A DNA stretch of 64,000 bases from Georgenia sp. EYE_87 (GTDB lineage: Bacteria; Actinomycetota; Actinomycetes; Actinomycetales; Actinomycetaceae). This document shows positions 1 through 64,000 of this stretch, piece after piece; position 1 is the stretch's first letter, and each line of letters starts with the position of its first letter. The position numbers and the translations under genes are program-made. The notes below the pieces were generated by a model. The model was not told the DNA's origin. It saw only the letters and a program-made list of their open reading frames with translations, and ran no database searches. The stretch is taken from contig NZ_JAHXNL010000019.1 in the NCBI RefSeq assembly GCF_023148685.1, forward strand, positions 1 to 64,000, given 5' to 3'.

Positions 1-306
1 AACACTTGGGTCCCCCGTCCCTGCCGCGGGATCTCGCTCCGACCCCGGACGGCGGCAGGGTTCGGCATCCCGCCCGGAGACTCCACGAGGAGGGCTCGCG
101 AAGCGGTCCAGACGCTAGCGCGAACCCACCCCCATGTCACGTTTCGATCACGGACTGTGGACGGCGGGTTTGCGTGAAGCCCGGGATCGCGCCGAAAGGC
201 GGGCCGTGATCTGCGCCACGTCGGCGTGTCAGACGCCGGCATCCGCGTGACGCAGACGCTCCGCCCCCTCCCGGGCGGGGGCCGCCGTCGGGCCGGGGAA
301 CGCCAG
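1..306. other. Noncoding stretch before tRNA-Ser
   Basis: No convincing gene. Short open frames here have no start with a ribosome site and no recognisable protein pattern. Bases 1-32 are the unique left flank of the duplication; the rest recurs at 6587-6860. It presumably contains the end of the transcript coming from the tRNA on the minus strand. Confidence 0.5.
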
Positions 307-333
307 AGCCCGGACCCTCGACGGGTCCGGGCT
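307..333 (-). terminator. Hairpin after tRNA-Ser (copy 1)
   Basis: An 11-bp perfect stem (AGCCCGGACCC / GGGTCCGGGCT) with a 5-base loop lies six bases beyond the 3' end of the tRNA on the minus strand. Position and strength suggest a transcription terminator or processing stem; there is no clear U-run. The same hairpin is at 6861-6887 in copy 2. Confidence 0.6.
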
Positions 334-338
334 GCGAG

Positions 339-423
339 CGGAGGATGGGGGATTCGAACCCCCGAGGGCGTTAACCCAACACGCTTTCCAAGCGTGCGCC
401 ATAGGCCACTAGGCGAATCCTCC
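339..423 (-). tRNA. tRNA-Ser (GGA), copy 1
   Basis: Read on the minus strand it begins GGAGGAT and ends ATCCTCC, giving a 7-bp acceptor stem followed by discriminator G, as usual for serine. The anticodon arm is CACGC-TTGGAAA-GCGTG with anticodon GGA (UCC/UCU codons). A variable arm of class II size and a T arm with GGTTCGAATCC are present. CCA is not encoded. Length is 85 bases. Confidence 0.95.
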
Positions 424-561
424 TGGGGAAAGACGCCTCGCGGCGGACTTTCGAATGACGAGAATACCCGACGGGGCGCAGGGCCTCGACCACCGGCGGG
501 TCGCTGCACTGGTGGCCTTGGTCACCGTGCACACACCTCCCCGGCGGTCCGTTAGACTGTC

Positions 562-656
562 CGGCGACCCCTCGTGCGGCGTCATCTTGCCGAACTCCCC
601 CAGGGCCGGAAGGCAGCAAGGGTAGGTGAGCTCTGGCGGGTGCACGGGGGGTCCTT
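562..656 (+). ncRNA. ffs: Signal recognition particle RNA (4.5S), copy 1
   Basis: The conserved SRP RNA apical domain GGGCCGGAAGGCAGCAAGGG is present at about 603-622, with the GGAA tetraloop and the asymmetric loop that bind Ffh. The ends pair (GACCCC...TCGTGC near 566 with GCACGGGGGGTC near 642-653), giving a single hairpin of about 90 bases, the short bacterial form without an Alu domain. SRP RNA just upstream of dnaX is a familiar actinobacterial arrangement. Exact ends are estimated from pairing. Confidence 0.93.
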
Positions 657-744
657 GCATGCCTGCCGCGCTGTCGCGGCGGACTGTGCACAGTCCTGAC
701 GAGGGCGTGTGCCAGGTGTGGGCGTGCGCGGCTAACCTCGGTGC

Positions 745-3198
745 GTGAGCCAAGCCCTGTACCGCCGCTACCGGCCGGAGACCTTTCAGGAGGTCATCGG
801 CCAGGAGCACGTGACCGAGCCGCTGATGGCGGCGCTGCGGGCGGACCGGGCCAACCACGCCTATCTCTTCTCCGGCCCGCGCGGCTGCGGGAAGACGACG
901 TCGGCACGCATCCTCGCGCGCTGCCTCAACTGCGAGCAGGGGCCCACCGACACCCCGTGCGGCACCTGCCCCTCGTGCGTGGAGCTGGCGCGCGGCGGGC
1001 CCGGCTCGCTCGACGTCGTCGAGATCGACGCCGCGTCCCACAACGGCGTCGACGACGCCCGGGAGCTGCGCGAGCGGGCCAGCTTCGCCCCGGCGAGGGA
1101 CCGCTACAAGATCTTCATCCTCGACGAGGCCCACATGGTCAGCTCGCAGGGCTTCAACGCGCTGCTGAAGCTGGTCGAGGAGCCGCCCGCGCACATCAAG
1201 TTCATCTTCGCGACGACGGAGCCGGACAAGGTCATCGGCACCATCCGCTCGCGCACGCACCACTACCCGTTCCGGCTCGTCCCGCCCGAGCAGCTGCTGG
1301 CCTACCTCGAGCAGCTGTGCGCGTCGGAGGGAGTGCGGGTCGGCGGCGGCGTGCTGCCCATGGTCGTGCGCGCCGGCGGCGGCTCCGTGCGGGACACCCT
1401 CTCCGTGCTCGACCAGCTGCTCGCCGGCGCGCAGGAGACGGGCCTGGACTACGAGCGCGCGGTCGCGCTGCTCGGCTACACCGACTCGGCGCTGCTCGAC
1501 GACGTCGTGGACTCCCTCGCGGCGCGCGACGGCGCCAGCCTCTTCCGGGTGGTCGACCGCGTCATCGAGACCGGTCACGACCCGCGGCGCTTCGTGGAGG
1601 ACCTTCTGCAGCGGCTGCGCGACCTCGTCGTCATCGCCATGGCGGGCGACCACGCGGCCGCCGCGCTGCGCGGTGTGCCCGCCGACCAGCTCGAGCGGAT
1701 GCGGACCCAGGCGCACCACCTCGGTGCCGCGCAGCTCTCGCGGGCGGCCGACCTCGTCAACGACGCTCTGACCGAGATGAGCGGGGCCACCTCCCCACGT
1801 CTCCAGCTCGAGCTGCTGTGCGCGCGGCTGCTGCTGCCCGGCGCCGACGAGGGGGACGCCGGGTACGGCGCGCGCCTCGACCGTCTCGAGCGCCAGATCG
1901 TCGACGGCGGAGCCACCCTCGCGCCGGCCGGAGTGCCGCCGGCCGCTGCACCGCCGGCCGCTGCACCGCCGGCCGCGACGCCCCAGCGGACGCCCGCTGC
2001 GCCACCGGCCGCCGCTCCGGCTGCTCCGGCCGCCGCCGCGCCGACCGCCGCCGCTCCGGTTGCGTCGGCCCAGTCGCCCACGCCGGTTGCCGGAGGCCCG
2101 AACGGCACCTCCGCGCCCGCGCCGCCCCGGCAGGCGGAGCCGTCGCCGGCCAACGGTGCACAGCCGACCAGCCAGGCCCCCCAGCCCTCGTCCCCGGCGA
2201 CGCAGCCGCCTGCCGCCCCGCAGCAGCCGCCCGCGTCCTCGCAGCAGCCACCTGCCGCCGCCCCGCAGCAGCCGCCTGCCGCCGCCCCGCAGCAGCCGCC
2301 TGCCGCCGCGGCGCAGTCCACGGCGACGCCCGCCGCGTCACGGGCCCCGGCGCCCCAGCCGGAGGCCGGGGCGGACGCGGAGATGATCCGGCGCCGCTGG
2401 CCCGAGGTCATCGACATGCTCGCCCGCCTCAAGCGCAGCACGTGGGCGCTCGTGTCGCAGAACGCCCAGGCTGGTGAGGTCTCCAACGGGGCGCTGCACC
2501 TGCTCTTCAGGACGCCCGGGCTCGCCACGGCCTTCCGCTCCGGTGCGCACGCGGAGCAGGTGCAGCGCGCGCTGGCCGAGACCCTCGGGGTGCGGCTGCG
2601 CGTCGAGGGCGTCGTCGACGAGGGAGGAGGCGGGGGCGGCCCGGCCCGCCCGTCCGTCAGCCCGGCCCCGACCGGCACCAGCCCGGCGAGCGCGGACACC
2701 CCGTCCGCCGCCGTCGCCGACGCCCGGTCCAGCTGGGCGAGCCCGGCGACATCCCCGCAGCGCACCCCGGCGGCCCCCGCACCGGGCGGGCGGCGCGACG
2801 GCGAGACCGGGGCGCCCACTGCTCACGTGCCCGCGGGTGCCGGAGTCGCGGCCGGGGCGCAGGTCGCCGGACCGGTGGCGGCCCGGTCCACCCCTGAGGT
2901 CCCTCCGGCGCCGTCGGTCGTCGCGGCTCACGAGGCCGACTACCCGCTCCCTCCGGAGCCGGTCGACGAGGACCCGGGTGAGCCCGGTCAGGCCTACCGC
3001 CGCTCGGCGCCGTCACCCGCCGAGACCGTGGAACCCCTTCACCGCCCGCCGGTCGCGCTGGCGGACGACACGCCCTCGCGCGACGACCCCGACGCCGAGG
3101 GCTCCGGGATGGTCGGCGCACCCCTCGTCGCGCAGGTCCTCGGCGGCACCGTGATCGAGGAGATCACCGTGTCCGCCGACGGCCCGGGCGCGCCGTAG
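745..3198 (+). CDS. dnaX: DNA polymerase III subunit gamma/tau, copy 1
   Basis: Clamp-loader ATPase subunit of the replicative polymerase, 817 aa. Residues 1-370 hold the AAA+ module: Walker A GPRGCGKT at 44-51, a zinc site with Cys63, 72, 75 and 78, and the DEAH Walker B near 126. From about residue 390 comes a long Ala/Pro/Gln linker with near-exact codon repeats (about 1930-1980 and 2218-2308), then a tau-type domain (about 545-620) and another low-complexity tail. The GTG start lies six bases after TAACCT (733-738), which fits a leaderless transcript. No A-rich slippery site for gamma production was seen. Identical to the copy at 7299-9752. Confidence 0.97.
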
Positions 3199-3208
3199 GC
3201 TGGCACGC

Positions 3209-3808
3209 GTGTACGAAGGTGCGGTCCAGGACCTGATCGACGAGCTCGGGCGTTTGCCCGGCGTCGGTCCCAAGAGCGCGCAGCGCATCGCGTTCCACAT
3301 CCTCTCCGCCGACACCGAGGACGTCGCGCGGCTCGCGCACGCGCTCACCGAGGTGAAGGCACGGGTCCGCTTCTGCGAGGTGTGCGGCAACGTCTCCGAG
3401 CACACCCAGTGCCGCATCTGCACCGACCCGCGCCGCAACCCGGCGGTGCTGTGCGTGGTCGAGGAGGCGAAGGACGTCGTCGCGATCGAGCGCACCCGGG
3501 AGTTCCGGGGGAAGTACCACGTGCTCGGCGGCGCCATCAACCCGATCGACGGCGTCGGGCCCGACGACCTGCGCATCCGTGAGCTGATGACCCGGCTCGC
3601 GGACGGCACCGTCGAGGAGGTCATCCTCGCCACCGACCCGAACATCGAGGGCGAGGCGACCGCCACCTATCTCGCGCGCATGCTGCGCGGCATGGGCATC
3701 GCCGTCTCGCGTCTCGCCTCGGGGCTGCCGGTCGGCGGCGACCTCGAGTACGCCGACGAGGTGACGCTCGGCCGGGCGTTCGAGGGCCGCCGCCGCATCG
3801 AGGCCTGA
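3209..3808 (+). CDS. recR: Recombination mediator RecR, copy 1
   Basis: RecR of the RecFOR pathway, which loads RecA on gapped DNA; 199 aa, the usual size. A helix-hairpin-helix ([11 protein letters not shown], 16-26), a four-Cys zinc finger (Cys56, 59, 68, 71) and a Toprim domain (from about 79, with [10 protein letters not shown]) occur in the standard order. The dnaX stop TAG is also the first three bases of TAGGCT (3196-3201), seven bases before the GTG, so recR may have its own leaderless promoter in addition to read-through from dnaX. The dnaX-recR pair is widely conserved. Confidence 0.96.
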
Positions 3809-3815
3809 GACCCAC

Positions 3816-4598
3816 GTGCTCGAGATCGACGCCCTGACCATCCTGCTGCTCGTGCTCGCCGGGCTGACCGCCGGCTGGGTCGACGCGGTGGTCGGCGGCG
3901 GGGGGCTCATCCAGCTCCCCGCGCTGCTGCTCGTCCCCGGCATGACACCGGTGCAGGCCCTCGCCACCAACAAGGTGGGCTCGATCATGGGCACCTCGGT
4001 CAGCGCGCTGACGTACTACCGGCGGGTCGGCCCCGACCTGCGCACCGCCACCCCCATGGCCGTCGCCGCGTTCCTCGCCGCCATCGGCGGCGCCGCCGTC
4101 GCCAGCCGCATCCCTGCCGAGGCGTTCACGCCGATCATCCTGGTCGCCTGCATCGCCGTGGCCACCTGGACCCTGGCCAAGCCGTCGCTGGGCCGCCGGA
4201 CGCAGCTGCGGTGGGAGGGGAACCGGCACGTGGGGACCGCGATCGGGCTCGGCCTCCTCATCGGCGCCTACGACGGGCTGCTCGGTCCCGGCACCGGCAG
4301 CTTCCTGGTCATCTCCCTCGTCGGGGTCCTCGGCTACGCCTTTCTGCCCGCGTCGGCGATCGCCAAGATCGTCAACTTCGCCACGAACGCCGGTGCGCTG
4401 GTGTTCTTCGTCCCGCACGGCGCGGTGATCTGGAGCCTCGGACTGGCGGTGGGCGCCGCGAACCTCGTGGGCGCCTACATCGGTGCTCGCATGGCCGTGG
4501 CGAGGGGGAGCGGCTTCGTACGGGTGATCTTCGTCGTCGTCGTCGGCGCCCTGGTGCTGCGCCTGGGCTATCAGACGGTGCAGCAGTACTGGTTCTGA
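3816..4598 (+). CDS. Sulfite exporter TauE/SafE family membrane protein, copy 1
   Basis: Integral membrane protein of 260 aa with about eight hydrophobic segments and the two half-repeats typical of TauE/SafE (formerly DUF81). N-terminal AGWVDAVVGGGGLIQLP with the following LATNKVG, and the second-half LGPGTGSFL with the following FATNAGAL, are the family signatures. Members export sulfite or sulfonate-derived anions; the substrate here cannot be read from sequence. The GTG start is seven bases after the recR stop, so it is probably cotranscribed. Unlike the sulfide genes at 21-30 kb, it has no CstR-type operator in front. Confidence 0.88.
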   Translation: MLEIDALTILLLVLAGLTAGWVDAVVGGGGLIQLPALLLVPGMTPVQALATNKVGSIMGTSVSALTYYRRVGPDLRTATPMAVAAFLAAIGGAAVASRIPAEAFTPIILVACIAVATWTLAKPSLGRRTQLRWEGNRHVGTAIGLGLLIGAYDGLLGPGTGSFLVISLVGVLGYAFLPASAIAKIVNFATNAGALVFFVPHGAVIWSLGLAVGAANLVGAYIGARMAVARGSGFVRVIFVVVVGALVLRLGYQTVQQYWF

Positions 4599-4798
4599 GC
4601 CGTCCGCGGCTCACCCGCATGGTGATCTTGGTCATGGGTGACCCCCACCAGCTCGTGCCGGTCCGCCGTCGTCCCGGCCGGGTCGCGCGGAAACGGCAGG
4701 ATGGCGCGACGGAGCGCACCGGACGACGACGGCGGGAAAACCGCGCCACGCCCGGTCCGCCATGCGGATCGCGCTGGGCCCGGGGAATGAGACGTCCC

Positions 4799-4804
4799 TA
4801 CACT
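4799..4804 (+). promoter_or_regulatory. Probable -10 element of the lysC-asd operon
   Basis: TACACT fits the actinobacterial -10 pattern TANNNT and would give a leader of about 75 bases before the lysC GTG at 4885. No clear -35 was found. Its position rules out the long in-frame ATG at 4762 as the lysC start. The gap 4599-4884 otherwise holds only a weak imperfect hairpin near 4611-4641. Repeated at 11353-11358. Confidence 0.5.
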
Positions 4805-4884
4805 GGGGCAGTCCTCCGGCCGCCCGACGGCGGTCGGCGCGGTACCCGCAACGCGTTCCCCCTCAGACGTCCGGAGATCCACCC

Positions 4885-6731
<1,847 letters not shown>

Positions 6732-6860
6732 AGCCCGGGATCGCGCCGAAAGGCGGGCCGTGATCTGCGCCACGTCGGCGTGTCAGACGCCGGCATCCGC
6801 GTGACGCAGACGCTCCGCCCCCTCCCGGGCGGGGGCCGCCGTCGGGCCGGGGAACGCCAG

Positions 6861-6887
6861 AGCCCGGACCCTCGACGGGTCCGGGCT
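6861..6887 (-). terminator. Hairpin after tRNA-Ser (copy 2)
   Basis: Exact repeat of the hairpin at 307-333: an 11-bp stem six bases past the 3' end of the minus-strand tRNA. Confidence 0.6.
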
Positions 6888-6892
6888 GCGAG

Positions 6893-6977
6893 CGGAGGAT
6901 GGGGGATTCGAACCCCCGAGGGCGTTAACCCAACACGCTTTCCAAGCGTGCGCCATAGGCCACTAGGCGAATCCTCC
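6893..6977 (-). tRNA. tRNA-Ser (GGA), copy 2
   Basis: Identical to the tRNA at 339-423: 7-bp acceptor stem, anticodon GGA, discriminator G, no encoded CCA. The duplication doubles the gene dose. Its minus-strand transcription points toward the truncated asd of copy 1, which ends 162 bases away. Confidence 0.95.
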
Positions 6978-7115
6978 TGGGGAAAGACGCCTCGCGGCGG
7001 ACTTTCGAATGACGAGAATACCCGACGGGGCGCAGGGCCTCGACCACCGGCGGGTCGCTGCACTGGTGGCCTTGGTCACCGTGCACACACCTCCCCGGCG
7101 GTCCGTTAGACTGTC

Positions 7116-7210
7116 CGGCGACCCCTCGTGCGGCGTCATCTTGCCGAACTCCCCCAGGGCCGGAAGGCAGCAAGGGTAGGTGAGCTCTGGCGGGTGCACG
7201 GGGGGTCCTT
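7116..7210 (+). ncRNA. ffs: Signal recognition particle RNA (4.5S), copy 2
   Basis: Identical to the RNA at 562-656, with the conserved GGAA-capped apical domain and paired ends. Two SRP RNA genes in one genome would be unusual for a bacterium and are a direct result of the duplication. Confidence 0.93.
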
Positions 7211-7298
7211 GCATGCCTGCCGCGCTGTCGCGGCGGACTGTGCACAGTCCTGACGAGGGCGTGTGCCAGGTGTGGGCGTGCGCGGCTAACCTCGGTGC

Positions 7299-9752
7299 GT
7301 GAGCCAAGCCCTGTACCGCCGCTACCGGCCGGAGACCTTTCAGGAGGTCATCGGCCAGGAGCACGTGACCGAGCCGCTGATGGCGGCGCTGCGGGCGGAC
7401 CGGGCCAACCACGCCTATCTCTTCTCCGGCCCGCGCGGCTGCGGGAAGACGACGTCGGCACGCATCCTCGCGCGCTGCCTCAACTGCGAGCAGGGGCCCA
7501 CCGACACCCCGTGCGGCACCTGCCCCTCGTGCGTGGAGCTGGCGCGCGGCGGGCCCGGCTCGCTCGACGTCGTCGAGATCGACGCCGCGTCCCACAACGG
7601 CGTCGACGACGCCCGGGAGCTGCGCGAGCGGGCCAGCTTCGCCCCGGCGAGGGACCGCTACAAGATCTTCATCCTCGACGAGGCCCACATGGTCAGCTCG
7701 CAGGGCTTCAACGCGCTGCTGAAGCTGGTCGAGGAGCCGCCCGCGCACATCAAGTTCATCTTCGCGACGACGGAGCCGGACAAGGTCATCGGCACCATCC
7801 GCTCGCGCACGCACCACTACCCGTTCCGGCTCGTCCCGCCCGAGCAGCTGCTGGCCTACCTCGAGCAGCTGTGCGCGTCGGAGGGAGTGCGGGTCGGCGG
7901 CGGCGTGCTGCCCATGGTCGTGCGCGCCGGCGGCGGCTCCGTGCGGGACACCCTCTCCGTGCTCGACCAGCTGCTCGCCGGCGCGCAGGAGACGGGCCTG
8001 GACTACGAGCGCGCGGTCGCGCTGCTCGGCTACACCGACTCGGCGCTGCTCGACGACGTCGTGGACTCCCTCGCGGCGCGCGACGGCGCCAGCCTCTTCC
8101 GGGTGGTCGACCGCGTCATCGAGACCGGTCACGACCCGCGGCGCTTCGTGGAGGACCTTCTGCAGCGGCTGCGCGACCTCGTCGTCATCGCCATGGCGGG
8201 CGACCACGCGGCCGCCGCGCTGCGCGGTGTGCCCGCCGACCAGCTCGAGCGGATGCGGACCCAGGCGCACCACCTCGGTGCCGCGCAGCTCTCGCGGGCG
8301 GCCGACCTCGTCAACGACGCTCTGACCGAGATGAGCGGGGCCACCTCCCCACGTCTCCAGCTCGAGCTGCTGTGCGCGCGGCTGCTGCTGCCCGGCGCCG
8401 ACGAGGGGGACGCCGGGTACGGCGCGCGCCTCGACCGTCTCGAGCGCCAGATCGTCGACGGCGGAGCCACCCTCGCGCCGGCCGGAGTGCCGCCGGCCGC
8501 TGCACCGCCGGCCGCTGCACCGCCGGCCGCGACGCCCCAGCGGACGCCCGCTGCGCCACCGGCCGCCGCTCCGGCTGCTCCGGCCGCCGCCGCGCCGACC
8601 GCCGCCGCTCCGGTTGCGTCGGCCCAGTCGCCCACGCCGGTTGCCGGAGGCCCGAACGGCACCTCCGCGCCCGCGCCGCCCCGGCAGGCGGAGCCGTCGC
8701 CGGCCAACGGTGCACAGCCGACCAGCCAGGCCCCCCAGCCCTCGTCCCCGGCGACGCAGCCGCCTGCCGCCCCGCAGCAGCCGCCCGCGTCCTCGCAGCA
8801 GCCACCTGCCGCCGCCCCGCAGCAGCCGCCTGCCGCCGCCCCGCAGCAGCCGCCTGCCGCCGCGGCGCAGTCCACGGCGACGCCCGCCGCGTCACGGGCC
8901 CCGGCGCCCCAGCCGGAGGCCGGGGCGGACGCGGAGATGATCCGGCGCCGCTGGCCCGAGGTCATCGACATGCTCGCCCGCCTCAAGCGCAGCACGTGGG
9001 CGCTCGTGTCGCAGAACGCCCAGGCTGGTGAGGTCTCCAACGGGGCGCTGCACCTGCTCTTCAGGACGCCCGGGCTCGCCACGGCCTTCCGCTCCGGTGC
9101 GCACGCGGAGCAGGTGCAGCGCGCGCTGGCCGAGACCCTCGGGGTGCGGCTGCGCGTCGAGGGCGTCGTCGACGAGGGAGGAGGCGGGGGCGGCCCGGCC
9201 CGCCCGTCCGTCAGCCCGGCCCCGACCGGCACCAGCCCGGCGAGCGCGGACACCCCGTCCGCCGCCGTCGCCGACGCCCGGTCCAGCTGGGCGAGCCCGG
9301 CGACATCCCCGCAGCGCACCCCGGCGGCCCCCGCACCGGGCGGGCGGCGCGACGGCGAGACCGGGGCGCCCACTGCTCACGTGCCCGCGGGTGCCGGAGT
9401 CGCGGCCGGGGCGCAGGTCGCCGGACCGGTGGCGGCCCGGTCCACCCCTGAGGTCCCTCCGGCGCCGTCGGTCGTCGCGGCTCACGAGGCCGACTACCCG
9501 CTCCCTCCGGAGCCGGTCGACGAGGACCCGGGTGAGCCCGGTCAGGCCTACCGCCGCTCGGCGCCGTCACCCGCCGAGACCGTGGAACCCCTTCACCGCC
9601 CGCCGGTCGCGCTGGCGGACGACACGCCCTCGCGCGACGACCCCGACGCCGAGGGCTCCGGGATGGTCGGCGCACCCCTCGTCGCGCAGGTCCTCGGCGG
9701 CACCGTGATCGAGGAGATCACCGTGTCCGCCGACGGCCCGGGCGCGCCGTAG
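7299..9752 (+). CDS. dnaX: DNA polymerase III subunit gamma/tau, copy 2
   Basis: Identical 817-aa protein to the copy at 745-3198, with the same Walker A, four-Cys zinc site and Ala/Pro/Gln-rich linker. The leaderless-type -10 TAACCT (7287-7292) is repeated too, so this copy should be expressed independently of copy 1. Two DnaX genes could alter clamp-loader stoichiometry if the duplication is real. Confidence 0.97.
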
Positions 9753-9762
9753 GCTGGCACGC

Positions 9763-10362
9763 GTGTACGAAGGTGCGGTCCAGGACCTGATCGACGAGCT
9801 CGGGCGTTTGCCCGGCGTCGGTCCCAAGAGCGCGCAGCGCATCGCGTTCCACATCCTCTCCGCCGACACCGAGGACGTCGCGCGGCTCGCGCACGCGCTC
9901 ACCGAGGTGAAGGCACGGGTCCGCTTCTGCGAGGTGTGCGGCAACGTCTCCGAGCACACCCAGTGCCGCATCTGCACCGACCCGCGCCGCAACCCGGCGG
10001 TGCTGTGCGTGGTCGAGGAGGCGAAGGACGTCGTCGCGATCGAGCGCACCCGGGAGTTCCGGGGGAAGTACCACGTGCTCGGCGGCGCCATCAACCCGAT
10101 CGACGGCGTCGGGCCCGACGACCTGCGCATCCGTGAGCTGATGACCCGGCTCGCGGACGGCACCGTCGAGGAGGTCATCCTCGCCACCGACCCGAACATC
10201 GAGGGCGAGGCGACCGCCACCTATCTCGCGCGCATGCTGCGCGGCATGGGCATCGCCGTCTCGCGTCTCGCCTCGGGGCTGCCGGTCGGCGGCGACCTCG
10301 AGTACGCCGACGAGGTGACGCTCGGCCGGGCGTTCGAGGGCCGCCGCCGCATCGAGGCCTGA
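9763..10362 (+). CDS. recR: Recombination mediator RecR, copy 2
   Basis: Identical 199-aa RecR (helix-hairpin-helix, Cys4 zinc finger, Toprim). The dnaX stop again overlaps TAGGCT (9750-9755), seven bases before the GTG. Confidence 0.96.
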
Positions 10363-10369
10363 GACCCAC

Positions 10370-11152
10370 GTGCTCGAGATCGACGCCCTGACCATCCTGC
10401 TGCTCGTGCTCGCCGGGCTGACCGCCGGCTGGGTCGACGCGGTGGTCGGCGGCGGGGGGCTCATCCAGCTCCCCGCGCTGCTGCTCGTCCCCGGCATGAC
10501 ACCGGTGCAGGCCCTCGCCACCAACAAGGTGGGCTCGATCATGGGCACCTCGGTCAGCGCGCTGACGTACTACCGGCGGGTCGGCCCCGACCTGCGCACC
10601 GCCACCCCCATGGCCGTCGCCGCGTTCCTCGCCGCCATCGGCGGCGCCGCCGTCGCCAGCCGCATCCCTGCCGAGGCGTTCACGCCGATCATCCTGGTCG
10701 CCTGCATCGCCGTGGCCACCTGGACCCTGGCCAAGCCGTCGCTGGGCCGCCGGACGCAGCTGCGGTGGGAGGGGAACCGGCACGTGGGGACCGCGATCGG
10801 GCTCGGCCTCCTCATCGGCGCCTACGACGGGCTGCTCGGTCCCGGCACCGGCAGCTTCCTGGTCATCTCCCTCGTCGGGGTCCTCGGCTACGCCTTTCTG
10901 CCCGCGTCGGCGATCGCCAAGATCGTCAACTTCGCCACGAACGCCGGTGCGCTGGTGTTCTTCGTCCCGCACGGCGCGGTGATCTGGAGCCTCGGACTGG
11001 CGGTGGGCGCCGCGAACCTCGTGGGCGCCTACATCGGTGCTCGCATGGCCGTGGCGAGGGGGAGCGGCTTCGTACGGGTGATCTTCGTCGTCGTCGTCGG
11101 CGCCCTGGTGCTGCGCCTGGGCTATCAGACGGTGCAGCAGTACTGGTTCTGA
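10370..11152 (+). CDS. Sulfite exporter TauE/SafE family membrane protein, copy 2
   Basis: Identical 260-aa TauE/SafE-type permease to that at 3816-4598, seven bases after recR. Doubling a membrane exporter gene is one possible selective benefit of such a duplication, but nothing in the sequence shows which gene, if any, was selected. Confidence 0.88.
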   Translation: MLEIDALTILLLVLAGLTAGWVDAVVGGGGLIQLPALLLVPGMTPVQALATNKVGSIMGTSVSALTYYRRVGPDLRTATPMAVAAFLAAIGGAAVASRIPAEAFTPIILVACIAVATWTLAKPSLGRRTQLRWEGNRHVGTAIGLGLLIGAYDGLLGPGTGSFLVISLVGVLGYAFLPASAIAKIVNFATNAGALVFFVPHGAVIWSLGLAVGAANLVGAYIGARMAVARGSGFVRVIFVVVVGALVLRLGYQTVQQYWF

Positions 11153-11438
11153 GCCGTCCGCGGCTCACCCGCATGGTGATCTTGGTCATGGGTGACCCCC
11201 ACCAGCTCGTGCCGGTCCGCCGTCGTCCCGGCCGGGTCGCGCGGAAACGGCAGGATGGCGCGACGGAGCGCACCGGACGACGACGGCGGGAAAACCGCGC
11301 CACGCCCGGTCCGCCATGCGGATCGCGCTGGGCCCGGGGAATGAGACGTCCCTACACTGGGGCAGTCCTCCGGCCGCCCGACGGCGGTCGGCGCGGTACC
11401 CGCAACGCGTTCCCCCTCAGACGTCCGGAGATCCACCC

Positions 11439-13777
<2,339 letters not shown>

Positions 13778-13850
13778 CACGCAAGGGCGACGGCCTCACC
13801 GCCCCTCGCCCACGTTCCGGCGCCGCCTGACCCGTCGCGCCCCCGACCCG

Positions 13851-13906
13851 CGAGAATGCCCTAACTGCTCGTTCCCGGCCCGGAACGCGCAGTTAGGGCA
13901 TTCTCG
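13851..13906. repeat. 25-bp inverted repeat (palindromic element)
   Basis: The left arm starts CGAGAATGCCCTAACTGC and the right arm is its complement with one mismatch over 25 bases, separated by about six bases. It lies 74 bases after the asd stop and could terminate lysC-asd, but there is no U-run, and the AT-richer arms stand out from the surroundings. It may belong to a dispersed actinobacterial palindrome family; that is a guess. Confidence 0.75.
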
Positions 13907-13907
13907 G

Positions 13908-13935
13908 CACTGGGCACTGGGCACTGGGCACTGGG
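13908..13935. repeat. Heptamer tandem repeat (CACTGGG x4)
   Basis: Four perfect copies of CACTGGG directly follow the palindrome at 13851-13906. Four 7-bp units abutting a palindrome suggest a slippage-prone site. No gene spans it. The rest of 13936-14073 has nothing recognisable. Confidence 0.85.
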
Positions 13936-14073
13936 CAAGGCGAACTGTGCGAGCGCGTCGTCCACAGCCGCTCCGGTACGTTCACCCTCCACAGGTTCCC
14001 CGAGGGCGCGGTCTGCTGGCGGCGAGGAGATGGTCCTCTGGCAAGGTGACCCGTTGCCGTGCCGTCGCAGCTC

Positions 14074-14360
14074 ATGCGCCTCGCTGACCATCAGTGCGGG
14101 CTCGTGTCCGCTGGGCAAGCCGAGGAGCACCGTGTCACCGCACGTCCGGAGCCGCCTGTGTCGCTCCGGCGCCTGGTCGCGCGTGTGCCGTGGCGTGTTT
14201 GACGTCGCCCCCACTCGGCCCCGCAACTGGCCGGAGCGTCGGCGCAGAACCGCGCTGATCAGGTTGCTGCCACATGGTCGGAGGCGGACGGTAGAGCTGA
14301 GTCGCCGCTCGAGAGCTTCGGCCAGGGCATTGTCGGCGACGGGTGCCCTCGAGCTTGTCG
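14074..14360 (+). pseudogene. Decayed AbiEi-antitoxin/DUF559-type gene
   Basis: Three reading frames together resemble the actinobacterial family with an N-terminal AbiEi-like winged helix and C-terminal DUF559 nuclease-like domain. Frame one from ATG 14074 reads MRLADHQCGLVSAGQAEEH; the next frame continues RSGAWSRVCRGVFDVAPTRP and later WPERRRRTALI; a further shift gives ADGRAESPLESF, as found before the DUF559 core. The middle and the C-terminus are missing. So this looks like a frameshifted, internally deleted remnant. The match is from memory of the family pattern, not from a search. Confidence 0.6.
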
Positions 14361-14361
14361 C

Positions 14362-14982
14362 TCACCGGCCCTCGTCCACGTGCAGGACGCCCTCGCAGTC
14401 GTCGGCCGCCTCCACCGGGGCCGCCGCTCGCAGGCCGAGCCCCGGGCTCAGCTCGACGACGGCGCTCCCCGGTACGCCGAGGACGGTGGTGACCACGATG
14501 ATCTCCGTGCGCACCACGCCCGAGCCGGGTGCGAAGTCCCCGCACGGTGGCCAGTCGGCGGTCACCCGCACCGCGACCTCCTCCCCAGCGGCCACGGTGC
14601 GCGACGGCACCGCGGGACGGGCGAAGAAGTCCTCCGACCCCGCGGACGCGCCGAGAACCTCCACGGCCCCACCGTCCTCGAGCCGGCCCGACCGCACGGT
14701 GACCGGCAGCAGCGAGTCGTTGCGCACGGAGTAGACCGCGGCGGCCTCGTCGGGGTCGGTGAACGTGTACGCCTCTGCGGTCGTCGTCAGCGTTGCGCCG
14801 ACGGCACCGCTGGACGGCCCGAGGGCCAGGCTGGGCCGGACGACGGCGGCCGCGAGGCCCACGACGGCCAGCGCCAGCGCGAGGACGCCCAGCCCGACGG
14901 CGAGCACGGCGAGGTGCCGCCCCTCGAACCGGGCCAGGGCGGCTTGCCACCGGGCCGACGACGTCGTCTGCTGCGCTGCCAT
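14362..14982 (-). CDS. Membrane-anchored protein of unknown function
   Basis: 206 aa. A cytoplasmic N-terminus of about 25 residues is followed by one strongly hydrophobic segment (about 26-50) and an extracellular domain of about 150 residues rich in beta-type sequence. The outer part has two cysteines (in WPPCGDF and DDCEGVLH) that could form a disulfide. I do not recognise a family. The gene stands alone, its 3' end touching the decayed gene at 14074-14360. The 5' gap to the next gene (14983-15201) shows nothing beyond the promoter of that gene. Confidence 0.75.
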   Translation of the reverse strand: MAAQQTTSSARWQAALARFEGRHLAVLAVGLGVLALALAVVGLAAAVVRPSLALGPSSGAVGATLTTTAEAYTFTDPDEAAAVYSVRNDSLLPVTVRSGRLEDGGAVEVLGASAGSEDFFARPAVPSRTVAAGEEVAVRVTADWPPCGDFAPGSGVVRTEIIVVTTVLGVPGSAVVELSPGLGLRAAAPVEAADDCEGVLHVDEGR

Positions 14983-15201
14983 GGGCGCAGCATGGCAGCC
15001 CGCCGGCCGCCCTGGCCCCGTGCAGGCCGGGTTTCGGGGACGAGGTCGAGTTCGAGCGGATGCCGGAGACGGTCCTGGCCGGCCTCGCCCCGCGCGCGAC
15101 CGGGACGCGGACGACGGCGTAGCCCCGGCCGCGAGCCCCGCCGGGGTCCGCCGTCACCCGATCGGCGGCGTGCGGCGGGGACGGGGACTACCGTTCGTGG
15201 C

Positions 15202-16995
15202 ATGGGCACCGAAGCCCCCGCGCACCACCGTTCGCCGGCGGACGCGCCCCCGCGCCTGCTGCTCGGCCCCCTCCTCCGCCACGTCGACGAGACGAGCGCC
15301 ACCGTGTGGGTCGAGACGGACCGGCCGTGCGCCGTCGAGCTCCGGGCCGACGACCGCAGCGTGGTCGAGCGCACCTGGTCGGTGCACGGCCACCACTACG
15401 CGCTCCTCGCCCTGACCGGGCTGCCCCCGGCGTCGGAGCTCCCCTACGAGGTGGCGGTGGACGGCCGCCGCGCGTGGCCCGAGCCGGGGAGCCCGTACCC
15501 GTCGAGCGTCATCCGCACCATCCGGCCCGACGAGTCCCTGCGGCTGGCGTTCGGCTCCTGCCGCCGGTGCGCCCCCGACAACCGCCGTGCCCGCCGTGCG
15601 TTCGGCGTCGACGCCCTCGCCGGGCTCGCCGAGCGCATGGCGCTCACGCCGCACGAGGAGTGGCCCGACGCCCTGTTCCTCGCCGGTGACCAGATCTACG
15701 CGGACGACCCCTCGCCGGAGCTCACGAAACGGTTGAAGGAGGCTCACGACGGCGGCTCCCGGGCTGTGCGGGCCGAGGTCCGGAACTTCGAGGAGTACAC
15801 CTGGCTCTACCACGAGACGTGGTCCCCGCCCGCGGTGCGCTGGCTGCTGTCGACGGTGCCGAGCGCCATGATCCTCGACGACCACGACCTGCGTGACGAC
15901 TGGAACTCCTCGCTGTCCTGGCGCGAGTGGGCCACCGCCCAGGAGTGGTGGCGCGGCCGCGTCACCGGCGCGTTCGCCTCGTACTGGGTCTACCAGCACC
16001 TCGGCAACCTCTCCCCGGGCGAGCTCGCCGAGGACGACATGTGGGCGACCGTGCGCTCGACCGCCGACGACGACGAACGCACCCGTGCGCTGGACGAGTT
16101 CGCCTACCGGACCGACGAGGAGCCGACGACGGCACGGTGGAGCTTCTTCCGCGACTTCGGCACGGACGAGCACCAGATCCGCCTTGTGGTGGTGGACTCG
16201 CGCTGCTCGCGCCGGCTCGAGCCGGACGACCGGGCGATGGTCGACGACGTCGAGTGGCAGTGGGTCCGCGACCACGTCCGCGTCGACAACCTCGAGCACC
16301 TCCTCATCGGCACCACGCTGCCGTTCCTCCTGCCGCCCGGGATCCATCACCTGCAGGGCTGGAACGAGGCCGTCACCTCCCGTCGCGCCTGGGGGCCGCT
16401 GGTGGCGCGGGCCGGGGAGTGGCTGCGCCGGCTCGTCGACCTCGAGCACTGGGCGGCCTTCCGCAACTCCTTCGAGCAGATGACCGACCTGCTGGTCGAG
16501 ATCACCCAGGGCACGAACCCGCCGGCCAGCGTGCTGGTCCTCTCCGGCGACGTGCACTGCTCCTACACGGCGCGGGCGCGGCTGCCCGTCCCGCACCCGG
16601 CGACCGCCGTCCACCAGCTCACGCAGTCTCCGTTCCGCAATCCCATGGAGACCCCGCTGCGGGTCGCCTACACCACCATCGAGTGGAGCCCGCTCCAGCG
16701 GCTGTGGCACCGCATGGCCCGGTCGGCCGGCGTGGACGACGTGCGCATCGGGTGGGAGATCGACCACGGCCCGTGGTTCGTCAACGGCGTCATGACGCTC
16801 GTGGTCGTCGGGCGCGAGGCGCGGGTCGAGGTCGGCGAGGGGGACGTCCGCGACGGTCGCTCGTGGCTCACCCGGACCGTGAACATCCCGCTCACGGCGG
16901 CGCGCCCCACCGACCGCCCGCCGCGTCGCGCGGGCGCCCGGGCCTTCCGTCAGCCTCAGCCCGCCGGCAGGTGGCGGGCGACGAAGTCCAGCTGA
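15202..16995 (+). CDS. PhoD-like metallophosphatase family protein
   Basis: 597 aa with the layout of PhoD-like phosphodiesterases/phosphatases: an N-terminal beta domain (about 12-105, RLLLGPLLRHVDETSATVWV) and a metallophosphatase domain with FGSCR, LAGDQIYAD, ILDDHDLRDDWN and LSGDVHCSY as metal ligands. No Tat or Sec signal is seen, unlike secreted PhoD, so it is probably cytoplasmic; substrate unknown. TACCGT seven bases before the ATG marks a leaderless start. The 3' end overlaps the convergent peptidase gene by 40 bases. Confidence 0.88.
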   Translation: MGTEAPAHHRSPADAPPRLLLGPLLRHVDETSATVWVETDRPCAVELRADDRSVVERTWSVHGHHYALLALTGLPPASELPYEVAVDGRRAWPEPGSPYPSSVIRTIRPDESLRLAFGSCRRCAPDNRRARRAFGVDALAGLAERMALTPHEEWPDALFLAGDQIYADDPSPELTKRLKEAHDGGSRAVRAEVRNFEEYTWLYHETWSPPAVRWLLSTVPSAMILDDHDLRDDWNSSLSWREWATAQEWWRGRVTGAFASYWVYQHLGNLSPGELAEDDMWATVRSTADDDERTRALDEFAYRTDEEPTTARWSFFRDFGTDEHQIRLVVVDSRCSRRLEPDDRAMVDDVEWQWVRDHVRVDNLEHLLIGTTLPFLLPPGIHHLQGWNEAVTSRRAWGPLVARAGEWLRRLVDLEHWAAFRNSFEQMTDLLVEITQGTNPPASVLVLSGDVHCSYTARARLPVPHPATAVHQLTQSPFRNPMETPLRVAYTTIEWSPLQRLWHRMARSAGVDDVRIGWEIDHGPWFVNGVMTLVVVGREARVEVGEGDVRDGRSWLTRTVNIPLTAARPTDRPPRRAGARAFRQPQPAGRWRATKSS

Positions 16996-18821
16996 CGGCG
17001 CAGCTGGGAGACCTCCTCGTCGTCCACGACGGAGCCGTGGCCGGCGCCGTAGGTGTACAGCTCGACCGCGGTGTCGTGGTCCTCGCGGGCGTGCAGCGCA
17101 CCGACGTAGGAGTCGATCTGCCCGAGCGGGCAGCGAGGGTCGTTGCGGCCGGCGGTGATCAGGACGGGCACGCGGACCCGGTCCACGTACGTCAGCGGGC
17201 TGGACTCGCGGTAGCGCCCGGGCACCTCCTCCGGGGACCCGCCGAAGAGCGACCGGTCGAACGCCTGCAGGTCCGGCATCTCCTCGTGGTAGGCGGCGAC
17301 GTAGTCGGCCACCGGCACGTCCGCGAGGCCCAGCGCCCAGCGCTCCGGCTGGACGCCCAGACCGAGCAGGGTGAGGTACCCGCCCCACGACGCCCCGACG
17401 AGCACCGAGCGGGCCGGGTCGACGACGCCGCCGGCCACGAGGTGGTCGTGGACGGCCGCGACGTCCTCCAGCTCGGTCAGCCCCACCCGGCCCTCGAGCG
17501 CGTCGCGCCAGGCCGCGCCGTAGCCGGTGGACCCCCGATAGTTCACCGAGACGACGGCGAAGCCGTGGTCGACCCAGGCGGCCAGATACGGGGAGAACGA
17601 GTCGGAGCGGTGCCAGGCCGGACCGCCGTGGACGTCGACGATCGTCGGGTACGGGGCCGAGCCGGTCTCCGGCACGCGCAGCAACGCGTGCACCCGGCCG
17701 CCGGGGCCGTCGGCCCAGACGTCGCGGACGGGCACGGACGGCGCGGGCCGGTGCCCGCCGACGCTGATCACCTCCCGGCCGGTGGTGGCGGAGATGACCT
17801 GCCGCGGGCTGGCCGCGGAGGACCACCGCAGCCAGACGTCGCCGTCGGGCCGGGGCCCCGCCTCGGCCACCGAGCCGTCGGGCGGCCCGAGCGGGGTGGT
17901 GGTGCCGGTGGCGAGCACGTGCCGGTGGAGGCGGGTGCGGGCGTGATGGTCGACGGCGACGAGCAGGGTGCGTCCGTCCGGGTACCACCACGCCTCGGTC
18001 ACCTCGCCGGCCAGCGGGTTCCCGGCGCGGTCGAGCAGCCGCACGTCGCGCACCACCGCCGTGCCCAGGTCCCAGATCGCCAGCTCGGACCGGCCTCGCC
18101 GTTCGTGCCCGATCAGGAGCCGCAGGTCCCCGTCGAGCGGGGCGAAGTCGATGGCGCTGAGCGCCCTGCCCGGCCCGTCGTCGAGGTCGGCGACGACCGC
18201 GCCGGTGTCCGTGCGGACCACCCGCAGCGCCGGATGGCGGTTGTCGCCGCGCTCGGAGTGCTCGATCGCCACGAGATTGCCGTCGTGGGACAGGGCGGCG
18301 GCGACGGCGTCGTTCGGGTGGCGGTAGAGCAGCACGGGCGTGTCGGTGCCGTACCCGGTGCCGCCGACCACCACCTGGTGCACGGTGGTGCCGCGGTCGT
18401 CGGTGCGGCCGACGACGGCGGTGCCGTCCCGCGCGAGGAGCAGCCCGGCGGGGTACGCGTCCGGCAGGGAGACGGGGTCCTGCACCCCCTGGCCGGGCGG
18501 GGAGCCGAACGGCTGACGGCGCCAGCGGCCGAACTCGTCGCCGTCGGTGTCGTCGAACCACCACACCCACGCCCCCCGGGGGTCGATCGCGCACGTCGTG
18601 GTGCCCTGTGCCCGGTCCGTGGCGGGCACGAGCCGGCCGGTGGAGGCCTCGAAGGAGTGGACCTGCAGCACGCCGCGGTCCGTCGCGACGACGACGGCGC
18701 GGTCCGGGGCGTCCTCCGCCCACTCGGGCAGCTCGACCTCCCGGGCGCGCAGGCGCAGCTCCCACTGCGGCGGCGGCCACGCGTGCGGGTCGGTGCGCGG
18801 GGCGGGTGAGGTGGTGCTCAT
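16956..18821 (-). CDS. S9 family serine peptidase (prolyl oligopeptidase-like)
   Basis: 621 aa. The N-terminal 370 residues have the repeated WD-like pattern of a beta-propeller, the C-terminal 250 the alpha/beta hydrolase domain of S9 peptidases. The nucleophile elbow is GASWGG, the acid lies in AGRNDPRCP and the histidine in GAGHGS. There is no signal peptide, so it acts on cytoplasmic or imported peptides; acylaminoacyl peptidase activity is plausible. TACGCT six bases before the ATG indicates a leaderless transcript. Confidence 0.9.
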   Translation of the reverse strand: MSTTSPAPRTDPHAWPPPQWELRLRAREVELPEWAEDAPDRAVVVATDRGVLQVHSFEASTGRLVPATDRAQGTTTCAIDPRGAWVWWFDDTDGDEFGRWRRQPFGSPPGQGVQDPVSLPDAYPAGLLLARDGTAVVGRTDDRGTTVHQVVVGGTGYGTDTPVLLYRHPNDAVAAALSHDGNLVAIEHSERGDNRHPALRVVRTDTGAVVADLDDGPGRALSAIDFAPLDGDLRLLIGHERRGRSELAIWDLGTAVVRDVRLLDRAGNPLAGEVTEAWWYPDGRTLLVAVDHHARTRLHRHVLATGTTTPLGPPDGSVAEAGPRPDGDVWLRWSSAASPRQVISATTGREVISVGGHRPAPSVPVRDVWADGPGGRVHALLRVPETGSAPYPTIVDVHGGPAWHRSDSFSPYLAAWVDHGFAVVSVNYRGSTGYGAAWRDALEGRVGLTELEDVAAVHDHLVAGGVVDPARSVLVGASWGGYLTLLGLGVQPERWALGLADVPVADYVAAYHEEMPDLQAFDRSLFGGSPEEVPGRYRESSPLTYVDRVRVPVLITAGRNDPRCPLGQIDSYVGALHAREDHDTAVELYTYGAGHGSVVDDEEVSQLRRQLDFVARHLPAG

Positions 18822-18879
18822 GGTCGAAGCGTAGGGCGGGGGCGGGGCGGCGGTGCCCCCGCCGCCGCCGTCCCGGACC

Positions 18880-19716
18880 CTACGCCGCGGCCGGCGGCGC
18901 GATGTCCGGCGGGACGGTGCGCGGCGGCGCGGCGCCGGGCCCCGTCTCGGCGGCGGCCGGCGGACGCGCGGTGTCGAGCGTGCGCAGGAACTCCATCGGG
19001 ATGGGGAAGGCGATCGTGGAGTTCTTCTCCGAGCCGAGCTCGAGCAGGGTGCCCAGGAGGCGGAGCTGCAGGGCGGCGGGGTGCGCCTCGAGGACGAGGG
19101 CGGCGTCGCCGAGGTTGGCGGCGGCCTCCTTCTCGCCGAGGGCGTGGATGACCTTGGCGCGCCGGTCGCGCTCGGACTCCGCCTGGCGCGCCATCGCGCG
19201 GCGCATGCCCTCGGGCAGGATCACGTCCTTGACCTCGACGATCGTCACCTTGACGCCCCACGGGTCGGTGACCGAGTCGATGACCTGCTGCAGCCGCTGG
19301 TTGACCTCGTCGCGCTTGGTGAGCAGGTCGTCCAGCGAGGTCTGGCCGAGGATCGAGCGCAGCGTGGTCTGGGCGATCTGCTGCGTCCCGAAGCGGTAGT
19401 CGTCGATGGAGAGCACGGACCGGATGGCGTCCACGACGTTGAAGTACGTCACCGCGTTGACGTGGACCGTGACGTTGTCCCTGGTGATGATGTCCTGCGG
19501 CGGGACGTCGTAGGTCTGGGTGCGCAGGTTGACCCGGATGAGACGGTCGACCACGGGGATGATGAAGATCAGTCCCGGCCCCTTGAGCGGCTGGATGCGG
19601 CCGAGCCGGAGGATGACGCCGCGCTCGTACTCGGGCAGCACGTGCACGGCGGCGAGGATGAGCGCCAGCACGACGAGCGCGGCGACGCCGAGGCCGATGA
19701 GGAGTCCGGTGCTCAT
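18880..19716 (-). CDS. Slipin / SPFH (band 7) membrane scaffold protein
   Basis: 278 aa. One N-terminal hydrophobic helix (about 4-26) is followed by the SPFH domain with YERGVILRLGRI, the ITRDNVTVHVNAV strand and VKDVILPEGMRRAMARQAE, the hallmark of prokaryotic stomatins/slipins. Such proteins form oligomers at the inner face of the membrane. The start overlaps the stop of the upstream nfeD-type gene (ATGA), the classic nfeD-slipin pair in which the membrane protease is thought to cleave the slipin C-terminus. The tail here is Pro/Ala rich. Confidence 0.93.
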   Translation of the reverse strand: MSTGLLIGLGVAALVVLALILAAVHVLPEYERGVILRLGRIQPLKGPGLIFIIPVVDRLIRVNLRTQTYDVPPQDIITRDNVTVHVNAVTYFNVVDAIRSVLSIDDYRFGTQQIAQTTLRSILGQTSLDDLLTKRDEVNQRLQQVIDSVTDPWGVKVTIVEVKDVILPEGMRRAMARQAESERDRRAKVIHALGEKEAAANLGDAALVLEAHPAALQLRLLGTLLELGSEKNSTIAFPIPMEFLRTLDTARPPAAAETGPGAAPPRTVPPDIAPPAAA

Positions 19717-21251
19717 GACGAGTCCTTCCGTGGTTCTGTCCCCCCGCTGACGGTGCTGCCCTCCACGGCAGCGGTGGTGGGCGCGTCGCCGGCCGGTCCG
19801 GCGACGACGGGCCCGTCCGACACGACGGGCGGGCCCGGTGTGACGGGCGCGTCGGCGACCAGCGCGGATCCGACGTCGTCCTCCGGGATCCGGGCGGCGC
19901 GCGAGGCGCCCAGCGCGGCCGCGGGGTCGACCAGCAGGGTGAGTCCGTCGAGGCCGACGACCCTGACCTCGCCGCCCGGCACGAGGGTGGGCCCGGTGCT
20001 GCGCACCGACCACCAGGACCCCTCCGTGAACGTGCGGCCGGCGGTGCCGTCGGCCTGGTCGACCAGGACGGTGCGGCCGGTGAGCAGGTCGGCACCGGTG
20101 GCCGTCGACGGCAGGTGCCGCGTGCGCACCACGACCCGCCCCGCGAGGATCGCCGCGACGGCCATCACGACCGCCAGCGGCACGGCCGCGGCGGGGTCGA
20201 CGGAGATGCCCTCCGAGGAGTCGAACAGGAAGAACGCGGCGAGCACCAGCACGACGGCACCTCCGAACGCGAACCCGGCCACCCCGGGCGCGAACGCCTC
20301 GGCCGCGAAGAGCGCGACGGCGACCACCAGCAGCAGCACCCCGACGGCGTCGACCGGCAGGACCGAGAGGGAGAACAGGGCGAGGACCAGCGCCACCGCG
20401 CCGGTCGAGCCGGCCACCCCCACCCCCGGGGTGGTGAGCTCGTAGATGAGCCCCAACGTCCCCAGGGTGAGCAGGAGGAAGGTGAGGTTGGGGTCGGCGA
20501 GAACCTGCAGCACCCGCCGGAACAGGCCGAGGTCGTGCCGCTCGACGACGGCCCCGGCGGTGCGGACCGTGAGCTCCCGCTCGCCGGCCACCGTGACCAC
20601 CAGGCCGTCGGCCACCTCCAGCGCGCCCGCCAGGTCGATGGCGCGCCCGTCGGCCACCCCGAGCGCGAGCGCCTCCTCGAGGGTCGCGCTCCGCCCGTCG
20701 CGCACGATGTCCTCGGCGAACTCCGCGTCCCGGCCCCGGAGGTTCGCCAGGGCGACCGCCTGGGCGGCGGCGTCGTTGACGATCTTGTCCGAGACCTCCT
20801 CCCCCTCCAGGCCCACCGGCGTCGCGGCGCCGATGGTGGTCCCCGGCGCCATGACGAGCACGTGGGAGGCGAGGGAGATGATCGCGCCCGCCGAGCCGGC
20901 GCGGGCCCCGGCGGGGGAGACGTGGACGACCACCGGCACCTCGCTCGCCAGGATGTCGCCGACGATGTCGCGCATCGCCGTGACGAGCCCGCCGGGCGTG
21001 TCGAGCTCGACGACGTACGCGGCGTGGCCCCCGTCGCGCGCCCGCCGGAGGCCGTCGGAGACGTGGTCGGCGACGACGGGGGTGATCGGGGTCGCGAGGG
21101 TCGTCACCAACACCCGGGGAGCGTCGTCGGGCCTCGGGGCGCCCGAGGCCGGTCCGACCAGCGCGACCGCCGAGACCACGCCGGCCAGAACCGCGAGGAG
21201 GCCCAGCAGGCCGGCCAGCAGCCGGCTCGCGGCGGCGCGACGTGCTGTCAT
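19713..21251 (-). CDS. nfeD: NfeD-family membrane-bound ClpP-class serine protease
   Basis: 512 aa from the ATG at 21251. Domain order: N-terminal signal/anchor, a ClpP-like protease domain (about 50-260, with LDTPGGL and the Ser region AGARAGSAGAII), five or so membrane helices, then the NfeD OB-fold. An ATG eight codons upstream (21275) lies inside a likely -10 (TAGCAT), so the later start with GAGG upstream is preferred. It is cotranscribed with the slipin gene and probably works with it in membrane protein quality control. Confidence 0.92.
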   Translation of the reverse strand: MTARRAAASRLLAGLLGLLAVLAGVVSAVALVGPASGAPRPDDAPRVLVTTLATPITPVVADHVSDGLRRARDGGHAAYVVELDTPGGLVTAMRDIVGDILASEVPVVVHVSPAGARAGSAGAIISLASHVLVMAPGTTIGAATPVGLEGEEVSDKIVNDAAAQAVALANLRGRDAEFAEDIVRDGRSATLEEALALGVADGRAIDLAGALEVADGLVVTVAGERELTVRTAGAVVERHDLGLFRRVLQVLADPNLTFLLLTLGTLGLIYELTTPGVGVAGSTGAVALVLALFSLSVLPVDAVGVLLLVVAVALFAAEAFAPGVAGFAFGGAVVLVLAAFFLFDSSEGISVDPAAAVPLAVVMAVAAILAGRVVVRTRHLPSTATGADLLTGRTVLVDQADGTAGRTFTEGSWWSVRSTGPTLVPGGEVRVVGLDGLTLLVDPAAALGASRAARIPEDDVGSALVADAPVTPGPPVVSDGPVVAGPAGDAPTTAAVEGSTVSGGTEPRKDSS

Positions 21252-21276
21252 CGTCCTCACGTCCTCGCCACCCATG

Positions 21277-23034
21277 CTAGGCCTGCGCGGCGACGTCCTC
21301 CAGCAGCTCGGGGTGCGCCGCGACGAGGGTCAGCCAGCCGCCGGAGAGGTTGCGGGCGTCGAGCCCCACGCCGCGCAGGATCCGCGTGGCCAGGTAGGAG
21401 CGGACGCCCGAGGCGCAGTGCACGCTGACCGGCCTGCCGCCGGCGGCGTCGCGCACCTCGTCCAGGCGGTCGCGCAGCTCGGTGTGCGGGACGTTCAGGG
21501 CGCCGTCGAGGTGTCCGCCCGCGAACTCCCCGCGCGAGCGCACGTCGAGGACCAGGCTGCCCGCGCGGACCTCCGCCAGGTCCCACGCCTGCCACTGGGG
21601 CATGGTGCCGTCGAGGACGTTCTGCGCCACGAAGCCCAGCATGTTCACCGGATCCTTCGCGGAGCCGAAGGGCGGCGCGTACGCGAGCTCCAGCTCGGCG
21701 AGGTCGTCCGCCCCCATCCCGGCCCGCAGGGCGGTCGCGAGGACGTCGATGCGCTTGTCCACCCCGGCGCGGCCCACGGCCTGCGCGCCGAGCAGCGCCC
21801 CGTCCGGGGCGAAGCTGGCGACGATGTGGACCTGCTCGGCCCCCGGGTAGTAGCCCGCGTGGTGGCCCGGGTGGACGTGCACGACCTCGTGGTCGATCCC
21901 CGCCCGACGCAGCGTGGCCTGGTTGGCGCCGGTGACGGCGGCCGTCAGGCCGAACACGCGCACGATGGCGGTGCCCAGCACCGGGGCCTGCGGCGTGGTG
22001 CGCCGCCCGCAGATGGAGTCCGCCGCGCGGCGTCCCTGACGGTTCGCCGGCCCGGCGAGCGGCACGGGGCCGGTGGCCCCGGTGACGGCCTGGACGACCT
22101 CGACGGCGTCACCCACCGCCCAGATGTGCGGGTCCGAGGTGCGCTGGTCGCCGTCGACGCGGATGGCGCCGGAGGCGCCGAGGTCCAGCCCCGCCTCGCG
22201 GGCCAGCGCGGAGGCGGGCCGCACGCCGACGTTGACCACCACGAGGTCGGCGGTCACCTCGGTGCCGTCCGAGAGGGTGACGACGACGGGACCCGCCGGG
22301 CGGACCGTCTCCTCCCCGTAGTCCGCGGCCTCCGCGGCCGGGCGGATCCTCTCGGCCCCGACCCCGAGGTGGAGCCGGACGCCGTGGGAGGTGAGCTCCT
22401 CCGCGAGCAGCGGGGCGAGCTCGTCGTCGAGGGGTGGCAGCACGTGGTCGGCGAGCTCGACGACGTGGACGGTGAGGCCCCGGGCGGCCAGCGCCTCGAC
22501 GGCCTCGAGCCCGATGAACCCGGCCCCGACGACGACGGCGGTCGGCGGCTCGCCGGCCCGCTCGCCGTCGTCCCGGCTCGCGAGGAGCCCGTCCACGGTG
22601 GCGCGCAGCGCGTCGACGTCGGGCACCACCCGCAGCGCGTGCACGGCGGGGTGGTCGAGGCCCTCGACCGGCGGGCGCACCGCGGTGGCTCCGGGGGCGA
22701 GCAGCAGCGCGTCGTACGGCTGGCGGTACGTGCGCTCCGCGGTCCGGACGGTGACCTCCCGCGCGCCCCGGTCGATCCCGGTGACCCGGTGCCCGGTGCG
22801 CACGTCGAGGTTCAGGGTCGACGCCAGGGTGGCGGGGGTGTGCAGGAGCAGGGCGTCGCGCCGGTCGATCTCGCCGGAGAGGTGGTACGGCAGGCCGCAG
22901 TTGGCGAAGGAGACGAAGTCCCCCTGCTCGAGCACCACGATGTCGGCGTGCTCGTCGAGCCGCCGGGCGCGGGCCGCGGCGCTCATGCCGCCGGCCACGC
23001 CGCCCACGACGACGATGCGCCGGGAGGCGGTCAC
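21277..23034 (-). CDS. CoA-disulfide reductase with C-terminal rhodanese domain
   Basis: 585 aa flavoprotein. Residues 1-450 are a pyridine nucleotide-disulfide oxidoreductase with FAD motif GGVAGG, the single active Cys46 in NCGLPY, a second nucleotide site (VVVGAGFIGLE) and a C-terminal dimer domain. Residues about 480-585 are a rhodanese with active Cys in HCASGVRS. Fusions of this type reduce CoA persulfide or polysulfide. The GTG start overlaps the stop of the rhodanese gene upstream, so both respond to the operator at 23452. Confidence 0.92.
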   Translation of the reverse strand: MTASRRIVVVGGVAGGMSAAARARRLDEHADIVVLEQGDFVSFANCGLPYHLSGEIDRRDALLLHTPATLASTLNLDVRTGHRVTGIDRGAREVTVRTAERTYRQPYDALLLAPGATAVRPPVEGLDHPAVHALRVVPDVDALRATVDGLLASRDDGERAGEPPTAVVVGAGFIGLEAVEALAARGLTVHVVELADHVLPPLDDELAPLLAEELTSHGVRLHLGVGAERIRPAAEAADYGEETVRPAGPVVVTLSDGTEVTADLVVVNVGVRPASALAREAGLDLGASGAIRVDGDQRTSDPHIWAVGDAVEVVQAVTGATGPVPLAGPANRQGRRAADSICGRRTTPQAPVLGTAIVRVFGLTAAVTGANQATLRRAGIDHEVVHVHPGHHAGYYPGAEQVHIVASFAPDGALLGAQAVGRAGVDKRIDVLATALRAGMGADDLAELELAYAPPFGSAKDPVNMLGFVAQNVLDGTMPQWQAWDLAEVRAGSLVLDVRSRGEFAGGHLDGALNVPHTELRDRLDEVRDAAGGRPVSVHCASGVRSYLATRILRGVGLDARNLSGGWLTLVAAHPELLEDVAAQA

Positions 23035-23426
23035 CGGCGCACCGCCCCGCCCGCGCGCTGCCAGGCGCCGATGCCGCCGGAGACGCTCGTGGCGTCGAAG
23101 CCGAGCGCGCGCAGCTGCTTCGCCCCCGTGCGCGAGCGCATGCCCGAGGCGCACATGACGACGACGGGCCGGTCCTTCGACAGGCGACGCGCGCCCTTCT
23201 CGACGTCGGCGAGCGGGATGTGCACGGCCTGCGGCGCGTGGCCGGACCGCCACTCGGCCTTCTCGCGCACGTCGACGAGGCTCGCACCCTCGCGGACGAG
23301 CTCCACGGCGCGCGTCGCGGTCACGGTGGAGCCCAGACGCCCGTCGGACGAGCCTGCGAAGAGGGCTCTGAGCCGGTCGAGCAGGGAGGGGGACGCGGAG
23401 GGCGGCGGGGTGGGGGATGAGGTCAT
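23031..23426 (-). CDS. Rhodanese-domain sulfurtransferase
   Basis: 131 aa: a short Ser/Pro-rich N-terminus, then one rhodanese domain with the active Cys92 in CASGMRSR. That loop resembles YgaP/PspE-type rhodaneses, which bind persulfide sulfur. AAAGGAA lies seven bases before the ATG. First gene of a two-gene operon with the CoA-disulfide reductase, transcribed from a promoter carrying the CstR-type site 23452-23467. Confidence 0.9.
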   Translation of the reverse strand: MTSSPTPPPSASPSLLDRLRALFAGSSDGRLGSTVTATRAVELVREGASLVDVREKAEWRSGHAPQAVHIPLADVEKGARRLSKDRPVVVMCASGMRSRTGAKQLRALGFDATSVSGGIGAWQRAGGAVRR

Positions 23427-23451
23427 GGGAGTTCCTTTCGTCGTCGTCTCA

Positions 23452-23467
23452 ATACCCATGGGGGTAT
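23452..23467. promoter_or_regulatory. CstR/CsoR-type operator 1
   Basis: ATACCCATGGGGGTAT, an inverted repeat 26 bases before the rhodanese start. The same RTACCC-N4-GGGTAK layout occurs at 23565, 24459 and 27492, each in front of a sulfur gene or the regulator gene itself. G-tract inverted repeats flanked by AT are how CsoR/CstR family operators look. Confidence 0.82.
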
Positions 23468-23564
23468 CAATATTCCCGGACGTGCGCGGCCGTCCGCCGG
23501 GACCACGGTCCCGCCTCACCCGGCGCCGGGCGAGCGGTGGGAATACGCTGGGCCCTGTGGTGTT

Positions 23565-23580
23565 ATACCCCCCAGGGTAT
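23565..23580. promoter_or_regulatory. CstR/CsoR-type operator 2
   Basis: ATACCCCCCAGGGTAT, 26 bases before the thioredoxin ATG at 23606. With operator 1 it sits in the divergent promoter region 23427-23605, so both transcription units should be repressed together. Confidence 0.82.
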
Positions 23581-23605
23581 GAAACCGAGACCACCGAGGA
23601 GAATC

Positions 23606-23983
23606 ATGTCCACCATCCACCTCACCGAGGACAGCTTCGAGCGCGTCGTCACCCGGCCGGGCATCGTCCTGGTCGACTTCTGGGCCGCCTGGTGCGGTCC
23701 CTGCCGCATGTTCGCCCCGGTCTTCGAGAAGGCGTCCGAGCGGCACCCCGACGTCGTCTTCGCCAAGGTCGACACCGAGGCCGAGCGCTCTCTCGCCGCG
23801 GCGGCCGGCATCACGTCCATCCCGACGCTCATGGCGTTCCGGGACGGCATCCTCGTCTTCTCGCAGCCCGGCGCGCTGCCGGCCGCCGCGCTGGAGCAGG
23901 TCGTCACCGCCGTCCGCGAGCTCGACATGGACGAGGTGCGCTCGCAGCTCTCGTCCCGCCAGCCGGCGTCCTCGGACGCCTGA
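23606..23983 (+). CDS. Thioredoxin
   Basis: 125 aa with the WCGPC active site at 29-33 and the cis-Pro loop (GITSIPTLMAF), so a full thioredoxin fold; there is a 20-residue Ser/Arg-rich tail. The ATG follows GAGGAGAA. Directly behind a CstR-type operator and divergent from rhodanese/CoA-disulfide reductase, it probably reduces protein persulfides or polysulfide rather than serving as the housekeeping thioredoxin (inference from context). Confidence 0.93.
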   Translation: MSTIHLTEDSFERVVTRPGIVLVDFWAAWCGPCRMFAPVFEKASERHPDVVFAKVDTEAERSLAAAAGITSIPTLMAFRDGILVFSQPGALPAAALEQVVTAVRELDMDEVRSQLSSRQPASSDA

Positions 23984-24043
23984 CCCCGCCACCCCGTGAC
24001 CGGTGCGGCGGCAGACGGCCGCTCGCCCGACGAAAGGAAGCTC

Positions 24044-24433
24044 ATGACCTACGGAATCTCCGTCACCCTGGACCAGCCGTTCGACGACGCGGTCGCAGCG
24101 GTCCGCGAGGCGCTCGCCGAGCAGGGCTTCGGCGTCCTCACCGAGATCGACATGGCCGCCACCCTCAAGAAGAAGCTCGACGTGGACATCGCCCCGCAGG
24201 TGATCCTCGGCGCGTGCAACCCGCCGCTCGCCCACCGCGCCCTGCAGGCCGAGGAGTCGATCGGCCTGCTGCTGCCGTGCAACGTCGTCGTCCGGGGAGG
24301 CGACGGCGCCGTCGTGGTCGAGGCGCTGGACCCCCAGGTGATGGTCGGCGTGACCGGCAACGACGCGCTCACCGCCGTCGCGGACGACGCGGCCGCCCGC
24401 CTGCGCGCCGCGCTCGCGGGGCTGACGCCGTGA
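24044..24433 (+). CDS. DUF302 family protein
   Basis: 129 aa covering the whole DUF302 fold, beginning MTYGISVTLDQPFDDAVAAV and containing the conserved ILGACNPPLAHRAL and LLPCNVVV segments, with two Cys about 28 residues apart. It is soluble. DUF302 has no firmly known biochemistry; members recur near rhodaneses and thioredoxins. AAAGGAAG lies five bases before the ATG. It is 60 bases after thioredoxin and likely shares its transcript and operator 2. Confidence 0.87.
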   Translation: MTYGISVTLDQPFDDAVAAVREALAEQGFGVLTEIDMAATLKKKLDVDIAPQVILGACNPPLAHRALQAEESIGLLLPCNVVVRGGDGAVVVEALDPQVMVGVTGNDALTAVADDAAARLRAALAGLTP

Positions 24434-24458
24434 GCGCCGCGCCGCACGATCGCCCCGA

Positions 24459-24474
24459 GTACCCGGCCGGGTAT
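24459..24474. promoter_or_regulatory. CstR/CsoR-type operator 3
   Basis: GTACCCGGCCGGGTAT, 30 bases before the regulator start at 24505. It suggests that the regulator controls its own synthesis separately from the thioredoxin-DUF302 transcript. Confidence 0.8.
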
Positions 24475-24504
24475 CCTGGGGAGCAGCGACACGGAGGAGG
24501 CGGC

Positions 24505-24768
24505 ATGGAGCTCGACCCGGCGGACATGGGCAAGGTCATCAACCGCCTCAAGCGCGCGCAGGGGCAGCTCGCGGGCGTCCTGCGCATGCTGGAGGAGGGC
24601 AAGGACTGCGCCGACGTCGTCACCCAGCTATCCGCCGTGAGCAAGGCGCTGGACCGTGCCGGGTTCGCGATCATCGCCTCCGGCATGCGGCAGTGCCTGG
24701 TCGAGTCCGACGGCGAGGAGACCCTCGACGTCAAGAAGCTCGAGAAGCTGTTCCTCTCGCTCGCCTGA
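24505..24768 (+). CDS. CsoR/CstR-family persulfide-type repressor
   Basis: 87 aa, all-helical DUF156/CsoR fold: INRLKRAQGQLAGVLRML is the family signature. Cys35 and Cys64 correspond to the two sensing cysteines. The His that copper-sensing CsoR places four residues before the second Cys is replaced by Gly60, as expected for CstR-type proteins that form di- and trisulfide links rather than bind Cu(I). The 16-bp sites in front of sulfur genes support this. The ATG follows ACGGAGGAGG. Confidence 0.88.
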   Translation: MELDPADMGKVINRLKRAQGQLAGVLRMLEEGKDCADVVTQLSAVSKALDRAGFAIIASGMRQCLVESDGEETLDVKKLEKLFLSLA

Positions 24769-24775
24769 TCCAGCC

Positions 24776-24791
24776 TTCACACGATCTTCAC
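24776..24791. promoter_or_regulatory. Direct repeat, probable response-regulator box
   Basis: TTCACACGATCTTCAC contains two TTCAC units 11 bases apart, one DNA turn, the arrangement bound by OmpR/PhoB-type dimers. It lies 83 bases before the secreted-protein gene and upstream of the two-component genes, so it is a good candidate for their autoregulation (inference). Confidence 0.6.
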
Positions 24792-24873
24792 CGAGCCGCT
24801 CGCACGGGCGACACGCGCCCGCGCGACGCTGGTACCAGCCGGGAGGACCCGGGGACCGACGAAGGTGATGATG

Positions 24874-25197
24874 ATGAGGACGGCAGTGCGACGGTCGCTG
24901 GTGGCCGTGGGTCTCGCGGCGGTGATCGGGGTGCCGGGGGTGGCCTTCGCGACCACCGAGGTGACGCCGGACCCCGAGCCCACCGTCCAGCAGGACGGGC
25001 CGCCCCCGTGGGCGCCCGAAGAGTGCCAGGAGATGTGGGACTCGGAGGAGATGCAGGCCCTCCGTGAGGAGCACCGGACCGAGATGCAGGAGCACCGCGA
25101 CGGCACGGGCGCCGGCGGCACGCACCGCCACGGTCTCGGCCCCGGTGCGGGCCACGGCCCGATGGCGGGCCACATGTGGGATGGTGCCTCCAGCTGA
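24874..25197 (+). CDS. Small secreted Met/His/Glu-rich protein
   Basis: 107 aa. A Sec signal (MRTAVRRSLVAVGLAAVIG, cleavage after VAFA near residue 26) precedes a mature part of about 80 residues rich in Glu, Met and His: PEECQEMWDSEEMQ, EEHRTEMQEHRD, THRHG, GHGPMAGHMW. That composition suggests metal binding in the cell wall, and one Cys is present. Upstream in-frame GTG/ATGs at 24865-24871 exist, but the fourth fits the GAAGG site best. No known family recognised. Confidence 0.75.
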   Translation: MRTAVRRSLVAVGLAAVIGVPGVAFATTEVTPDPEPTVQQDGPPPWAPEECQEMWDSEEMQALREEHRTEMQEHRDGTGAGGTHRHGLGPGAGHGPMAGHMWDGASS

Positions 25198-25257
25198 ACG
25201 GATGGCCGGCCGGGTCGCCCGCAGGGCGGCCCGGCAACCTGCGTGTGAGGGGCTGAG

Positions 25258-25947
25258 ATGGCACGGCGGATCCTCGTGGTCGACGACGAGGCGGGCATCC
25301 GGCGCGTGCTCCGCGGGTACCTCGAGGCCGACGGCCTCGAGGTGACCGAGGCCGCGAGCGGGGAGGCCGCCGTGGCGCAGGTGCGCGCCGGGTCGCCCGA
25401 CCTCGTCCTGCTCGACGTCATGCTGCCCGACGTCGACGGCATCGAGGTCCTGCGCCGGATCCGCACCTTCTCCGACGTCTACGTCGTCCTCGTCACCGCC
25501 CGCGCCGAGGAGACGGACAAGCTCGTCGGCCTCGCCGTCGGCGCCGACGACTACGTGACCAAGCCCTTCAGCCCCCGTGAGGTGGCCGCCCGCGTCAAGG
25601 CGGTGCTGCGCCGCGGCCGCACCCCGGGGGCTCAGTCCGACCGGATCGTGCTGGACGGCCTCACGGTGGACCTGGCCGGCCGGGAGGTCGACGTAGGCGG
25701 CCGGCGCGTCGCGCTCTCGGCGCTCGAGTTCGACCTGCTGGCGTCGCTCGCCGGGTCCCCGGGCCGCGTCTTCTCCCGGCGCCAGCTCCTCGAACGCGTC
25801 TGGGGCTACGACTTCTACGGCGACGAGCGCGTGGTCGACGTCCACGTCCGCAACCTGCGCAAGCACCTCGGCGACGACGCCGCGGCGCCGCGCATCGTCG
25901 GCACCGTGCGCGGCGTCGGGTACAAGTGTCTGCTGGAGCCCCGGTGA
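25258..25947 (+). CDS. OmpR/PhoB-family response regulator
   Basis: 229 aa: receiver domain 1-120 with acidic pocket (VVDDE), phospho-acceptor Asp in LLDVMLP, Thr in VTARA and Lys in TKPF, then a winged-helix DNA-binding domain (about 130-226, ERVWGYDF and VDVHVRNLRKHLG). Its stop overlaps the GTG of the kinase gene. Together with the secreted protein upstream it forms a three-gene block; the TTCAC direct repeat at 24776 is the probable target. Confidence 0.95.
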   Translation: MARRILVVDDEAGIRRVLRGYLEADGLEVTEAASGEAAVAQVRAGSPDLVLLDVMLPDVDGIEVLRRIRTFSDVYVVLVTARAEETDKLVGLAVGADDYVTKPFSPREVAARVKAVLRRGRTPGAQSDRIVLDGLTVDLAGREVDVGGRRVALSALEFDLLASLAGSPGRVFSRRQLLERVWGYDFYGDERVVDVHVRNLRKHLGDDAAAPRIVGTVRGVGYKCLLEPR

Positions 25948-27020
25948 ACCGACTCTGGGTGCGGCTGCTGCTCAGCCACGCCGTCGTCGCGGTGGTCGCG
26001 GGCCTGACCGCCTACCTCGTCGTCCGGGTCGTGGCCCCCCAGCTCTACGACCACGAGGCGCGGATGATGGCCGGGCACGGGATGCTCGCGGGCCGGGGCA
26101 TGCGGGCCGTCGCCGTCGCCGCCATGAACAACGCGCTGCTGATCGGCGTCCTCGCGGGGGTCGCGGCCGCACTCGTCGCCGGGGCGTACGGCGCCCGCCG
26201 CATCATGCTCCCGCTGGAGGCGGTCAGCAGCGCCACCCACCAGCTGGCCGCCGGGCGCTACGACCAGCGGGTGGCGCTGCCGCGCGAACGCGAGCTCGCG
26301 GCGGTCGCCGAGGACGTCAACACGCTGGCCGAGCGGCTGGCCGAGACCGAGGCGCGGCGCGTGCGGCTGATCGGCGAGGTCGCGCACGAGATGCGCACCC
26401 CCCTGACGGTCCTCGACGGGTACGTGGAGGGTCTGGTGGACGGGGTCTTCGCCCCGGGGCCGCAGGTTCTCGACGAGATGTCCGCGGAGGTGCGCCGGCT
26501 CCGCAGGCTCGCCGAGGACCTCAGCGCGCTGTCCCGCGCGGAGGAGGGCCGGCTCGACCTCCGGCCGGTCGAGACCGACCTCGCCCGCGTGGCCGCCGCG
26601 GCCGCCGAACGGCTGCGCCCGCAGGTGGAGGACGCCGGCGTGGAGCTGGCCGTGGAGGCGGGGCCCCCGGTCCCGCTCCGGGGCGATCCCGACCGGCTCG
26701 CCCAGGTGGTGACCAACCTCGTGGGCAACGCGCTGGCCGCGACGCCTGCCGGCGGGCGGATCGTGGTGCGGGCCGCGCACCGTGACGGCCAGGCGCAGGT
26801 CGAGGTGGCCGACACCGGCGTCGGGCTCGCGGAGGCGGACCTCGACCGCGTCTTCGAACGCTTCTACCGGGTGGGCCCGCGCGCGGGCTCGGGCATCGGC
26901 CTGACCATCTCCCGCAAGATCGCGGAGGCGCACGGTGGCACGCTCGCCGCGGCCTCCGCCGGCCCCGGGCGCGGCGCGACCTTCACGCTCCGGGTGCCCG
27001 CCGGGGCGCCCGGCGCCTGA
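25944..27020 (+). CDS. Sensor histidine kinase with Met/His-rich sensor loop
   Basis: 358 aa. Two membrane helices (about 7-29 and 62-82) enclose a short external loop, APQLYDHEARMMAGHGMLAG followed by RGMRAVAVAAM, crowded with His and Met as in metal-sensing kinases. Then HAMP, the H box VAHEMRTPL, N box NLVGNALAATP and G boxes DTGVGLAE and GSGIGL. The paired secreted protein has similar residues, so both may see the same cation such as Cu(I) or Ag(I); the ligand is inferred only. Confidence 0.93.
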   Translation: MNRLWVRLLLSHAVVAVVAGLTAYLVVRVVAPQLYDHEARMMAGHGMLAGRGMRAVAVAAMNNALLIGVLAGVAAALVAGAYGARRIMLPLEAVSSATHQLAAGRYDQRVALPRERELAAVAEDVNTLAERLAETEARRVRLIGEVAHEMRTPLTVLDGYVEGLVDGVFAPGPQVLDEMSAEVRRLRRLAEDLSALSRAEEGRLDLRPVETDLARVAAAAAERLRPQVEDAGVELAVEAGPPVPLRGDPDRLAQVVTNLVGNALAATPAGGRIVVRAAHRDGQAQVEVADTGVGLAEADLDRVFERFYRVGPRAGSGIGLTISRKIAEAHGGTLAAASAGPGRGATFTLRVPAGAPGA

Positions 27021-27033
27021 CCGCGGCGCCCGC

Positions 27034-27407
27034 TCAGGCGGGAGCGCGGCGGCCCGCGGCGTCGAGCGCCCGGCGCGCCACCGCCGTCGGGTCGCCGACC
27101 GTGGGGGTGAGCCCGTCGAAGTCGCCGCGGAGCCCTTTCAGGGCGGTGCGCTCGGCGTCGATCTCGCGCCGGGTCCGCACGTTCAGCCGGCGGAGCACGG
27201 CGAGCGGCGGGCACCACCCCTGCACGGCGTGCTGGAGCAGGAACGCCGGCACGGCGGCGGAGAGCGCGAACCACCCCCGGGAGCGGGTGGCTCCGAGCAG
27301 CAGGCTCACGAGCGTCAGGGCCGCCGCGTTCGCCTCGAGCGTCCGCTCGACGTCCCACTCCTTGTCGAGCTCCTGGAGGCGCCGCGGACGCGGTCGAGCT
27401 CTTCCAC
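27034..27407 (-). pseudogene. Frameshifted DUF2892 (YgaP-like) membrane protein
   Basis: A GTG at 27407 with an excellent site (GAGGAGGAACACC) starts VEELDRVRG. The natural continuation LQELDKEWDVERTLEAN is one frame over, the shift falling at about 27379-27390 in a GC run. The second frame then gives two hydrophobic stretches with QGWCPPLAVLRRL, the mark of the DUF2892 inner membrane domain found with rhodaneses, and ends with EIDAERTALKGLRGDF. It is either a recently broken gene or a one-base sequencing error. Divergent from sqr across operator 4. Confidence 0.72.
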
Positions 27408-27491
27408 GGTGTTCCTCCTCGAAGCGGGGCGGGCGTTACGGGAAAGCCGGTGCTGCCAGGCTAGGGCGGCTCGCTCACCGCCGCGCGCCGA

Positions 27492-27507
27492 ATACCCCCG
27501 GGGGTAG
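27492..27507. promoter_or_regulatory. CstR/CsoR-type operator 4
   Basis: ATACCCCCGGGGGTAG, between the divergent DUF2892 gene and the sulfide:quinone oxidoreductase operon (start 27578). Same spacing and half-sites as the three operators near 23.5-24.5 kb. Confidence 0.8.
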
Positions 27508-27577
27508 GACGTAGGACCCTCGAACCTTGCCGCCCGCCGCGACACGATCGAGTTACTGCAACGAGGCGGAGAGTGCG

Positions 27578-28825
27578 ATGAAGAGTCTGGTGATTCTGGG
27601 TGCCGGCACGGCCGGGACCATGGTGGCGAACAAGCTGCGCCGCCGACTGCCACGCAAGGAGTGGCGCATCACGGTCGTCGACCGTGACGACGTCCACCTC
27701 TACCAGCCGGGGCTGCTCCTGCTGCCCTTCGGCGTCTACGAGCCGAAGGACCTCATCAGGCCGCGCGACAGATACCTGACCGGAGGCGTGGACCTGGTGC
27801 TGGGCGAGATCGACCGGGTCGAGCCGGGCGAGAACCGGGTGCTGCTGTCCGACGGCCGCGCCCTGGACTACGACCAGCTCGTCATCGCGACGGGGACCTC
27901 GCCGCGGCCCGAGGAGACGCCGGGCATGGCCGAGGGGGAGTGGCGCCGGAGCATCTTCGACTTCTTCACCCTCGACGGCGCCGTCGCCCTGCGGGACAAG
28001 CTCGCCTCCTGGGAGGGCGGCCGGCTCGCCGTCCACGTCACCGAGATGCCCATCAAGTGCCCGGTGGCTCCCCTGGAGTTCACGTTCCTCGCCGACGCCT
28101 TCTTCGAGGAGAGGAAGATGCGCGACAAGGTCGAGATCGTCTACGTGACCCCGCTGGAGGGGCCCTTCACCAAGCCCGTCGCGTCGGCTCACCTGGGCAC
28201 CATGTTCGAGGACCGGCACATCGCCATCGAGCCCGACTTCTACGTCGAGCACATCGACCCGGAGGCGAGGACGCTGGTGTCGATGGACGAGCGCGAGGTG
28301 CCGTTCGACCTCCTCGTGACCGTCCCGCTCAACATGGGCGCCGACTTCGTGGCGCGCTCCGGGCTGGGCGACGAGCTCAACTACGTGCCGGTCGACAAGG
28401 GCACCCTGATCTCCCGGGCGCACGACAACATCTTCGCGGTCGGCGACGCGAGCGACATCCCCGCCTCCAAGGCCGGGTCGGTGGCGCACTTCGAGGCCGA
28501 CGGCTTCGTCAAGAACTTCCTCGACCACATCCACGGCCGCCCGATGACCGACCTGTTCGACGGGCACGCCAACTGCTTCATCGAGTCCGGTCACGGCAAG
28601 GGCCTGCTCATCGACTTCAACTACGACACCGAGCCCCTGCCCGGTGTGTACCCCTACCCGCGGGTGGGCCCGCTGAGCCTGCTCAAGGAGACCCGCGCCA
28701 ACCACTGGGGGAAGCTCGCTTTCCGCCACGTGTACTGGAACGTCCTCCTGCGCGGGCTGCCCATGCCCGTCCCGAACCACATGTCCATGGCCGGCAAGGA
28801 GACCGCCGGCGCGAGCGGAAGGTGA
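27578..28825 (+). CDS. sqr: Sulfide:quinone oxidoreductase-type flavoprotein
   Basis: 415 aa. An N-terminal FAD site (ILGAGTAGTMVA) and the overall SQR/FCSD fold are clear, with a second FAD segment at FAVGDASDIPASKAGSVAHF. Two cysteines, Cys161 (EMPIKCPVAPLEF) and Cys333 (HANCFIESG), sit where SQRs carry the disulfide that takes up sulfide sulfur. The C-terminus has amphipathic segments for membrane attachment. First gene of an operon with TusE- and DsrE-like proteins, behind operator 4. It oxidises sulfide to persulfide and feeds electrons to quinone (family knowledge). Confidence 0.88.
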   Translation: MKSLVILGAGTAGTMVANKLRRRLPRKEWRITVVDRDDVHLYQPGLLLLPFGVYEPKDLIRPRDRYLTGGVDLVLGEIDRVEPGENRVLLSDGRALDYDQLVIATGTSPRPEETPGMAEGEWRRSIFDFFTLDGAVALRDKLASWEGGRLAVHVTEMPIKCPVAPLEFTFLADAFFEERKMRDKVEIVYVTPLEGPFTKPVASAHLGTMFEDRHIAIEPDFYVEHIDPEARTLVSMDEREVPFDLLVTVPLNMGADFVARSGLGDELNYVPVDKGTLISRAHDNIFAVGDASDIPASKAGSVAHFEADGFVKNFLDHIHGRPMTDLFDGHANCFIESGHGKGLLIDFNYDTEPLPGVYPYPRVGPLSLLKETRANHWGKLAFRHVYWNVLLRGLPMPVPNHMSMAGKETAGASGR

Positions 28826-28830
28826 CCACC

Positions 28831-29145
28831 ATGCCCGTCATCGAGATCGGCGCCAAGCCGGTGCACGTCAACGACGAGGGCTTCCTCACGGAGTACGACG
28901 AGTGGGACGAGGACATCGCCAACGTCCTCGCCCAGCAGATCGGCATCGAGATGACCGACGCGCACTGGAAGGTCATCCGGTTCCTCCGGGAGGACTTCCG
29001 GGCCCAGGGCGAGACCCCCACGACCCGGCGGGTCAACACCGTGGGCGGCATCCCCGTCAAGGAGCAGTTCGCCCTCTTCCCCAAGAAGCCCGGCCGGAAG
29101 ATGTCCTACATCGCCGGCCTCCCCAAGCCGCACGGCTGCGTCTGA
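28831..29145 (+). CDS. TusE/DsrC/DsvC-family sulfur carrier
   Basis: 104 aa, beginning MPVIEIGAKPVHVNDEGFL, with WDEDIANVLAQQIGIEMTDAHW typical of TusE/DsrC. The protein ends GCV, so the penultimate Cys that carries persulfide sulfur is present; the second Cys about ten residues earlier, needed for DsrC trisulfide chemistry, is absent. It is therefore TusE-like, a sulfur relay partner rather than a dissimilatory DsrC. Six bases after the sqr stop. Confidence 0.9.
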   Translation: MPVIEIGAKPVHVNDEGFLTEYDEWDEDIANVLAQQIGIEMTDAHWKVIRFLREDFRAQGETPTTRRVNTVGGIPVKEQFALFPKKPGRKMSYIAGLPKPHGCV

Positions 29146-29156
29146 GAGGCACCGCC

Positions 29157-29732
29157 ATGACCACCGAGACCGCACCGCTCATCGTCCCGAGCTTCGACGA
29201 CGACGAGACCGACCGCAAGCTCGCCATCATCTGCTCCAAGGGCACCCTCGACATGGCCTACCCCGGGCTCATCCTCGGCAACGCCGCCCTCGGGGAGGGC
29301 GTGGAGACGCACCTGTTCTTCACGTTCTGGGGCTTCGACATGATCATGAAGTCCCGCGCCCGTGACCTGACGTTCTCACCGGTCGCGAACACGGCGATGC
29401 ACCTGCCGCTCAAGGAGGTGCAACGGCGGGGTCCGCTGTCCCGGATGAAGCTGCCCGACGAGATCCGCATGCCGCAGGCGCTGGCGCCCGCACCTGGCGT
29501 CTCGGCGATGGCGACGCGGATGATGAAGAAGCAGCTGGCCGCCCTGGACGTGCCCGAGGTCCCCGAGTTCCTGGACCAGATCGTCGCCGCCGGCGGGCAC
29601 CTGTGGGCGTGCCGGCTCTCCGCCGACATGTACGACCTCGACGAGTCCGACTTCCGCGACGACATCGAGGGGATCATCTCCGCCGCCGACTTCATCGAGA
29701 TGACGGCCGGGGCGCAGCTGCTGTTCATCTAG
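29157..29732 (+). CDS. DsrE/DsrF-like (DsrE2-type) family protein
   Basis: 191 aa with the DsrE fold (KLAIICSKGTLDMAYPGLIL) and the long insert of DsrE2-type proteins. The conserved Cys near the C-terminus, in HLWACRLSADMYDL, fits persulfide transfer; FFTFWGFDMIM gives one strongly hydrophobic stretch. Last gene of the sqr operon, 11 bases after the TusE-like gene. It probably passes SQR-derived sulfur between carriers (inference from the family and operon). Confidence 0.88.
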   Translation: MTTETAPLIVPSFDDDETDRKLAIICSKGTLDMAYPGLILGNAALGEGVETHLFFTFWGFDMIMKSRARDLTFSPVANTAMHLPLKEVQRRGPLSRMKLPDEIRMPQALAPAPGVSAMATRMMKKQLAALDVPEVPEFLDQIVAAGGHLWACRLSADMYDLDESDFRDDIEGIISAADFIEMTAGAQLLFI

Positions 29733-29746
29733 CGGCAGCTGGCCCG

Positions 29747-29773
29747 CCGCCGCCCCGGGCCCCGGGGCGGCGG
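29747..29773. terminator. GC-rich hairpin between convergent genes
   Basis: CCGCCGCCCC pairs with GGGGCGGCGG across a small GC loop, between the ends of the dsrE-like and NUDIX genes. It probably terminates both. Confidence 0.65.
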
Positions 29774-29776
29774 CTC

Positions 29777-30262
29777 TCAGCGCGCGAAGGCCGGGCCCGC
29801 CGTCGGGTCCTCGCGGTAGGCGAGCGCGGCCGCGAGCCGGCTGCGCGAGCTCACCGTGACAAGGTCCGGCAGACCGTCCAGCGGGAACCAGCCGACCTCG
29901 GTGGACTCGTCGTCGGCCACGAACGGCTCGCCGTCGACGTGGCGGCACAGGAACGTCAGGTCGAGGTACTGCGAGACGTCCCCGTTGGGATAGGTGACCC
30001 GGTCCCCGGAGCTGATGGACGTCAGCGCGAGGACCTCCGCCCGCACCCCCGTCTCCTCGGCGATCTCCCGCACGAGCCCCAGAGCGGGCTCCTCGCCGGG
30101 CTCGAGGATGCCCGAGATGAGCGCCCAGAGCCCGTTGTCGGCGCGGCGGCCCATCAGCAGGCGGTCGCCCTCGTCCAGGACGACGCCGGTCACGCCCGGC
30201 AGCCAGAGCAGGTCGTGGCCGACGCGGGATCGCAGGGCGGCGACGAAGGGTGGGACGGGCAC
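29777..30262 (-). CDS. NUDIX hydrolase
   Basis: 161 aa with a complete NUDIX box, GILEPGEEPALGLVREIAEE followed by TGV, placing the Mg-binding glutamates correctly. It hydrolyses nucleoside diphosphate derivatives; WLPGVTGVVLDEG before the box resembles actinobacterial MutT-like or NADH pyrophosphatase-like enzymes, so the substrate is open. TAGGGT six bases before the GTG gives a leaderless start. Confidence 0.9.
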   Translation of the reverse strand: MPVPPFVAALRSRVGHDLLWLPGVTGVVLDEGDRLLMGRRADNGLWALISGILEPGEEPALGLVREIAEETGVRAEVLALTSISSGDRVTYPNGDVSQYLDLTFLCRHVDGEPFVADDESTEVGWFPLDGLPDLVTVSSRSRLAAALAYREDPTAGPAFAR

Positions 30263-30307
30263 CCCTCGACCCTACCGACCGCCGGCGCGCGGCACGCACC
30301 ACGACGG

Positions 30308-30345
30308 CGAGGGCCGCCGCCTCCCGGGGGAGGCGACGGCCCTCG
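30308..30345 (-). terminator. Hairpin after the PhoX-family gene
   Basis: CGAGGGCCGCCGCCTCCC pairs with GGGAGGCGACGGCCCTCG with one mismatch, 28 bases past the stop of the minus-strand gene. A strong intrinsic-type stem without a U-run. Confidence 0.7.
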
Positions 30346-30372
30346 ACGGTCCGCCCGGGCTGCCCGTCAGGG

Positions 30373-32442
30373 TCAGGCCTGGCCGATCTTCTTCCCGTCG
30401 GCACGGTAGGCGACGACGATCGACGGACGGGGGATGGAGGTCCCGCCGTCGGGCCAGTTCGACCGCGGGCTCTCGTAGGAGGCGCCGTCGACCTCGCCGG
30501 GGTGCTGGACGGCGACCAGGACGCGCTTGTCGGTGATGACCGGCCCGCAGGTCTCCCCGCCGTGCGGGACCGCGAGGAACTGGCGCACCTCGCCGCGGCG
30601 CTTCCCGGCGACGGCGACGCCGTAGAGGGCGTCGTTGGTGCCGAGGGTGCCGGGCTGGCCGTCGGTGCTGATCCACAGGTTGCCGTGGTCGTCGAAGGCC
30701 AGGTTGTCCGGGCAGGAGATCGGCGAGACCTGGGACTTGTCGAAGCCGGCGAAGTAGGTGCTCGGGTCCTCCGGGTCGCCGCACAGCAGCAGGATCCGCC
30801 AGGCGAACGTGGCCGCCGCGGCGTCCGCGCCCGCCTCCTCCAGCTCCAGGACGTGACCGTGCTTGTTGCTGCCGCGCGGGTTGGACTCGTGGGCCTGGGC
30901 TGCCGTCCGGCGGGTGTTGTTGGTCAGGGCCACGTACACGGTGCCCGTCGTCGGGCTGGGCTCGACGTCCTCGGGGCGGTCCATCTTCGTGGCGCCGACG
31001 GCGTCGCCCGCCTGACGGGTGAAGATCAGGACCTCCTCGGCGGTCATGCCGGGGACGTGGGAGGTGGTGCCGGTGACCAGCGGGATCCACTCGCCCGCGC
31101 CGTCGAACTCGCCGTCGGAGGGCAGGGTGCCGGTGCCGTCGATCTCGGCGGCGGGGGAGTCGCCGGTGAGGCGGGCGACGTAGAGGGTGCCGTTGTCGAG
31201 CAGGGTGGCGTTGTGGGCGGCGTCGCCGGGCACGTAGCGGTCGCGCGAGACGTACTTGTACAGGTAGTCGAAGCGCTCGTCGTCGCCCATGTACGCCACC
31301 GCGCGGCCGTCGGCCGCGATCCCGATCGTGGCGGCCTCGTGCTTGAACCGGCCCAGCGCGGTGCGCTTCCTCGGCGTCGACGTCGGGTCGAACGGGTCGA
31401 CCTCGACGATCCAGCCGAAGCGGTTGACCTCGTTCGGCTCCCTGGCCAGGTCGAACCGCTCGTCGAAGCGCTCCCACTTGCGCTCGGAGGCGCCGCCGGG
31501 GAGCCCGTAGCGGGAGAGACGCCGGCGGGCGACCGGGTCGGTCACCGCGTCGGCGTTCGCGAAGTACTGGTTGAAGTTCTCCTCGGCGGTCAGCCAGGTG
31601 CCCCACGGGGTGAGCCCGCCGGCGCAGTTGTTCAGGGTGCCCAGGACGCGGCGGCCCGTCTCGTCGGCCGAGGTCCTCAGGTGCTCGGAGCCCGCCGCGG
31701 GTCCGGTGAGCTCGAACTCGGTGCGCGTGTGCAGGCGGCGGTTGAGCGGGTGGTCGACGATCGCGTCGAACGCCCCGGAGCGGGGCCCGCGGTGCTTGCC
31801 GGTGACGCCGACGACGGTGAGGCCGTGCGCCGCCCACGCGATCCTGACCTGCTCCTCCGTCGGGTTCTCGGGGTCGTAGTCCGGGAACATCATCGGTTCG
31901 GAGGTGTACTCGTGGTTCACCACCATGACCTGCTCGTCCTGGTTGTTCAGGGGCAGGAGGCCGACGTGGTCGTTGTTGTAGCCGAACTGGCGCAGCTGGG
32001 CGGCCTCGGTCTGGTTCGCCGCGTCGAAGGCGGGGGCGTCGGAGAAGAGCGGGTCGCCCCAGCGCATCACGACGTCGTGCAGGTAGCCGGCCGGGACGGT
32101 GACGGCGTCGTCGGTCTGCTGCGCGATGGGCGTGAAGCGCAGGCCGACGGCCGCCTCCGTGTTGCCGCCGGGGGCGCCGGCCGTGGGGGCGGCGACGGCG
32201 TCCTGGCGGCCCAGCGTGGTGGTGGCGGCCCCGGCGAGCGCGACGACGGCGCCCGCCTTGAGGACGCTGCGGCGCGAGAAGGCGCTCGCGGCGACGTCGC
32301 CGAAGTAGGGGTTGTCCGAGGTGTTGGGCACCTCGTGGAAGCACGCGTCGCCGCAGCGGTAACGGCAGGTCAGGGCGGAACGCCCCGTGCCGTGGCCGGC
32401 GAGAAGGGGGAGCAGGGAACGACGCGAGGTCGGGACGGGCAT
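30373..32442 (-). CDS. PhoX-family (DUF839) secreted phosphatase-like protein
   Basis: 689 aa. The N-terminus has a Cys-containing stretch (CRYRCGDACFHEVPNTSDNP) and then a Tat signal, SRRSVLKAGAVVALAGA, so export of a folded, metal-loaded protein is expected. The rest matches DUF839: NHEYTSEPMMFP, GTLNNCAGGLTPWGTWLTAE and LAFDDHGNLWISTDG. PhoX enzymes carry calcium and iron. The ATG has GAGGAG five bases before it. No Pho box was recognised, so control by phosphate is open. Confidence 0.9.
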   Translation of the reverse strand: MPVPTSRRSLLPLLAGHGTGRSALTCRYRCGDACFHEVPNTSDNPYFGDVAASAFSRRSVLKAGAVVALAGAATTTLGRQDAVAAPTAGAPGGNTEAAVGLRFTPIAQQTDDAVTVPAGYLHDVVMRWGDPLFSDAPAFDAANQTEAAQLRQFGYNNDHVGLLPLNNQDEQVMVVNHEYTSEPMMFPDYDPENPTEEQVRIAWAAHGLTVVGVTGKHRGPRSGAFDAIVDHPLNRRLHTRTEFELTGPAAGSEHLRTSADETGRRVLGTLNNCAGGLTPWGTWLTAEENFNQYFANADAVTDPVARRRLSRYGLPGGASERKWERFDERFDLAREPNEVNRFGWIVEVDPFDPTSTPRKRTALGRFKHEAATIGIAADGRAVAYMGDDERFDYLYKYVSRDRYVPGDAAHNATLLDNGTLYVARLTGDSPAAEIDGTGTLPSDGEFDGAGEWIPLVTGTTSHVPGMTAEEVLIFTRQAGDAVGATKMDRPEDVEPSPTTGTVYVALTNNTRRTAAQAHESNPRGSNKHGHVLELEEAGADAAAATFAWRILLLCGDPEDPSTYFAGFDKSQVSPISCPDNLAFDDHGNLWISTDGQPGTLGTNDALYGVAVAGKRRGEVRQFLAVPHGGETCGPVITDKRVLVAVQHPGEVDGASYESPRSNWPDGGTSIPRPSIVVAYRADGKKIGQA

Positions 32443-32602
32443 GACGGCTCCTCGAAGAAGGTGGGTGTCGCCGCCAACGTACGGACGTCAGGTGTCCGAC
32501 AGGGGCGAGGATCGGTGAACGGAGGGCGAACAGAGTCTGCGCGTTGCGCCGGCCGCCCGGTCGGCCGACACTGGGGCTCCACGTGTCTGCACAGGGAGAG
32601 CC

Positions 32603-32743
32603 ATGCCGGGTCAGCCGCACCAGCGCCGGGAGGCGGAACCACCCGGGGAGCCGCGACGTCCGCGGCCGGGCGTCGCCGTGGGCGTGGTGGTGCTCCTGGT
32701 CGGCGTCGCGGTCGCCGCGCTCGTGCTCTTCCTCCTGCTCTGA
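32603..32743 (+). CDS. Small single-pass membrane protein
   Basis: 46 codons: a basic, Pro-rich N-terminus of about 22 residues, then one membrane helix of 23 residues (VAVGVVVLLVGVAVAALVLF) ending in a run of leucines. GGGAGAG lies five bases before the ATG. No family recognised. It lies between PhoX and TetR genes with its own start site; coding is likely but unproven. Confidence 0.55.
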   Translation: MPGQPHQRREAEPPGEPRRPRPGVAVGVVVLLVGVAVAALVLFLLL

Positions 32744-32858
32744 CCGGCCTGGTGCGCTCCGCCCGTCATTAGCGCCCGGCGCCGTCCGCGCGGCGGTAGT
32801 GTCCCGATCGACCGAACGAGTGAGCTGGTCGGGGGCAGCGCGGACACGAGGAACCGAC

Positions 32859-33521
32859 ATGACTGAGATGGTCGCCCCAGCGCCCCCCACCGCCGCGGGC
32901 AGGCGGCAGCGCCGCGGCCCCGGCCGCCCCCGGCACGCCGACACGGAGCCACGGGCCTACCGGTCCGCGCTCGAGATCTTCGGCCGCCGCGGCTGGGCCG
33001 GTCTCACGCTCGACGGCGTCGCGTCCCACGCGGGCATCGGCAAGTCCTCGATCTACCTGCGGTGGAACGACAAGGGCGAGCTGCTCCTGGACGCGGTCCG
33101 CGACCTCCAGAGGCGCGTGCCGGCCCCGGACACCGAGGGGCTGGGGATCCGGGACCTGCTCGTGGCGCACGCGCGGGCCCGGGCCGACCTCCTGACCGGC
33201 GACTACGGACCGGCCCTGGCCAACCTGTGCACGGCGGCGGCGGCGGACCCCGACGTGCTCGACGAGATCCGCAAGGTCGACCTCGCGCGCGGCATGTGCG
33301 CGCTGACCGAGCAGGTCGAGGAGGCCGTCCGGGGCGGCGAGCTGGCCCCCGGGACCGCGGTGGGCCCGCTCCTGGAGGCGATCGAGGGCTCGATCCTCGT
33401 GCACTACCTCGTGAACCCGACCGCGCCGGCGGAGGAGCTCCGCGCCGGCCTGGAGGGCTACGTCACGGCCCTCGTGGACCACCAGCTGCGGCCGCTCGAG
33501 CGGCCCCCGGTCGCGGCCTAG
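32859..33521 (+). CDS. TetR-family transcriptional regulator
   Basis: 220 aa. The helix-turn-helix lies at about 48-70 ([21 protein letters not shown]), preceded by a disordered Arg/Pro-rich arm ([12 protein letters not shown]). The C-terminal ligand domain (about 95-205) resembles TetR_C_11/16-type regulators. ATG preceded by ACGAGGA. No divergent partner gene, so targets are unclear; TAGTGT at 32797-32802 may be its -10. Confidence 0.9.
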
Positions 33522-33560
33522 GCCGGCCGAGCAGCGGACGGGGCCCACCCGTACCGAGCA

Positions 33561-33604
33561 GAAGGGCCGCCCGCCTGCGACTGGCGCAGGCCGGCGGCCC
33601 TTCC
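33561..33604. terminator. Bidirectional hairpin between tetR and tRNA-Pro
   Basis: GAAGGGCCGCCCGCCTGCG pairs with CGCAGGCCGGCGGCCCTTC with little mismatch, between the tetR stop and the 3' end of the minus-strand tRNA. It should end both transcripts. Confidence 0.8.
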
Positions 33605-33609
33605 AACTG

Positions 33610-33683
<74 letters not shown>

Positions 33684-33801
33684 GTGGAACCGGTTCAGAA
33701 TAGCCGAGCGAGGGCCCGGTCGTGAAACCGATACGCCCGGATGAGACGCACGCCACGCCGACCGGCGGCAGCGGGCCCCCGAGTCCGGGCGCGCGGCGCC
33801 G

Positions 33802-34728
33802 TCATCGCTCCCGCGCGACGAGGGTGAGCAGCGAGGCCTCCGGCCGGCAGGCGAAGCGCACCGGCGCGTACGGGCTCGTGCCCAGACCGGCGGAGACGTT
33901 CAGCCACATCGAGTCGGCACCGCCGTCGCCGTCGGCTCCGGGGCGCGGCCCCGGCCACCCGTGCAGGCCCGAGGCTCGCCCGCGGTCGAGGTCGCAGTTC
34001 GTGACGAGCGCCCCGTAGAACGGCAGGCAGAGCTGGCCGCCGTGCGTGTGCCCCGCCACCACGAGGTCGCAGCCGTCGGCGTGCATCTGGTCCAGCACCC
34101 GGGTGTACGGCGCGTGGGTCACGCCCAGGTGCAGGGCCGGGCAGTCCGCGGGCGGTTGCTCGGCACGCGCCGAGGTGGGGAAGCGGTCCCGGTCCAGGTG
34201 GGGGTCGTCCACGCCCACGAGCTCGATCCGGGTGCCGCCCACCTCCAGCCGGTCCCGCCGGTTCGTGAGGTCCTTCCAGCCCGCCGCGCGGAACGCGGCG
34301 GTGAGCTCCGACGTCGGCAGCGGGCTGTGGTCCATCTCGGTGCGTGCGTCCGGCAGCAGGTACCTGGCCGGGTTCTTCGGCTTCGGCGCGAAGTAGTCGT
34401 TCGACCCGAGGACGAAGGCGCCCGGGAGGTCCAGGAACGGCGCGTACGCCTCGAGGACGCCCGGGACCGCTTCCGGATGGGCCAGGTTGTCGCCGGTGGT
34501 CACGACGAGGTCCGGCTCGTACCGGGCGAGGTCGCGTACCCAGGCCACCTTGTGCCGGTGGCTCGGGACCAGGTGGAGGTCCGACAGGTGCAGGAGCCGC
34601 AGGGGTCGCGCCCCGGCGGGCAGCACCGGGACGGTGTGGCGGCGCAGCGTGAACATCGAGGCCTCGGCGAGGGCCCACCCCAGGGCGCCGACGCCCGCCA
34701 GCGTCAGGGCGCCGAGGCCCGCAGCCAC
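33802..34728 (-). CDS. Membrane-associated metallophosphoesterase
   Basis: About 308 aa with the calcineurin-type motifs in order: HLSDLHLV, TTGDNL, GSNDY (where GNHD is usual), VTHAP and GHTHGGQ. One N-terminal hydrophobic segment anchors it. Similar to the YkuE/Rv3683 group; substrate unknown. The GTG at 34728 is taken as start, but CTG at 34752 or a later ATG (FTLRRH) are possible. It follows ponA2 by 20 bases and is probably cotranscribed. Confidence 0.88.
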   Translation of the reverse strand: MAAGLGALTLAGVGALGWALAEASMFTLRRHTVPVLPAGARPLRLLHLSDLHLVPSHRHKVAWVRDLARYEPDLVVTTGDNLAHPEAVPGVLEAYAPFLDLPGAFVLGSNDYFAPKPKNPARYLLPDARTEMDHSPLPTSELTAAFRAAGWKDLTNRRDRLEVGGTRIELVGVDDPHLDRDRFPTSARAEQPPADCPALHLGVTHAPYTRVLDQMHADGCDLVVAGHTHGGQLCLPFYGALVTNCDLDRGRASGLHGWPGPRPGADGDGGADSMWLNVSAGLGTSPYAPVRFACRPEASLLTLVARER

Positions 34729-34748
34729 CCGCCGGGGGTCGACGGCGC

Positions 34749-37202
34749 TCAGTCGTCGTCCCCGTCGTTGCCGTTGCCGTTCCCGTTGCCGTTGTTGCCG
34801 GGGTTGTCGGACGGCGGCTCCGCCGGCTGCGCCGGTTCTGCCGGCTCCGGCGGGGCAGGAGGCGGCTCGGGCGCGGGCGGCGGCGCGGGCGCGGGGCCGG
34901 CGCTCGGGATGACGGTGATCATGGTGCCGGGCGCGGCGCGCGTGCCGGCCCGGGGGTTCGTCACGACGGCGGCTCCGGCCTGCCAGCCCGAGTTCACCGG
35001 GGAGCCGAGCCGCACCTGGAAGCCGGCCTGCGTGAGGATGGTCTGCGCCTCCGCCGCGCTTCGTCCCGCGACGTCCGGCACGGGGATCCGGTCGCCGTAC
35101 AGCGCGGTGGGCGGCACGGGCGGGAACGGCTGGTGCGGGACGCCGTTGAGGGCGGCCGCCACGAAGTTGCGCCACGTCGGGGCCGGGATCCGGCCACCGT
35201 AGACCAGGCGGTGGAACTGGCCGTTGATGGTCGAGTCGAACATCGACTTCGTGCCCTCCTGGTGGCCCATCCACACCGCCGCGGCGAGCTGCGGCGTGTA
35301 GCCCACGAACCAGGCCGCGGAGTCGTCGTTCGCGGTGCCGGTCTTGCCGGCGGCGGGACGGCCGTCGGGAAGGACCGCGTTGGAGCCGGTGGAGCCGCGC
35401 TGCGGGGTCACCACGGTCTGGAGCGCGTGGGTGACGCCGTCGGCGACGTCCTGCTCGATCGCCTGGTTGCAGGTGGGCTGCGGTGCGGCGATCTCCGTGC
35501 CGTCACGGTCGGTGATCTTGGTGATCGCCAGCGGCTCGCACATCTTGCCGCGCGCCGCCAGGGTGGCGAACGCGACGGCCTGGCTCAACGGCGTGACGGT
35601 GTTCGAGCCGAGGACGGCGGCCGGGTTGGGGGTCAGCGGCTCCCCGGAGCCGGTCCGGACGCCCATGGCGGCCGCGTTGTCGACGATGTTGCACATGTCC
35701 ATCTGGTTCGCCATCTCGACGAACGGCAGGTTCACGGACTGCCGGGTCGCCTCGATGACCGAGATCCGGCGACCCACGGCGGAGCTCTCGAGGTTGTTCG
35801 GCTCGTAGTTGTCCTCGTACTTCCCGCAGGAGATGTTCCAGCTCTCGCGCGGGTAGGACCGCCGGTTGGCCACGACCTCGTCGTTGAGGGTGCGCCCGTT
35901 CTCGAGCCACTCCACGAGCGTGAACACCTTGAACGAGGAGCCGGACTGGAACCCCCGCCCGCCGCCGTGGCTGAGCCCGGCGTTGAGGTTGACCTTCGTC
36001 GCGCCCGGGTCCTCCGCCGAGGGGGTGCCCCAGTTGGTGTTCTGCACCATCGCCTGGATCTTGCCGGTGCCGGGCTCGACCGAGGAGAGGGCCATCTTGA
36101 TGTTGGACGGGTCGTTGACGGGGACGCTGGCCGTGACGGAGTCGAAGGCGGCCTGCTGCCTCGCCGGGTCGATCGTCGTGTGGATGACGAGACCCCCGCG
36201 GTACAGGGCCTGCTGACGGTCGGCCAGGTCCTTGCCCCAGTCCTCCGACTGCAGCAGCTCGTCGACGACGTACTCGCAGAAGTAGGCGGAGATGCCCGCC
36301 GCGGCGCAGCCGTTCGGCGTCGGCGAGACGCGGAGCATCTCCTCGATCGGCAGGGCGACGGCCTCGTCGAACTCGGCCTGGGAGATGAACTTCTGGTCCA
36401 GCATCGTCTGCAGGACGGTGTCCCGGCGCACCTTGGCGTTCTCCGGGTTGCGCACCGGGTCGTGCCGCGCCGGGGACTGCGTGATGCCGGCGAGCATGGC
36501 CGACTCGGCGACGGTGAGGTCCTTGGCCGACTTGGAGAAGTAGTACTTCGACGCCGTCTCCACCCCGTACTGCGACGGGCCGAACTGGGCGATGTTGAGG
36601 TAGCCCTCGAGGATGTCCTCCTTGCTGACCTTCTGCTCCAGGCCGATCGCCAGCCGGGCCTCCTCCAGCTTGCGGCCCAGGGTGGTCTCGGTGGCCGCGT
36701 CGATGGCCGCCTCGTCGCCCGAGATGCGGCCGGCCTCGATGAGGACGTTCTTGACGTACTGCTGGGTCAGGGTGGAGGCACCCTCGAGCGGGCCGCCGGC
36801 GATGTTGTTGACGAGGGCGCGGAGCATGCCCTCGGGGTCGACACCCCGGTGGTCGTAGAAGCGCCGGTCCTCGATCGCGACGACGGCGTTGCGCACGTGC
36901 GGCGAGATCTCCTCGAGGGGCACCACGATGCGGTTGTCCGCGTAGATGCTCGCGAGCACGGAGCCGTCCGCCGCCACGATCTGGCTGCTCTGGGACGGCT
37001 CGGGGATGGCGAGCTCGCTCGGCAGGTCGTCGAAGAGGTCGGTCGTGGACTGGCTCACCGCTCCGGCGGCGCCGACCGCGGGCATGACCAGCCCCGCGGT
37101 GAGCACGCCGCCCAGGCCCGCCATCAGCAGGAAGGCGAGCAGCATGACGAGCAGCTGCACCGGCTTGACGGCGCGGCCCGGCGCCGACGAGGGAGACGAC
37201 AT
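34749..37202 (-). CDS. ponA2: Bifunctional penicillin-binding protein with PASTA domain
   Basis: Class A PBP, 817 aa. Short cytoplasmic part, membrane helix (about 18-40), glycosyltransferase 51 domain with EDRRFYDHRGVD and GASTLTQQYVKN, transpeptidase domain with SSFK, SVN and KTGT motifs, one PASTA domain (about 685-755), then a Pro- and Asn/Gly/Asp-rich tail. TACCCT six bases before the ATG gives a leaderless start. Divergent from a whiB4-like gene and followed by a metallophosphoesterase, as I recall for mycobacterial ponA2 (Rv3682). Confidence 0.95.
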   Translation of the reverse strand: MSSPSSAPGRAVKPVQLLVMLLAFLLMAGLGGVLTAGLVMPAVGAAGAVSQSTTDLFDDLPSELAIPEPSQSSQIVAADGSVLASIYADNRIVVPLEEISPHVRNAVVAIEDRRFYDHRGVDPEGMLRALVNNIAGGPLEGASTLTQQYVKNVLIEAGRISGDEAAIDAATETTLGRKLEEARLAIGLEQKVSKEDILEGYLNIAQFGPSQYGVETASKYYFSKSAKDLTVAESAMLAGITQSPARHDPVRNPENAKVRRDTVLQTMLDQKFISQAEFDEAVALPIEEMLRVSPTPNGCAAAGISAYFCEYVVDELLQSEDWGKDLADRQQALYRGGLVIHTTIDPARQQAAFDSVTASVPVNDPSNIKMALSSVEPGTGKIQAMVQNTNWGTPSAEDPGATKVNLNAGLSHGGGRGFQSGSSFKVFTLVEWLENGRTLNDEVVANRRSYPRESWNISCGKYEDNYEPNNLESSAVGRRISVIEATRQSVNLPFVEMANQMDMCNIVDNAAAMGVRTGSGEPLTPNPAAVLGSNTVTPLSQAVAFATLAARGKMCEPLAITKITDRDGTEIAAPQPTCNQAIEQDVADGVTHALQTVVTPQRGSTGSNAVLPDGRPAAGKTGTANDDSAAWFVGYTPQLAAAVWMGHQEGTKSMFDSTINGQFHRLVYGGRIPAPTWRNFVAAALNGVPHQPFPPVPPTALYGDRIPVPDVAGRSAAEAQTILTQAGFQVRLGSPVNSGWQAGAAVVTNPRAGTRAAPGTMITVIPSAGPAPAPPPAPEPPPAPPEPAEPAQPAEPPSDNPGNNGNGNGNGNDGDDD

Positions 37203-37324
37203 ACGCCCAGGGTACGTGGACCCGCCGACGCCGGTCCCGCCAGGTGGTTCGCGCCACGCCGTGCGGGGCGGCGCCATCACCACTTCGGGGGAGGTGAGGT
37301 CGCGGTTGTGTCACGGCTCTTCCG

Positions 37325-37340
37325 TGTGGTGTACATCACG
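37325..37340. promoter_or_regulatory. Candidate Crp site between ponA2 and whiB4
   Basis: TGTGGTGTACATCACG matches TGTGA-N6-TCACA at eight of ten positions and is centred in the 212-bp divergent region, about 82 bases before the whiB4-like start. A Crp gene is 1.2 kb away (38519). Confidence 0.6.
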
Positions 37341-37414
37341 GATAGCGTCGGCCGGGGGCGAAATGGTCCGGCCGGTCGGCCGGGAGCGGGGGGCGTGATG
37401 GTGAGGAGGTCCCG

Positions 37415-37756
37415 ATGTTCGACGAGGATCAGACATGGGCGTCTCGCGCTGCCTGCGCCGGGACGGAACCGGACGCGCTGTTCGTCCGAGGGGCGGCGCA
37501 GCGGCAGGCCCGCCAGCTCTGCTTCACCTGCCCGGTACGGATGGAGTGCCTCGCGGACGCGCTGTCCTCGAACGCCTCGTTCGGGGTCTGGGGCGGGCTG
37601 ACCGAGCGCGAGCGCCGTGCGCTGGTGCGCCGCTACCCCGAGGTCGACGACTGGCAGGCGTGGCTGCACCGGGAGGACGACGAGCTGATCGCCGAGCTCC
37701 GCGCGCAGCGCGCGCCACGGATCATCGCGCGCATGCGGGCCGCTCAGAGCGCCTGA
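37415..37756 (+). CDS. whiB4: WhiB-family iron-sulfur regulator (WhiB4-like)
   Basis: 113 aa. Four cysteines (Cys14, 36, 39, 45) form the [4Fe-4S] site; the turn WGGLTERERRAL and basic C-terminus follow. DALFVRGAAQRQA and RRYPEVDDW match my memory of M. tuberculosis WhiB4, an oxygen/redox sensor, and the divergent ponA2 neighbour supports it. ATG after GAGGAGGT. Possibly controlled by Crp (site 37325). Confidence 0.9.
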   Translation: MFDEDQTWASRAACAGTEPDALFVRGAAQRQARQLCFTCPVRMECLADALSSNASFGVWGGLTERERRALVRRYPEVDDWQAWLHREDDELIAELRAQRAPRIIARMRAAQSA

Positions 37757-37802
37757 CCCGCCCGGCGGCCGGGGCGGCCGGGGCCGCCCCTAGGATGGCG
37801 CC

Positions 37803-37967
37803 ATGACCACTTGGGAGTACGCGACCATTCCGCTGCTGATCCACAACACGAAGGCGATCCTCGACCAGTGGGGCGAGGACGGCTGGGAGCTGGTCCAGGT
37901 CGTGCCCGGCCCGGCCGGCTCCAACAACCTCGTGGCGTACCTCAAGCGTCCGAGGGGCGAGAGGTGA
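37803..37967 (+). CDS. DUF4177 small protein
   Basis: 54 aa, too short for many gene finders. MTTWEYATIPLLIHNTKAIL, then DQWGEDGWELVQVV and a basic end, is the DUF4177 pattern; function unknown. TAGGAT six bases before the ATG gives a leaderless start, and its stop overlaps the ridA GTG, so it is the first gene of a two-gene operon. The same small gene sits before ridA in mycobacteria. Confidence 0.87.
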   Translation: MTTWEYATIPLLIHNTKAILDQWGEDGWELVQVVPGPAGSNNLVAYLKRPRGER

Positions 37968-38431
37968 GCGTCACCGAACGCCTCGCCGAGCTCGGCCTGA
38001 CGCTTCCCCCGGTGGCGGCGCCGGTGGCCGCGTACGTCCCCGCAGTGCGCCACGGCGACCTGGTCCACACCTCCGGCCAGCTGCCGATGGTCGACGGCGC
38101 GCTCGCCCTGACGGGCAAGGTGGGCGAGTCCGCGGGCTCCGTCACGCCCGAGCAGGCCAAGGACGCCGCCCGCACCTGCGCGCTCAACGCCCTCGCCGCC
38201 GTCGCGGCCGAGGTCGGCGGTCTCGACCAGGTGGTGCGCGTGGTCAAGGTGACCGGCTTCGTCGCCTCCGAGCCCGCGTTCACCGGCCAGCCGGGCGTCG
38301 TCAACGGCGCGTCCGAGCTGCTCGGGGAGATCTTCGGCGACGCGGGCCGGCACGCCCGCTCCGCCGTCGGCGTGGCCGCCCTGCCGCTGGACGCACCGGT
38401 CGAGGTCGAGCTGGTCGTCGCCGTCCGCTGA
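37964..38431 (+). CDS. RidA-family enamine/imine deaminase
   Basis: 155 aa of the RidA/YjgF fold (VRHGDLVHTSGQLPMVDGAL; HARSAVGVAALPLDAPVEVE). RidA proteins hydrolyse reactive 2-aminoacrylate-type intermediates. The Arg in HARSAVG is the substrate carboxylate ligand. Translation overlaps DUF4177 by four bases; a strong terminator follows. Confidence 0.92.
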   Translation: MSVTERLAELGLTLPPVAAPVAAYVPAVRHGDLVHTSGQLPMVDGALALTGKVGESAGSVTPEQAKDAARTCALNALAAVAAEVGGLDQVVRVVKVTGFVASEPAFTGQPGVVNGASELLGEIFGDAGRHARSAVGVAALPLDAPVEVELVVAVR

Positions 38432-38462
38432 CGGCCGGTCACCCCGCCGGCACCCGAGACCG

Positions 38463-38500
38463 ACGACGGCGCCCCCTCCCGCGGGAGGGGGCGCCGTCGT
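38463..38500. terminator. Bidirectional terminator between ridA and crp
   Basis: ACGACGGCGCCCCCTCCC and GGGAGGGGGCGCCGTCGT form a perfect 18-bp stem with a tiny loop, between two convergent genes. Confidence 0.9.
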
Positions 38501-38518
38501 CTGTCGTGAGGCGGCTCG

Positions 38519-39208
38519 TCAGCGGGCGCGGCGGCGGAGACGGTCGATGTCGAGCAGCAGCACGGCCCGGCCCTCGAGGCGGATCCAGCCCCGGGAGACG
38601 AACTCCGCGAGGGACTTGTTGACGGTCTCGCGCGAGGCGCCCACGAGCTGGGCGAGCTCCTCCTGGGTGAGGTCGTGCGGGACGTGGATCCCCTCGTCGG
38701 TGGTCTGGCCGAACCGGTCGGCGAGATCGAGCAGGGCCTTGGCCACGCGGCCGGGCACGTCGGAGAACACGAGGTCGGCGAGGGACTCGTTGGTGCGGCG
38801 CAGGCGCTGGGCGAGGGCCTTGAGCATGTGCCTGGACAGGCCCGGACGGGTCTCGACGAAGCTCATCAGGGCGTCGTGGTCGAGCGCGAGGAGACGCGTG
38901 GGCGCCACGGCCGTCGCCGTCGTCGAGCGCGGGCCCGGGTCGAAGAGGGTGAGCTCGCCGAGCAGCTCGCCGGGACCGAGCACGGCGAGGAGGTTCTCAC
39001 GGCCGTCGCTGGCGGTGTGCCCCAGCTTCACCTTGCCGTCGAGAAGGATGTACAGGCGGTCTCCGGGGTCACCCTCGTTGAAGAGGATCTCGCCGCGACG
39101 GAGCGTCGTCTCGGACATCAGGGAGCGCAGCTCGGCCTGGTCCTGCTCGTCGAGCGCGTCGAAGAGTGGCACGGTGCCGATCACGTTCTGTTCCACAGTG
39201 GGTCCCAT
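38519..39208 (-). CDS. crp: Crp/Fnr-family cAMP-type regulator
   Basis: 229 aa. cyclic-nucleotide domain (15-130) with GELTLFDPGPRSTTATA, the phosphate-binding cassette with its Arg; long helix; winged helix with LTQEELAQLVGASRETVNK. Nearly every motif matches what I recall of M. tuberculosis CRP (Rv3676). No Fe-S cysteines, so not Fnr-like. The ATG at 39208 is used; a GTG four codons later (39196) is possible. Global regulator of carbon use; candidate targets here are acs, ponA2/whiB4 and itself. Confidence 0.93.
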   Translation of the reverse strand: MGPTVEQNVIGTVPLFDALDEQDQAELRSLMSETTLRRGEILFNEGDPGDRLYILLDGKVKLGHTASDGRENLLAVLGPGELLGELTLFDPGPRSTTATAVAPTRLLALDHDALMSFVETRPGLSRHMLKALAQRLRRTNESLADLVFSDVPGRVAKALLDLADRFGQTTDEGIHVPHDLTQEELAQLVGASRETVNKSLAEFVSRGWIRLEGRAVLLLDIDRLRRRAR

Positions 39209-39275
39209 CTGCCGCCGGTCGTTGCTGACGCGGCCCGCTGACGAGCCACGACGTCGGCTACATCCTGCCACCACC

Positions 39276-39291
39276 TGTGACCCCGGGCACG
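39276..39291. promoter_or_regulatory. Weak candidate Crp site before crp
   Basis: TGTGACCCCGGGCACG has one perfect half-site and a poor second one (GCACG). It lies 68 bases before the crp start, between crp and nth, so autoregulation is possible. Confidence 0.35.
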
Positions 39292-39327
39292 GGCGTGGCC
39301 GCGGCGCGCCGCTCTACGCTGGGCCGC

Positions 39328-40056
39328 ATGAGCCCAGCAACCCCCCGCACGCGCGGCGCCCGGCCGCCCCGACCGCGCTCGAGGAAGGCGGCCCGGGAGC
39401 AGGCGCTGGCCGTCGACGAGCTCCTCGCCACCGCCTGGCCGGGCGCCCGCTGCGAGCTCGACTTCACCACCCCGCTCGAGCTGCTCATGGCCACGGTGCT
39501 CTCCGCGCAGACCACGGACAAGCGGGTCAACCAGGTCACCCCCACGCTGTTCGCGCGCTACCCCGACGCCGCCGCCTACGCCGGTGCGCGGCGCGAGGAG
39601 CTGGAGGAGATCCTGAAGCCGCTCGGGTTCTTCCGCGCGAAGGCGGCGTCCGTGCAGGGCATCGGCGCCGCCCTGGTGGCCGACCACGGCGGCGAGGTGC
39701 CCGCGAGCCTGGACGAGCTGGTGAAGCTGCCCGGGGTGGGCCGCAAGACGGCGAACGTGGTGCTGGGCAACGCGTTCGGCATCCCCGGCATCACGGTGGA
39801 CACGCACGTCGGCCGGCTCTCCCGGCGGCTCGGGTGGACGAGGGAGAAGGACCCGGTCAAGGTGGAGAAGGCGATCGCCGAGCTGCTGCCGCCCGAGGAG
39901 TGGACGATGGCGTGCCACCGCCTGATCTTTCACGGCCGGCGCGTCTGCCACTCGCGCCGCCCGGCCTGCGGCGCCTGCGTGCTGGCCGAGCTGTGCCCGT
40001 CCTACGGGGAGGGGGAGACGGACCCGGAGAAGGCGCGCGCCCTGGTCGCGGTGTGA
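39328..40056 (+). CDS. nth: Endonuclease III
   Basis: Base-excision DNA glycosylase/AP lyase for oxidised pyrimidines; 242 aa. Helix-hairpin-helix [10 protein letters not shown] with catalytic Lys140, Asp158 in TVDTHVGRL, and the [4Fe-4S] site Cys207-x6-Cys214-x2-Cys217-x5-Cys223. TACGCT seven bases before the ATG is a leaderless -10. Divergent from crp, as in mycobacteria. Confidence 0.96.
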
Positions 40057-40081
40057 CGACGCCGGGTCGGACGACGGCGGG

Positions 40082-41038
40082 TCAGAGGTCCGCGAGGAGC
40101 TCCAGCAGCAGCGCGGTCACCCGGTCCGGCGCCTCCTCGGGCAGGAAGTGCCCGGCGCCGTCGACGACCTCCTGGCGCAGCGGCCCGGTGACGTAGGAGG
40201 CGTCGTGGAGGAAGACCCGGGCCGGCAGCAGCGGGTCCAGGGCGCCGCGCACCGTCAGCGTCGGCACGGTCACCGGGCGGCTGACCTGCGCGAGGTACCG
40301 GCGCCCGTCGGTGCGGGGCGTGGACCGGACGAGCCAGCGGAAGTGCTCCATCGTCGAGTGCGCCGCGAACGGCAGGCCCATCGCCTCGGTGTACAGGGCC
40401 GCCTCCGCGGTGGCGCCGTCGTTGCCCGGGGCCGACCAGGCCCGGAGCAGCTTGGCGACGAGGCCGCCCTCGAGCAGCGCCCGCTCGGGGAACCAGGGGA
40501 TCTGGAAGCGCAGCACGGTGCCGAGGGCCCGGGCGGGCAGCGGGTTGCTCAGCCGGTGCAGCGGCACCGGGTGCGGGTTCGCCAGCACCGCGACCGCGCG
40601 GGTGAGGTCCGGCGCGACGTGCGGCATCGCCCAGGCCACCGTGCCGCCGAAGCCGTGGCCGACGACGACGGCGCTCGCCGCACCGAGGGACCGGATCACC
40701 CCGGCGACGTCGCGGGCGAACACGGCGGTCTCGTGCCGGTGGGGCGGCTTGTCGGAGCCCCCGAAGCCGCGCAGGTCCATGGCGGCCACGGCGTGCCCCG
40801 CCTCGGCCAGCGCCGGGATCTGGTGGCGCCAGGCCCACCAGAACTCGGGGAAGCCGTGCAGCAGCAGCACGACCGGACGGTCCGGGCGGAACTCGCCCGC
40901 GGTCACGACGTGGAACTGGGCGCCGTTGGCGGCGACGTCGCGGTGCTGCCAGGGACCTGGGACCAGCACACAGCTCGAGTCGGCGACCACGGTCGGCACG
41001 TTACCGGCTGCCGGCGTCCGGCCGGACGCCGACGCCAC
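40082..41038 (-). CDS. Alpha/beta hydrolase, EphE-like, with altered nucleophile elbow
   Basis: 318 aa alpha/beta hydrolase of the epoxide hydrolase type: oxyanion motif HGFPEFWWAW, cap domain, late acid in GALDPLLPA and His in GAGHFLPEE. But the elbow reads GHGFGG, with Gly where Asp (or Ser) should be, so classical covalent catalysis looks impossible. The neighbour order (crp-nth-ephE) matches mycobacterial ephE. Start uncertain; GTG at 41038 taken. Confidence 0.8.
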   Translation of the reverse strand: MASASGRTPAAGNVPTVVADSSCVLVPGPWQHRDVAANGAQFHVVTAGEFRPDRPVVLLLHGFPEFWWAWRHQIPALAEAGHAVAAMDLRGFGGSDKPPHRHETAVFARDVAGVIRSLGAASAVVVGHGFGGTVAWAMPHVAPDLTRAVAVLANPHPVPLHRLSNPLPARALGTVLRFQIPWFPERALLEGGLVAKLLRAWSAPGNDGATAEAALYTEAMGLPFAAHSTMEHFRWLVRSTPRTDGRRYLAQVSRPVTVPTLTVRGALDPLLPARVFLHDASYVTGPLRQEVVDGAGHFLPEEAPDRVTALLLELLADL

Positions 41039-41053
41039 TCGTCATGACGGCCG

Positions 41054-41377
41054 TCACAGCACGGCCAGCAGAGCCATGTACGCGCCGGTGCCGCCGAGGA
41101 TGCTCAGCATCGCGTTGCGCCGCCACAGGTGCAGGGCGGCCGTGACGCCGACGCCCACGAGCTCGGGCAGGCCGTGCGGGGCGCTGGTGAGGTCCACCGA
41201 CGAGAGGGTGTAGACCACGAGGATCGCCATGACCCCCAGCGGCATCGTGCGGGCCAGGTGGTCGACGACGGCAGAGTCGCGCACCCGGCGCAGCGCGACG
41301 AACGGCGCCAGGCGAAGCGCGTACGTGACGGCGGAGATCACGAGCAGGGTCAGGAGGATCTGGCCGGCGCTAGGCAT
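41054..41377 (-). CDS. azlD: AzlD-family branched-chain amino acid exporter subunit
   Basis: 107 aa with four hydrophobic helices and the AzlD pattern (TYALRLAPFVALRR, MPLGVMAILVVYTL). Works with AzlC, whose gene overlaps its start by eight bases, to export branched-chain amino acids or analogues. Confidence 0.9.
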   Translation of the reverse strand: MPSAGQILLTLLVISAVTYALRLAPFVALRRVRDSAVVDHLARTMPLGVMAILVVYTLSSVDLTSAPHGLPELVGVGVTAALHLWRRNAMLSILGGTGAYMALLAVL

Positions 41378-42158
41378 GGCGGCCCTCCGTGGTGCTCGGG
41401 GCTCCGGCGGTCCTGTCGCGAGCCCGCTGCCGGAGCAGGCGGGCGACCAGCACGACGACGAACGCCGTGAGTGCGAGCACGAGCATGCCGCCCGGGGCGA
41501 CGGCGAGGGCGAGCCCGGCGCAGGCGAGCGCGACCAGCAGGGTCGGCAGGTCGGGGGCCGCGCGGTAGGCGTCGATCGTGAGGACCACGAACAGGGCCGT
41601 CAGCGCGAACCCGAGGCCCTCGGCGTCGAGGCCCAGGCCCGCCCCGAGCAACGCTCCGACCGTGGAGCCGGTGAGCCAGTAGAGGTGGCAGAAGATCTCC
41701 GTGGCGAGCACCCGCGTGCCGGTCAGGGTGTGCGGGGGCCGCGTGGCGAGCAGCGCGTACGCCTCGTCGGTCAGGGCGTGGACGCCGTAGAGCCGCCCGA
41801 TCCCGGAGCGGATCTTCCGCAGCGGGAAGCTCAGGCCGTAGAAGACGTGCCGGAAGTTCACGAAGAACGTCGTGGCGGCCACCTGGGCGAGGCCCACGCC
41901 GCCGGTGACGAGGCCGATGGCGAGGAACTCCATCGAGCCGGCGTAGATGAGTACCGAGAACACCGGTGCCCACCACCAGTCCAGCCCGCTGGTGGCGAGC
42001 AGCACGCCGAACGCCGTCCCGAGAGGCAGGTAGCCCATGCCCACGCCGAGCGTGTCCCTGGCCGCCAGGCCCACCTGGTGCCGCCGGTAGGCGCGGCGCC
42101 CGAGCACGGGGGCTGCGCCGCCGTCGCCCTCGGCGGCGGGGACGGAGCGGGCGGACAT
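41370..42158 (-). CDS. azlC: AzlC-family branched-chain amino acid exporter subunit
   Basis: 262 aa, about six helices: GMGYLPLGTAFGVLLATSGL, YAGSMEFLAIGLV and NFRHVFYGLSFPLR are family signatures. TAACCT six bases before the ATG suggests a leaderless azlCD transcript. Confidence 0.92.
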   Translation of the reverse strand: MSARSVPAAEGDGGAAPVLGRRAYRRHQVGLAARDTLGVGMGYLPLGTAFGVLLATSGLDWWWAPVFSVLIYAGSMEFLAIGLVTGGVGLAQVAATTFFVNFRHVFYGLSFPLRKIRSGIGRLYGVHALTDEAYALLATRPPHTLTGTRVLATEIFCHLYWLTGSTVGALLGAGLGLDAEGLGFALTALFVVLTIDAYRAAPDLPTLLVALACAGLALAVAPGGMLVLALTAFVVVLVARLLRQRARDRTAGAPSTTEGRHA

Positions 42159-42246
42159 GAGGCCAGGTTAGGTCCCGGCGCCGCGCGGCTCGGCCCGTGC
42201 CCATACCGCGGGAGGCAGGGGGCAGCCACCGGACGACCGCTCCAGG

Positions 42247-42288
42247 ACAGCACGACCGCTGCAGGCGCTCCTGCAGCGGTCGTGCTGT
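42247..42288 (-). terminator. Perfect 19-bp hairpin after acs
   Basis: ACAGCACGACCGCTGCAGG and its exact complement are separated by four bases, 22 bases past the acs stop. Exceptionally long and perfect for a terminator; no U-run. Confidence 0.75.
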
Positions 42289-42310
42289 CGTGCGGCGCTC
42301 GGGGCGGGGG

Positions 42311-44308
<1,998 letters not shown>

Positions 44309-44345
44309 CTACGTCCTCCCTGGGGCGAGAAGCGTGGCGGCGGCG

Positions 44346-44361
44346 TGTGCCGCGCATCACA
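44346..44361. promoter_or_regulatory. Crp site in the acs promoter
   Basis: TGTGCCGCGCATCACA matches TGTGA-N6-TCACA at nine of ten positions. Crp/GlxR control of acs is well known in actinobacteria and E. coli. This is the best Crp site in the window. Confidence 0.75.
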
Positions 44362-44425
44362 GAACTGTCGCATGCAACATAGCGAACTCGTCCGTGCCCG
44401 AGACAGCCCGTCTCCGGCGTCTGTG

Positions 44426-45340
44426 TTACCGCCCGTTGCCGTGGCGTGCGGAGCGACCGGTGCGCAGGGCGTAGGCCTCGCGGGCCCGCTCCTCGGCGCG
44501 GCCGAGCCGGCGGGCGCCGTGGGAGACCACACCGACGGCCAGCAGGCCCAACCCGTACAGGGCGAGCCGTCCGGCGGGGCCGTCGGCGAGCAGGTGGTGC
44601 GCGACGTTGCGGCCGAGCGCGTTGAGGTCCTCCAGCCAGGTCACCGCAGGCTCCACGACCTCGGCGGTCCGGGCGGGCAGGATCACGAAGGCGAGGCCGG
44701 CGAGCAGCACCAGGACACCGGTCACCTGGGCCCCGAGGGAGGACCACCGGGCGGTCAGCAGGACGACGGCGGTGACGACGAGCCCGGCGGCAAGCTCGAT
44801 GAGGGCGGCGGGGGCCAGCTCGCCCCGCGCCCAGGGGCTGTCGTCGCCGAGCGTGAGGCGAGCTCCGGCGTCGGCGACGAGGTACCAGGCCACCGGGGCC
44901 AGGACGAGCGTCAGGAGCAGGCTCCACCAGTGCGCGCCCGCGCGGGAGCGGGGGGCCGCCTGCGTGGCGCCGTCGAGCACGCCGGCGGACGCCTCCCGCT
45001 CGCGCCAGCGCTCCCGCAGGGCCGCCTCCTCGGGCGTGCGCGCCACGTGCGGGCCGGGCTCCGGGCGGGTGCCGGGCTCCGGGTGCGGGTCCGCGTCGCC
45101 GCGGGGGGTGCCGGCGTCCGCGCCGGTCGGGGCCTCGCCGCGCAGCCCCATGAACCCCTGGCGGCGCGTCGCGGTGCTCTCCAGCTCGGAGGTGTCGTCC
45201 CGCTCCGGGCGCCGGGCGGCGGGGCTGCGGAAGCTGCCGGCGCGGAGGTCGGCGGTCTCGTCGGCGTCGTGGGCGGTGGGGTCCGGCGTCGGCTCGTCCC
45301 GGCGGGGCGTCCGGGCGTCGTCGGGGCTGGGCGTGGTCAC
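44426..45340 (-). CDS. Membrane protein of unknown function, related to the next gene
   Basis: 304 aa. The first 135 residues are hydrophilic and disordered (Asp/Pro/Arg/Glu rich); then four membrane helices. The end reads HGARRLGRAEERAREAYALR, matching a motif found twice in the upstream protein (45419). GGAGG five bases before the GTG. Family unknown; the arrangement suggests an actinobacterial cell-envelope or division-associated protein, but nothing shows it. Confidence 0.78.
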   Translation of the reverse strand: MTTPSPDDARTPRRDEPTPDPTAHDADETADLRAGSFRSPAARRPERDDTSELESTATRRQGFMGLRGEAPTGADAGTPRGDADPHPEPGTRPEPGPHVARTPEEAALRERWREREASAGVLDGATQAAPRSRAGAHWWSLLLTLVLAPVAWYLVADAGARLTLGDDSPWARGELAPAALIELAAGLVVTAVVLLTARWSSLGAQVTGVLVLLAGLAFVILPARTAEVVEPAVTWLEDLNALGRNVAHHLLADGPAGRLALYGLGLLAVGVVSHGARRLGRAEERAREAYALRTGRSARHGNGR

Positions 45341-45418
45341 GTGAGCCTCCTCGATCGGTGGATCGCGGTCACGCTAACGGACGCCGGGGGCGACGGCGGC
45401 GGGGCGCGCCGCCGCGGC

Positions 45419-46420
45419 TCAGGCCTCCGCAGAGGTGAGCGCGAGGTCGGCGCGCTCGTACCGCCGGCCCGACCGGCGGGCGAAGTGGGCGGCGCCGCCG
45501 CAGACCGCGAGGATCCCGCCGAGGAGGAGCCACGTGCCGGAGACGAGGAGCTGGAAGCCGCCCGGCAGCACGCTGAGGGCGCTGAGCAACGGCTCGAGCC
45601 GGTCGACCCCCTGCGCGAACAGCACCGCCAGGGCGCCCACGGCGAGGAGCAGCCAGCCCGCCAGCTGGGGGCCGAGGGAGGAGAGTCCGGCGAGCAGGAC
45701 GACGACGGCGAGCAGCACCGTCCCCGCCAGAAGGCTCGGTTCCTGCCACGGCTGGCGGGTCAGCGTCGTGCCGAGCACCAGCGCCGCCGTCGTACCGCGG
45801 CCCAGCAGCACCGCCACGGGCGGAAGCAGGACGAGGGAGAAGAAGGCGCTGAGGGCGTGGCCCCACATCCGTGAGCGGGGCGCCGCCGGCGTCTCGGCCC
45901 CGGCGCCCCGGGCGAGGGCAGCCTCCTCGCGTTCCTGGCGGCGCCCGGCGCGGCGCGCGAGGTGGCAGGCGGCACCGCCGGCGACGAGCGCAGCCCCGGC
46001 GGCGAGCACCAGGCCCGACGCGAGCGGCCGGAGCAGCGGATCGGTCAGGGGGGCGGTCGACGGGCCGAGGAGGGGGCGGATCAGCGGCAGGCCGACCAGG
46101 CCCGGGAGCACGCCCCACACGAGCCCGCCGACCCCCAGGGCGAGGCTGGAGGCCCGTGCCGCCACCATGCCGAGGACGGCGAGCAGGAGCAGCCCGAGCA
46201 GGAGGGGACCGGCGCCGACGACGTCCGAGGAGCCCTCGAGCGGCAGGAGCATGTCGATGCCGAGCAGGGCGAGGTAGAGGGCGGCCGGGGTGACGACCAG
46301 GCCCACCAGCACCGCGAGCACGTGGGCGCGCATCCGGGACCGCGGAGGCGCCGGGGGGCCCGAGAGACCTCGCAGGAGCTCCTCCGGTCCCTCGGGCGGC
46401 TGGCTGTGCTGGCTGCTCAC
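45419..46420 (-). CDS. Eight-helix membrane protein with internal duplication
   Basis: 333 aa made of two similar halves. Each starts with PPRSRMRAH or APRSRMWGH, has four helices, and ends in HLARRAGRRQEREEAAL or HFARRSGRRYERADLAL. The gene behind it carries a third copy of the module. GTG at 46420 is preferred over TTG at 46432 because GGAGG lies just between them. Function unknown. Confidence 0.78.
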   Translation of the reverse strand: MSSQHSQPPEGPEELLRGLSGPPAPPRSRMRAHVLAVLVGLVVTPAALYLALLGIDMLLPLEGSSDVVGAGPLLLGLLLLAVLGMVAARASSLALGVGGLVWGVLPGLVGLPLIRPLLGPSTAPLTDPLLRPLASGLVLAAGAALVAGGAACHLARRAGRRQEREEAALARGAGAETPAAPRSRMWGHALSAFFSLVLLPPVAVLLGRGTTAALVLGTTLTRQPWQEPSLLAGTVLLAVVVLLAGLSSLGPQLAGWLLLAVGALAVLFAQGVDRLEPLLSALSVLPGGFQLLVSGTWLLLGGILAVCGGAAHFARRSGRRYERADLALTSAEA

Positions 46421-46491
46421 GCGGTCCTCCAATCCTTGGAAGCGTACGCGCCCGTCGCCGTCCGGGTGCCGCGGCCGCCTAGCCTGGCCCG

Positions 46492-47409
46492 ATGAGCTCC
46501 GACGTCACCGCCGCGCTGGACGCGCTGGCCAGTCTGGACGGGGTGGCGCAGGCGGCGGACCGCGCCCGCGAGGCCGTCACCGAGCTGCGCTGGCACGAGG
46601 GCCTGCGCCGGCGGTGGCGGGAGGCCCGGGCGGAGACGGCCGTCCGTTCCGCCGTCGCGACCGTCGCCCTCGAGGGTGTGCGCGCCGACGCCGGGTGGTT
46701 GCGCCAGCAGGTCGCCTCGGGTGCCGCCGCGCCCGGCGGACTGCCTGCGGGGGAGGCGCTGGTGGTGGCGGCGTGGCGCGCGCAGGTCCACGTCGGCGAG
46801 CTGCTCGGTGACCTCGGCGGCCGTGGCCGCCCGCCCGCCGCGCCCGCCGGCGAGCTCGTCGCCGGGCTGCACCGGGACCTGACCGCGCACCTCGCCGCCG
46901 CCGGGGCGCTGCCCGCGGCCGCCGTCGGGCGTCCGCGGACCGACGACCAGCCGCGCGAGGGCGGGCCGCTCGACCCGCCGGTGACCCTGCGCGGCGGCGG
47001 CGGCGACCCGGCCCCGGCGCCGGTGGGGGCGGAGCTGCGGTCGCGGCTGGCGGCGGTGCTCGCGGTGCTCGCCGCGGAGGAGGCTCCCGCGCTGGTGCGC
47101 GTCGGCGTCGTGCACGGGGAGCTGGCCACGCTCCGCCCGTTCACCACCGGCAACGGCCTGCTCGCCCGCGCGGTGGCCCGCCTCGTCGCGGTGCGCTCCG
47201 GCCTCGAGCCCACCGGCGTCGCGGTCCTGGACGCCCACGCGGCGGAGCGGCCGGGCGCCTACCGCGAGGCGCTCGCCGGGTACGCCTCCGGCACTCCCGC
47301 CGGCGTCGCGCACTGGCTGCGCTTCCAGGCCGACGCCGTCGTCGTCGGCGCCGTCGAGGGCGCCGCGGTGGCGACGGCGGTGCGCGCCGGGCGGACCGCG
47401 CCCGCCTGA
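46492..47409 (+). CDS. Fic-like protein with degenerate active site
   Basis: 305 aa, largely helical. Residues 205-230 read HGELATLRPFTTGNGLLAR, which aligns with the Fic signature HPFxDGNGRxxR, but His is Arg215, Asp is Thr219 and the Arg after GNG is Leu223. AMPylation by the usual mechanism is therefore unlikely; the phosphate-binding GNG is kept. TAGCCT six bases before the ATG is a leaderless -10. The 3' end overlaps the HAD phosphatase gene by 151 bases. Confidence 0.78.
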   Translation: MSSDVTAALDALASLDGVAQAADRAREAVTELRWHEGLRRRWREARAETAVRSAVATVALEGVRADAGWLRQQVASGAAAPGGLPAGEALVVAAWRAQVHVGELLGDLGGRGRPPAAPAGELVAGLHRDLTAHLAAAGALPAAAVGRPRTDDQPREGGPLDPPVTLRGGGGDPAPAPVGAELRSRLAAVLAVLAAEEAPALVRVGVVHGELATLRPFTTGNGLLARAVARLVAVRSGLEPTGVAVLDAHAAERPGAYREALAGYASGTPAGVAHWLRFQADAVVVGAVEGAAVATAVRAGRTAPA

Positions 47410-48107
47410 GGAACGGGCGCCCCGTCAGGCAGGAGCGGCACGGGGCGGGCGAAGCGTCGCACCTCCCAGCCGCGCTGGCGGGCCAGGCGGTGCAGCGCAC
47501 GGTCGGGGTTGACGGCCACCGGGTGGCCCACCGCCTCGAGCATGGGCAGGTCCGTCACGGAGTCGGTGTACGCCCAGCTCCGGGCGAGGTCGTACCCGTG
47601 CGTCTCCGCGAGCTCGCGCAGCGCGGCCGCCTTGGCCGGCCCGTACGCGTAGTACTCGATGGCCCCGGTGTACCGGCCGTCCACCACCGCCATCCGTGAC
47701 GCCACCACGTGGTCCGCGCCGACGAGGCGGGCGATCGGGGCGACGACGTCGTCGCTGGAGGCCGACACGATCACCACGTCGGTGCCCGCGGCGTGGTGGC
47801 GGGTGATCAGATCGATCGCCTCCAGGTAGACGTGGGGCTGGACGAACGTCGTGATCGCCCTCTCGACCACCTCCTGCAGCCGCGTGACCTCCCAGCCGTC
47901 GACCATGCGGGAGAGCTGCTCGCGCACCCGCTCGCTGCGCCGGTGGTCCGCCGCGACGAGGACGTAGGCCAGCTGCGCCGACGCGGAGCGCGCGAGGTCG
48001 GCCCGGGTGAGGAGGCCGGCCGCCAGCAGGGGGCGCGCCAGCACGAGCGAGGAGGGGGTGGCCAGGACCGTCTGGTCCAGGTCGAAGAAGGCGGCGGTGC
48101 GGGTCAT
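47259..48107 (-). CDS. HAD-IB family phosphatase (SerB-like)
   Basis: 282 aa. Motif I is FFDLDQTVL (Asp9, Asp11), motif II VIVSASSDD, and motif IV YTDSVTDLPML; the cap is helical as in the HAD-IB subfamily. Typical of the actinobacterial Rv3661-type protein next to the Tad locus; substrate unknown. The last 50 residues, antisense to the Fic gene, are low complexity and may be a recent extension after stop loss. Confidence 0.87.
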   Translation of the reverse strand: MTRTAAFFDLDQTVLATPSSLVLARPLLAAGLLTRADLARSASAQLAYVLVAADHRRSERVREQLSRMVDGWEVTRLQEVVERAITTFVQPHVYLEAIDLITRHHAAGTDVVIVSASSDDVVAPIARLVGADHVVASRMAVVDGRYTGAIEYYAYGPAKAAALRELAETHGYDLARSWAYTDSVTDLPMLEAVGHPVAVNPDRALHRLARQRGWEVRRFARPVPLLPDGAPVPQAGAVRPARTAVATAAPSTAPTTTASAWKRSQCATPAGVPEAYPASASR

Positions 48108-48295
48108 CGGGGCGCTGACCCGCGGGGCAGGGACTCCATGCGTCACACTCTGGCACCCGGAGCCGCGGGCGTCTGCCCGGCGGAGGCCGGCAGGTGGCGT
48201 CCACATCCTCACGGCCGCTCCGGTCTGTCCACAGCACGACGACGCCACGGGCGGCCGTCGGGACATGCTCGGAGCCCGATCGCCGAGGAGGTCCC

Positions 48296-49297
48296 ATGAC
48301 GACGCCGTTGACCGAGACCGCGGTGGCGCTGCGCAGCGACGACGCCGCCCTGACCGCTCGCGTCCGGCGGCTGACGGACCTGGCCGGGGTGGGGCTGACC
48401 GTGGTCCCGACCGACCGGGTGCTGCCGGACGCTGCGGTGCTGCTGGACGCCGCCGGGCCCGTGGGTGCGCTCACCGTGCGGGTGGATCCCGCGCGGACGG
48501 TGGCGGCGGAGGGCCCGCTGCCGGCCGCGGTCCTCCTGCCGGGCGAGGAGTCCGCGCTGCTCGACGTCCTCGTCACGGCCGCGACCCCGTACCGGGCCCG
48601 GACCGTCGGGGTGGTGGGCGCCCACGGGGGCGCGGGGGCCTCGGTGCTCGCGGCCGTCCTCGCCCGGGCCTGCGTGGCGACCGGGGTCGCCACGGCGCTG
48701 GTCGACCTGGACCCGGCCGGCGGCGGGCTCGACGTGCTGCTCGGGCTGGAGTTCGACCCCGGGAGGCGCTGGGCCGACGTCCGGGAGGAGCGCGGGGCGC
48801 TGCTGCCCGAACGCCTGGCCCTGGCGCTGCCCACGTGGCACCTCGTGCGCGTGCTCTCGGGCGACCGGCGCGGTGGCGCGGGGGCCGACGATCTCGCGGT
48901 GCGCTCGGCGGTCCGCGCCCTCGGTCAGGGGCACGACGTCGTGATCCTCGACCTGCCGCGCCAGGTCCTCGCACCCGGGGCCGCGCGGGAGGCGTGGCTC
49001 GGCCGGTGCAGCGACGTCGTCCTCGTCGGCGGGGCCGGGGTCCGAGCCGGGGCGGCCGCGATCGCCGCCGCGCCGCTGGTCCGGGCGGGCTGCGCTGTCC
49101 ACCTCGTGGTGCGGGGCCCGGCGGCGGAGGCGGCCGAGGTGGCGGAGGTGGCCGGGCTCCCGCTGGCGGCGGTGCTGCGCGAGGAGCGGAACCTCGGCGC
49201 CGACGTCGAGCGCGGGGCACGGCCGGGCGACCGGCGCCGCGGGCCCCTCATGTCGACGGCCCGCGAGCTGGTGACCCGGCTGGGGCTGGCGCCGTGA
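48296..49297 (+). CDS. CpaE/Ssd-like MinD-family protein
   Basis: 333 aa with a receiver-like N-terminus and a MinD-type ATPase domain from about 100, whose phosphate loop GAHGGAGASVLA lacks the Lys of a true deviant Walker A. In actinobacteria this 'helicase/secretion neighbourhood' CpaE protein places the Tad pilus machine or affects septum placement. First gene of a seven-gene operon; GAGGAGG before the ATG; stop overlaps cpaF. Confidence 0.87.
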   Translation: MTTPLTETAVALRSDDAALTARVRRLTDLAGVGLTVVPTDRVLPDAAVLLDAAGPVGALTVRVDPARTVAAEGPLPAAVLLPGEESALLDVLVTAATPYRARTVGVVGAHGGAGASVLAAVLARACVATGVATALVDLDPAGGGLDVLLGLEFDPGRRWADVREERGALLPERLALALPTWHLVRVLSGDRRGGAGADDLAVRSAVRALGQGHDVVILDLPRQVLAPGAAREAWLGRCSDVVLVGGAGVRAGAAAIAAAPLVRAGCAVHLVVRGPAAEAAEVAEVAGLPLAAVLREERNLGADVERGARPGDRRRGPLMSTARELVTRLGLAP

Positions 49298-50502
49298 GCA
49301 CCCCGGTGGCGCAGGTGCGCGAGGCGCTCGTGCGGGGTGTGCCGCTCGCCGGCGCGCTCGGCGCGGCGGACACCGGCGTCGGCGCGGACCGGCTGCTGCG
49401 GCTGGACACCGAGGTGCGCGCACAGGTGCGCGGCGCCGGGCCGCTCCAGCGGTTCCTCGACGACCCCCGGGTGACCGACGTCCTCGTCAACGGCGGGGAC
49501 GGGGTCTGGGTGGACCGCGGTGGCGGGCTGGAACGGGTCGAGGTGGGTGACGTGCTCGCCGACGCCCAGGCCGTCCGGGCGCTGGCCACCCGTCTGGCCG
49601 CGACGTGCGGGCAGCGCCTCGACGACGCCAGCCCGGTCGTGGACGGCACCCTGCCGGACGGCACCCGCCTGCACGCCGTGCTGCCCCCGCTCTCGGCGAC
49701 CGGCACGCTCATCTCGTTGCGCACCCACCGCACGCGCGTGCTCACGCTGAGCGAGCTGGTGGCCGGGGGGACCGTGCCGGGCCCGGTGGCGCCGGTGCTG
49801 CGGGCGCTGGTGGACCGCCGCGCCAACGTGCTGGTCTCGGGGGCGACCGGCTCCGGCAAGACGACGGTGCTGGCGGCGATGCTCTCGCTCGTCGGCCACG
49901 GCGAGCGGATCGTCTGCATCGAGGAGTCGGCGGAGCTGCGCCCCGACCATCCGCACGTGATCCACCTGCAGGTGCGGCGGGCGAACGTCCAGCACGTCGG
50001 CGAGGTGCCGCTGGCGGAGCTCGTCCGGGCCGCCCTGCGCATGCGCCCCGACCGCATCGTGCTGGGAGAGTGCCGTGGTGCCGAGGTGCGCGACGTGCTC
50101 GGGGCCCTGAACACCGGCCACGACGGCGGCTGGGCGACGGTGCACGCGAACACCTCCGAGGACGTGCCCGCCCGCCTGGTCGCCCTCGGTGCCCTGGCCG
50201 GCATGACCGGCGCGACGATGACCGCCCAGGCGGTCAGCGCCCTCGACGCGGTGATCCATCTGCGCCGCGACGACGACGGGGTGCGCCGCCTCGCCGAGGT
50301 GGGCGTGCTCGAGCGGACGGGAGACGAGCTGGTCTGCCGGCCGGCTCTCACGGTTGACCCGGGTGGCGTCGTCGAACGGGGCCCGGCGTGGTCGAGGCTC
50401 GCCGCCAGGCTCGGCCTGGCCGGGTCGACGGACGACGGCGGGCAGGCGGGCAGCGTCGTGCAGGCCGGCGTCGGCCGCGGCCGGCACGCCGCGGGGCCGT
50501 GA
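49294..50502 (+). CDS. Tad pilus assembly ATPase CpaF/TadA
   Basis: 402 aa secretion ATPase. N-terminal domain to about 150, then Walker A GATGSGKTT, Asp box (CIEESAELRP), His box (GLNTGHDGGWATVHAN-type) and Walker B-like RIVLGECRGAE. Powers pilin assembly. GTG overlaps the cpaE stop; its own stop overlaps tadB. Confidence 0.95.
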   Translation: MSTPVAQVREALVRGVPLAGALGAADTGVGADRLLRLDTEVRAQVRGAGPLQRFLDDPRVTDVLVNGGDGVWVDRGGGLERVEVGDVLADAQAVRALATRLAATCGQRLDDASPVVDGTLPDGTRLHAVLPPLSATGTLISLRTHRTRVLTLSELVAGGTVPGPVAPVLRALVDRRANVLVSGATGSGKTTVLAAMLSLVGHGERIVCIEESAELRPDHPHVIHLQVRRANVQHVGEVPLAELVRAALRMRPDRIVLGECRGAEVRDVLGALNTGHDGGWATVHANTSEDVPARLVALGALAGMTGATMTAQAVSALDAVIHLRRDDDGVRRLAEVGVLERTGDELVCRPALTVDPGGVVERGPAWSRLAARLGLAGSTDDGGQAGSVVQAGVGRGRHAAGP

Positions 50503-51350
50503 CGGAGCCCGTGATCGTCGCGGTGCTGGTGGCCGCGGCGGTCCTGCTGCTCGCCCGACCGGGTCGTCGCCCCGTCCGTCGCCCCGTACGTCGCCGCGGG
50601 GAACCGCGACCACGCGTGCGCCGTCGTCCCGGCACGCGGGAGATCGACGTCGGGGTTCTCGTCACCGAGGTCGCCACGCGGCTGAAGGCGGGGGCCGACG
50701 TCGATGCTGCCTGGGACGAGACGTTCGCCCGGGTGGGCCTGACCGGGCAGACGCCTGCGGCGTGGACGGAGCCGCCGGGCAGCGTGGCAGCCCGCGACCC
50801 GGGCGCTCCGGCGCGGGAGGACGGCGTGCCCGGCCAGCTGCTGGAGCTGGCATCCCGGCAGGCCGCGCACGACCGGCTGCCGCGCCCGCTACGCCGTCTG
50901 GTCCGTCATGGCATCGGCTCGACGACGGCGGGGGCGCTGCCCGGCGCGATCGCCGCCTGCCGGCTCACCCACGAGCTCGGAGCGCCGCTGGCAGAGGTCC
51001 TCCAGCGGTGCGCGGAGGGCTTGACCGAGGCCGGGCACGCGCGCGCGGCACGTGCCGTGGCGCTGGCCGGGCCACGGGCCACCGCCCGGCTGCTCGGCTG
51101 GCTCCCGGTGCTCGGGCTGGTGCTCGGTGCCGGGATCGGCGCAGACCCGCTGCGGGTGCTGCTCGGCGGCGGGCTCGGGAGCGCCTGCCTGCTGGCGGGC
51201 GTCGCGCTCATGGTGGCCGGCCGCCGCTGGGTGGCAGCCCTCGTGCGGGTCGCCGGTGCCGCCGGCACCGGCCCGGCCGGTCGGACGCCGGGACGGCCGC
51301 GGACGGCTCAGCGGCCCGATTGGGGTCCGGCCTGGAGGGCGGCGCGGTGA
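50499..51350 (+). CDS. TadB-like type II secretion F-domain protein
   Basis: 283 aa: one N-terminal helix, an Arg-rich stretch, a helical T2SSF domain (about 115-220) and C-terminal helices. Inner-membrane platform of the pilus. Start and stop overlap neighbours by four bases. Confidence 0.87.
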   Translation: MTEPVIVAVLVAAAVLLLARPGRRPVRRPVRRRGEPRPRVRRRPGTREIDVGVLVTEVATRLKAGADVDAAWDETFARVGLTGQTPAAWTEPPGSVAARDPGAPAREDGVPGQLLELASRQAAHDRLPRPLRRLVRHGIGSTTAGALPGAIAACRLTHELGAPLAEVLQRCAEGLTEAGHARAARAVALAGPRATARLLGWLPVLGLVLGAGIGADPLRVLLGGGLGSACLLAGVALMVAGRRWVAALVRVAGAAGTGPAGRTPGRPRTAQRPDWGPAWRAAR

Positions 51351-51922
51351 CCACGCTGACGTTCCTGCTGCTCGCGACCGTCGCGGCGCTGCCGTGGACG
51401 CTGACCCGGCGCACCCGCGCGCGGGCGCCCACCGGGCGCGCCGGTCCGGTTCCGGCGTCGCTCGGCGAGGTCGACGTCGCGGTGCTCCTCGACCTCGCGG
51501 ACGCCGCCCTCGACGCCGGGGCGTCGGTGCCCGGCACGCTGCTGGCACTCGGGCGCGCGGTCGCCGGTCCGGCGCCGGAGGCGGCCGACGACGGCGGGAG
51601 CGGGGCGGCGCTGGGCCGCGCCGGCCGGGCGCTGCTCCTCGGGGCGCCGTGGGAGGAGGCGTGGGACGGGTCTCCGCGCGCGCTCGTCGCGCTCGCCGAC
51701 GCACTCGAGCCCGCCTGGGTCGACGGTGCGGCCCCCGGCCCGCTGCTGCGCCAGGCGGCCGGGTCCGTGCGCGCCACCCGGCACCGTGAGGCCCAGGAGG
51801 CGGCGGCACGTCTCGGCGTCCGGCTGGTTCTGCCCCTGGGGCTGTGCTTCCTGCCCGCCTTCGTGCTGCTCGGGCTCGTGCCGGTGGTCCTCGCCGCCGG
51901 TGGCGCCGTCCTCGGTGGCTGA
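51347..51922 (+). CDS. TadC-like type II secretion F-domain protein
   Basis: 191 aa with an N-terminal helix, a T2SSF-like helical middle (VDVAVLLDLADAALDAG) and two C-terminal helices. Second platform protein, shorter than usual TadC, as common in actinobacteria. Confidence 0.85.
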   Translation: MTTLTFLLLATVAALPWTLTRRTRARAPTGRAGPVPASLGEVDVAVLLDLADAALDAGASVPGTLLALGRAVAGPAPEAADDGGSGAALGRAGRALLLGAPWEEAWDGSPRALVALADALEPAWVDGAAPGPLLRQAAGSVRATRHREAQEAAARLGVRLVLPLGLCFLPAFVLLGLVPVVLAAGGAVLGG

Positions 51923-52070
51923 GCCTCCACACGCGGTGCCGCTGCCGGGTCGTCCACAGCCGGCGGTCCGCCCTCCGACCCGGGCGTCGCGATCCGCGCA
52001 GGCTCGGTCCCGACGGACGGCAGACGGCGGTCCGCGAGAGGCGCCCGACGGGCGTGGGGAGGAGAGCACG

Positions 52071-52289
52071 ATGAGCGTTCGACGTCGCTGGGGGAGGGTC
52101 CGGGTCGCGCTGACCCGGCGGGTGCACGCGCTGCGGGCCGACGGGGAGGCCGGCATGGCCACCGCCGAGTACGCGATCGGGACCGTGGCGGCCGCCTCGT
52201 TGGCGAGCGTCCTGCTGTGGGTCCTCAAGAGCGACTGGGTCCGGGAGCTCGTGTCGGACCTGATCCGCAAGGCGCTCGGGCTGGGATGA
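52071..52289 (+). CDS. DUF4244 Flp-type pilin
   Basis: 72 aa. A basic leader of 28 residues ends EAG, cleavage is expected before Met29 and the mature protein starts MATAEYAIGTVAAASLASVL, with Glu at +5 and the Tyr seen in Flp pilins. Probably the major pilin. It has its own ribosome site (GGGGAGGAGAG) 149 bases after tadC. Confidence 0.88.
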   Translation: MSVRRRWGRVRVALTRRVHALRADGEAGMATAEYAIGTVAAASLASVLLWVLKSDWVRELVSDLIRKALGLG

Positions 52290-52684
52290 GACGACAACCA
52301 CGTCCGTCGGCGGTCCGGGCCGCTCGGTCCGGCCCGCCGACGGGGGGCCCGGAGCGAGGCGGGGTGACCGCCGAGCTCGCCCTCGTGCTGCCCGGGGTCG
52401 TGCTGCTCCTCGTCGCGCTGCTCACCGCGGCGGGCGCCGCGCTCACGCAGGTCCGGGTGGCCGACGCCGCGCGGGCCGGAGCACGTGCGGCGGCGCTCGG
52501 TGAGTCCCACGGCGAGATCCTCGGCGTCGCGCGGGAGCTCGCCGGCGACGGTGCCGCGGTGCGGGTGTCCGAGACGGACGGGTACGTCGTCGTGGAGGTC
52601 TCGCACGACCTCGCCGGACCTCTGCGGGCGGCCGGACTGGCAGCCCGGTCCAGCGCTCGGGCGCTGTCCGAGCCGGGGGAGTGA
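52286..52684 (+). CDS. TadE-family pseudopilin
   Basis: 132 aa: short leader, then GGVTAELALVLPGVVLLLVALL, a prepilin-type hydrophobic segment, and a periplasmic domain. TadE-like minor pilin. Starts inside the DUF4244 stop (ATGA). Confidence 0.9.
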   Translation: MRRQPRPSAVRAARSGPPTGGPERGGVTAELALVLPGVVLLLVALLTAAGAALTQVRVADAARAGARAAALGESHGEILGVARELAGDGAAVRVSETDGYVVVEVSHDLAGPLRAAGLAARSSARALSEPGE

Positions 52685-53064
52685 GCGCGGTGCGGCGGTG
52701 GGGGCGCTCCCGAGCGGGCGGCGGCGACCGGGGCGCCGGCTCCGTGCTCGGCCTGGCCCTGGTGGCGGTCCTGCTGGTCCTCACCCTGGCCGTCGTGGGC
52801 GTAGCCCGTGCCGTCCACGCGCGCGGGACCGCGCAGGCCGCGGCGGACCTCGGCGCGCTCGCCGCCGCGACCGCGTTGCAGGACCTGACCGGCTCCGCGG
52901 GGGACCCGTGCGCCGTCGCCGGCCGGGTCGTCGCCGTCAACGGTGCGGAGCTCACCGCCTGCCGGACCCGCGGGGAGGAGGTGGTGGTCGCGACCCGCGT
53001 GCCGCTCGCGGACGGCACGGGACTCGCCGCGCGGGCCAGCGCCCGTGCCGGTCCGGCCGGCTGA
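52681..53064 (+). CDS. TadE-like secretion-neighbourhood protein (Rv3654c type)
   Basis: 127 aa; leader ending DRGAGSVLG, one hydrophobic segment and an extracytoplasmic domain with two cysteines (GDPCAVAG, LTACRTR). Matches the helicase/secretion neighbourhood TadE-like family. Last gene of the operon; GTG overlaps the tadE stop. Confidence 0.85.
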   Translation: MSAVRRWGRSRAGGGDRGAGSVLGLALVAVLLVLTLAVVGVARAVHARGTAQAAADLGALAAATALQDLTGSAGDPCAVAGRVVAVNGAELTACRTRGEEVVVATRVPLADGTGLAARASARAGPAG

Positions 53065-53088
53065 CACGGCCGGCTCGCCCCAGAAGGG

Positions 53089-55539
53089 TCAGGCGGGTGC
53101 GCAGCGCAGCAGTAGCGACAGCAGGCGCACCGCCCCGGCCTTGTCGAGCGGGGAGTTGCCGTTGCCGCACTTGGGTGACTGGACGCAGGCCGGGCACCCG
53201 TCGGCGCACCCGCACGAACGGATCGCGTCACGGGTGGCCCCGATCCACTCGACCGCGGCCCGGTACCCGCGCTCGGCGAACCCGGCCCCGCCCGGGTAGC
53301 CGTCGTGGACGAAGACGGTGGGCTGCCCGGTCTGCGGGTGCACCGCCGTCGACAGGCCGCCGATGTCCCACCGGTCGCACGTGGCCAGCAGGGGCAGCAG
53401 CCCGATCGAGGCGTGCTCGGCGGCGTGCAGCGCGCCGGGCAGGGAGTCCTTGCCCACGCCCGCCGCCTCGCACGCCTCGGCGGAGAGCGTCCACCACACG
53501 GCGGTCGTCGGCAGCACCCGCTCGGGCATGTCCAGCGGGTAGGAGCCGATGATGTCCATGCCGGGGAGGCGTCGCCTGTCGTAGTCGGTGACCTGGCTGG
53601 TCACCTCGACGTCGCCGAAGGACCACGTGGCCTCGGTGCCGTCGGCGGCCCGCCACAGCTGCCGGTCCCGGACCGAGAGCACCCGCACCGAGGAGGAGGA
53701 CCGGGCCTTGGTGCGGTGCCCCAGCTCCGTCTCGGCGTGCACGAGGGCCACGTCGTCCTCCAGCGCGTCGACGACGAACGTGCGTCCCTGGTGCAGGTAG
53801 ACCGCACCGGGGTGCACCGTGGCGTCCGCGCGTGCGCCGTCGACGGTGCCGAGCACGGTGCCGGTCCCGGACTCGACCACCTGGACGGGCCGGTCGCCGC
53901 CGCCCCGCAGGTCCGTGAGGTCCTGCGGGCGCTCGGGCCGGGAGAAGTTCCAGAACCAGCCCGTCGGCCGGCGCCGGAGCAGGCCCCGCCGGACCAGCTC
54001 GTCGAGCAGCGCGGCGTCCGGCAGGCCGAAGAGCGGCAGGTCACCCTCCGTCAGCTGCAGCTCCGCCGCGGCGGCGCACAGGTGCGGGGCGAGCACGTAG
54101 GGGTTGGCCGGGTCGAATGTCGTCGCCTCCACGCCGGCGCCGAAGATCGCCTCGGGGTGGTGGACCACGAAGCCGTCGAGCGGGTCCTCGCTCGCCACCA
54201 GCACCGCGACGCCCTCCGCCCCGGCCCGCCCCGCCCGCCCCGCCTGCTGCCACATCGAGACCCGGGTGCCGGGCCAGCCCGCGATGACGACGGCGTCCAG
54301 CCCGGCGACGTCGACGCCGAGCTCGAGGGCGTTGGTCGTCGCCAGCGCGAGCAGCTCCCCCGACCGCAGCGCCCGCTCGAGCTCGCGGCGCTCCTCGGGC
54401 AGGTACCCGCCCCGGTACGCAGCCACCCGCCCGGCGAGCTCGCCGTCGACCTCGCGCAGGTGCCGGCGGGCCTGCTCCGCGATCACCTCGGCGCCGTAGC
54501 GCGAGCGCACGAACACCAGCGTGCGGGCGCCGCTGACCACCAGGTCCGCCAGGAGGTCCGCCGCCTCCGCCGTGGCGCTGCGCCGCGGCCCGGACTCGAA
54601 GGCCTCGTCGTCGGCGCCGCTCGCGCCGAGCTCGACCCCCTCCCCGGGCCAGGAGGCCGTCCACCCGGCGGACAGCGCGGGCTGCCACAGCGCGACGGTG
54701 CGCCGGCCCGCCGGCGCGGCGTCCTCCGTCACGGCGACGACGTCGGACTCCGGGACGCCGACGAGCCGGGCCGCGGTGAGCGCCGGCTCCGCCGTCGTGG
54801 CCGACGCCGCGATCACGGTCGGGCTGGCGCCGTAGTGCGCGGCCAGGCGCAGCAGGCGCCGGAGCACGAGCGCCACGTGCGCGCCGAGCACACCGCGGTA
54901 GGCGTGGCACTCGTCGACGACGACGTAGCGCAGGCCCTTGAGCAGTCGCTGCCACCGCCGGTGCCCGGGCAGCATCGAGAAGTGCAGGAAGTCGGGGTTG
55001 GAGAGCACGACGTCGGCATGGTCGCGGGCCCAGTCGCGCTCCTCCAGCGGGGTGTCGCCGTCGCAGGTGGTCACGCGCACCCCGCGCAGCCCCGCGGCGT
55101 CGAGCAGGCGGTGCAGCCCGGTGAGCTGATCCGCCGCCAGCGCCTTGGTGGGGGAGAGGTACAGGGTGGTGGGACGCCGCCCGTAGGCGGCGATGCTGCC
55201 GGCGTCGGGGCGAGCCGCCAGCGCGGCGTCGGCCCGGACCGCCGAGATGGCGGGCAGCCAGGCCGCGAGGGACTTGCCGGACCCCGTGCCCGTGGCGATG
55301 ACCGTGTGCCGGCCGGCCCAGGCCGCCTCGGCCGCCGTGACCTGGTGCTCCCAGGGCCGCTCCACGCCGAGGCGCCGGTACCCGGCCACCAGGTCCGGGT
55401 CCGCCCACGCCGGCCAGTCCGCCGTCCGGCCGGGGCGGGCCGGCAGCTGCTCGAGGTGGACGAGGCGGCCGTCGCGCACACCGGTGGCGCGCAGCAGCTC
55501 GACGAGGTCCGGGCGGGGCACCTGCCCAGTGTGCGCCAT
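53089..55539 (-). CDS. DEAD/DEAH-box helicase with DUF1998 domain (MrfA/Hrq1-like)
   Basis: 816 aa SF2 helicase: Walker A GTGSGKS near 84-90, Walker B VVDECHAY, motif III SATT, motif VI QQAGRAGRAG, then a DUF1998 C-terminus with four cysteines (CGCADGCPAC, PKCGNG) binding zinc. Bacillus MrfA of this family acts in mitomycin-type DNA repair. The gene converges with the Tad operon, a pairing conserved across actinobacteria for unknown reasons. Confidence 0.93.
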   Translation of the reverse strand: MAHTGQVPRPDLVELLRATGVRDGRLVHLEQLPARPGRTADWPAWADPDLVAGYRRLGVERPWEHQVTAAEAAWAGRHTVIATGTGSGKSLAAWLPAISAVRADAALAARPDAGSIAAYGRRPTTLYLSPTKALAADQLTGLHRLLDAAGLRGVRVTTCDGDTPLEERDWARDHADVVLSNPDFLHFSMLPGHRRWQRLLKGLRYVVVDECHAYRGVLGAHVALVLRRLLRLAAHYGASPTVIAASATTAEPALTAARLVGVPESDVVAVTEDAAPAGRRTVALWQPALSAGWTASWPGEGVELGASGADDEAFESGPRRSATAEAADLLADLVVSGARTLVFVRSRYGAEVIAEQARRHLREVDGELAGRVAAYRGGYLPEERRELERALRSGELLALATTNALELGVDVAGLDAVVIAGWPGTRVSMWQQAGRAGRAGAEGVAVLVASEDPLDGFVVHHPEAIFGAGVEATTFDPANPYVLAPHLCAAAAELQLTEGDLPLFGLPDAALLDELVRRGLLRRRPTGWFWNFSRPERPQDLTDLRGGGDRPVQVVESGTGTVLGTVDGARADATVHPGAVYLHQGRTFVVDALEDDVALVHAETELGHRTKARSSSSVRVLSVRDRQLWRAADGTEATWSFGDVEVTSQVTDYDRRRLPGMDIIGSYPLDMPERVLPTTAVWWTLSAEACEAAGVGKDSLPGALHAAEHASIGLLPLLATCDRWDIGGLSTAVHPQTGQPTVFVHDGYPGGAGFAERGYRAAVEWIGATRDAIRSCGCADGCPACVQSPKCGNGNSPLDKAGAVRLLSLLLRCAPA

Positions 55540-55667
55540 GGCGCCGACACCGACCGCCGGCGGCCGGCCGGCCGTGGCAGGTGGTTGCCACGGGCAGTTC
55601 TGTCCAGGCCCACCCCCTGGACGTCCGGCTCGGGGGTGGGACGATTCGCGGACAGGGGGTGGGGGCC

Positions 55668-56030
55668 ATGGCACTTCGGGTGGACGAGCGGGTGGCCGGG
55701 GCGGCGCGGGTGGTCAGCGCGGCCGGGGAGCTGGACGGCGCGTCCGCGGGTCGCCTGCGGGCCGCCGTCGACCGGGCCCTCGACGCGCTCCCGGCCGCCG
55801 TCGTCGTGGACCTCACCGCGGTGACCTTCATCGACTCCGCCGGCGTCCGTGCGGTGCTGGACCGCCGTGCCGTGATCAGGGCCCTCGACTCGCGCCTGCA
55901 CGTGGTGGCGGCCGCGGAGCAGGTGCGGGCCGTCTTCGAGCTGTCCGGCCTCCTGGAGGGCCAGCCGCTGCACCGTGAGCTCGGCGAGGTCCTCGGCCCG
56001 GATCCGGCCGGGCTGACGTCGCCCGGCTGA
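55668..56030 (+). CDS. STAS-domain protein (anti-sigma factor antagonist type)
   Basis: 120 aa, single STAS domain. TFIDSAGVRAVL contains the conserved Asp-Ser-x-Gly with the Ser that is phosphorylated in SpoIIAA-type antagonists. No anti-sigma kinase nearby. Divergent from the helicase. Confidence 0.88.
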   Translation: MALRVDERVAGAARVVSAAGELDGASAGRLRAAVDRALDALPAAVVVDLTAVTFIDSAGVRAVLDRRAVIRALDSRLHVVAAAEQVRAVFELSGLLEGQPLHRELGEVLGPDPAGLTSPG

Positions 56031-56072
56031 GCGGCCGAGGCCCACCGGACACGCGCGGACGGCAATACGGAA

Positions 56073-56096
56073 TGTGCCGAACCCGGCCGCGGCACA
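56073..56096. promoter_or_regulatory. Inverted repeat in the hppA upstream region
   Basis: TGTGCCG and CGGCACA, perfect 7-base arms ten bases apart, end 70 bases before the hppA start. Possible operator; too GC-rich and wide for Crp. TAGGCT at 56099-56104 may be the -10. Confidence 0.4.
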
Positions 56097-56166
56097 GGTA
56101 GGCTCGCCGGGAAACAGCCACCGCGACGGCGTCGTCGCAGGTGAGACGCACTGCCGAGGAGGGTAG

Positions 56167-58575
56167 ATGCTTGAACTGGGGGCCACGAGCCTGACCATCG
56201 TCGGGATCATCGCGGGTATAGCGATCATCTCGCTCGTCATCGCGGTGGCGCTGCGCCGTCAGGTGCTCGCCGCGGACGCGGGCACACCACGGATGCAGGA
56301 GATCGCCGGCGCGATCGAGGAAGGGGCTCAGGCCTACCTGAGGCGTCAGTTCCGCACCCTCGGCATCTTCGCGGTGGTCGTCTTCGGCCTCCTGTTCCTG
56401 CTGCCGGCCGATCCCGAGATCAAGATCGGCCGGGCGATCGCGTTCCTCTTCGGCGCCGGGTTCTCGGCGGCGATCGGCTACCTGGGCATGTCCCTGGCGG
56501 TGCGGGCCAACGTGCGCGTCGCCTCCTCGGCCACCCGCCCCGGCGGACGCACCGAGGGTGCGCGCATCGCGTTCCGCACCGGTGGCGTGGTCGGCATGAG
56601 CGTCGTGGGCCTGGGCCTGCTCGGCGCCGCAGGCGTCGTGATCTTCTACCGCGGGGACGCGCCCGCCGTCCTGGAGGGCTTCGGCTTCGGCGCCGCCCTG
56701 CTCGCGATGTTCATGCGCGTCGGCGGCGGCATCTTCACCAAGGCGGCCGACGTCGGGGCGGACCTGGTCGGCAAGGTCGAGCAGGGCATCCCCGAGGACG
56801 ACCCGCGCAACGCCGCCACGATCGCGGACAACGTGGGCGACAACGTCGGCGACTGCGCCGGCATGGCTGCCGACCTCTTCGAGTCCTACGCCGTGATGCT
56901 CGTGGCATCCCTGATCCTGGGCAAGGCCGCCATGGGCGAGCAGGGCCTCATCCTGCCGCTCATCATCACGGCCGTCGGCGCCCTGGTCGCCCTGCTCGGC
57001 GTCGTGATCACGCGGGTGCGCGGCGACGAGTCCGGCCTGACGGCGATCTACCGCGGCTTCTACATCTCCGCCGTCGCCGGCGTGGTGCTGGCGGCGATCG
57101 CCACCTTCGTCTACCTCCCCTCCACCTTCGGCGCCATCACGGGCATCAGCGCGGACCTGGCAGACCACGGCGGCGACCCGCGGCTCATGGTCACGGCCGC
57201 CGTCGTCATCGGCGTGGTCCTCGCCGGCATCATCCTGTGGCTGACCGGCTACTTCACCGGCACCACGTCCCGGCCCACCGTGCACGTCGCCTCCACCTCG
57301 CGCACCGGCGCGGCGACCGTGGTTCTCTCGGGCATCGGGGTCGGCTTCCAGTCGGCCGTGTACACCGCCGGCATCATCGCGGCCGCGATCTGCGGCGTGT
57401 TCCTCATCGCGGGCGGCAGCATCGGGCTCTCCCTCTTCCTCATCGCCCTCGCCGGCTGCGGCCTGCTCACCACCGTCGGCGTCATCGTCGCCATGGACAC
57501 CTTCGGCCCGGTCAGCGACAACGCGCAGGGCATCGCCGAGATGTCGGGCGAGGTCGACGAGGCGGGCGCGCAGGTGCTCACGGACCTCGACGCGGTGGGC
57601 AACACCACCAAGGCCATCACCAAGGGCATCGCCATCGCGACGGCGGTCCTGGCCGCCACGGCGCTGTTCGGCTCCTACGCGGACGCCGTCCGGGTCGCCC
57701 TCGCCGAGATCGCGGAGGCCGGCACGCAGGTGGCCGGCGGGCTGGTGGGCGCCATGGTCAGCTACGAGATCATCTCGCCCATCACGCTGGTCGGCGTGAT
57801 CCTGGGCGGCGCGACGGTATTCCTCTTCTCGGGCCTGGCCATCGACGCCGTCACCCGGGCGGCCGGGGCGATCGTGTTCGAGGTGCGTCGCCAGTTCCGG
57901 GAGAACCCCGGGATCATGACCGGCCAGACGCGCCCCGAGTACGCGCGCGTCGTGGACATCTGCACCAAGGACTCCCTCCGTGAGCTCGCGACGCCCGGGC
58001 TCCTCGCCGCCTTCGCGCCGATCGCCGTCGGCTTCGGCCTCGGCGTCGGCCCGCTCGCCGGGTTCCTCGCCGGGGCCATCGGCTCCGGCGTGCTGATGGC
58101 CGTGTTCCTCGCGAACTCCGGCGGCTCGTGGGACAACGCCAAGAAGATCGTCGAGGACGGGCACTACGGCGGCAAGGGGTCGGACGCCCACGCGGCCGTC
58201 GTCATCGGCGACACCGTCGGCGACCCGTTCAAGGACACCGCCGGCCCGGCGATCAACCCGCTCATCAAGGTGATGAACCTGGTCTCGCTGCTCATCGCGC
58301 CCGCCGTGGTGCAGTTCAGCGTTCCGGCCGACGCCAACCACGCGGTGCGCATCTCCATCGCGCTGGTGGCCGCGGCGATCGCGCTCGGGGCCGTCTTCGT
58401 CTCCCGGCGCCGCGCCGGCCGGGCGGACACCGCCGAGGACATCGACAACAAGATCGCCACCCGGCCGCACCACGAGGACCCGATGGGGCCGGCCGACGTC
58501 GAGGCTCCGCTCGTCACCCGTCCGGGCGCGGGGCCGGGGAGCGCCGAGGCGACCGAGCCGGTCGAGCGTCGCTGA
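56167..58575 (+). CDS. hppA: Membrane-bound proton-translocating pyrophosphatase, K+-independent type
   Basis: 802 aa, about 16 helices. DNVGDNVGDCAGMAADLFES is the pyrophosphate/Mg site. GNTTKAITKG carries Lys where K+-dependent enzymes have Ala, so this is the K+-independent H+ pump class (established correlation). Couples PPi hydrolysis to proton export. The last 50 residues are a hydrophilic extension. GAGGA before the ATG. Confidence 0.96.
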   Translation: MLELGATSLTIVGIIAGIAIISLVIAVALRRQVLAADAGTPRMQEIAGAIEEGAQAYLRRQFRTLGIFAVVVFGLLFLLPADPEIKIGRAIAFLFGAGFSAAIGYLGMSLAVRANVRVASSATRPGGRTEGARIAFRTGGVVGMSVVGLGLLGAAGVVIFYRGDAPAVLEGFGFGAALLAMFMRVGGGIFTKAADVGADLVGKVEQGIPEDDPRNAATIADNVGDNVGDCAGMAADLFESYAVMLVASLILGKAAMGEQGLILPLIITAVGALVALLGVVITRVRGDESGLTAIYRGFYISAVAGVVLAAIATFVYLPSTFGAITGISADLADHGGDPRLMVTAAVVIGVVLAGIILWLTGYFTGTTSRPTVHVASTSRTGAATVVLSGIGVGFQSAVYTAGIIAAAICGVFLIAGGSIGLSLFLIALAGCGLLTTVGVIVAMDTFGPVSDNAQGIAEMSGEVDEAGAQVLTDLDAVGNTTKAITKGIAIATAVLAATALFGSYADAVRVALAEIAEAGTQVAGGLVGAMVSYEIISPITLVGVILGGATVFLFSGLAIDAVTRAAGAIVFEVRRQFRENPGIMTGQTRPEYARVVDICTKDSLRELATPGLLAAFAPIAVGFGLGVGPLAGFLAGAIGSGVLMAVFLANSGGSWDNAKKIVEDGHYGGKGSDAHAAVVIGDTVGDPFKDTAGPAINPLIKVMNLVSLLIAPAVVQFSVPADANHAVRISIALVAAAIALGAVFVSRRRAGRADTAEDIDNKIATRPHHEDPMGPADVEAPLVTRPGAGPGSAEATEPVERR

Positions 58576-58604
58576 GGCCGATCCGCCCTCGCGTCGAGCA
58601 CACA

Positions 58605-58633
58605 GAAGAGGCCCGCCAGGTGCGGGCCTCTTC
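58605..58633 (+). terminator. Terminator after hppA
   Basis: GAAGAGGCCCGC / GCGGGCCTCTTC, a perfect 12-bp stem with a 5-base loop, 29 bases past the stop and just before the convergent phytase gene end. Probably bidirectional. Confidence 0.9.
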
Positions 58634-58660
58634 CCTGTGGGGCGGACCCACGGGGCAGAC

Positions 58661-60421
58661 TCAGCGGAGCCGGCGCAGCCCCAGGGTGTCGGTGCCGTCG
58701 CCGTCCCAGTCGCCGACGTAGACCTCGTCGCCGGGACGGCCGTAGACGACGACGCGGTCGGCCGGTCCGGCCGTGACGGTGTTCTTGACGTAGTAGGTGC
58801 TCCCGCGCCGGACCGCGAGGGTGTCCCTGCCGTCCCTGTCCCAGTCGCCGACCAGGACCTGGTCCCGGGCACGGCCGTAGACGACGACGCGGTCGGCCGG
58901 TCCGGAGGTGACGGTGTTCTTGACGTAGTAGGTGCTCCCGCGCCGGACCGCGAGGGTGTCCCTGCCGTCCCCGTCCCAGTCCCCGACCAGGACCTGGTCG
59001 CGGGCCCGGCCGTAGACGACGACGCGGTCGGCCGGTCCGGAGGTGACGGTGTTCTTGACGTAGTAGGTGCTCCCGCGCCGGACCGCGAGGGTGTCCCTGC
59101 CGTCCCCGTCCCAGTCCCCGACCAGGACCTCGTCACCGGGCCGCCCGTAGACGAGCTCCCGCTGCGCCTGGCCGCCGCGCAGCTCGTTGCTCACGTAGAA
59201 CCGGTTCCCGCGCCGGACCATGATCGTGCTGTCGCCGTCCCCGTCCCAGTCGCCGATCAGCACCCTGTCGGTGAGCCGGCCGTACTGGAACACGTGGTCG
59301 GCGACCGGCCCCCAGGAGTCGTTGAGGAAGAACCCGGTCGCCGGTCCGCCCGAGCGGACGCCGTGCAACGGACCGAGTGCCTTCCGGGCGTCGACGTACT
59401 TGAAGTTGGAGGTGCTGCCACCGGCGTTGTCCTGGTCGTGCACCACGACGAGCCCGCCGGGGAACTGCGGACCGAGGTTCGCGAGCGTGACGGCCTGGCC
59501 GTCCGTCCCGGTGGCGCCGTCGACGGCGCCGGAGGCGGTCACCGTGTACGCGCGACGGTGCGTGTGCGGCGGAGCGAGATCGTAGACGTGGTAGGTGCTG
59601 TCCCCCTGGGACGACACCAGGAGGTAGGAGGCGCCGCCGTTGACACCGTGGGCGACGGTCACGCCCTCGACGTCGGCGCGGAGACGGGGGCCCGAGACGA
59701 GGTCGATCGCGGTGCGTGAGGGGGAGGCCGTCGGGTCGGCGCCGTAGCTGAACAGGCCGACCTCCTCCTCGGAGAGGAAGAGCCGCCGCGCCTGGTCGTC
59801 GACCGCGCAGCCCTCGGCCTGGGACCCGGTGGTCAGGTCGCGCACCTTCGTCCCCGTGACCGACGCCCCGGAGAGGCTGAGCCGGTACTGGTCGAACTGG
59901 CCGGCGGAGTCGGTTGCCTCCGTGACGAAGGCGTACACCGCGCCGTCCGGGCTCGCGTACAGGCATGTGCCGTATGGCTCGAAGCCGAGCGGGGTGCTGC
60001 CCGCGGGGGAGAGCGTCCGGGTGCGCGGGTCCAGGAAGAAGTACGCGAGGGCGTCGTCCGTGCGGTCGCTCGCGGCCACCAGCGTCCGCCCGCCGAGAAC
60101 GCCGGAGCGCAGGTCGACGTTGTTCATCTCGCCGGTCTCGAGGAACTGGAGCTGGCGGCCGGCGAGGTCGTAGACCGACAGCCCGCCGCGGTCGTGATCC
60201 TTGCTCGACCCGACGACCACCGAGCGACTCGGCGCGGCGCGGTCGACCCAGATGGCCGGATCGTCGGCGATGTCCCCCGAGCCCGCAGGGAAGTCCGGCG
60301 TCTCGTCGGCCGCCGGGACGGCGACCGCGGCCGCGGCCGGGGTGGGCACGCCCACGCCGAGCGCGGCGAGAGCGACGAGCAGCGCGAGGGAGCTCGCCAG
60401 GGCCGTGATGCGGTGGTTCAT
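58661..60421 (-). CDS. Secreted beta-propeller phytase-like protein with C-terminal repeats
   Basis: 586 aa. Sec signal (MNHRITALASSLALLVALAA, cleavage near residue 33), then a 3-phytase/BPP propeller (about 40-360): DDPAIWVD, GSSKDHDRGGLSVYDL, MNNVDLR, EGCAVDDQARRLFLSEE, DVEGVTV and the DQGDSTYHVY-type strand. Residues about 365-586 are a second array with about five 45-residue repeats containing VLVGDWDGDGRDTLAVRRG. Releases phosphate from phytate (family knowledge); the repeats may bind calcium or the wall. Confidence 0.87.
   Translation of the reverse strand: MNHRITALASSLALLVALAALGVGVPTPAAAAVAVPAADETPDFPAGSGDIADDPAIWVDRAAPSRSVVVGSSKDHDRGGLSVYDLAGRQLQFLETGEMNNVDLRSGVLGGRTLVAASDRTDDALAYFFLDPRTRTLSPAGSTPLGFEPYGTCLYASPDGAVYAFVTEATDSAGQFDQYRLSLSGASVTGTKVRDLTTGSQAEGCAVDDQARRLFLSEEEVGLFSYGADPTASPSRTAIDLVSGPRLRADVEGVTVAHGVNGGASYLLVSSQGDSTYHVYDLAPPHTHRRAYTVTASGAVDGATGTDGQAVTLANLGPQFPGGLVVVHDQDNAGGSTSNFKYVDARKALGPLHGVRSGGPATGFFLNDSWGPVADHVFQYGRLTDRVLIGDWDGDGDSTIMVRRGNRFYVSNELRGGQAQRELVYGRPGDEVLVGDWDGDGRDTLAVRRGSTYYVKNTVTSGPADRVVVYGRARDQVLVGDWDGDGRDTLAVRRGSTYYVKNTVTSGPADRVVVYGRARDQVLVGDWDRDGRDTLAVRRGSTYYVKNTVTAGPADRVVVYGRPGDEVYVGDWDGDGTDTLGLRRLR
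58736..59140. repeat. 135-bp tandem repeat inside the phytase-like gene
   Basis: Three units of 135 bp (starting near 58736, 58871 and 59006) are almost identical in DNA, encoding 45 residues each (VYGRARDQVLVGDWDGDG, then TYYVKNTV). More divergent units continue to about 59290. Near-identity at DNA level implies recent expansion or gene conversion. Confidence 0.9.
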
Positions 60422-60583
60422 GCGGAGCCTCCGAGGCGGCAGCGGTCGGTGCTCCCCCGGGACTGTCGGCCACGGTACCGGCGCACCTGGTGCGCCGCAG
60501 GAGAACTGCCCCGCCTCCTCAGGGTGACGACGCCGGGCACGTCTCGACGAGCGCCGGACGACGTCGGAACCTACGTTGCGGGC

Positions 60584-61315
60584 ATGGGTGTCACCGAGAT
60601 TCTCCTCGTCCGCCACGGACAGAGCGCCGCGAACGTCGCGGCCTCCCACGCCGAGGCCAGCGGCGCCGAGACGATCGACGTGCCCGCGCGGGACCCGGAC
60701 GTCGAGCTCTCGCCCACCGGCAAGGAGCAGGCCGCAGCCCTGGGAGCCTGGCTGCGGGACCTGCCGCACGACCGGCGGCCCGACGCCGTGTGGTCCTCGC
60801 CCTACCGGCGGGCGCTCGACACCGCGCGCACCGCCGTGGACGTGGCCGAGGTGCAGCTCCCGCTGAGGGTGGACGAGAGGCTGCGGGACCGCGACCTCGG
60901 CATCACCGACACCCTGACGACGGCCGGGGTGCTCGCGCGCTACCCCGGGGAGGCGGAGCGGCGCCGGTGGCTGGGCAAGTTCTACCACCGGCCGCCCGGC
61001 GGGGAGTCGTGGGCCGACGTCGCCCTGCGGGTGCGGAGCGTGCTCGCCGACCTCGAGCGCCAGGAACGACACGAGCGAGTGCTGATCACCTGTCACGACG
61101 TCGTCGTGCTCGTCTTCCGCTACGTCTGCGAGGAGCTCGACGAGGCAGGGATCCTCGAGATCGGGCGCACGGACGGGGTGCGGAACGCGGCGGTCACCCG
61201 CCTGGTGCGTGACGCCGAGGGGTGGCGACTCGCGGACTACAACGTGGACGAGCACCTGGAGCAGGAGGGGGCACCGCGCACCGACGAGCCGAGCCCCGTG
61301 CAGGAGCTGGGATGA
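60584..61315 (+). CDS. Histidine phosphatase superfamily protein
   Basis: 243 aa with the phosphohistidine motif LLVRHGQSAAN, Glu/Arg partners and the second His in ITCHDVVV. Phosphoglycerate-mutase-like phosphatase of unknown substrate. TACGTT six bases before the ATG is a leaderless -10. Its stop overlaps the nnrD ATG. Confidence 0.92.
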   Translation: MGVTEILLVRHGQSAANVAASHAEASGAETIDVPARDPDVELSPTGKEQAAALGAWLRDLPHDRRPDAVWSSPYRRALDTARTAVDVAEVQLPLRVDERLRDRDLGITDTLTTAGVLARYPGEAERRRWLGKFYHRPPGGESWADVALRVRSVLADLERQERHERVLITCHDVVVLVFRYVCEELDEAGILEIGRTDGVRNAAVTRLVRDAEGWRLADYNVDEHLEQEGAPRTDEPSPVQELG

Positions 61316-62196
61316 CGGGCGCGGCGCAGCGGGCGGAGCCCGTGGTGCCCGCGCTGCTGCGCGGGTGGCCGCTCCCGGAGCCGCACGGGTCGAAGTACGG
61401 GCGCGGGCAGGTGCTGGTCGTCGGTGGCGCGCGGGCCACGCCGGGGGCCGCGATGCTGGCCGGGCTGGCGGCGCTGCGCGTCGGGGGCGGGCGACTGACC
61501 CTCGCCGTCGCGCGCTCGGTGGCTCCGGCGGTGGCCGTCGCCGTGCCGGAGGCCGGGGTCCGCGGTCTCGCGGAGGACGACGCCGGGGACGTCACCGGCA
61601 CGGAACCGGAGGTCCTGGCGAAGGACGCCGAGCGCGCCGACGTGGTCCTGCTCGGCCCCGGGCTCGGCGAGCCGGGCGGGACGCTCGCACTGCTGTGCGG
61701 ACTGGTCCCGCACGTGCCGCCGGGCGTGCCGGTGGTGCTGGACGCGTTTGCGCTCGGGGTGCTCGCCGACGCTCCCGACGACGTGCTGGACGCCCTGCGC
61801 GGTCGGCTGGTGCTCACGCCCAACCTCGTCGAGCTCGCCCGGCTCCTGGGTCGGGAGGAGATCGAGGACGAGGAGGCGGCGGACGCCGTCGTCGAGGTCG
61901 CGGACCGCTTCGGCGCGGTGGTGTGCGGGCACGGGTTCGTCAGCGCCGGTGACCGGCTGTGGCGGAAGACCACCGGGCACACGGGGCTCGGGACCTCCGG
62001 CAGCGGCGACGTCATGGGCGGCGCGCTCGCGGGGCTGGCCGCTCGTGGCGCGGACCCCGCCCAGGCCGCCGTCTGGGCGATGCACCTGCACGCGGCCGCC
62101 GGGGACTCGCTGACGGCGCGCGTGGGAAAGGTGGGGTTCCTGGCCCGCGAGCTGCTGGACGAGCTGCCCCACCGGCTGCACGAGCTCTCCGCCTGA
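61312..62196 (+). CDS. nnrD: ADP-dependent NAD(P)H-hydrate dehydratase
   Basis: 294 aa, ribokinase-like fold of the YjeF C-terminal domain: GSKYGRGQVLVVGG, LLGPGLG, LTPNLVELARLL and GTSGSGDVMGGALAGL with the catalytic Asp. Repairs damaged NAD(P)H hydrates. It lacks the N-terminal epimerase domain. Overlaps the phosphatase gene by four bases. Confidence 0.92.
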   Translation: MTGAAQRAEPVVPALLRGWPLPEPHGSKYGRGQVLVVGGARATPGAAMLAGLAALRVGGGRLTLAVARSVAPAVAVAVPEAGVRGLAEDDAGDVTGTEPEVLAKDAERADVVLLGPGLGEPGGTLALLCGLVPHVPPGVPVVLDAFALGVLADAPDDVLDALRGRLVLTPNLVELARLLGREEIEDEEAADAVVEVADRFGAVVCGHGFVSAGDRLWRKTTGHTGLGTSGSGDVMGGALAGLAARGADPAQAAVWAMHLHAAAGDSLTARVGKVGFLARELLDELPHRLHELSA

Positions 62197-62217
62197 GCGC
62201 GTCACTACGCTGCCCGA

Positions 62218-63768
62218 ATGACCCCGAGCGCATCACCACCTCCCGCCGGCGACCGGGCCACGCTCGACGCCCTGCGCGACGACCTCGAGGGCGCCGATTT
62301 CACTCTCGAGAGCGTCGACGCCCTCGTCGGTGACGTCGCCTCCGCCGCGCTCCACCGAGAGCAGCGCCTGCCCGCGCTGCGCGCGGCCCGGCACCGGGAC
62401 CACCCTGCCGCCACGCTGCTGCGGCTGTTCATGCTCGGCGACCACGTCACCCGCGCCGAGCTCGACCGGGCGCTGCCCGCGACCGGCGCCGACGGCGCCG
62501 TGCGACTCGGCCTGGTGCGGACGGCCGGCGAGGCGGACGAGGACGCGGCGAGCGCCGTCGTCGATCTGCGTCCCTACGCGGCGGCCGACGCAGCCGGGTC
62601 TGCCCTGTGGTGGGTGGCCTCTGACCTGGGTGAGCTGGCCACCGGGGCCGTGCTCCGCGCCGACCACGTGCTCGGGATCGGGGGCGCCTCGCTCACGCTG
62701 GCGCAGGTCACCGCGCGCACACCGCGCCGGCGCGCGCTCGACCTGGGCACCGGCTGCGGCGTGCAGGCACTGCACGCCGCGCGGCACAGCGCGCACGTGG
62801 TGGCGACGGACATCTCCGGGCGGGCGCTGCGGTTCGCCGCGTTCAACGCCGGCCTCGCGGGGGTGGACCTCGAGCTGCGGGAGGGCTCGATGCTCGCCCC
62901 CGTGGCGGGGGAGACGTTCGACCTCGTGGTGTCCAACCCGCCGTTCGTCATCACCCCGGCCGCGGCCTACGACGCCGGGCTGCCGCTGATGGAGTACCGC
63001 GACGGCGGGCAGGGCGGGGACGACCTCGTCCAGGACCTCGTCTCCGCCGTCGGCGAGCACCTGGCTCCCGGCGGGGTGGCGCAGCTGCTCGGGAACTGGG
63101 AGCACCGCTCGGGTGAGGACTGGCGCGAGCGGGTGGGCGCCTGGCTGCCGGCGGGGTGCGACGCCTGGGTGGTCGAGCGGGAGGTCCAGGATCCGGCCGA
63201 GTACGCCGAGCTGTGGCTGCGCGACGGCGGCATGCGCCCCGAGCTCGACCGCGGCGGCTACGAGGCCGCCTACGCCGCCTGGCTCGCGGACTTCGAGGCG
63301 CGCGGCGTCGAGGGCGTCGGGTTCGGCTACGTGCTCGTGCAGCGTCCCGCGACCGCACGCGAGCCGTGGCGGCGGCTCGAGGAGGTGACCGGGCCGGTGC
63401 GCCAGCCGCTGGGGCCGCACGTCGCCGAGATGCTGGCCGTCCGCGAGCGGCTCGCGGGGCTGGACGACGCGGCGCTCGCAGGGCTGCGCCCCGTGCGGTC
63501 GGCGGACGTCACCGAGGAGCACTACCTCACCCCGGGCGACGCCGACCCGCAGATCCTGCAGCTCCGCCAGGGCGGCGGGCTCGGCCGGGTGGTGCGGCCC
63601 GGGACGGTGGTGGCCGGCGCCGTCGGGGCGTGCGACGGCGAGCTCTCCCTCGGCCAGATCGTCGGAGCTCTCGCGGCGCTGCTCGAGGTGCCGGCCGACG
63701 ACGTCGCCGCGGAGCTGCTGCCGGCGGCGCGGGACCTGCTCGTCGACGGGTTCCTGAGCCTGGGTTGA
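62218..63768 (+). CDS. HemK-type class I methyltransferase with N-terminal DUF7059-like domain
   Basis: 516 aa. N-terminal helical domain (1-150), then the SAM site [15 protein letters not shown] and the catalytic NPPF in [10 protein letters not shown], as in glutamine or adenine N-methyltransferases; a further 200 C-terminal residues are a winged-helix-like extension. Typical of an actinobacterial family of unknown substrate. TACGCT six bases before the ATG is a leaderless -10. Confidence 0.87.
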
Positions 63769-63827
63769 GGAGGCGCGACAACGCGCCTCCAGGTGCGAGC
63801 GACGGCGTCGTCCGGCAACCATGGGAC

Positions 63828-64000
63828 ATGACCAACGACCTGTCGAACATCCCCGTCCAGCAGCAGGAGTGGCCCGGCACGACGTCGGCCCTGAACCCGG
63901 TGCCCGACCACGGCGAGACGTCCTACACCGGGCGTGAGCGCCTGGTCGGCAGGAAGGCCCTCATCACCGGGGGCGACTCCGGGATCGGCCGCGCCGTCGC
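63828..64000 (+). CDS. Short-chain dehydrogenase/reductase, 5' part only
   Basis: Open from the ATG at 63828 to the window end (57 codons). After a 40-residue N-terminal arm ([27 protein letters not shown]) comes [15 protein letters not shown], the NAD(P)-binding site of SDRs. The arm resembles YghA/YhdF-type oxidoreductases. The rest is outside the window. Confidence 0.85.

Follow-up and report, generated by a model that had tools for sequence, protein, structure and literature searches.

A CstR-type repressor and its N4 operators very probably unite a split sulfane-sulfur regulon in Georgenia sp. EYE_87

The window, meaning the whole 64,000-nucleotide stretch of Georgenia sp. EYE_87 DNA that was analysed, contains a small regulator gene, four operator-like palindromes and a series of genes for sulfur handling (Table 1). 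Among the predicted proteins, the type III sulfide:quinone reductase (SQR) has two cysteines, Cys161 and Cys333, which were both present in 5/5 sequences, the window SQR counted. The DsrC/TusE-type carrier contains a single Cys103, found in 8/8 sequences from seven loci (the window's own counted, and two representing the same locus). The two-cysteine dissimilatory DsrC has a second cysteine about 10 residues before the penultimate one; only Cys103 is present in this carrier, whose residues thus mark it as a predicted TusE-like protein rather than a classic DsrC. The name CoA-disulfide reductase, used in the earlier note, is not secure: the protein reached 389.7 bits where the cut-off is 578.8, and it contains a rhodanese domain, an architecture known from NADH-dependent persulfide reductases. 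The genes of a two-component system (25258-27020) matched OmpR-family and BaeS-like models below the cut-offs; no N4 site precedes them in the window, and they were left as neighbours rather than regulon members.

Table 1. Features of the sulfur locus in the window and exact operator matches on other contigs (C3, C34) of the draft genome.
Feature	Position	Strand	Match or context
FAD/NAD(P) disulfide reductase fused to rhodanese domain	21277..23034	-	PF07992, PF02852, PF00581; TIGR03385 below cut-off
Single-domain rhodanese	23031..23426	-	PF00581
Operator 1, ATACCCATGGGGGTAT	23452..23467	.	before rhodanese / reductase-rhodanese unit (- strand); same place in two congeners
Operator 2, ATACCCCCCAGGGTAT	23565..23580	.	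before thioredoxin-DUF302-regulator; same place in two congeners
Thioredoxin	23606..23983	+	TIGR01068, 105.3 bits (cut-off 96.8)
DUF302 protein	24044..24433	+	PF03625
Operator 3, GTACCCGGCCGGGTAT	24459..24474	.	30 bp before regulator ATG
CstR-like repressor, 87 aa, Cys35, Cys64, Gly60	24505..24768	+	PF02583
Operator 4, ATACCCCCGGGGGTAG	27492..27507	.	before SQR-DsrC-DsrE2; in 23-column invariant block, two congeners
Type III SQR, Cys161, Cys333	27578..28825	+	NF049943, 625.8 bits (cut-off 525)
DsrC/TusE-type sulfur carrier, penultimate Cys only	28831..29145	+	PF04358, TIGR03342
DsrE2-type sulfur carrier, two conserved Cys	29157..29732	+	PF13686; NF047629 below cut-off
Non-window site	C3:57380		adjoins rhodanese-YgaP-TM gene
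Non-window sites	C34:61622, C34:61816		between a rhodanese / dioxygenase / TauE unit and a small Cys-rich gene

The pattern RTACCC-N4-GGGTAK has exactly four matches in the 64 kb (23452, 23565, 24459 and 27492), against 0.01 expected from dinucleotide shuffles, and when the spacer of TACCC-Nk-GGGTA was varied from k = 0 to 12, only k = 4 occurred, solely at these operators. The four 16-bp operators of the earlier note were thereby upheld, as was its claim that the named sulfur genes adjoin a common operator, here by exact sites together with domain matches. All four have the palindromic TAC-X8-GTA spacing expected of CstR, at sulfur genes and at the regulator's own gene, and none has the TAC-X9-GTA spacing of copper CsoR-type sites. 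Degenerate or one-mismatch scans gave 9 matches in the window (3.3 expected) and, with one mismatch allowed, 26 in the genome compared to 23 for a reversed control pattern; the exact motif was used because such scans hardly exceed the control.

A genome-wide scan, proposed in the earlier note, located the exact motif at seven places in the 4.35 Mb genome, every one adjoining sulfur genes, compared to a single match of the reversed control. These sites are spread over three contigs, four in the window and three on two other contigs, and thus do not form a single contiguous Staphylococcus-type cst locus (regulator, exporter, CstA, CstB, sqr). The end spelling RTACCC..GGGTAY added one exact place (C33:42337), which was taken as a chance match and rejected as an operator because it lies within a long coding frame, named helicase-like by eye. 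The scan also overturned the statement that no CstB dioxygenase is present, since a rhodanese / dioxygenase-rhodanese / TauE unit lies behind the same operator on another contig, where the divergent region preceding this operon contains two N4 sites. The 459-aa dioxygenase has a metallo-beta-lactamase fold and two rhodanese stretches, the architecture of CstB, and is 28% identical over 433 aligned columns to a Staphylococcus CstB, itself a cut sequence of 417 available residues. The small Cys-rich protein belongs to a family of about 38-60 residues with the pattern MC-x4-C-x2-C-x-K-x2-W-x-GCG-x-H, for which there was no Pfam or NCBIfam match and a search for a solved relative gave no meaningful match (best E 0.19).

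The regulator has the CsoR/RcnR (DUF156) fold (PF02583, 87.3 bits against a cut-off of 22.8). Its Cys35 and Cys64 are invariant in 17 aligned sequences, itself counted, while Gly60 occupies the position where the copper-ligand His is expected, a residue set that corresponds to CstR and not to the Cys-His-Cys set of copper sensors. These cysteines, the missing His and the shared sites agree with the earlier assignment of a CstR-type regulator with one common operator. It could be argued that the protein is instead a CsoR-type copper sensor and its sites copper operators, given that it belongs to the same protein family, weakly matches the NCBIfam model of copper RicR (44.3 bits; cut-off 175) and uses TACCC/GGGTA arms that are common to CsoR sites (PMC3902906). 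However, a His is found at position 60 in 30/30 distinct copper-type proteins, and the genome encodes a separate His-bearing CsoR on contig C36, the only other CsoR-family gene found, whose promoter contains GTACCCCCAGGGGGTAT, that is, an N5 site. Copper genes also lie at N5 sites: among 20 N5 loci of the bacterial family, CsoR/CopZ/CopA matches occurred in 11, CstR-like matches in two and none of the queried genes in seven. Judged by residues and spacer length, the copper reading is disfavoured, and we consider it highly improbable.

Comparison with relatives revealed that each of the four window sites has a counterpart in the same position in two congeners (L271 and L272, which are close to each other, with 93-98% identical DNA), including the asymmetric ATACCCCCGGGGGTAG before SQR; at operator 3 the spacer varies and the arms are kept. 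In the SQR promoter, an unbroken block of 23 columns around the site is invariant, and the next longest run is 8 columns. Across 151 genomes of the family, the exact N4 palindrome was present in 76/81 with a close CstR homologue compared to 16/70 without one (Fisher 1e-20; E<=1e-12, a cut chosen after the search, with three other cuts also tried), so that 5 of the former lack an exact palindrome and 16 of the latter carry one. A narrower regulon was also considered, in which the CstR-type repressor directly controls only three units (rhodanese/reductase, thioredoxin-DUF302-regulator and dioxygenase) and SQR-DsrC-DsrE2 answers to another regulator, such as the neighbouring two-component system. 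Histidine kinase and response regulator genes do separate the regulator gene from SQR, both in the window and in two congeners; SQR-III matches occurred in only 5/80 CstR loci, two of them with less than 30% identity; the SQR units of L139, L274 and L275 (= L143) have no N4 site directly before SQR; and in Bacillus licheniformis the control of sqr involves a two-component system in addition to YrkD (PMC9918477). Against this, site 27492 is exact and falls in the longest invariant block of its promoter in three species, and we regard the narrower regulon as unlikely.

The association between protein class and spacer extends beyond Georgenia. In 80 CstR (persulfide-type) loci there were 124 N4 sites, distributed over 72 loci, and every other spacer from 0 to 14 was found at most twice; a gene from the query list lay within 400 bp of 121 of the 124. 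A later persulfide-type set had 27 N4 sites in 20/29 loci, and copper-type loci had 24 N5 sites in 23/30 and no N4. When 186 distinct proteins were sorted by the copper-ligand His and by the sites within 500 bp upstream, the N4:N5:other:none distribution was 92:3:4:46 for the 145 proteins without His and 0:30:0:11 for those with it. The same division, X8 for the persulfide type and X9 for the copper type, holds in the Staphylococcus plasmids examined, where those with an annotated cstR have X8 and the one with a CsoR-family/P-type-ATPase pair has X9. Residues of helix 1 are candidates for reading the register, with Arg23 and Glu19 in copper types versus mostly Ala and Gln in sulfur types: Arg23 accompanies N5 in all 30 His-bearing proteins with a promoter site, as well as in L310, which lacks the His. 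Arg23 is nevertheless a correlate only, because one Arg23 protein without His has N4, and L112 and L113 (genus g33) have Ala23 with N5.

Within this genome, the sulfur sites (N4, TAC-X8-GTA) and the copper CsoR site (TAC-X9-GTA) differ by one base pair in length, and the shorter N4 spacer probably prevents cross-talk between the two regulons. We lean towards the broader joint reading that one spacer base pair decides between sulfur and copper across the CsoR family (X8 without the copper His and X9 with it, in Actinomycetota and the examined Bacillota plasmids), that the helix-1 residues are candidate register readers, and that the small Cys-rich family takes part, so far unrecognised, in the sulfane-sulfur response. 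A 2011 study reportedly dealt with the paralogous CsoR and CstR of S. aureus. A statement of the N4/N5 split was not found in a literature search of titles, abstract openings and some passages, and any claim to priority is tentative.

Taken as a whole, the evidence makes it very probable that a CstR-type repressor acting on TACCC-N4-GGGTA operators controls a split sulfane-sulfur regulon induced by persulfide or polysulfide. In the sequence of binding, repression, ligand response and enzymatic steps that we infer, the reduced repressor would sit on these operators and silence the units at the four window sites and the three on other contigs; a rise in persulfide or polysulfide would modify Cys35, together with Cys64, releasing the repressor from DNA and inducing the units. 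SQR-III would then oxidise sulfide, with DsrE2/DsrC and the rhodaneses as acceptors of the zero-valent sulfur. The dioxygenase-rhodanese would convert persulfide to sulfite for export by TauE, and thioredoxin and the reductase-rhodanese may regenerate sulfide and thiol by reducing persulfides.

The closest parallel is ScCsoR of Streptomyces coelicolor, which binds ATACC-N6-GGTAT, regulates PDO, TauE and rhodanese, and needs Cys37 and Cys66 for release by polysulfide (PMC7533328). Both systems have a two-cysteine regulator, a 16-bp site with an 8-bp TAC-GTA gap, PDO, TauE, rhodanese and autoregulation. The S. coelicolor circuit, however, comprises four genes at one place and is set apart by its authors from SQR-bearing circuits, whereas Georgenia adds SQR-III, DsrC, DsrE2, thioredoxin, DUF302, reductase-rhodanese and the small Cys-rich protein, over three contigs. 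The proposal of a distinct actinobacterial version is only partly right: a four-gene circuit of this kind is already published, and the added branches lie outside it. The chemistry also differs within the group, with a persulfide on one Cys in ScCsoR versus Cys-Cys polysulfide bridges in S. aureus CstR (same source). The Staphylococcus cst operon consists of CstR, TauE, CstA, CstB and SQR (PMC5480029; S. xylosus plasmid L231). Its CstR is 45% identical to the window regulator over 66 residues, and X8 operators, dioxygenase-rhodanese and TauE are shared, but CstA is a single rhodanese-TusA-DsrE2 fusion; no such fusion occurred in the Georgenia units examined, where rhodaneses, DsrE2 and DsrC are separate and TusA was absent among the proteins scanned. 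The Georgenia system is a split cst-type regulon. In B. licheniformis, a CstR homologue, YrkD, represses sqr and pdo, elemental sulfur prevents it from occupying its sites, and a two-component system is involved; that pair, NreBC, is sulfide-responsive and acts at sqr, in contrast to the OmpR-family/BaeS-like pair of the window, matched below cut-offs (PMC9918477). For Thermus TTHA1953, also a CsoR-family regulator of sulfur genes, one base added or removed between half-sites weakened binding about 10-15 fold; it differs in its 20-bp site (TACNNTACNNNNGTANNGTA) and its Sox gene targets, and no response to NaHS was seen (PMC10318464). Copper CsoR of S. lividans shares the TAC/GTA inverted repeat with C/G tracts but has TAC-X9-GTA, copper ligands and copper efflux genes (PMC3902906).

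Through the regulon, persulfide control is linked to DUF302 and to the SQR-DsrC-DsrE2 unit, and the small Cys-rich family gains a functional context in sulfane-sulfur handling. Provided that the spacer rule proves causal, DNA alone would be enough to distinguish the sulfur from the copper regulons of the CsoR family, and the two paralogous repressors would be a clear example of insulation through helical register and not through base identity.

The motif RTACCC-N4-GGGTAK matched exactly at four positions of the window, where shuffles expect 0.01, and strict TACCC/GGGTA arms with spacers of 0 to 12 revealed no spacing there but N4 (equivalent to TAC-X8-GTA). These four operators, which the earlier note had described, were confirmed and extend genome-wide, as a scan of all 38 contigs of the genome (99.17% complete, 4.35 Mb) revealed seven N4 places versus one match of the reversed control. 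Outside the window, one is located on contig C3 upstream of a rhodanese-YgaP-TM gene and two on contig C34, between a rhodanese/dioxygenase-rhodanese/TauE unit and the gene of a 38-residue Cys-rich protein. Allowing one mismatch gave 26 matches versus 23 in the control, a gain about equal to the control's own. An eighth palindrome, with other ends, sits within a coding frame and was discarded. The window also carries two copies of the 16-mer ATACCCGACGGGGCGC at a distance of 6554 bases, possibly the sign of a duplication.

Coordinates of the operators and associated features (window positions unless a contig is named)
Feature	Position	Strand
N4 operators	23452, 23565, 24459, 27492	
CstR-like repressor (87 aa)	24505-24768	+
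Small His/Met-rich protein	24865-25197	
Two-component pair	25258-27020	
YgaP-TM-like frame	27034-27405	-
SQR	27578-28825	
16-mer copies	464, 7018	
Place adjoined by the 38-residue protein	C34:61816	
N5 sites of L021 and L022	C23:307287, C36:122679	
N5 site of L020	C4:66010	
Broken CstR-like copy of a congener	G119:C2:58740-58952	

Pfam and NCBIfam assigned a disulfide reductase-rhodanese fusion, a rhodanese, a thioredoxin, DUF302, a CsoR-family repressor, a type III SQR, DsrC/TusE and DsrE2. Cys35 and Cys64 of the repressor were invariant in 17 aligned sequences including itself, while position 60 is Gly, where copper sensors have His. The window's proteins included, Cys161 and Cys333 of SQR were kept in 5/5 sequences, DsrC had the penultimate Cys only and DsrE2 two conserved Cys, each in 8/8 sequences, among which L143 (Georgenia thermotolerans) and L275, identical over 17 kb, are one locus. 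L275 belongs to a relative in the genus, and this match makes Georgenia the probable source of the window. SQR scored well over the cut-off for the NCBIfam type III selenoprotein-subtype model; having Cys and no in-frame stop, it probably represents the subtype in its Cys form. The regulator is separated from SQR by a small His/Met-rich protein, whose start looks signal-like by eye, and by a two-component pair of OmpR-family/BaeS-like type. No N4 site was found before the pair in the window; the pair is at the same place in the two congener loci (L271, L272), and Kribbella (L127) has a pair near the regulator. The YgaP-TM-like frame, scanned uncorrected, has no obvious in-frame start of its own and its likely N-terminus seems to run on just upstream in another frame, so that the frame is broken or the assembly is in error.

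In the two congeners, synteny extends over the whole locus, reductase-rhodanese through DsrE2, and all four operators keep their places. The one in front of SQR falls in an invariant block of 23 columns, and no longer block occurs in that promoter across the window and these congeners, which are mutually close (93-98% identical DNA). Of 151 family genomes, 81 have a close CstR homologue, and 76 of these carried the exact N4 palindrome, versus 16 of the other 70; the E-value cut was set after the search had been seen, and three other cuts gave Fisher values of 9e-19 to 8e-12. One congener has a CstR-like copy broken by a stop codon, in addition to intact copies.

Around CstR homologues in named genomes (80 loci among the matches listed, mostly Arthrobacter-type, Nocardioides and Cellulomonas, and so not independent), 124 N4 sites were detected in 72 loci, any other spacer of 0 to 14 giving at most two matches and inverted arms at most three. 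A gene of the 17-protein query set was found within 400 bp of 121 of these sites. The first gene on either side was the regulator (46, as expected since the loci were fetched through it), dioxygenase (31), rhodanese-YgaP (25), thioredoxin (16), reductase-rhodanese (16), small rhodanese (15), rhodanese (9), small Cys-rich (6), DUF302 (5), TauE (1) or SQR (1).

The spacer differed by one base according to the copper-ligand His. Copper-type loci had 24 N5 sites (TAC-X9-GTA) in 23 of 30 loci, no N4 and one N11, with His in 30/30 proteins. Among 186 distinct proteins, counting TACC..GGTA sites up to 500 bp upstream, those with His had N5 in 30 cases, N4 in none and no site in 11, versus 92 N4 (one also with an N3 match), three N5, four with only another spacer and 46 without a site for those lacking it (Fisher, 8e-26 for N4 against N5). 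Removing L101-L120, chosen for having an N5 site, left 92 N4 and one N5 without His, and no N4 and 25 N5 with it (Fisher, 1e-24). A later set, comprising 29 loci that represent other families in the phylum, fetched regardless of sites and with His in none, had strict N4 sites in 20 loci (27 sites in all), plus a single N3 and a single N5. L112 and L113 (genus g33), which lack the His, have N5 in their own promoters and N4 elsewhere in both genomes, are a real exception. L310 also lacks the His and has an N5 site with Glu19/Arg23 as in copper types, which hints at the residues that read the spacer.

Genome search found two CsoR-family genes, the window's repressor and a second one having His and an N5 promoter site. 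Two of the source genome's three N5 sites adjoin copper-type genes (a P-type ATPase-like match and a Cu,Zn-SOD-like frame, by eye; CsoR and CopZ-like), and the third (L020) had no match to the copper query proteins.

The expected spacing was present at each of ten plasmid loci: X8 at two annotated Staphylococcus cstR and at Lactiplantibacillus, Leuconostoc, Streptomyces, Rhodococcus and Deinococcus loci, X9 at a Staphylococcus CsoR-family/P-type ATPase locus and at Pseudonocardia and Arthrobacter copper loci. Five of them also had other-gap matches, mostly far from the regulator (L231, an S. xylosus plasmid, L233, L234, L235 and L239); in L235 (Leuconostoc) the gene has an X12 match 178 bp upstream, whereas the X8 site is 2 kb upstream of it. 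Another eight plasmid loci gave X8 alone (three), X8 with an X7 match (one), X9 located 1 kb downstream of the regulator (Rothia), a remote X11 match only (Pseudomonas) and no site (two, one a copper-type Corynebacterium locus). In L283, a Lactiplantibacillus plasmid locus, Tyr replaces the second sensing cysteine of the CsoR-family protein and no palindrome occurred among the spacings tested. The copper X9 gap (PMC3902906) and the S. coelicolor X8 site (PMC7533328) are already described, and changing the spacing by one base weakened binding of Thermus TTHA1953 about 10-15 fold (PMC10318464). A literature search, whose reach did not extend to the main CstR papers, found none joining X8, X9 and the spacing facts.

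The 38-residue Cys-rich protein had no match in Pfam or NCBIfam and no convincing relative of solved structure. Relatives occurred in 37 of the 80 listed CstR loci, in 16 of the 30 family loci centred on sites (L023-L052) and in 98 of 151 family genomes, thus in some without a close CstR. For 31 such genes taken from 30 loci, TACC-N6-GGTA was found within 400 bp upstream of 16, and the motif with other tested spacers upstream of none. We propose that the protein serves this response through sulfane-sulfur or zinc-thiolate chemistry.

From these DNA and protein features we infer the following binding, chemistry and fluxes. On the model of ScCsoR, the repressor is predicted to bind the operators when reduced, and persulfidation of Cys35, with help from Cys64, would release it. 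The induced SQR-III would oxidize sulfide; rhodaneses, DsrE2 and DsrC would relay sulfur; the dioxygenase with TauE would convert persulfide to sulfite and then export it; and thioredoxin with reductase-rhodanese would reduce persulfides. The sulfide/persulfide circuit first proposed mostly stands, except that the dioxygenase thought to be missing is present elsewhere in the genome. As for a distinct actinobacterial version, actinobacteria were already known to have the core circuit; in its composition the present system is a novel form of the cst type. What merits a specialist's attention is the one-base rule for the spacer, together with the small Cys-rich family.
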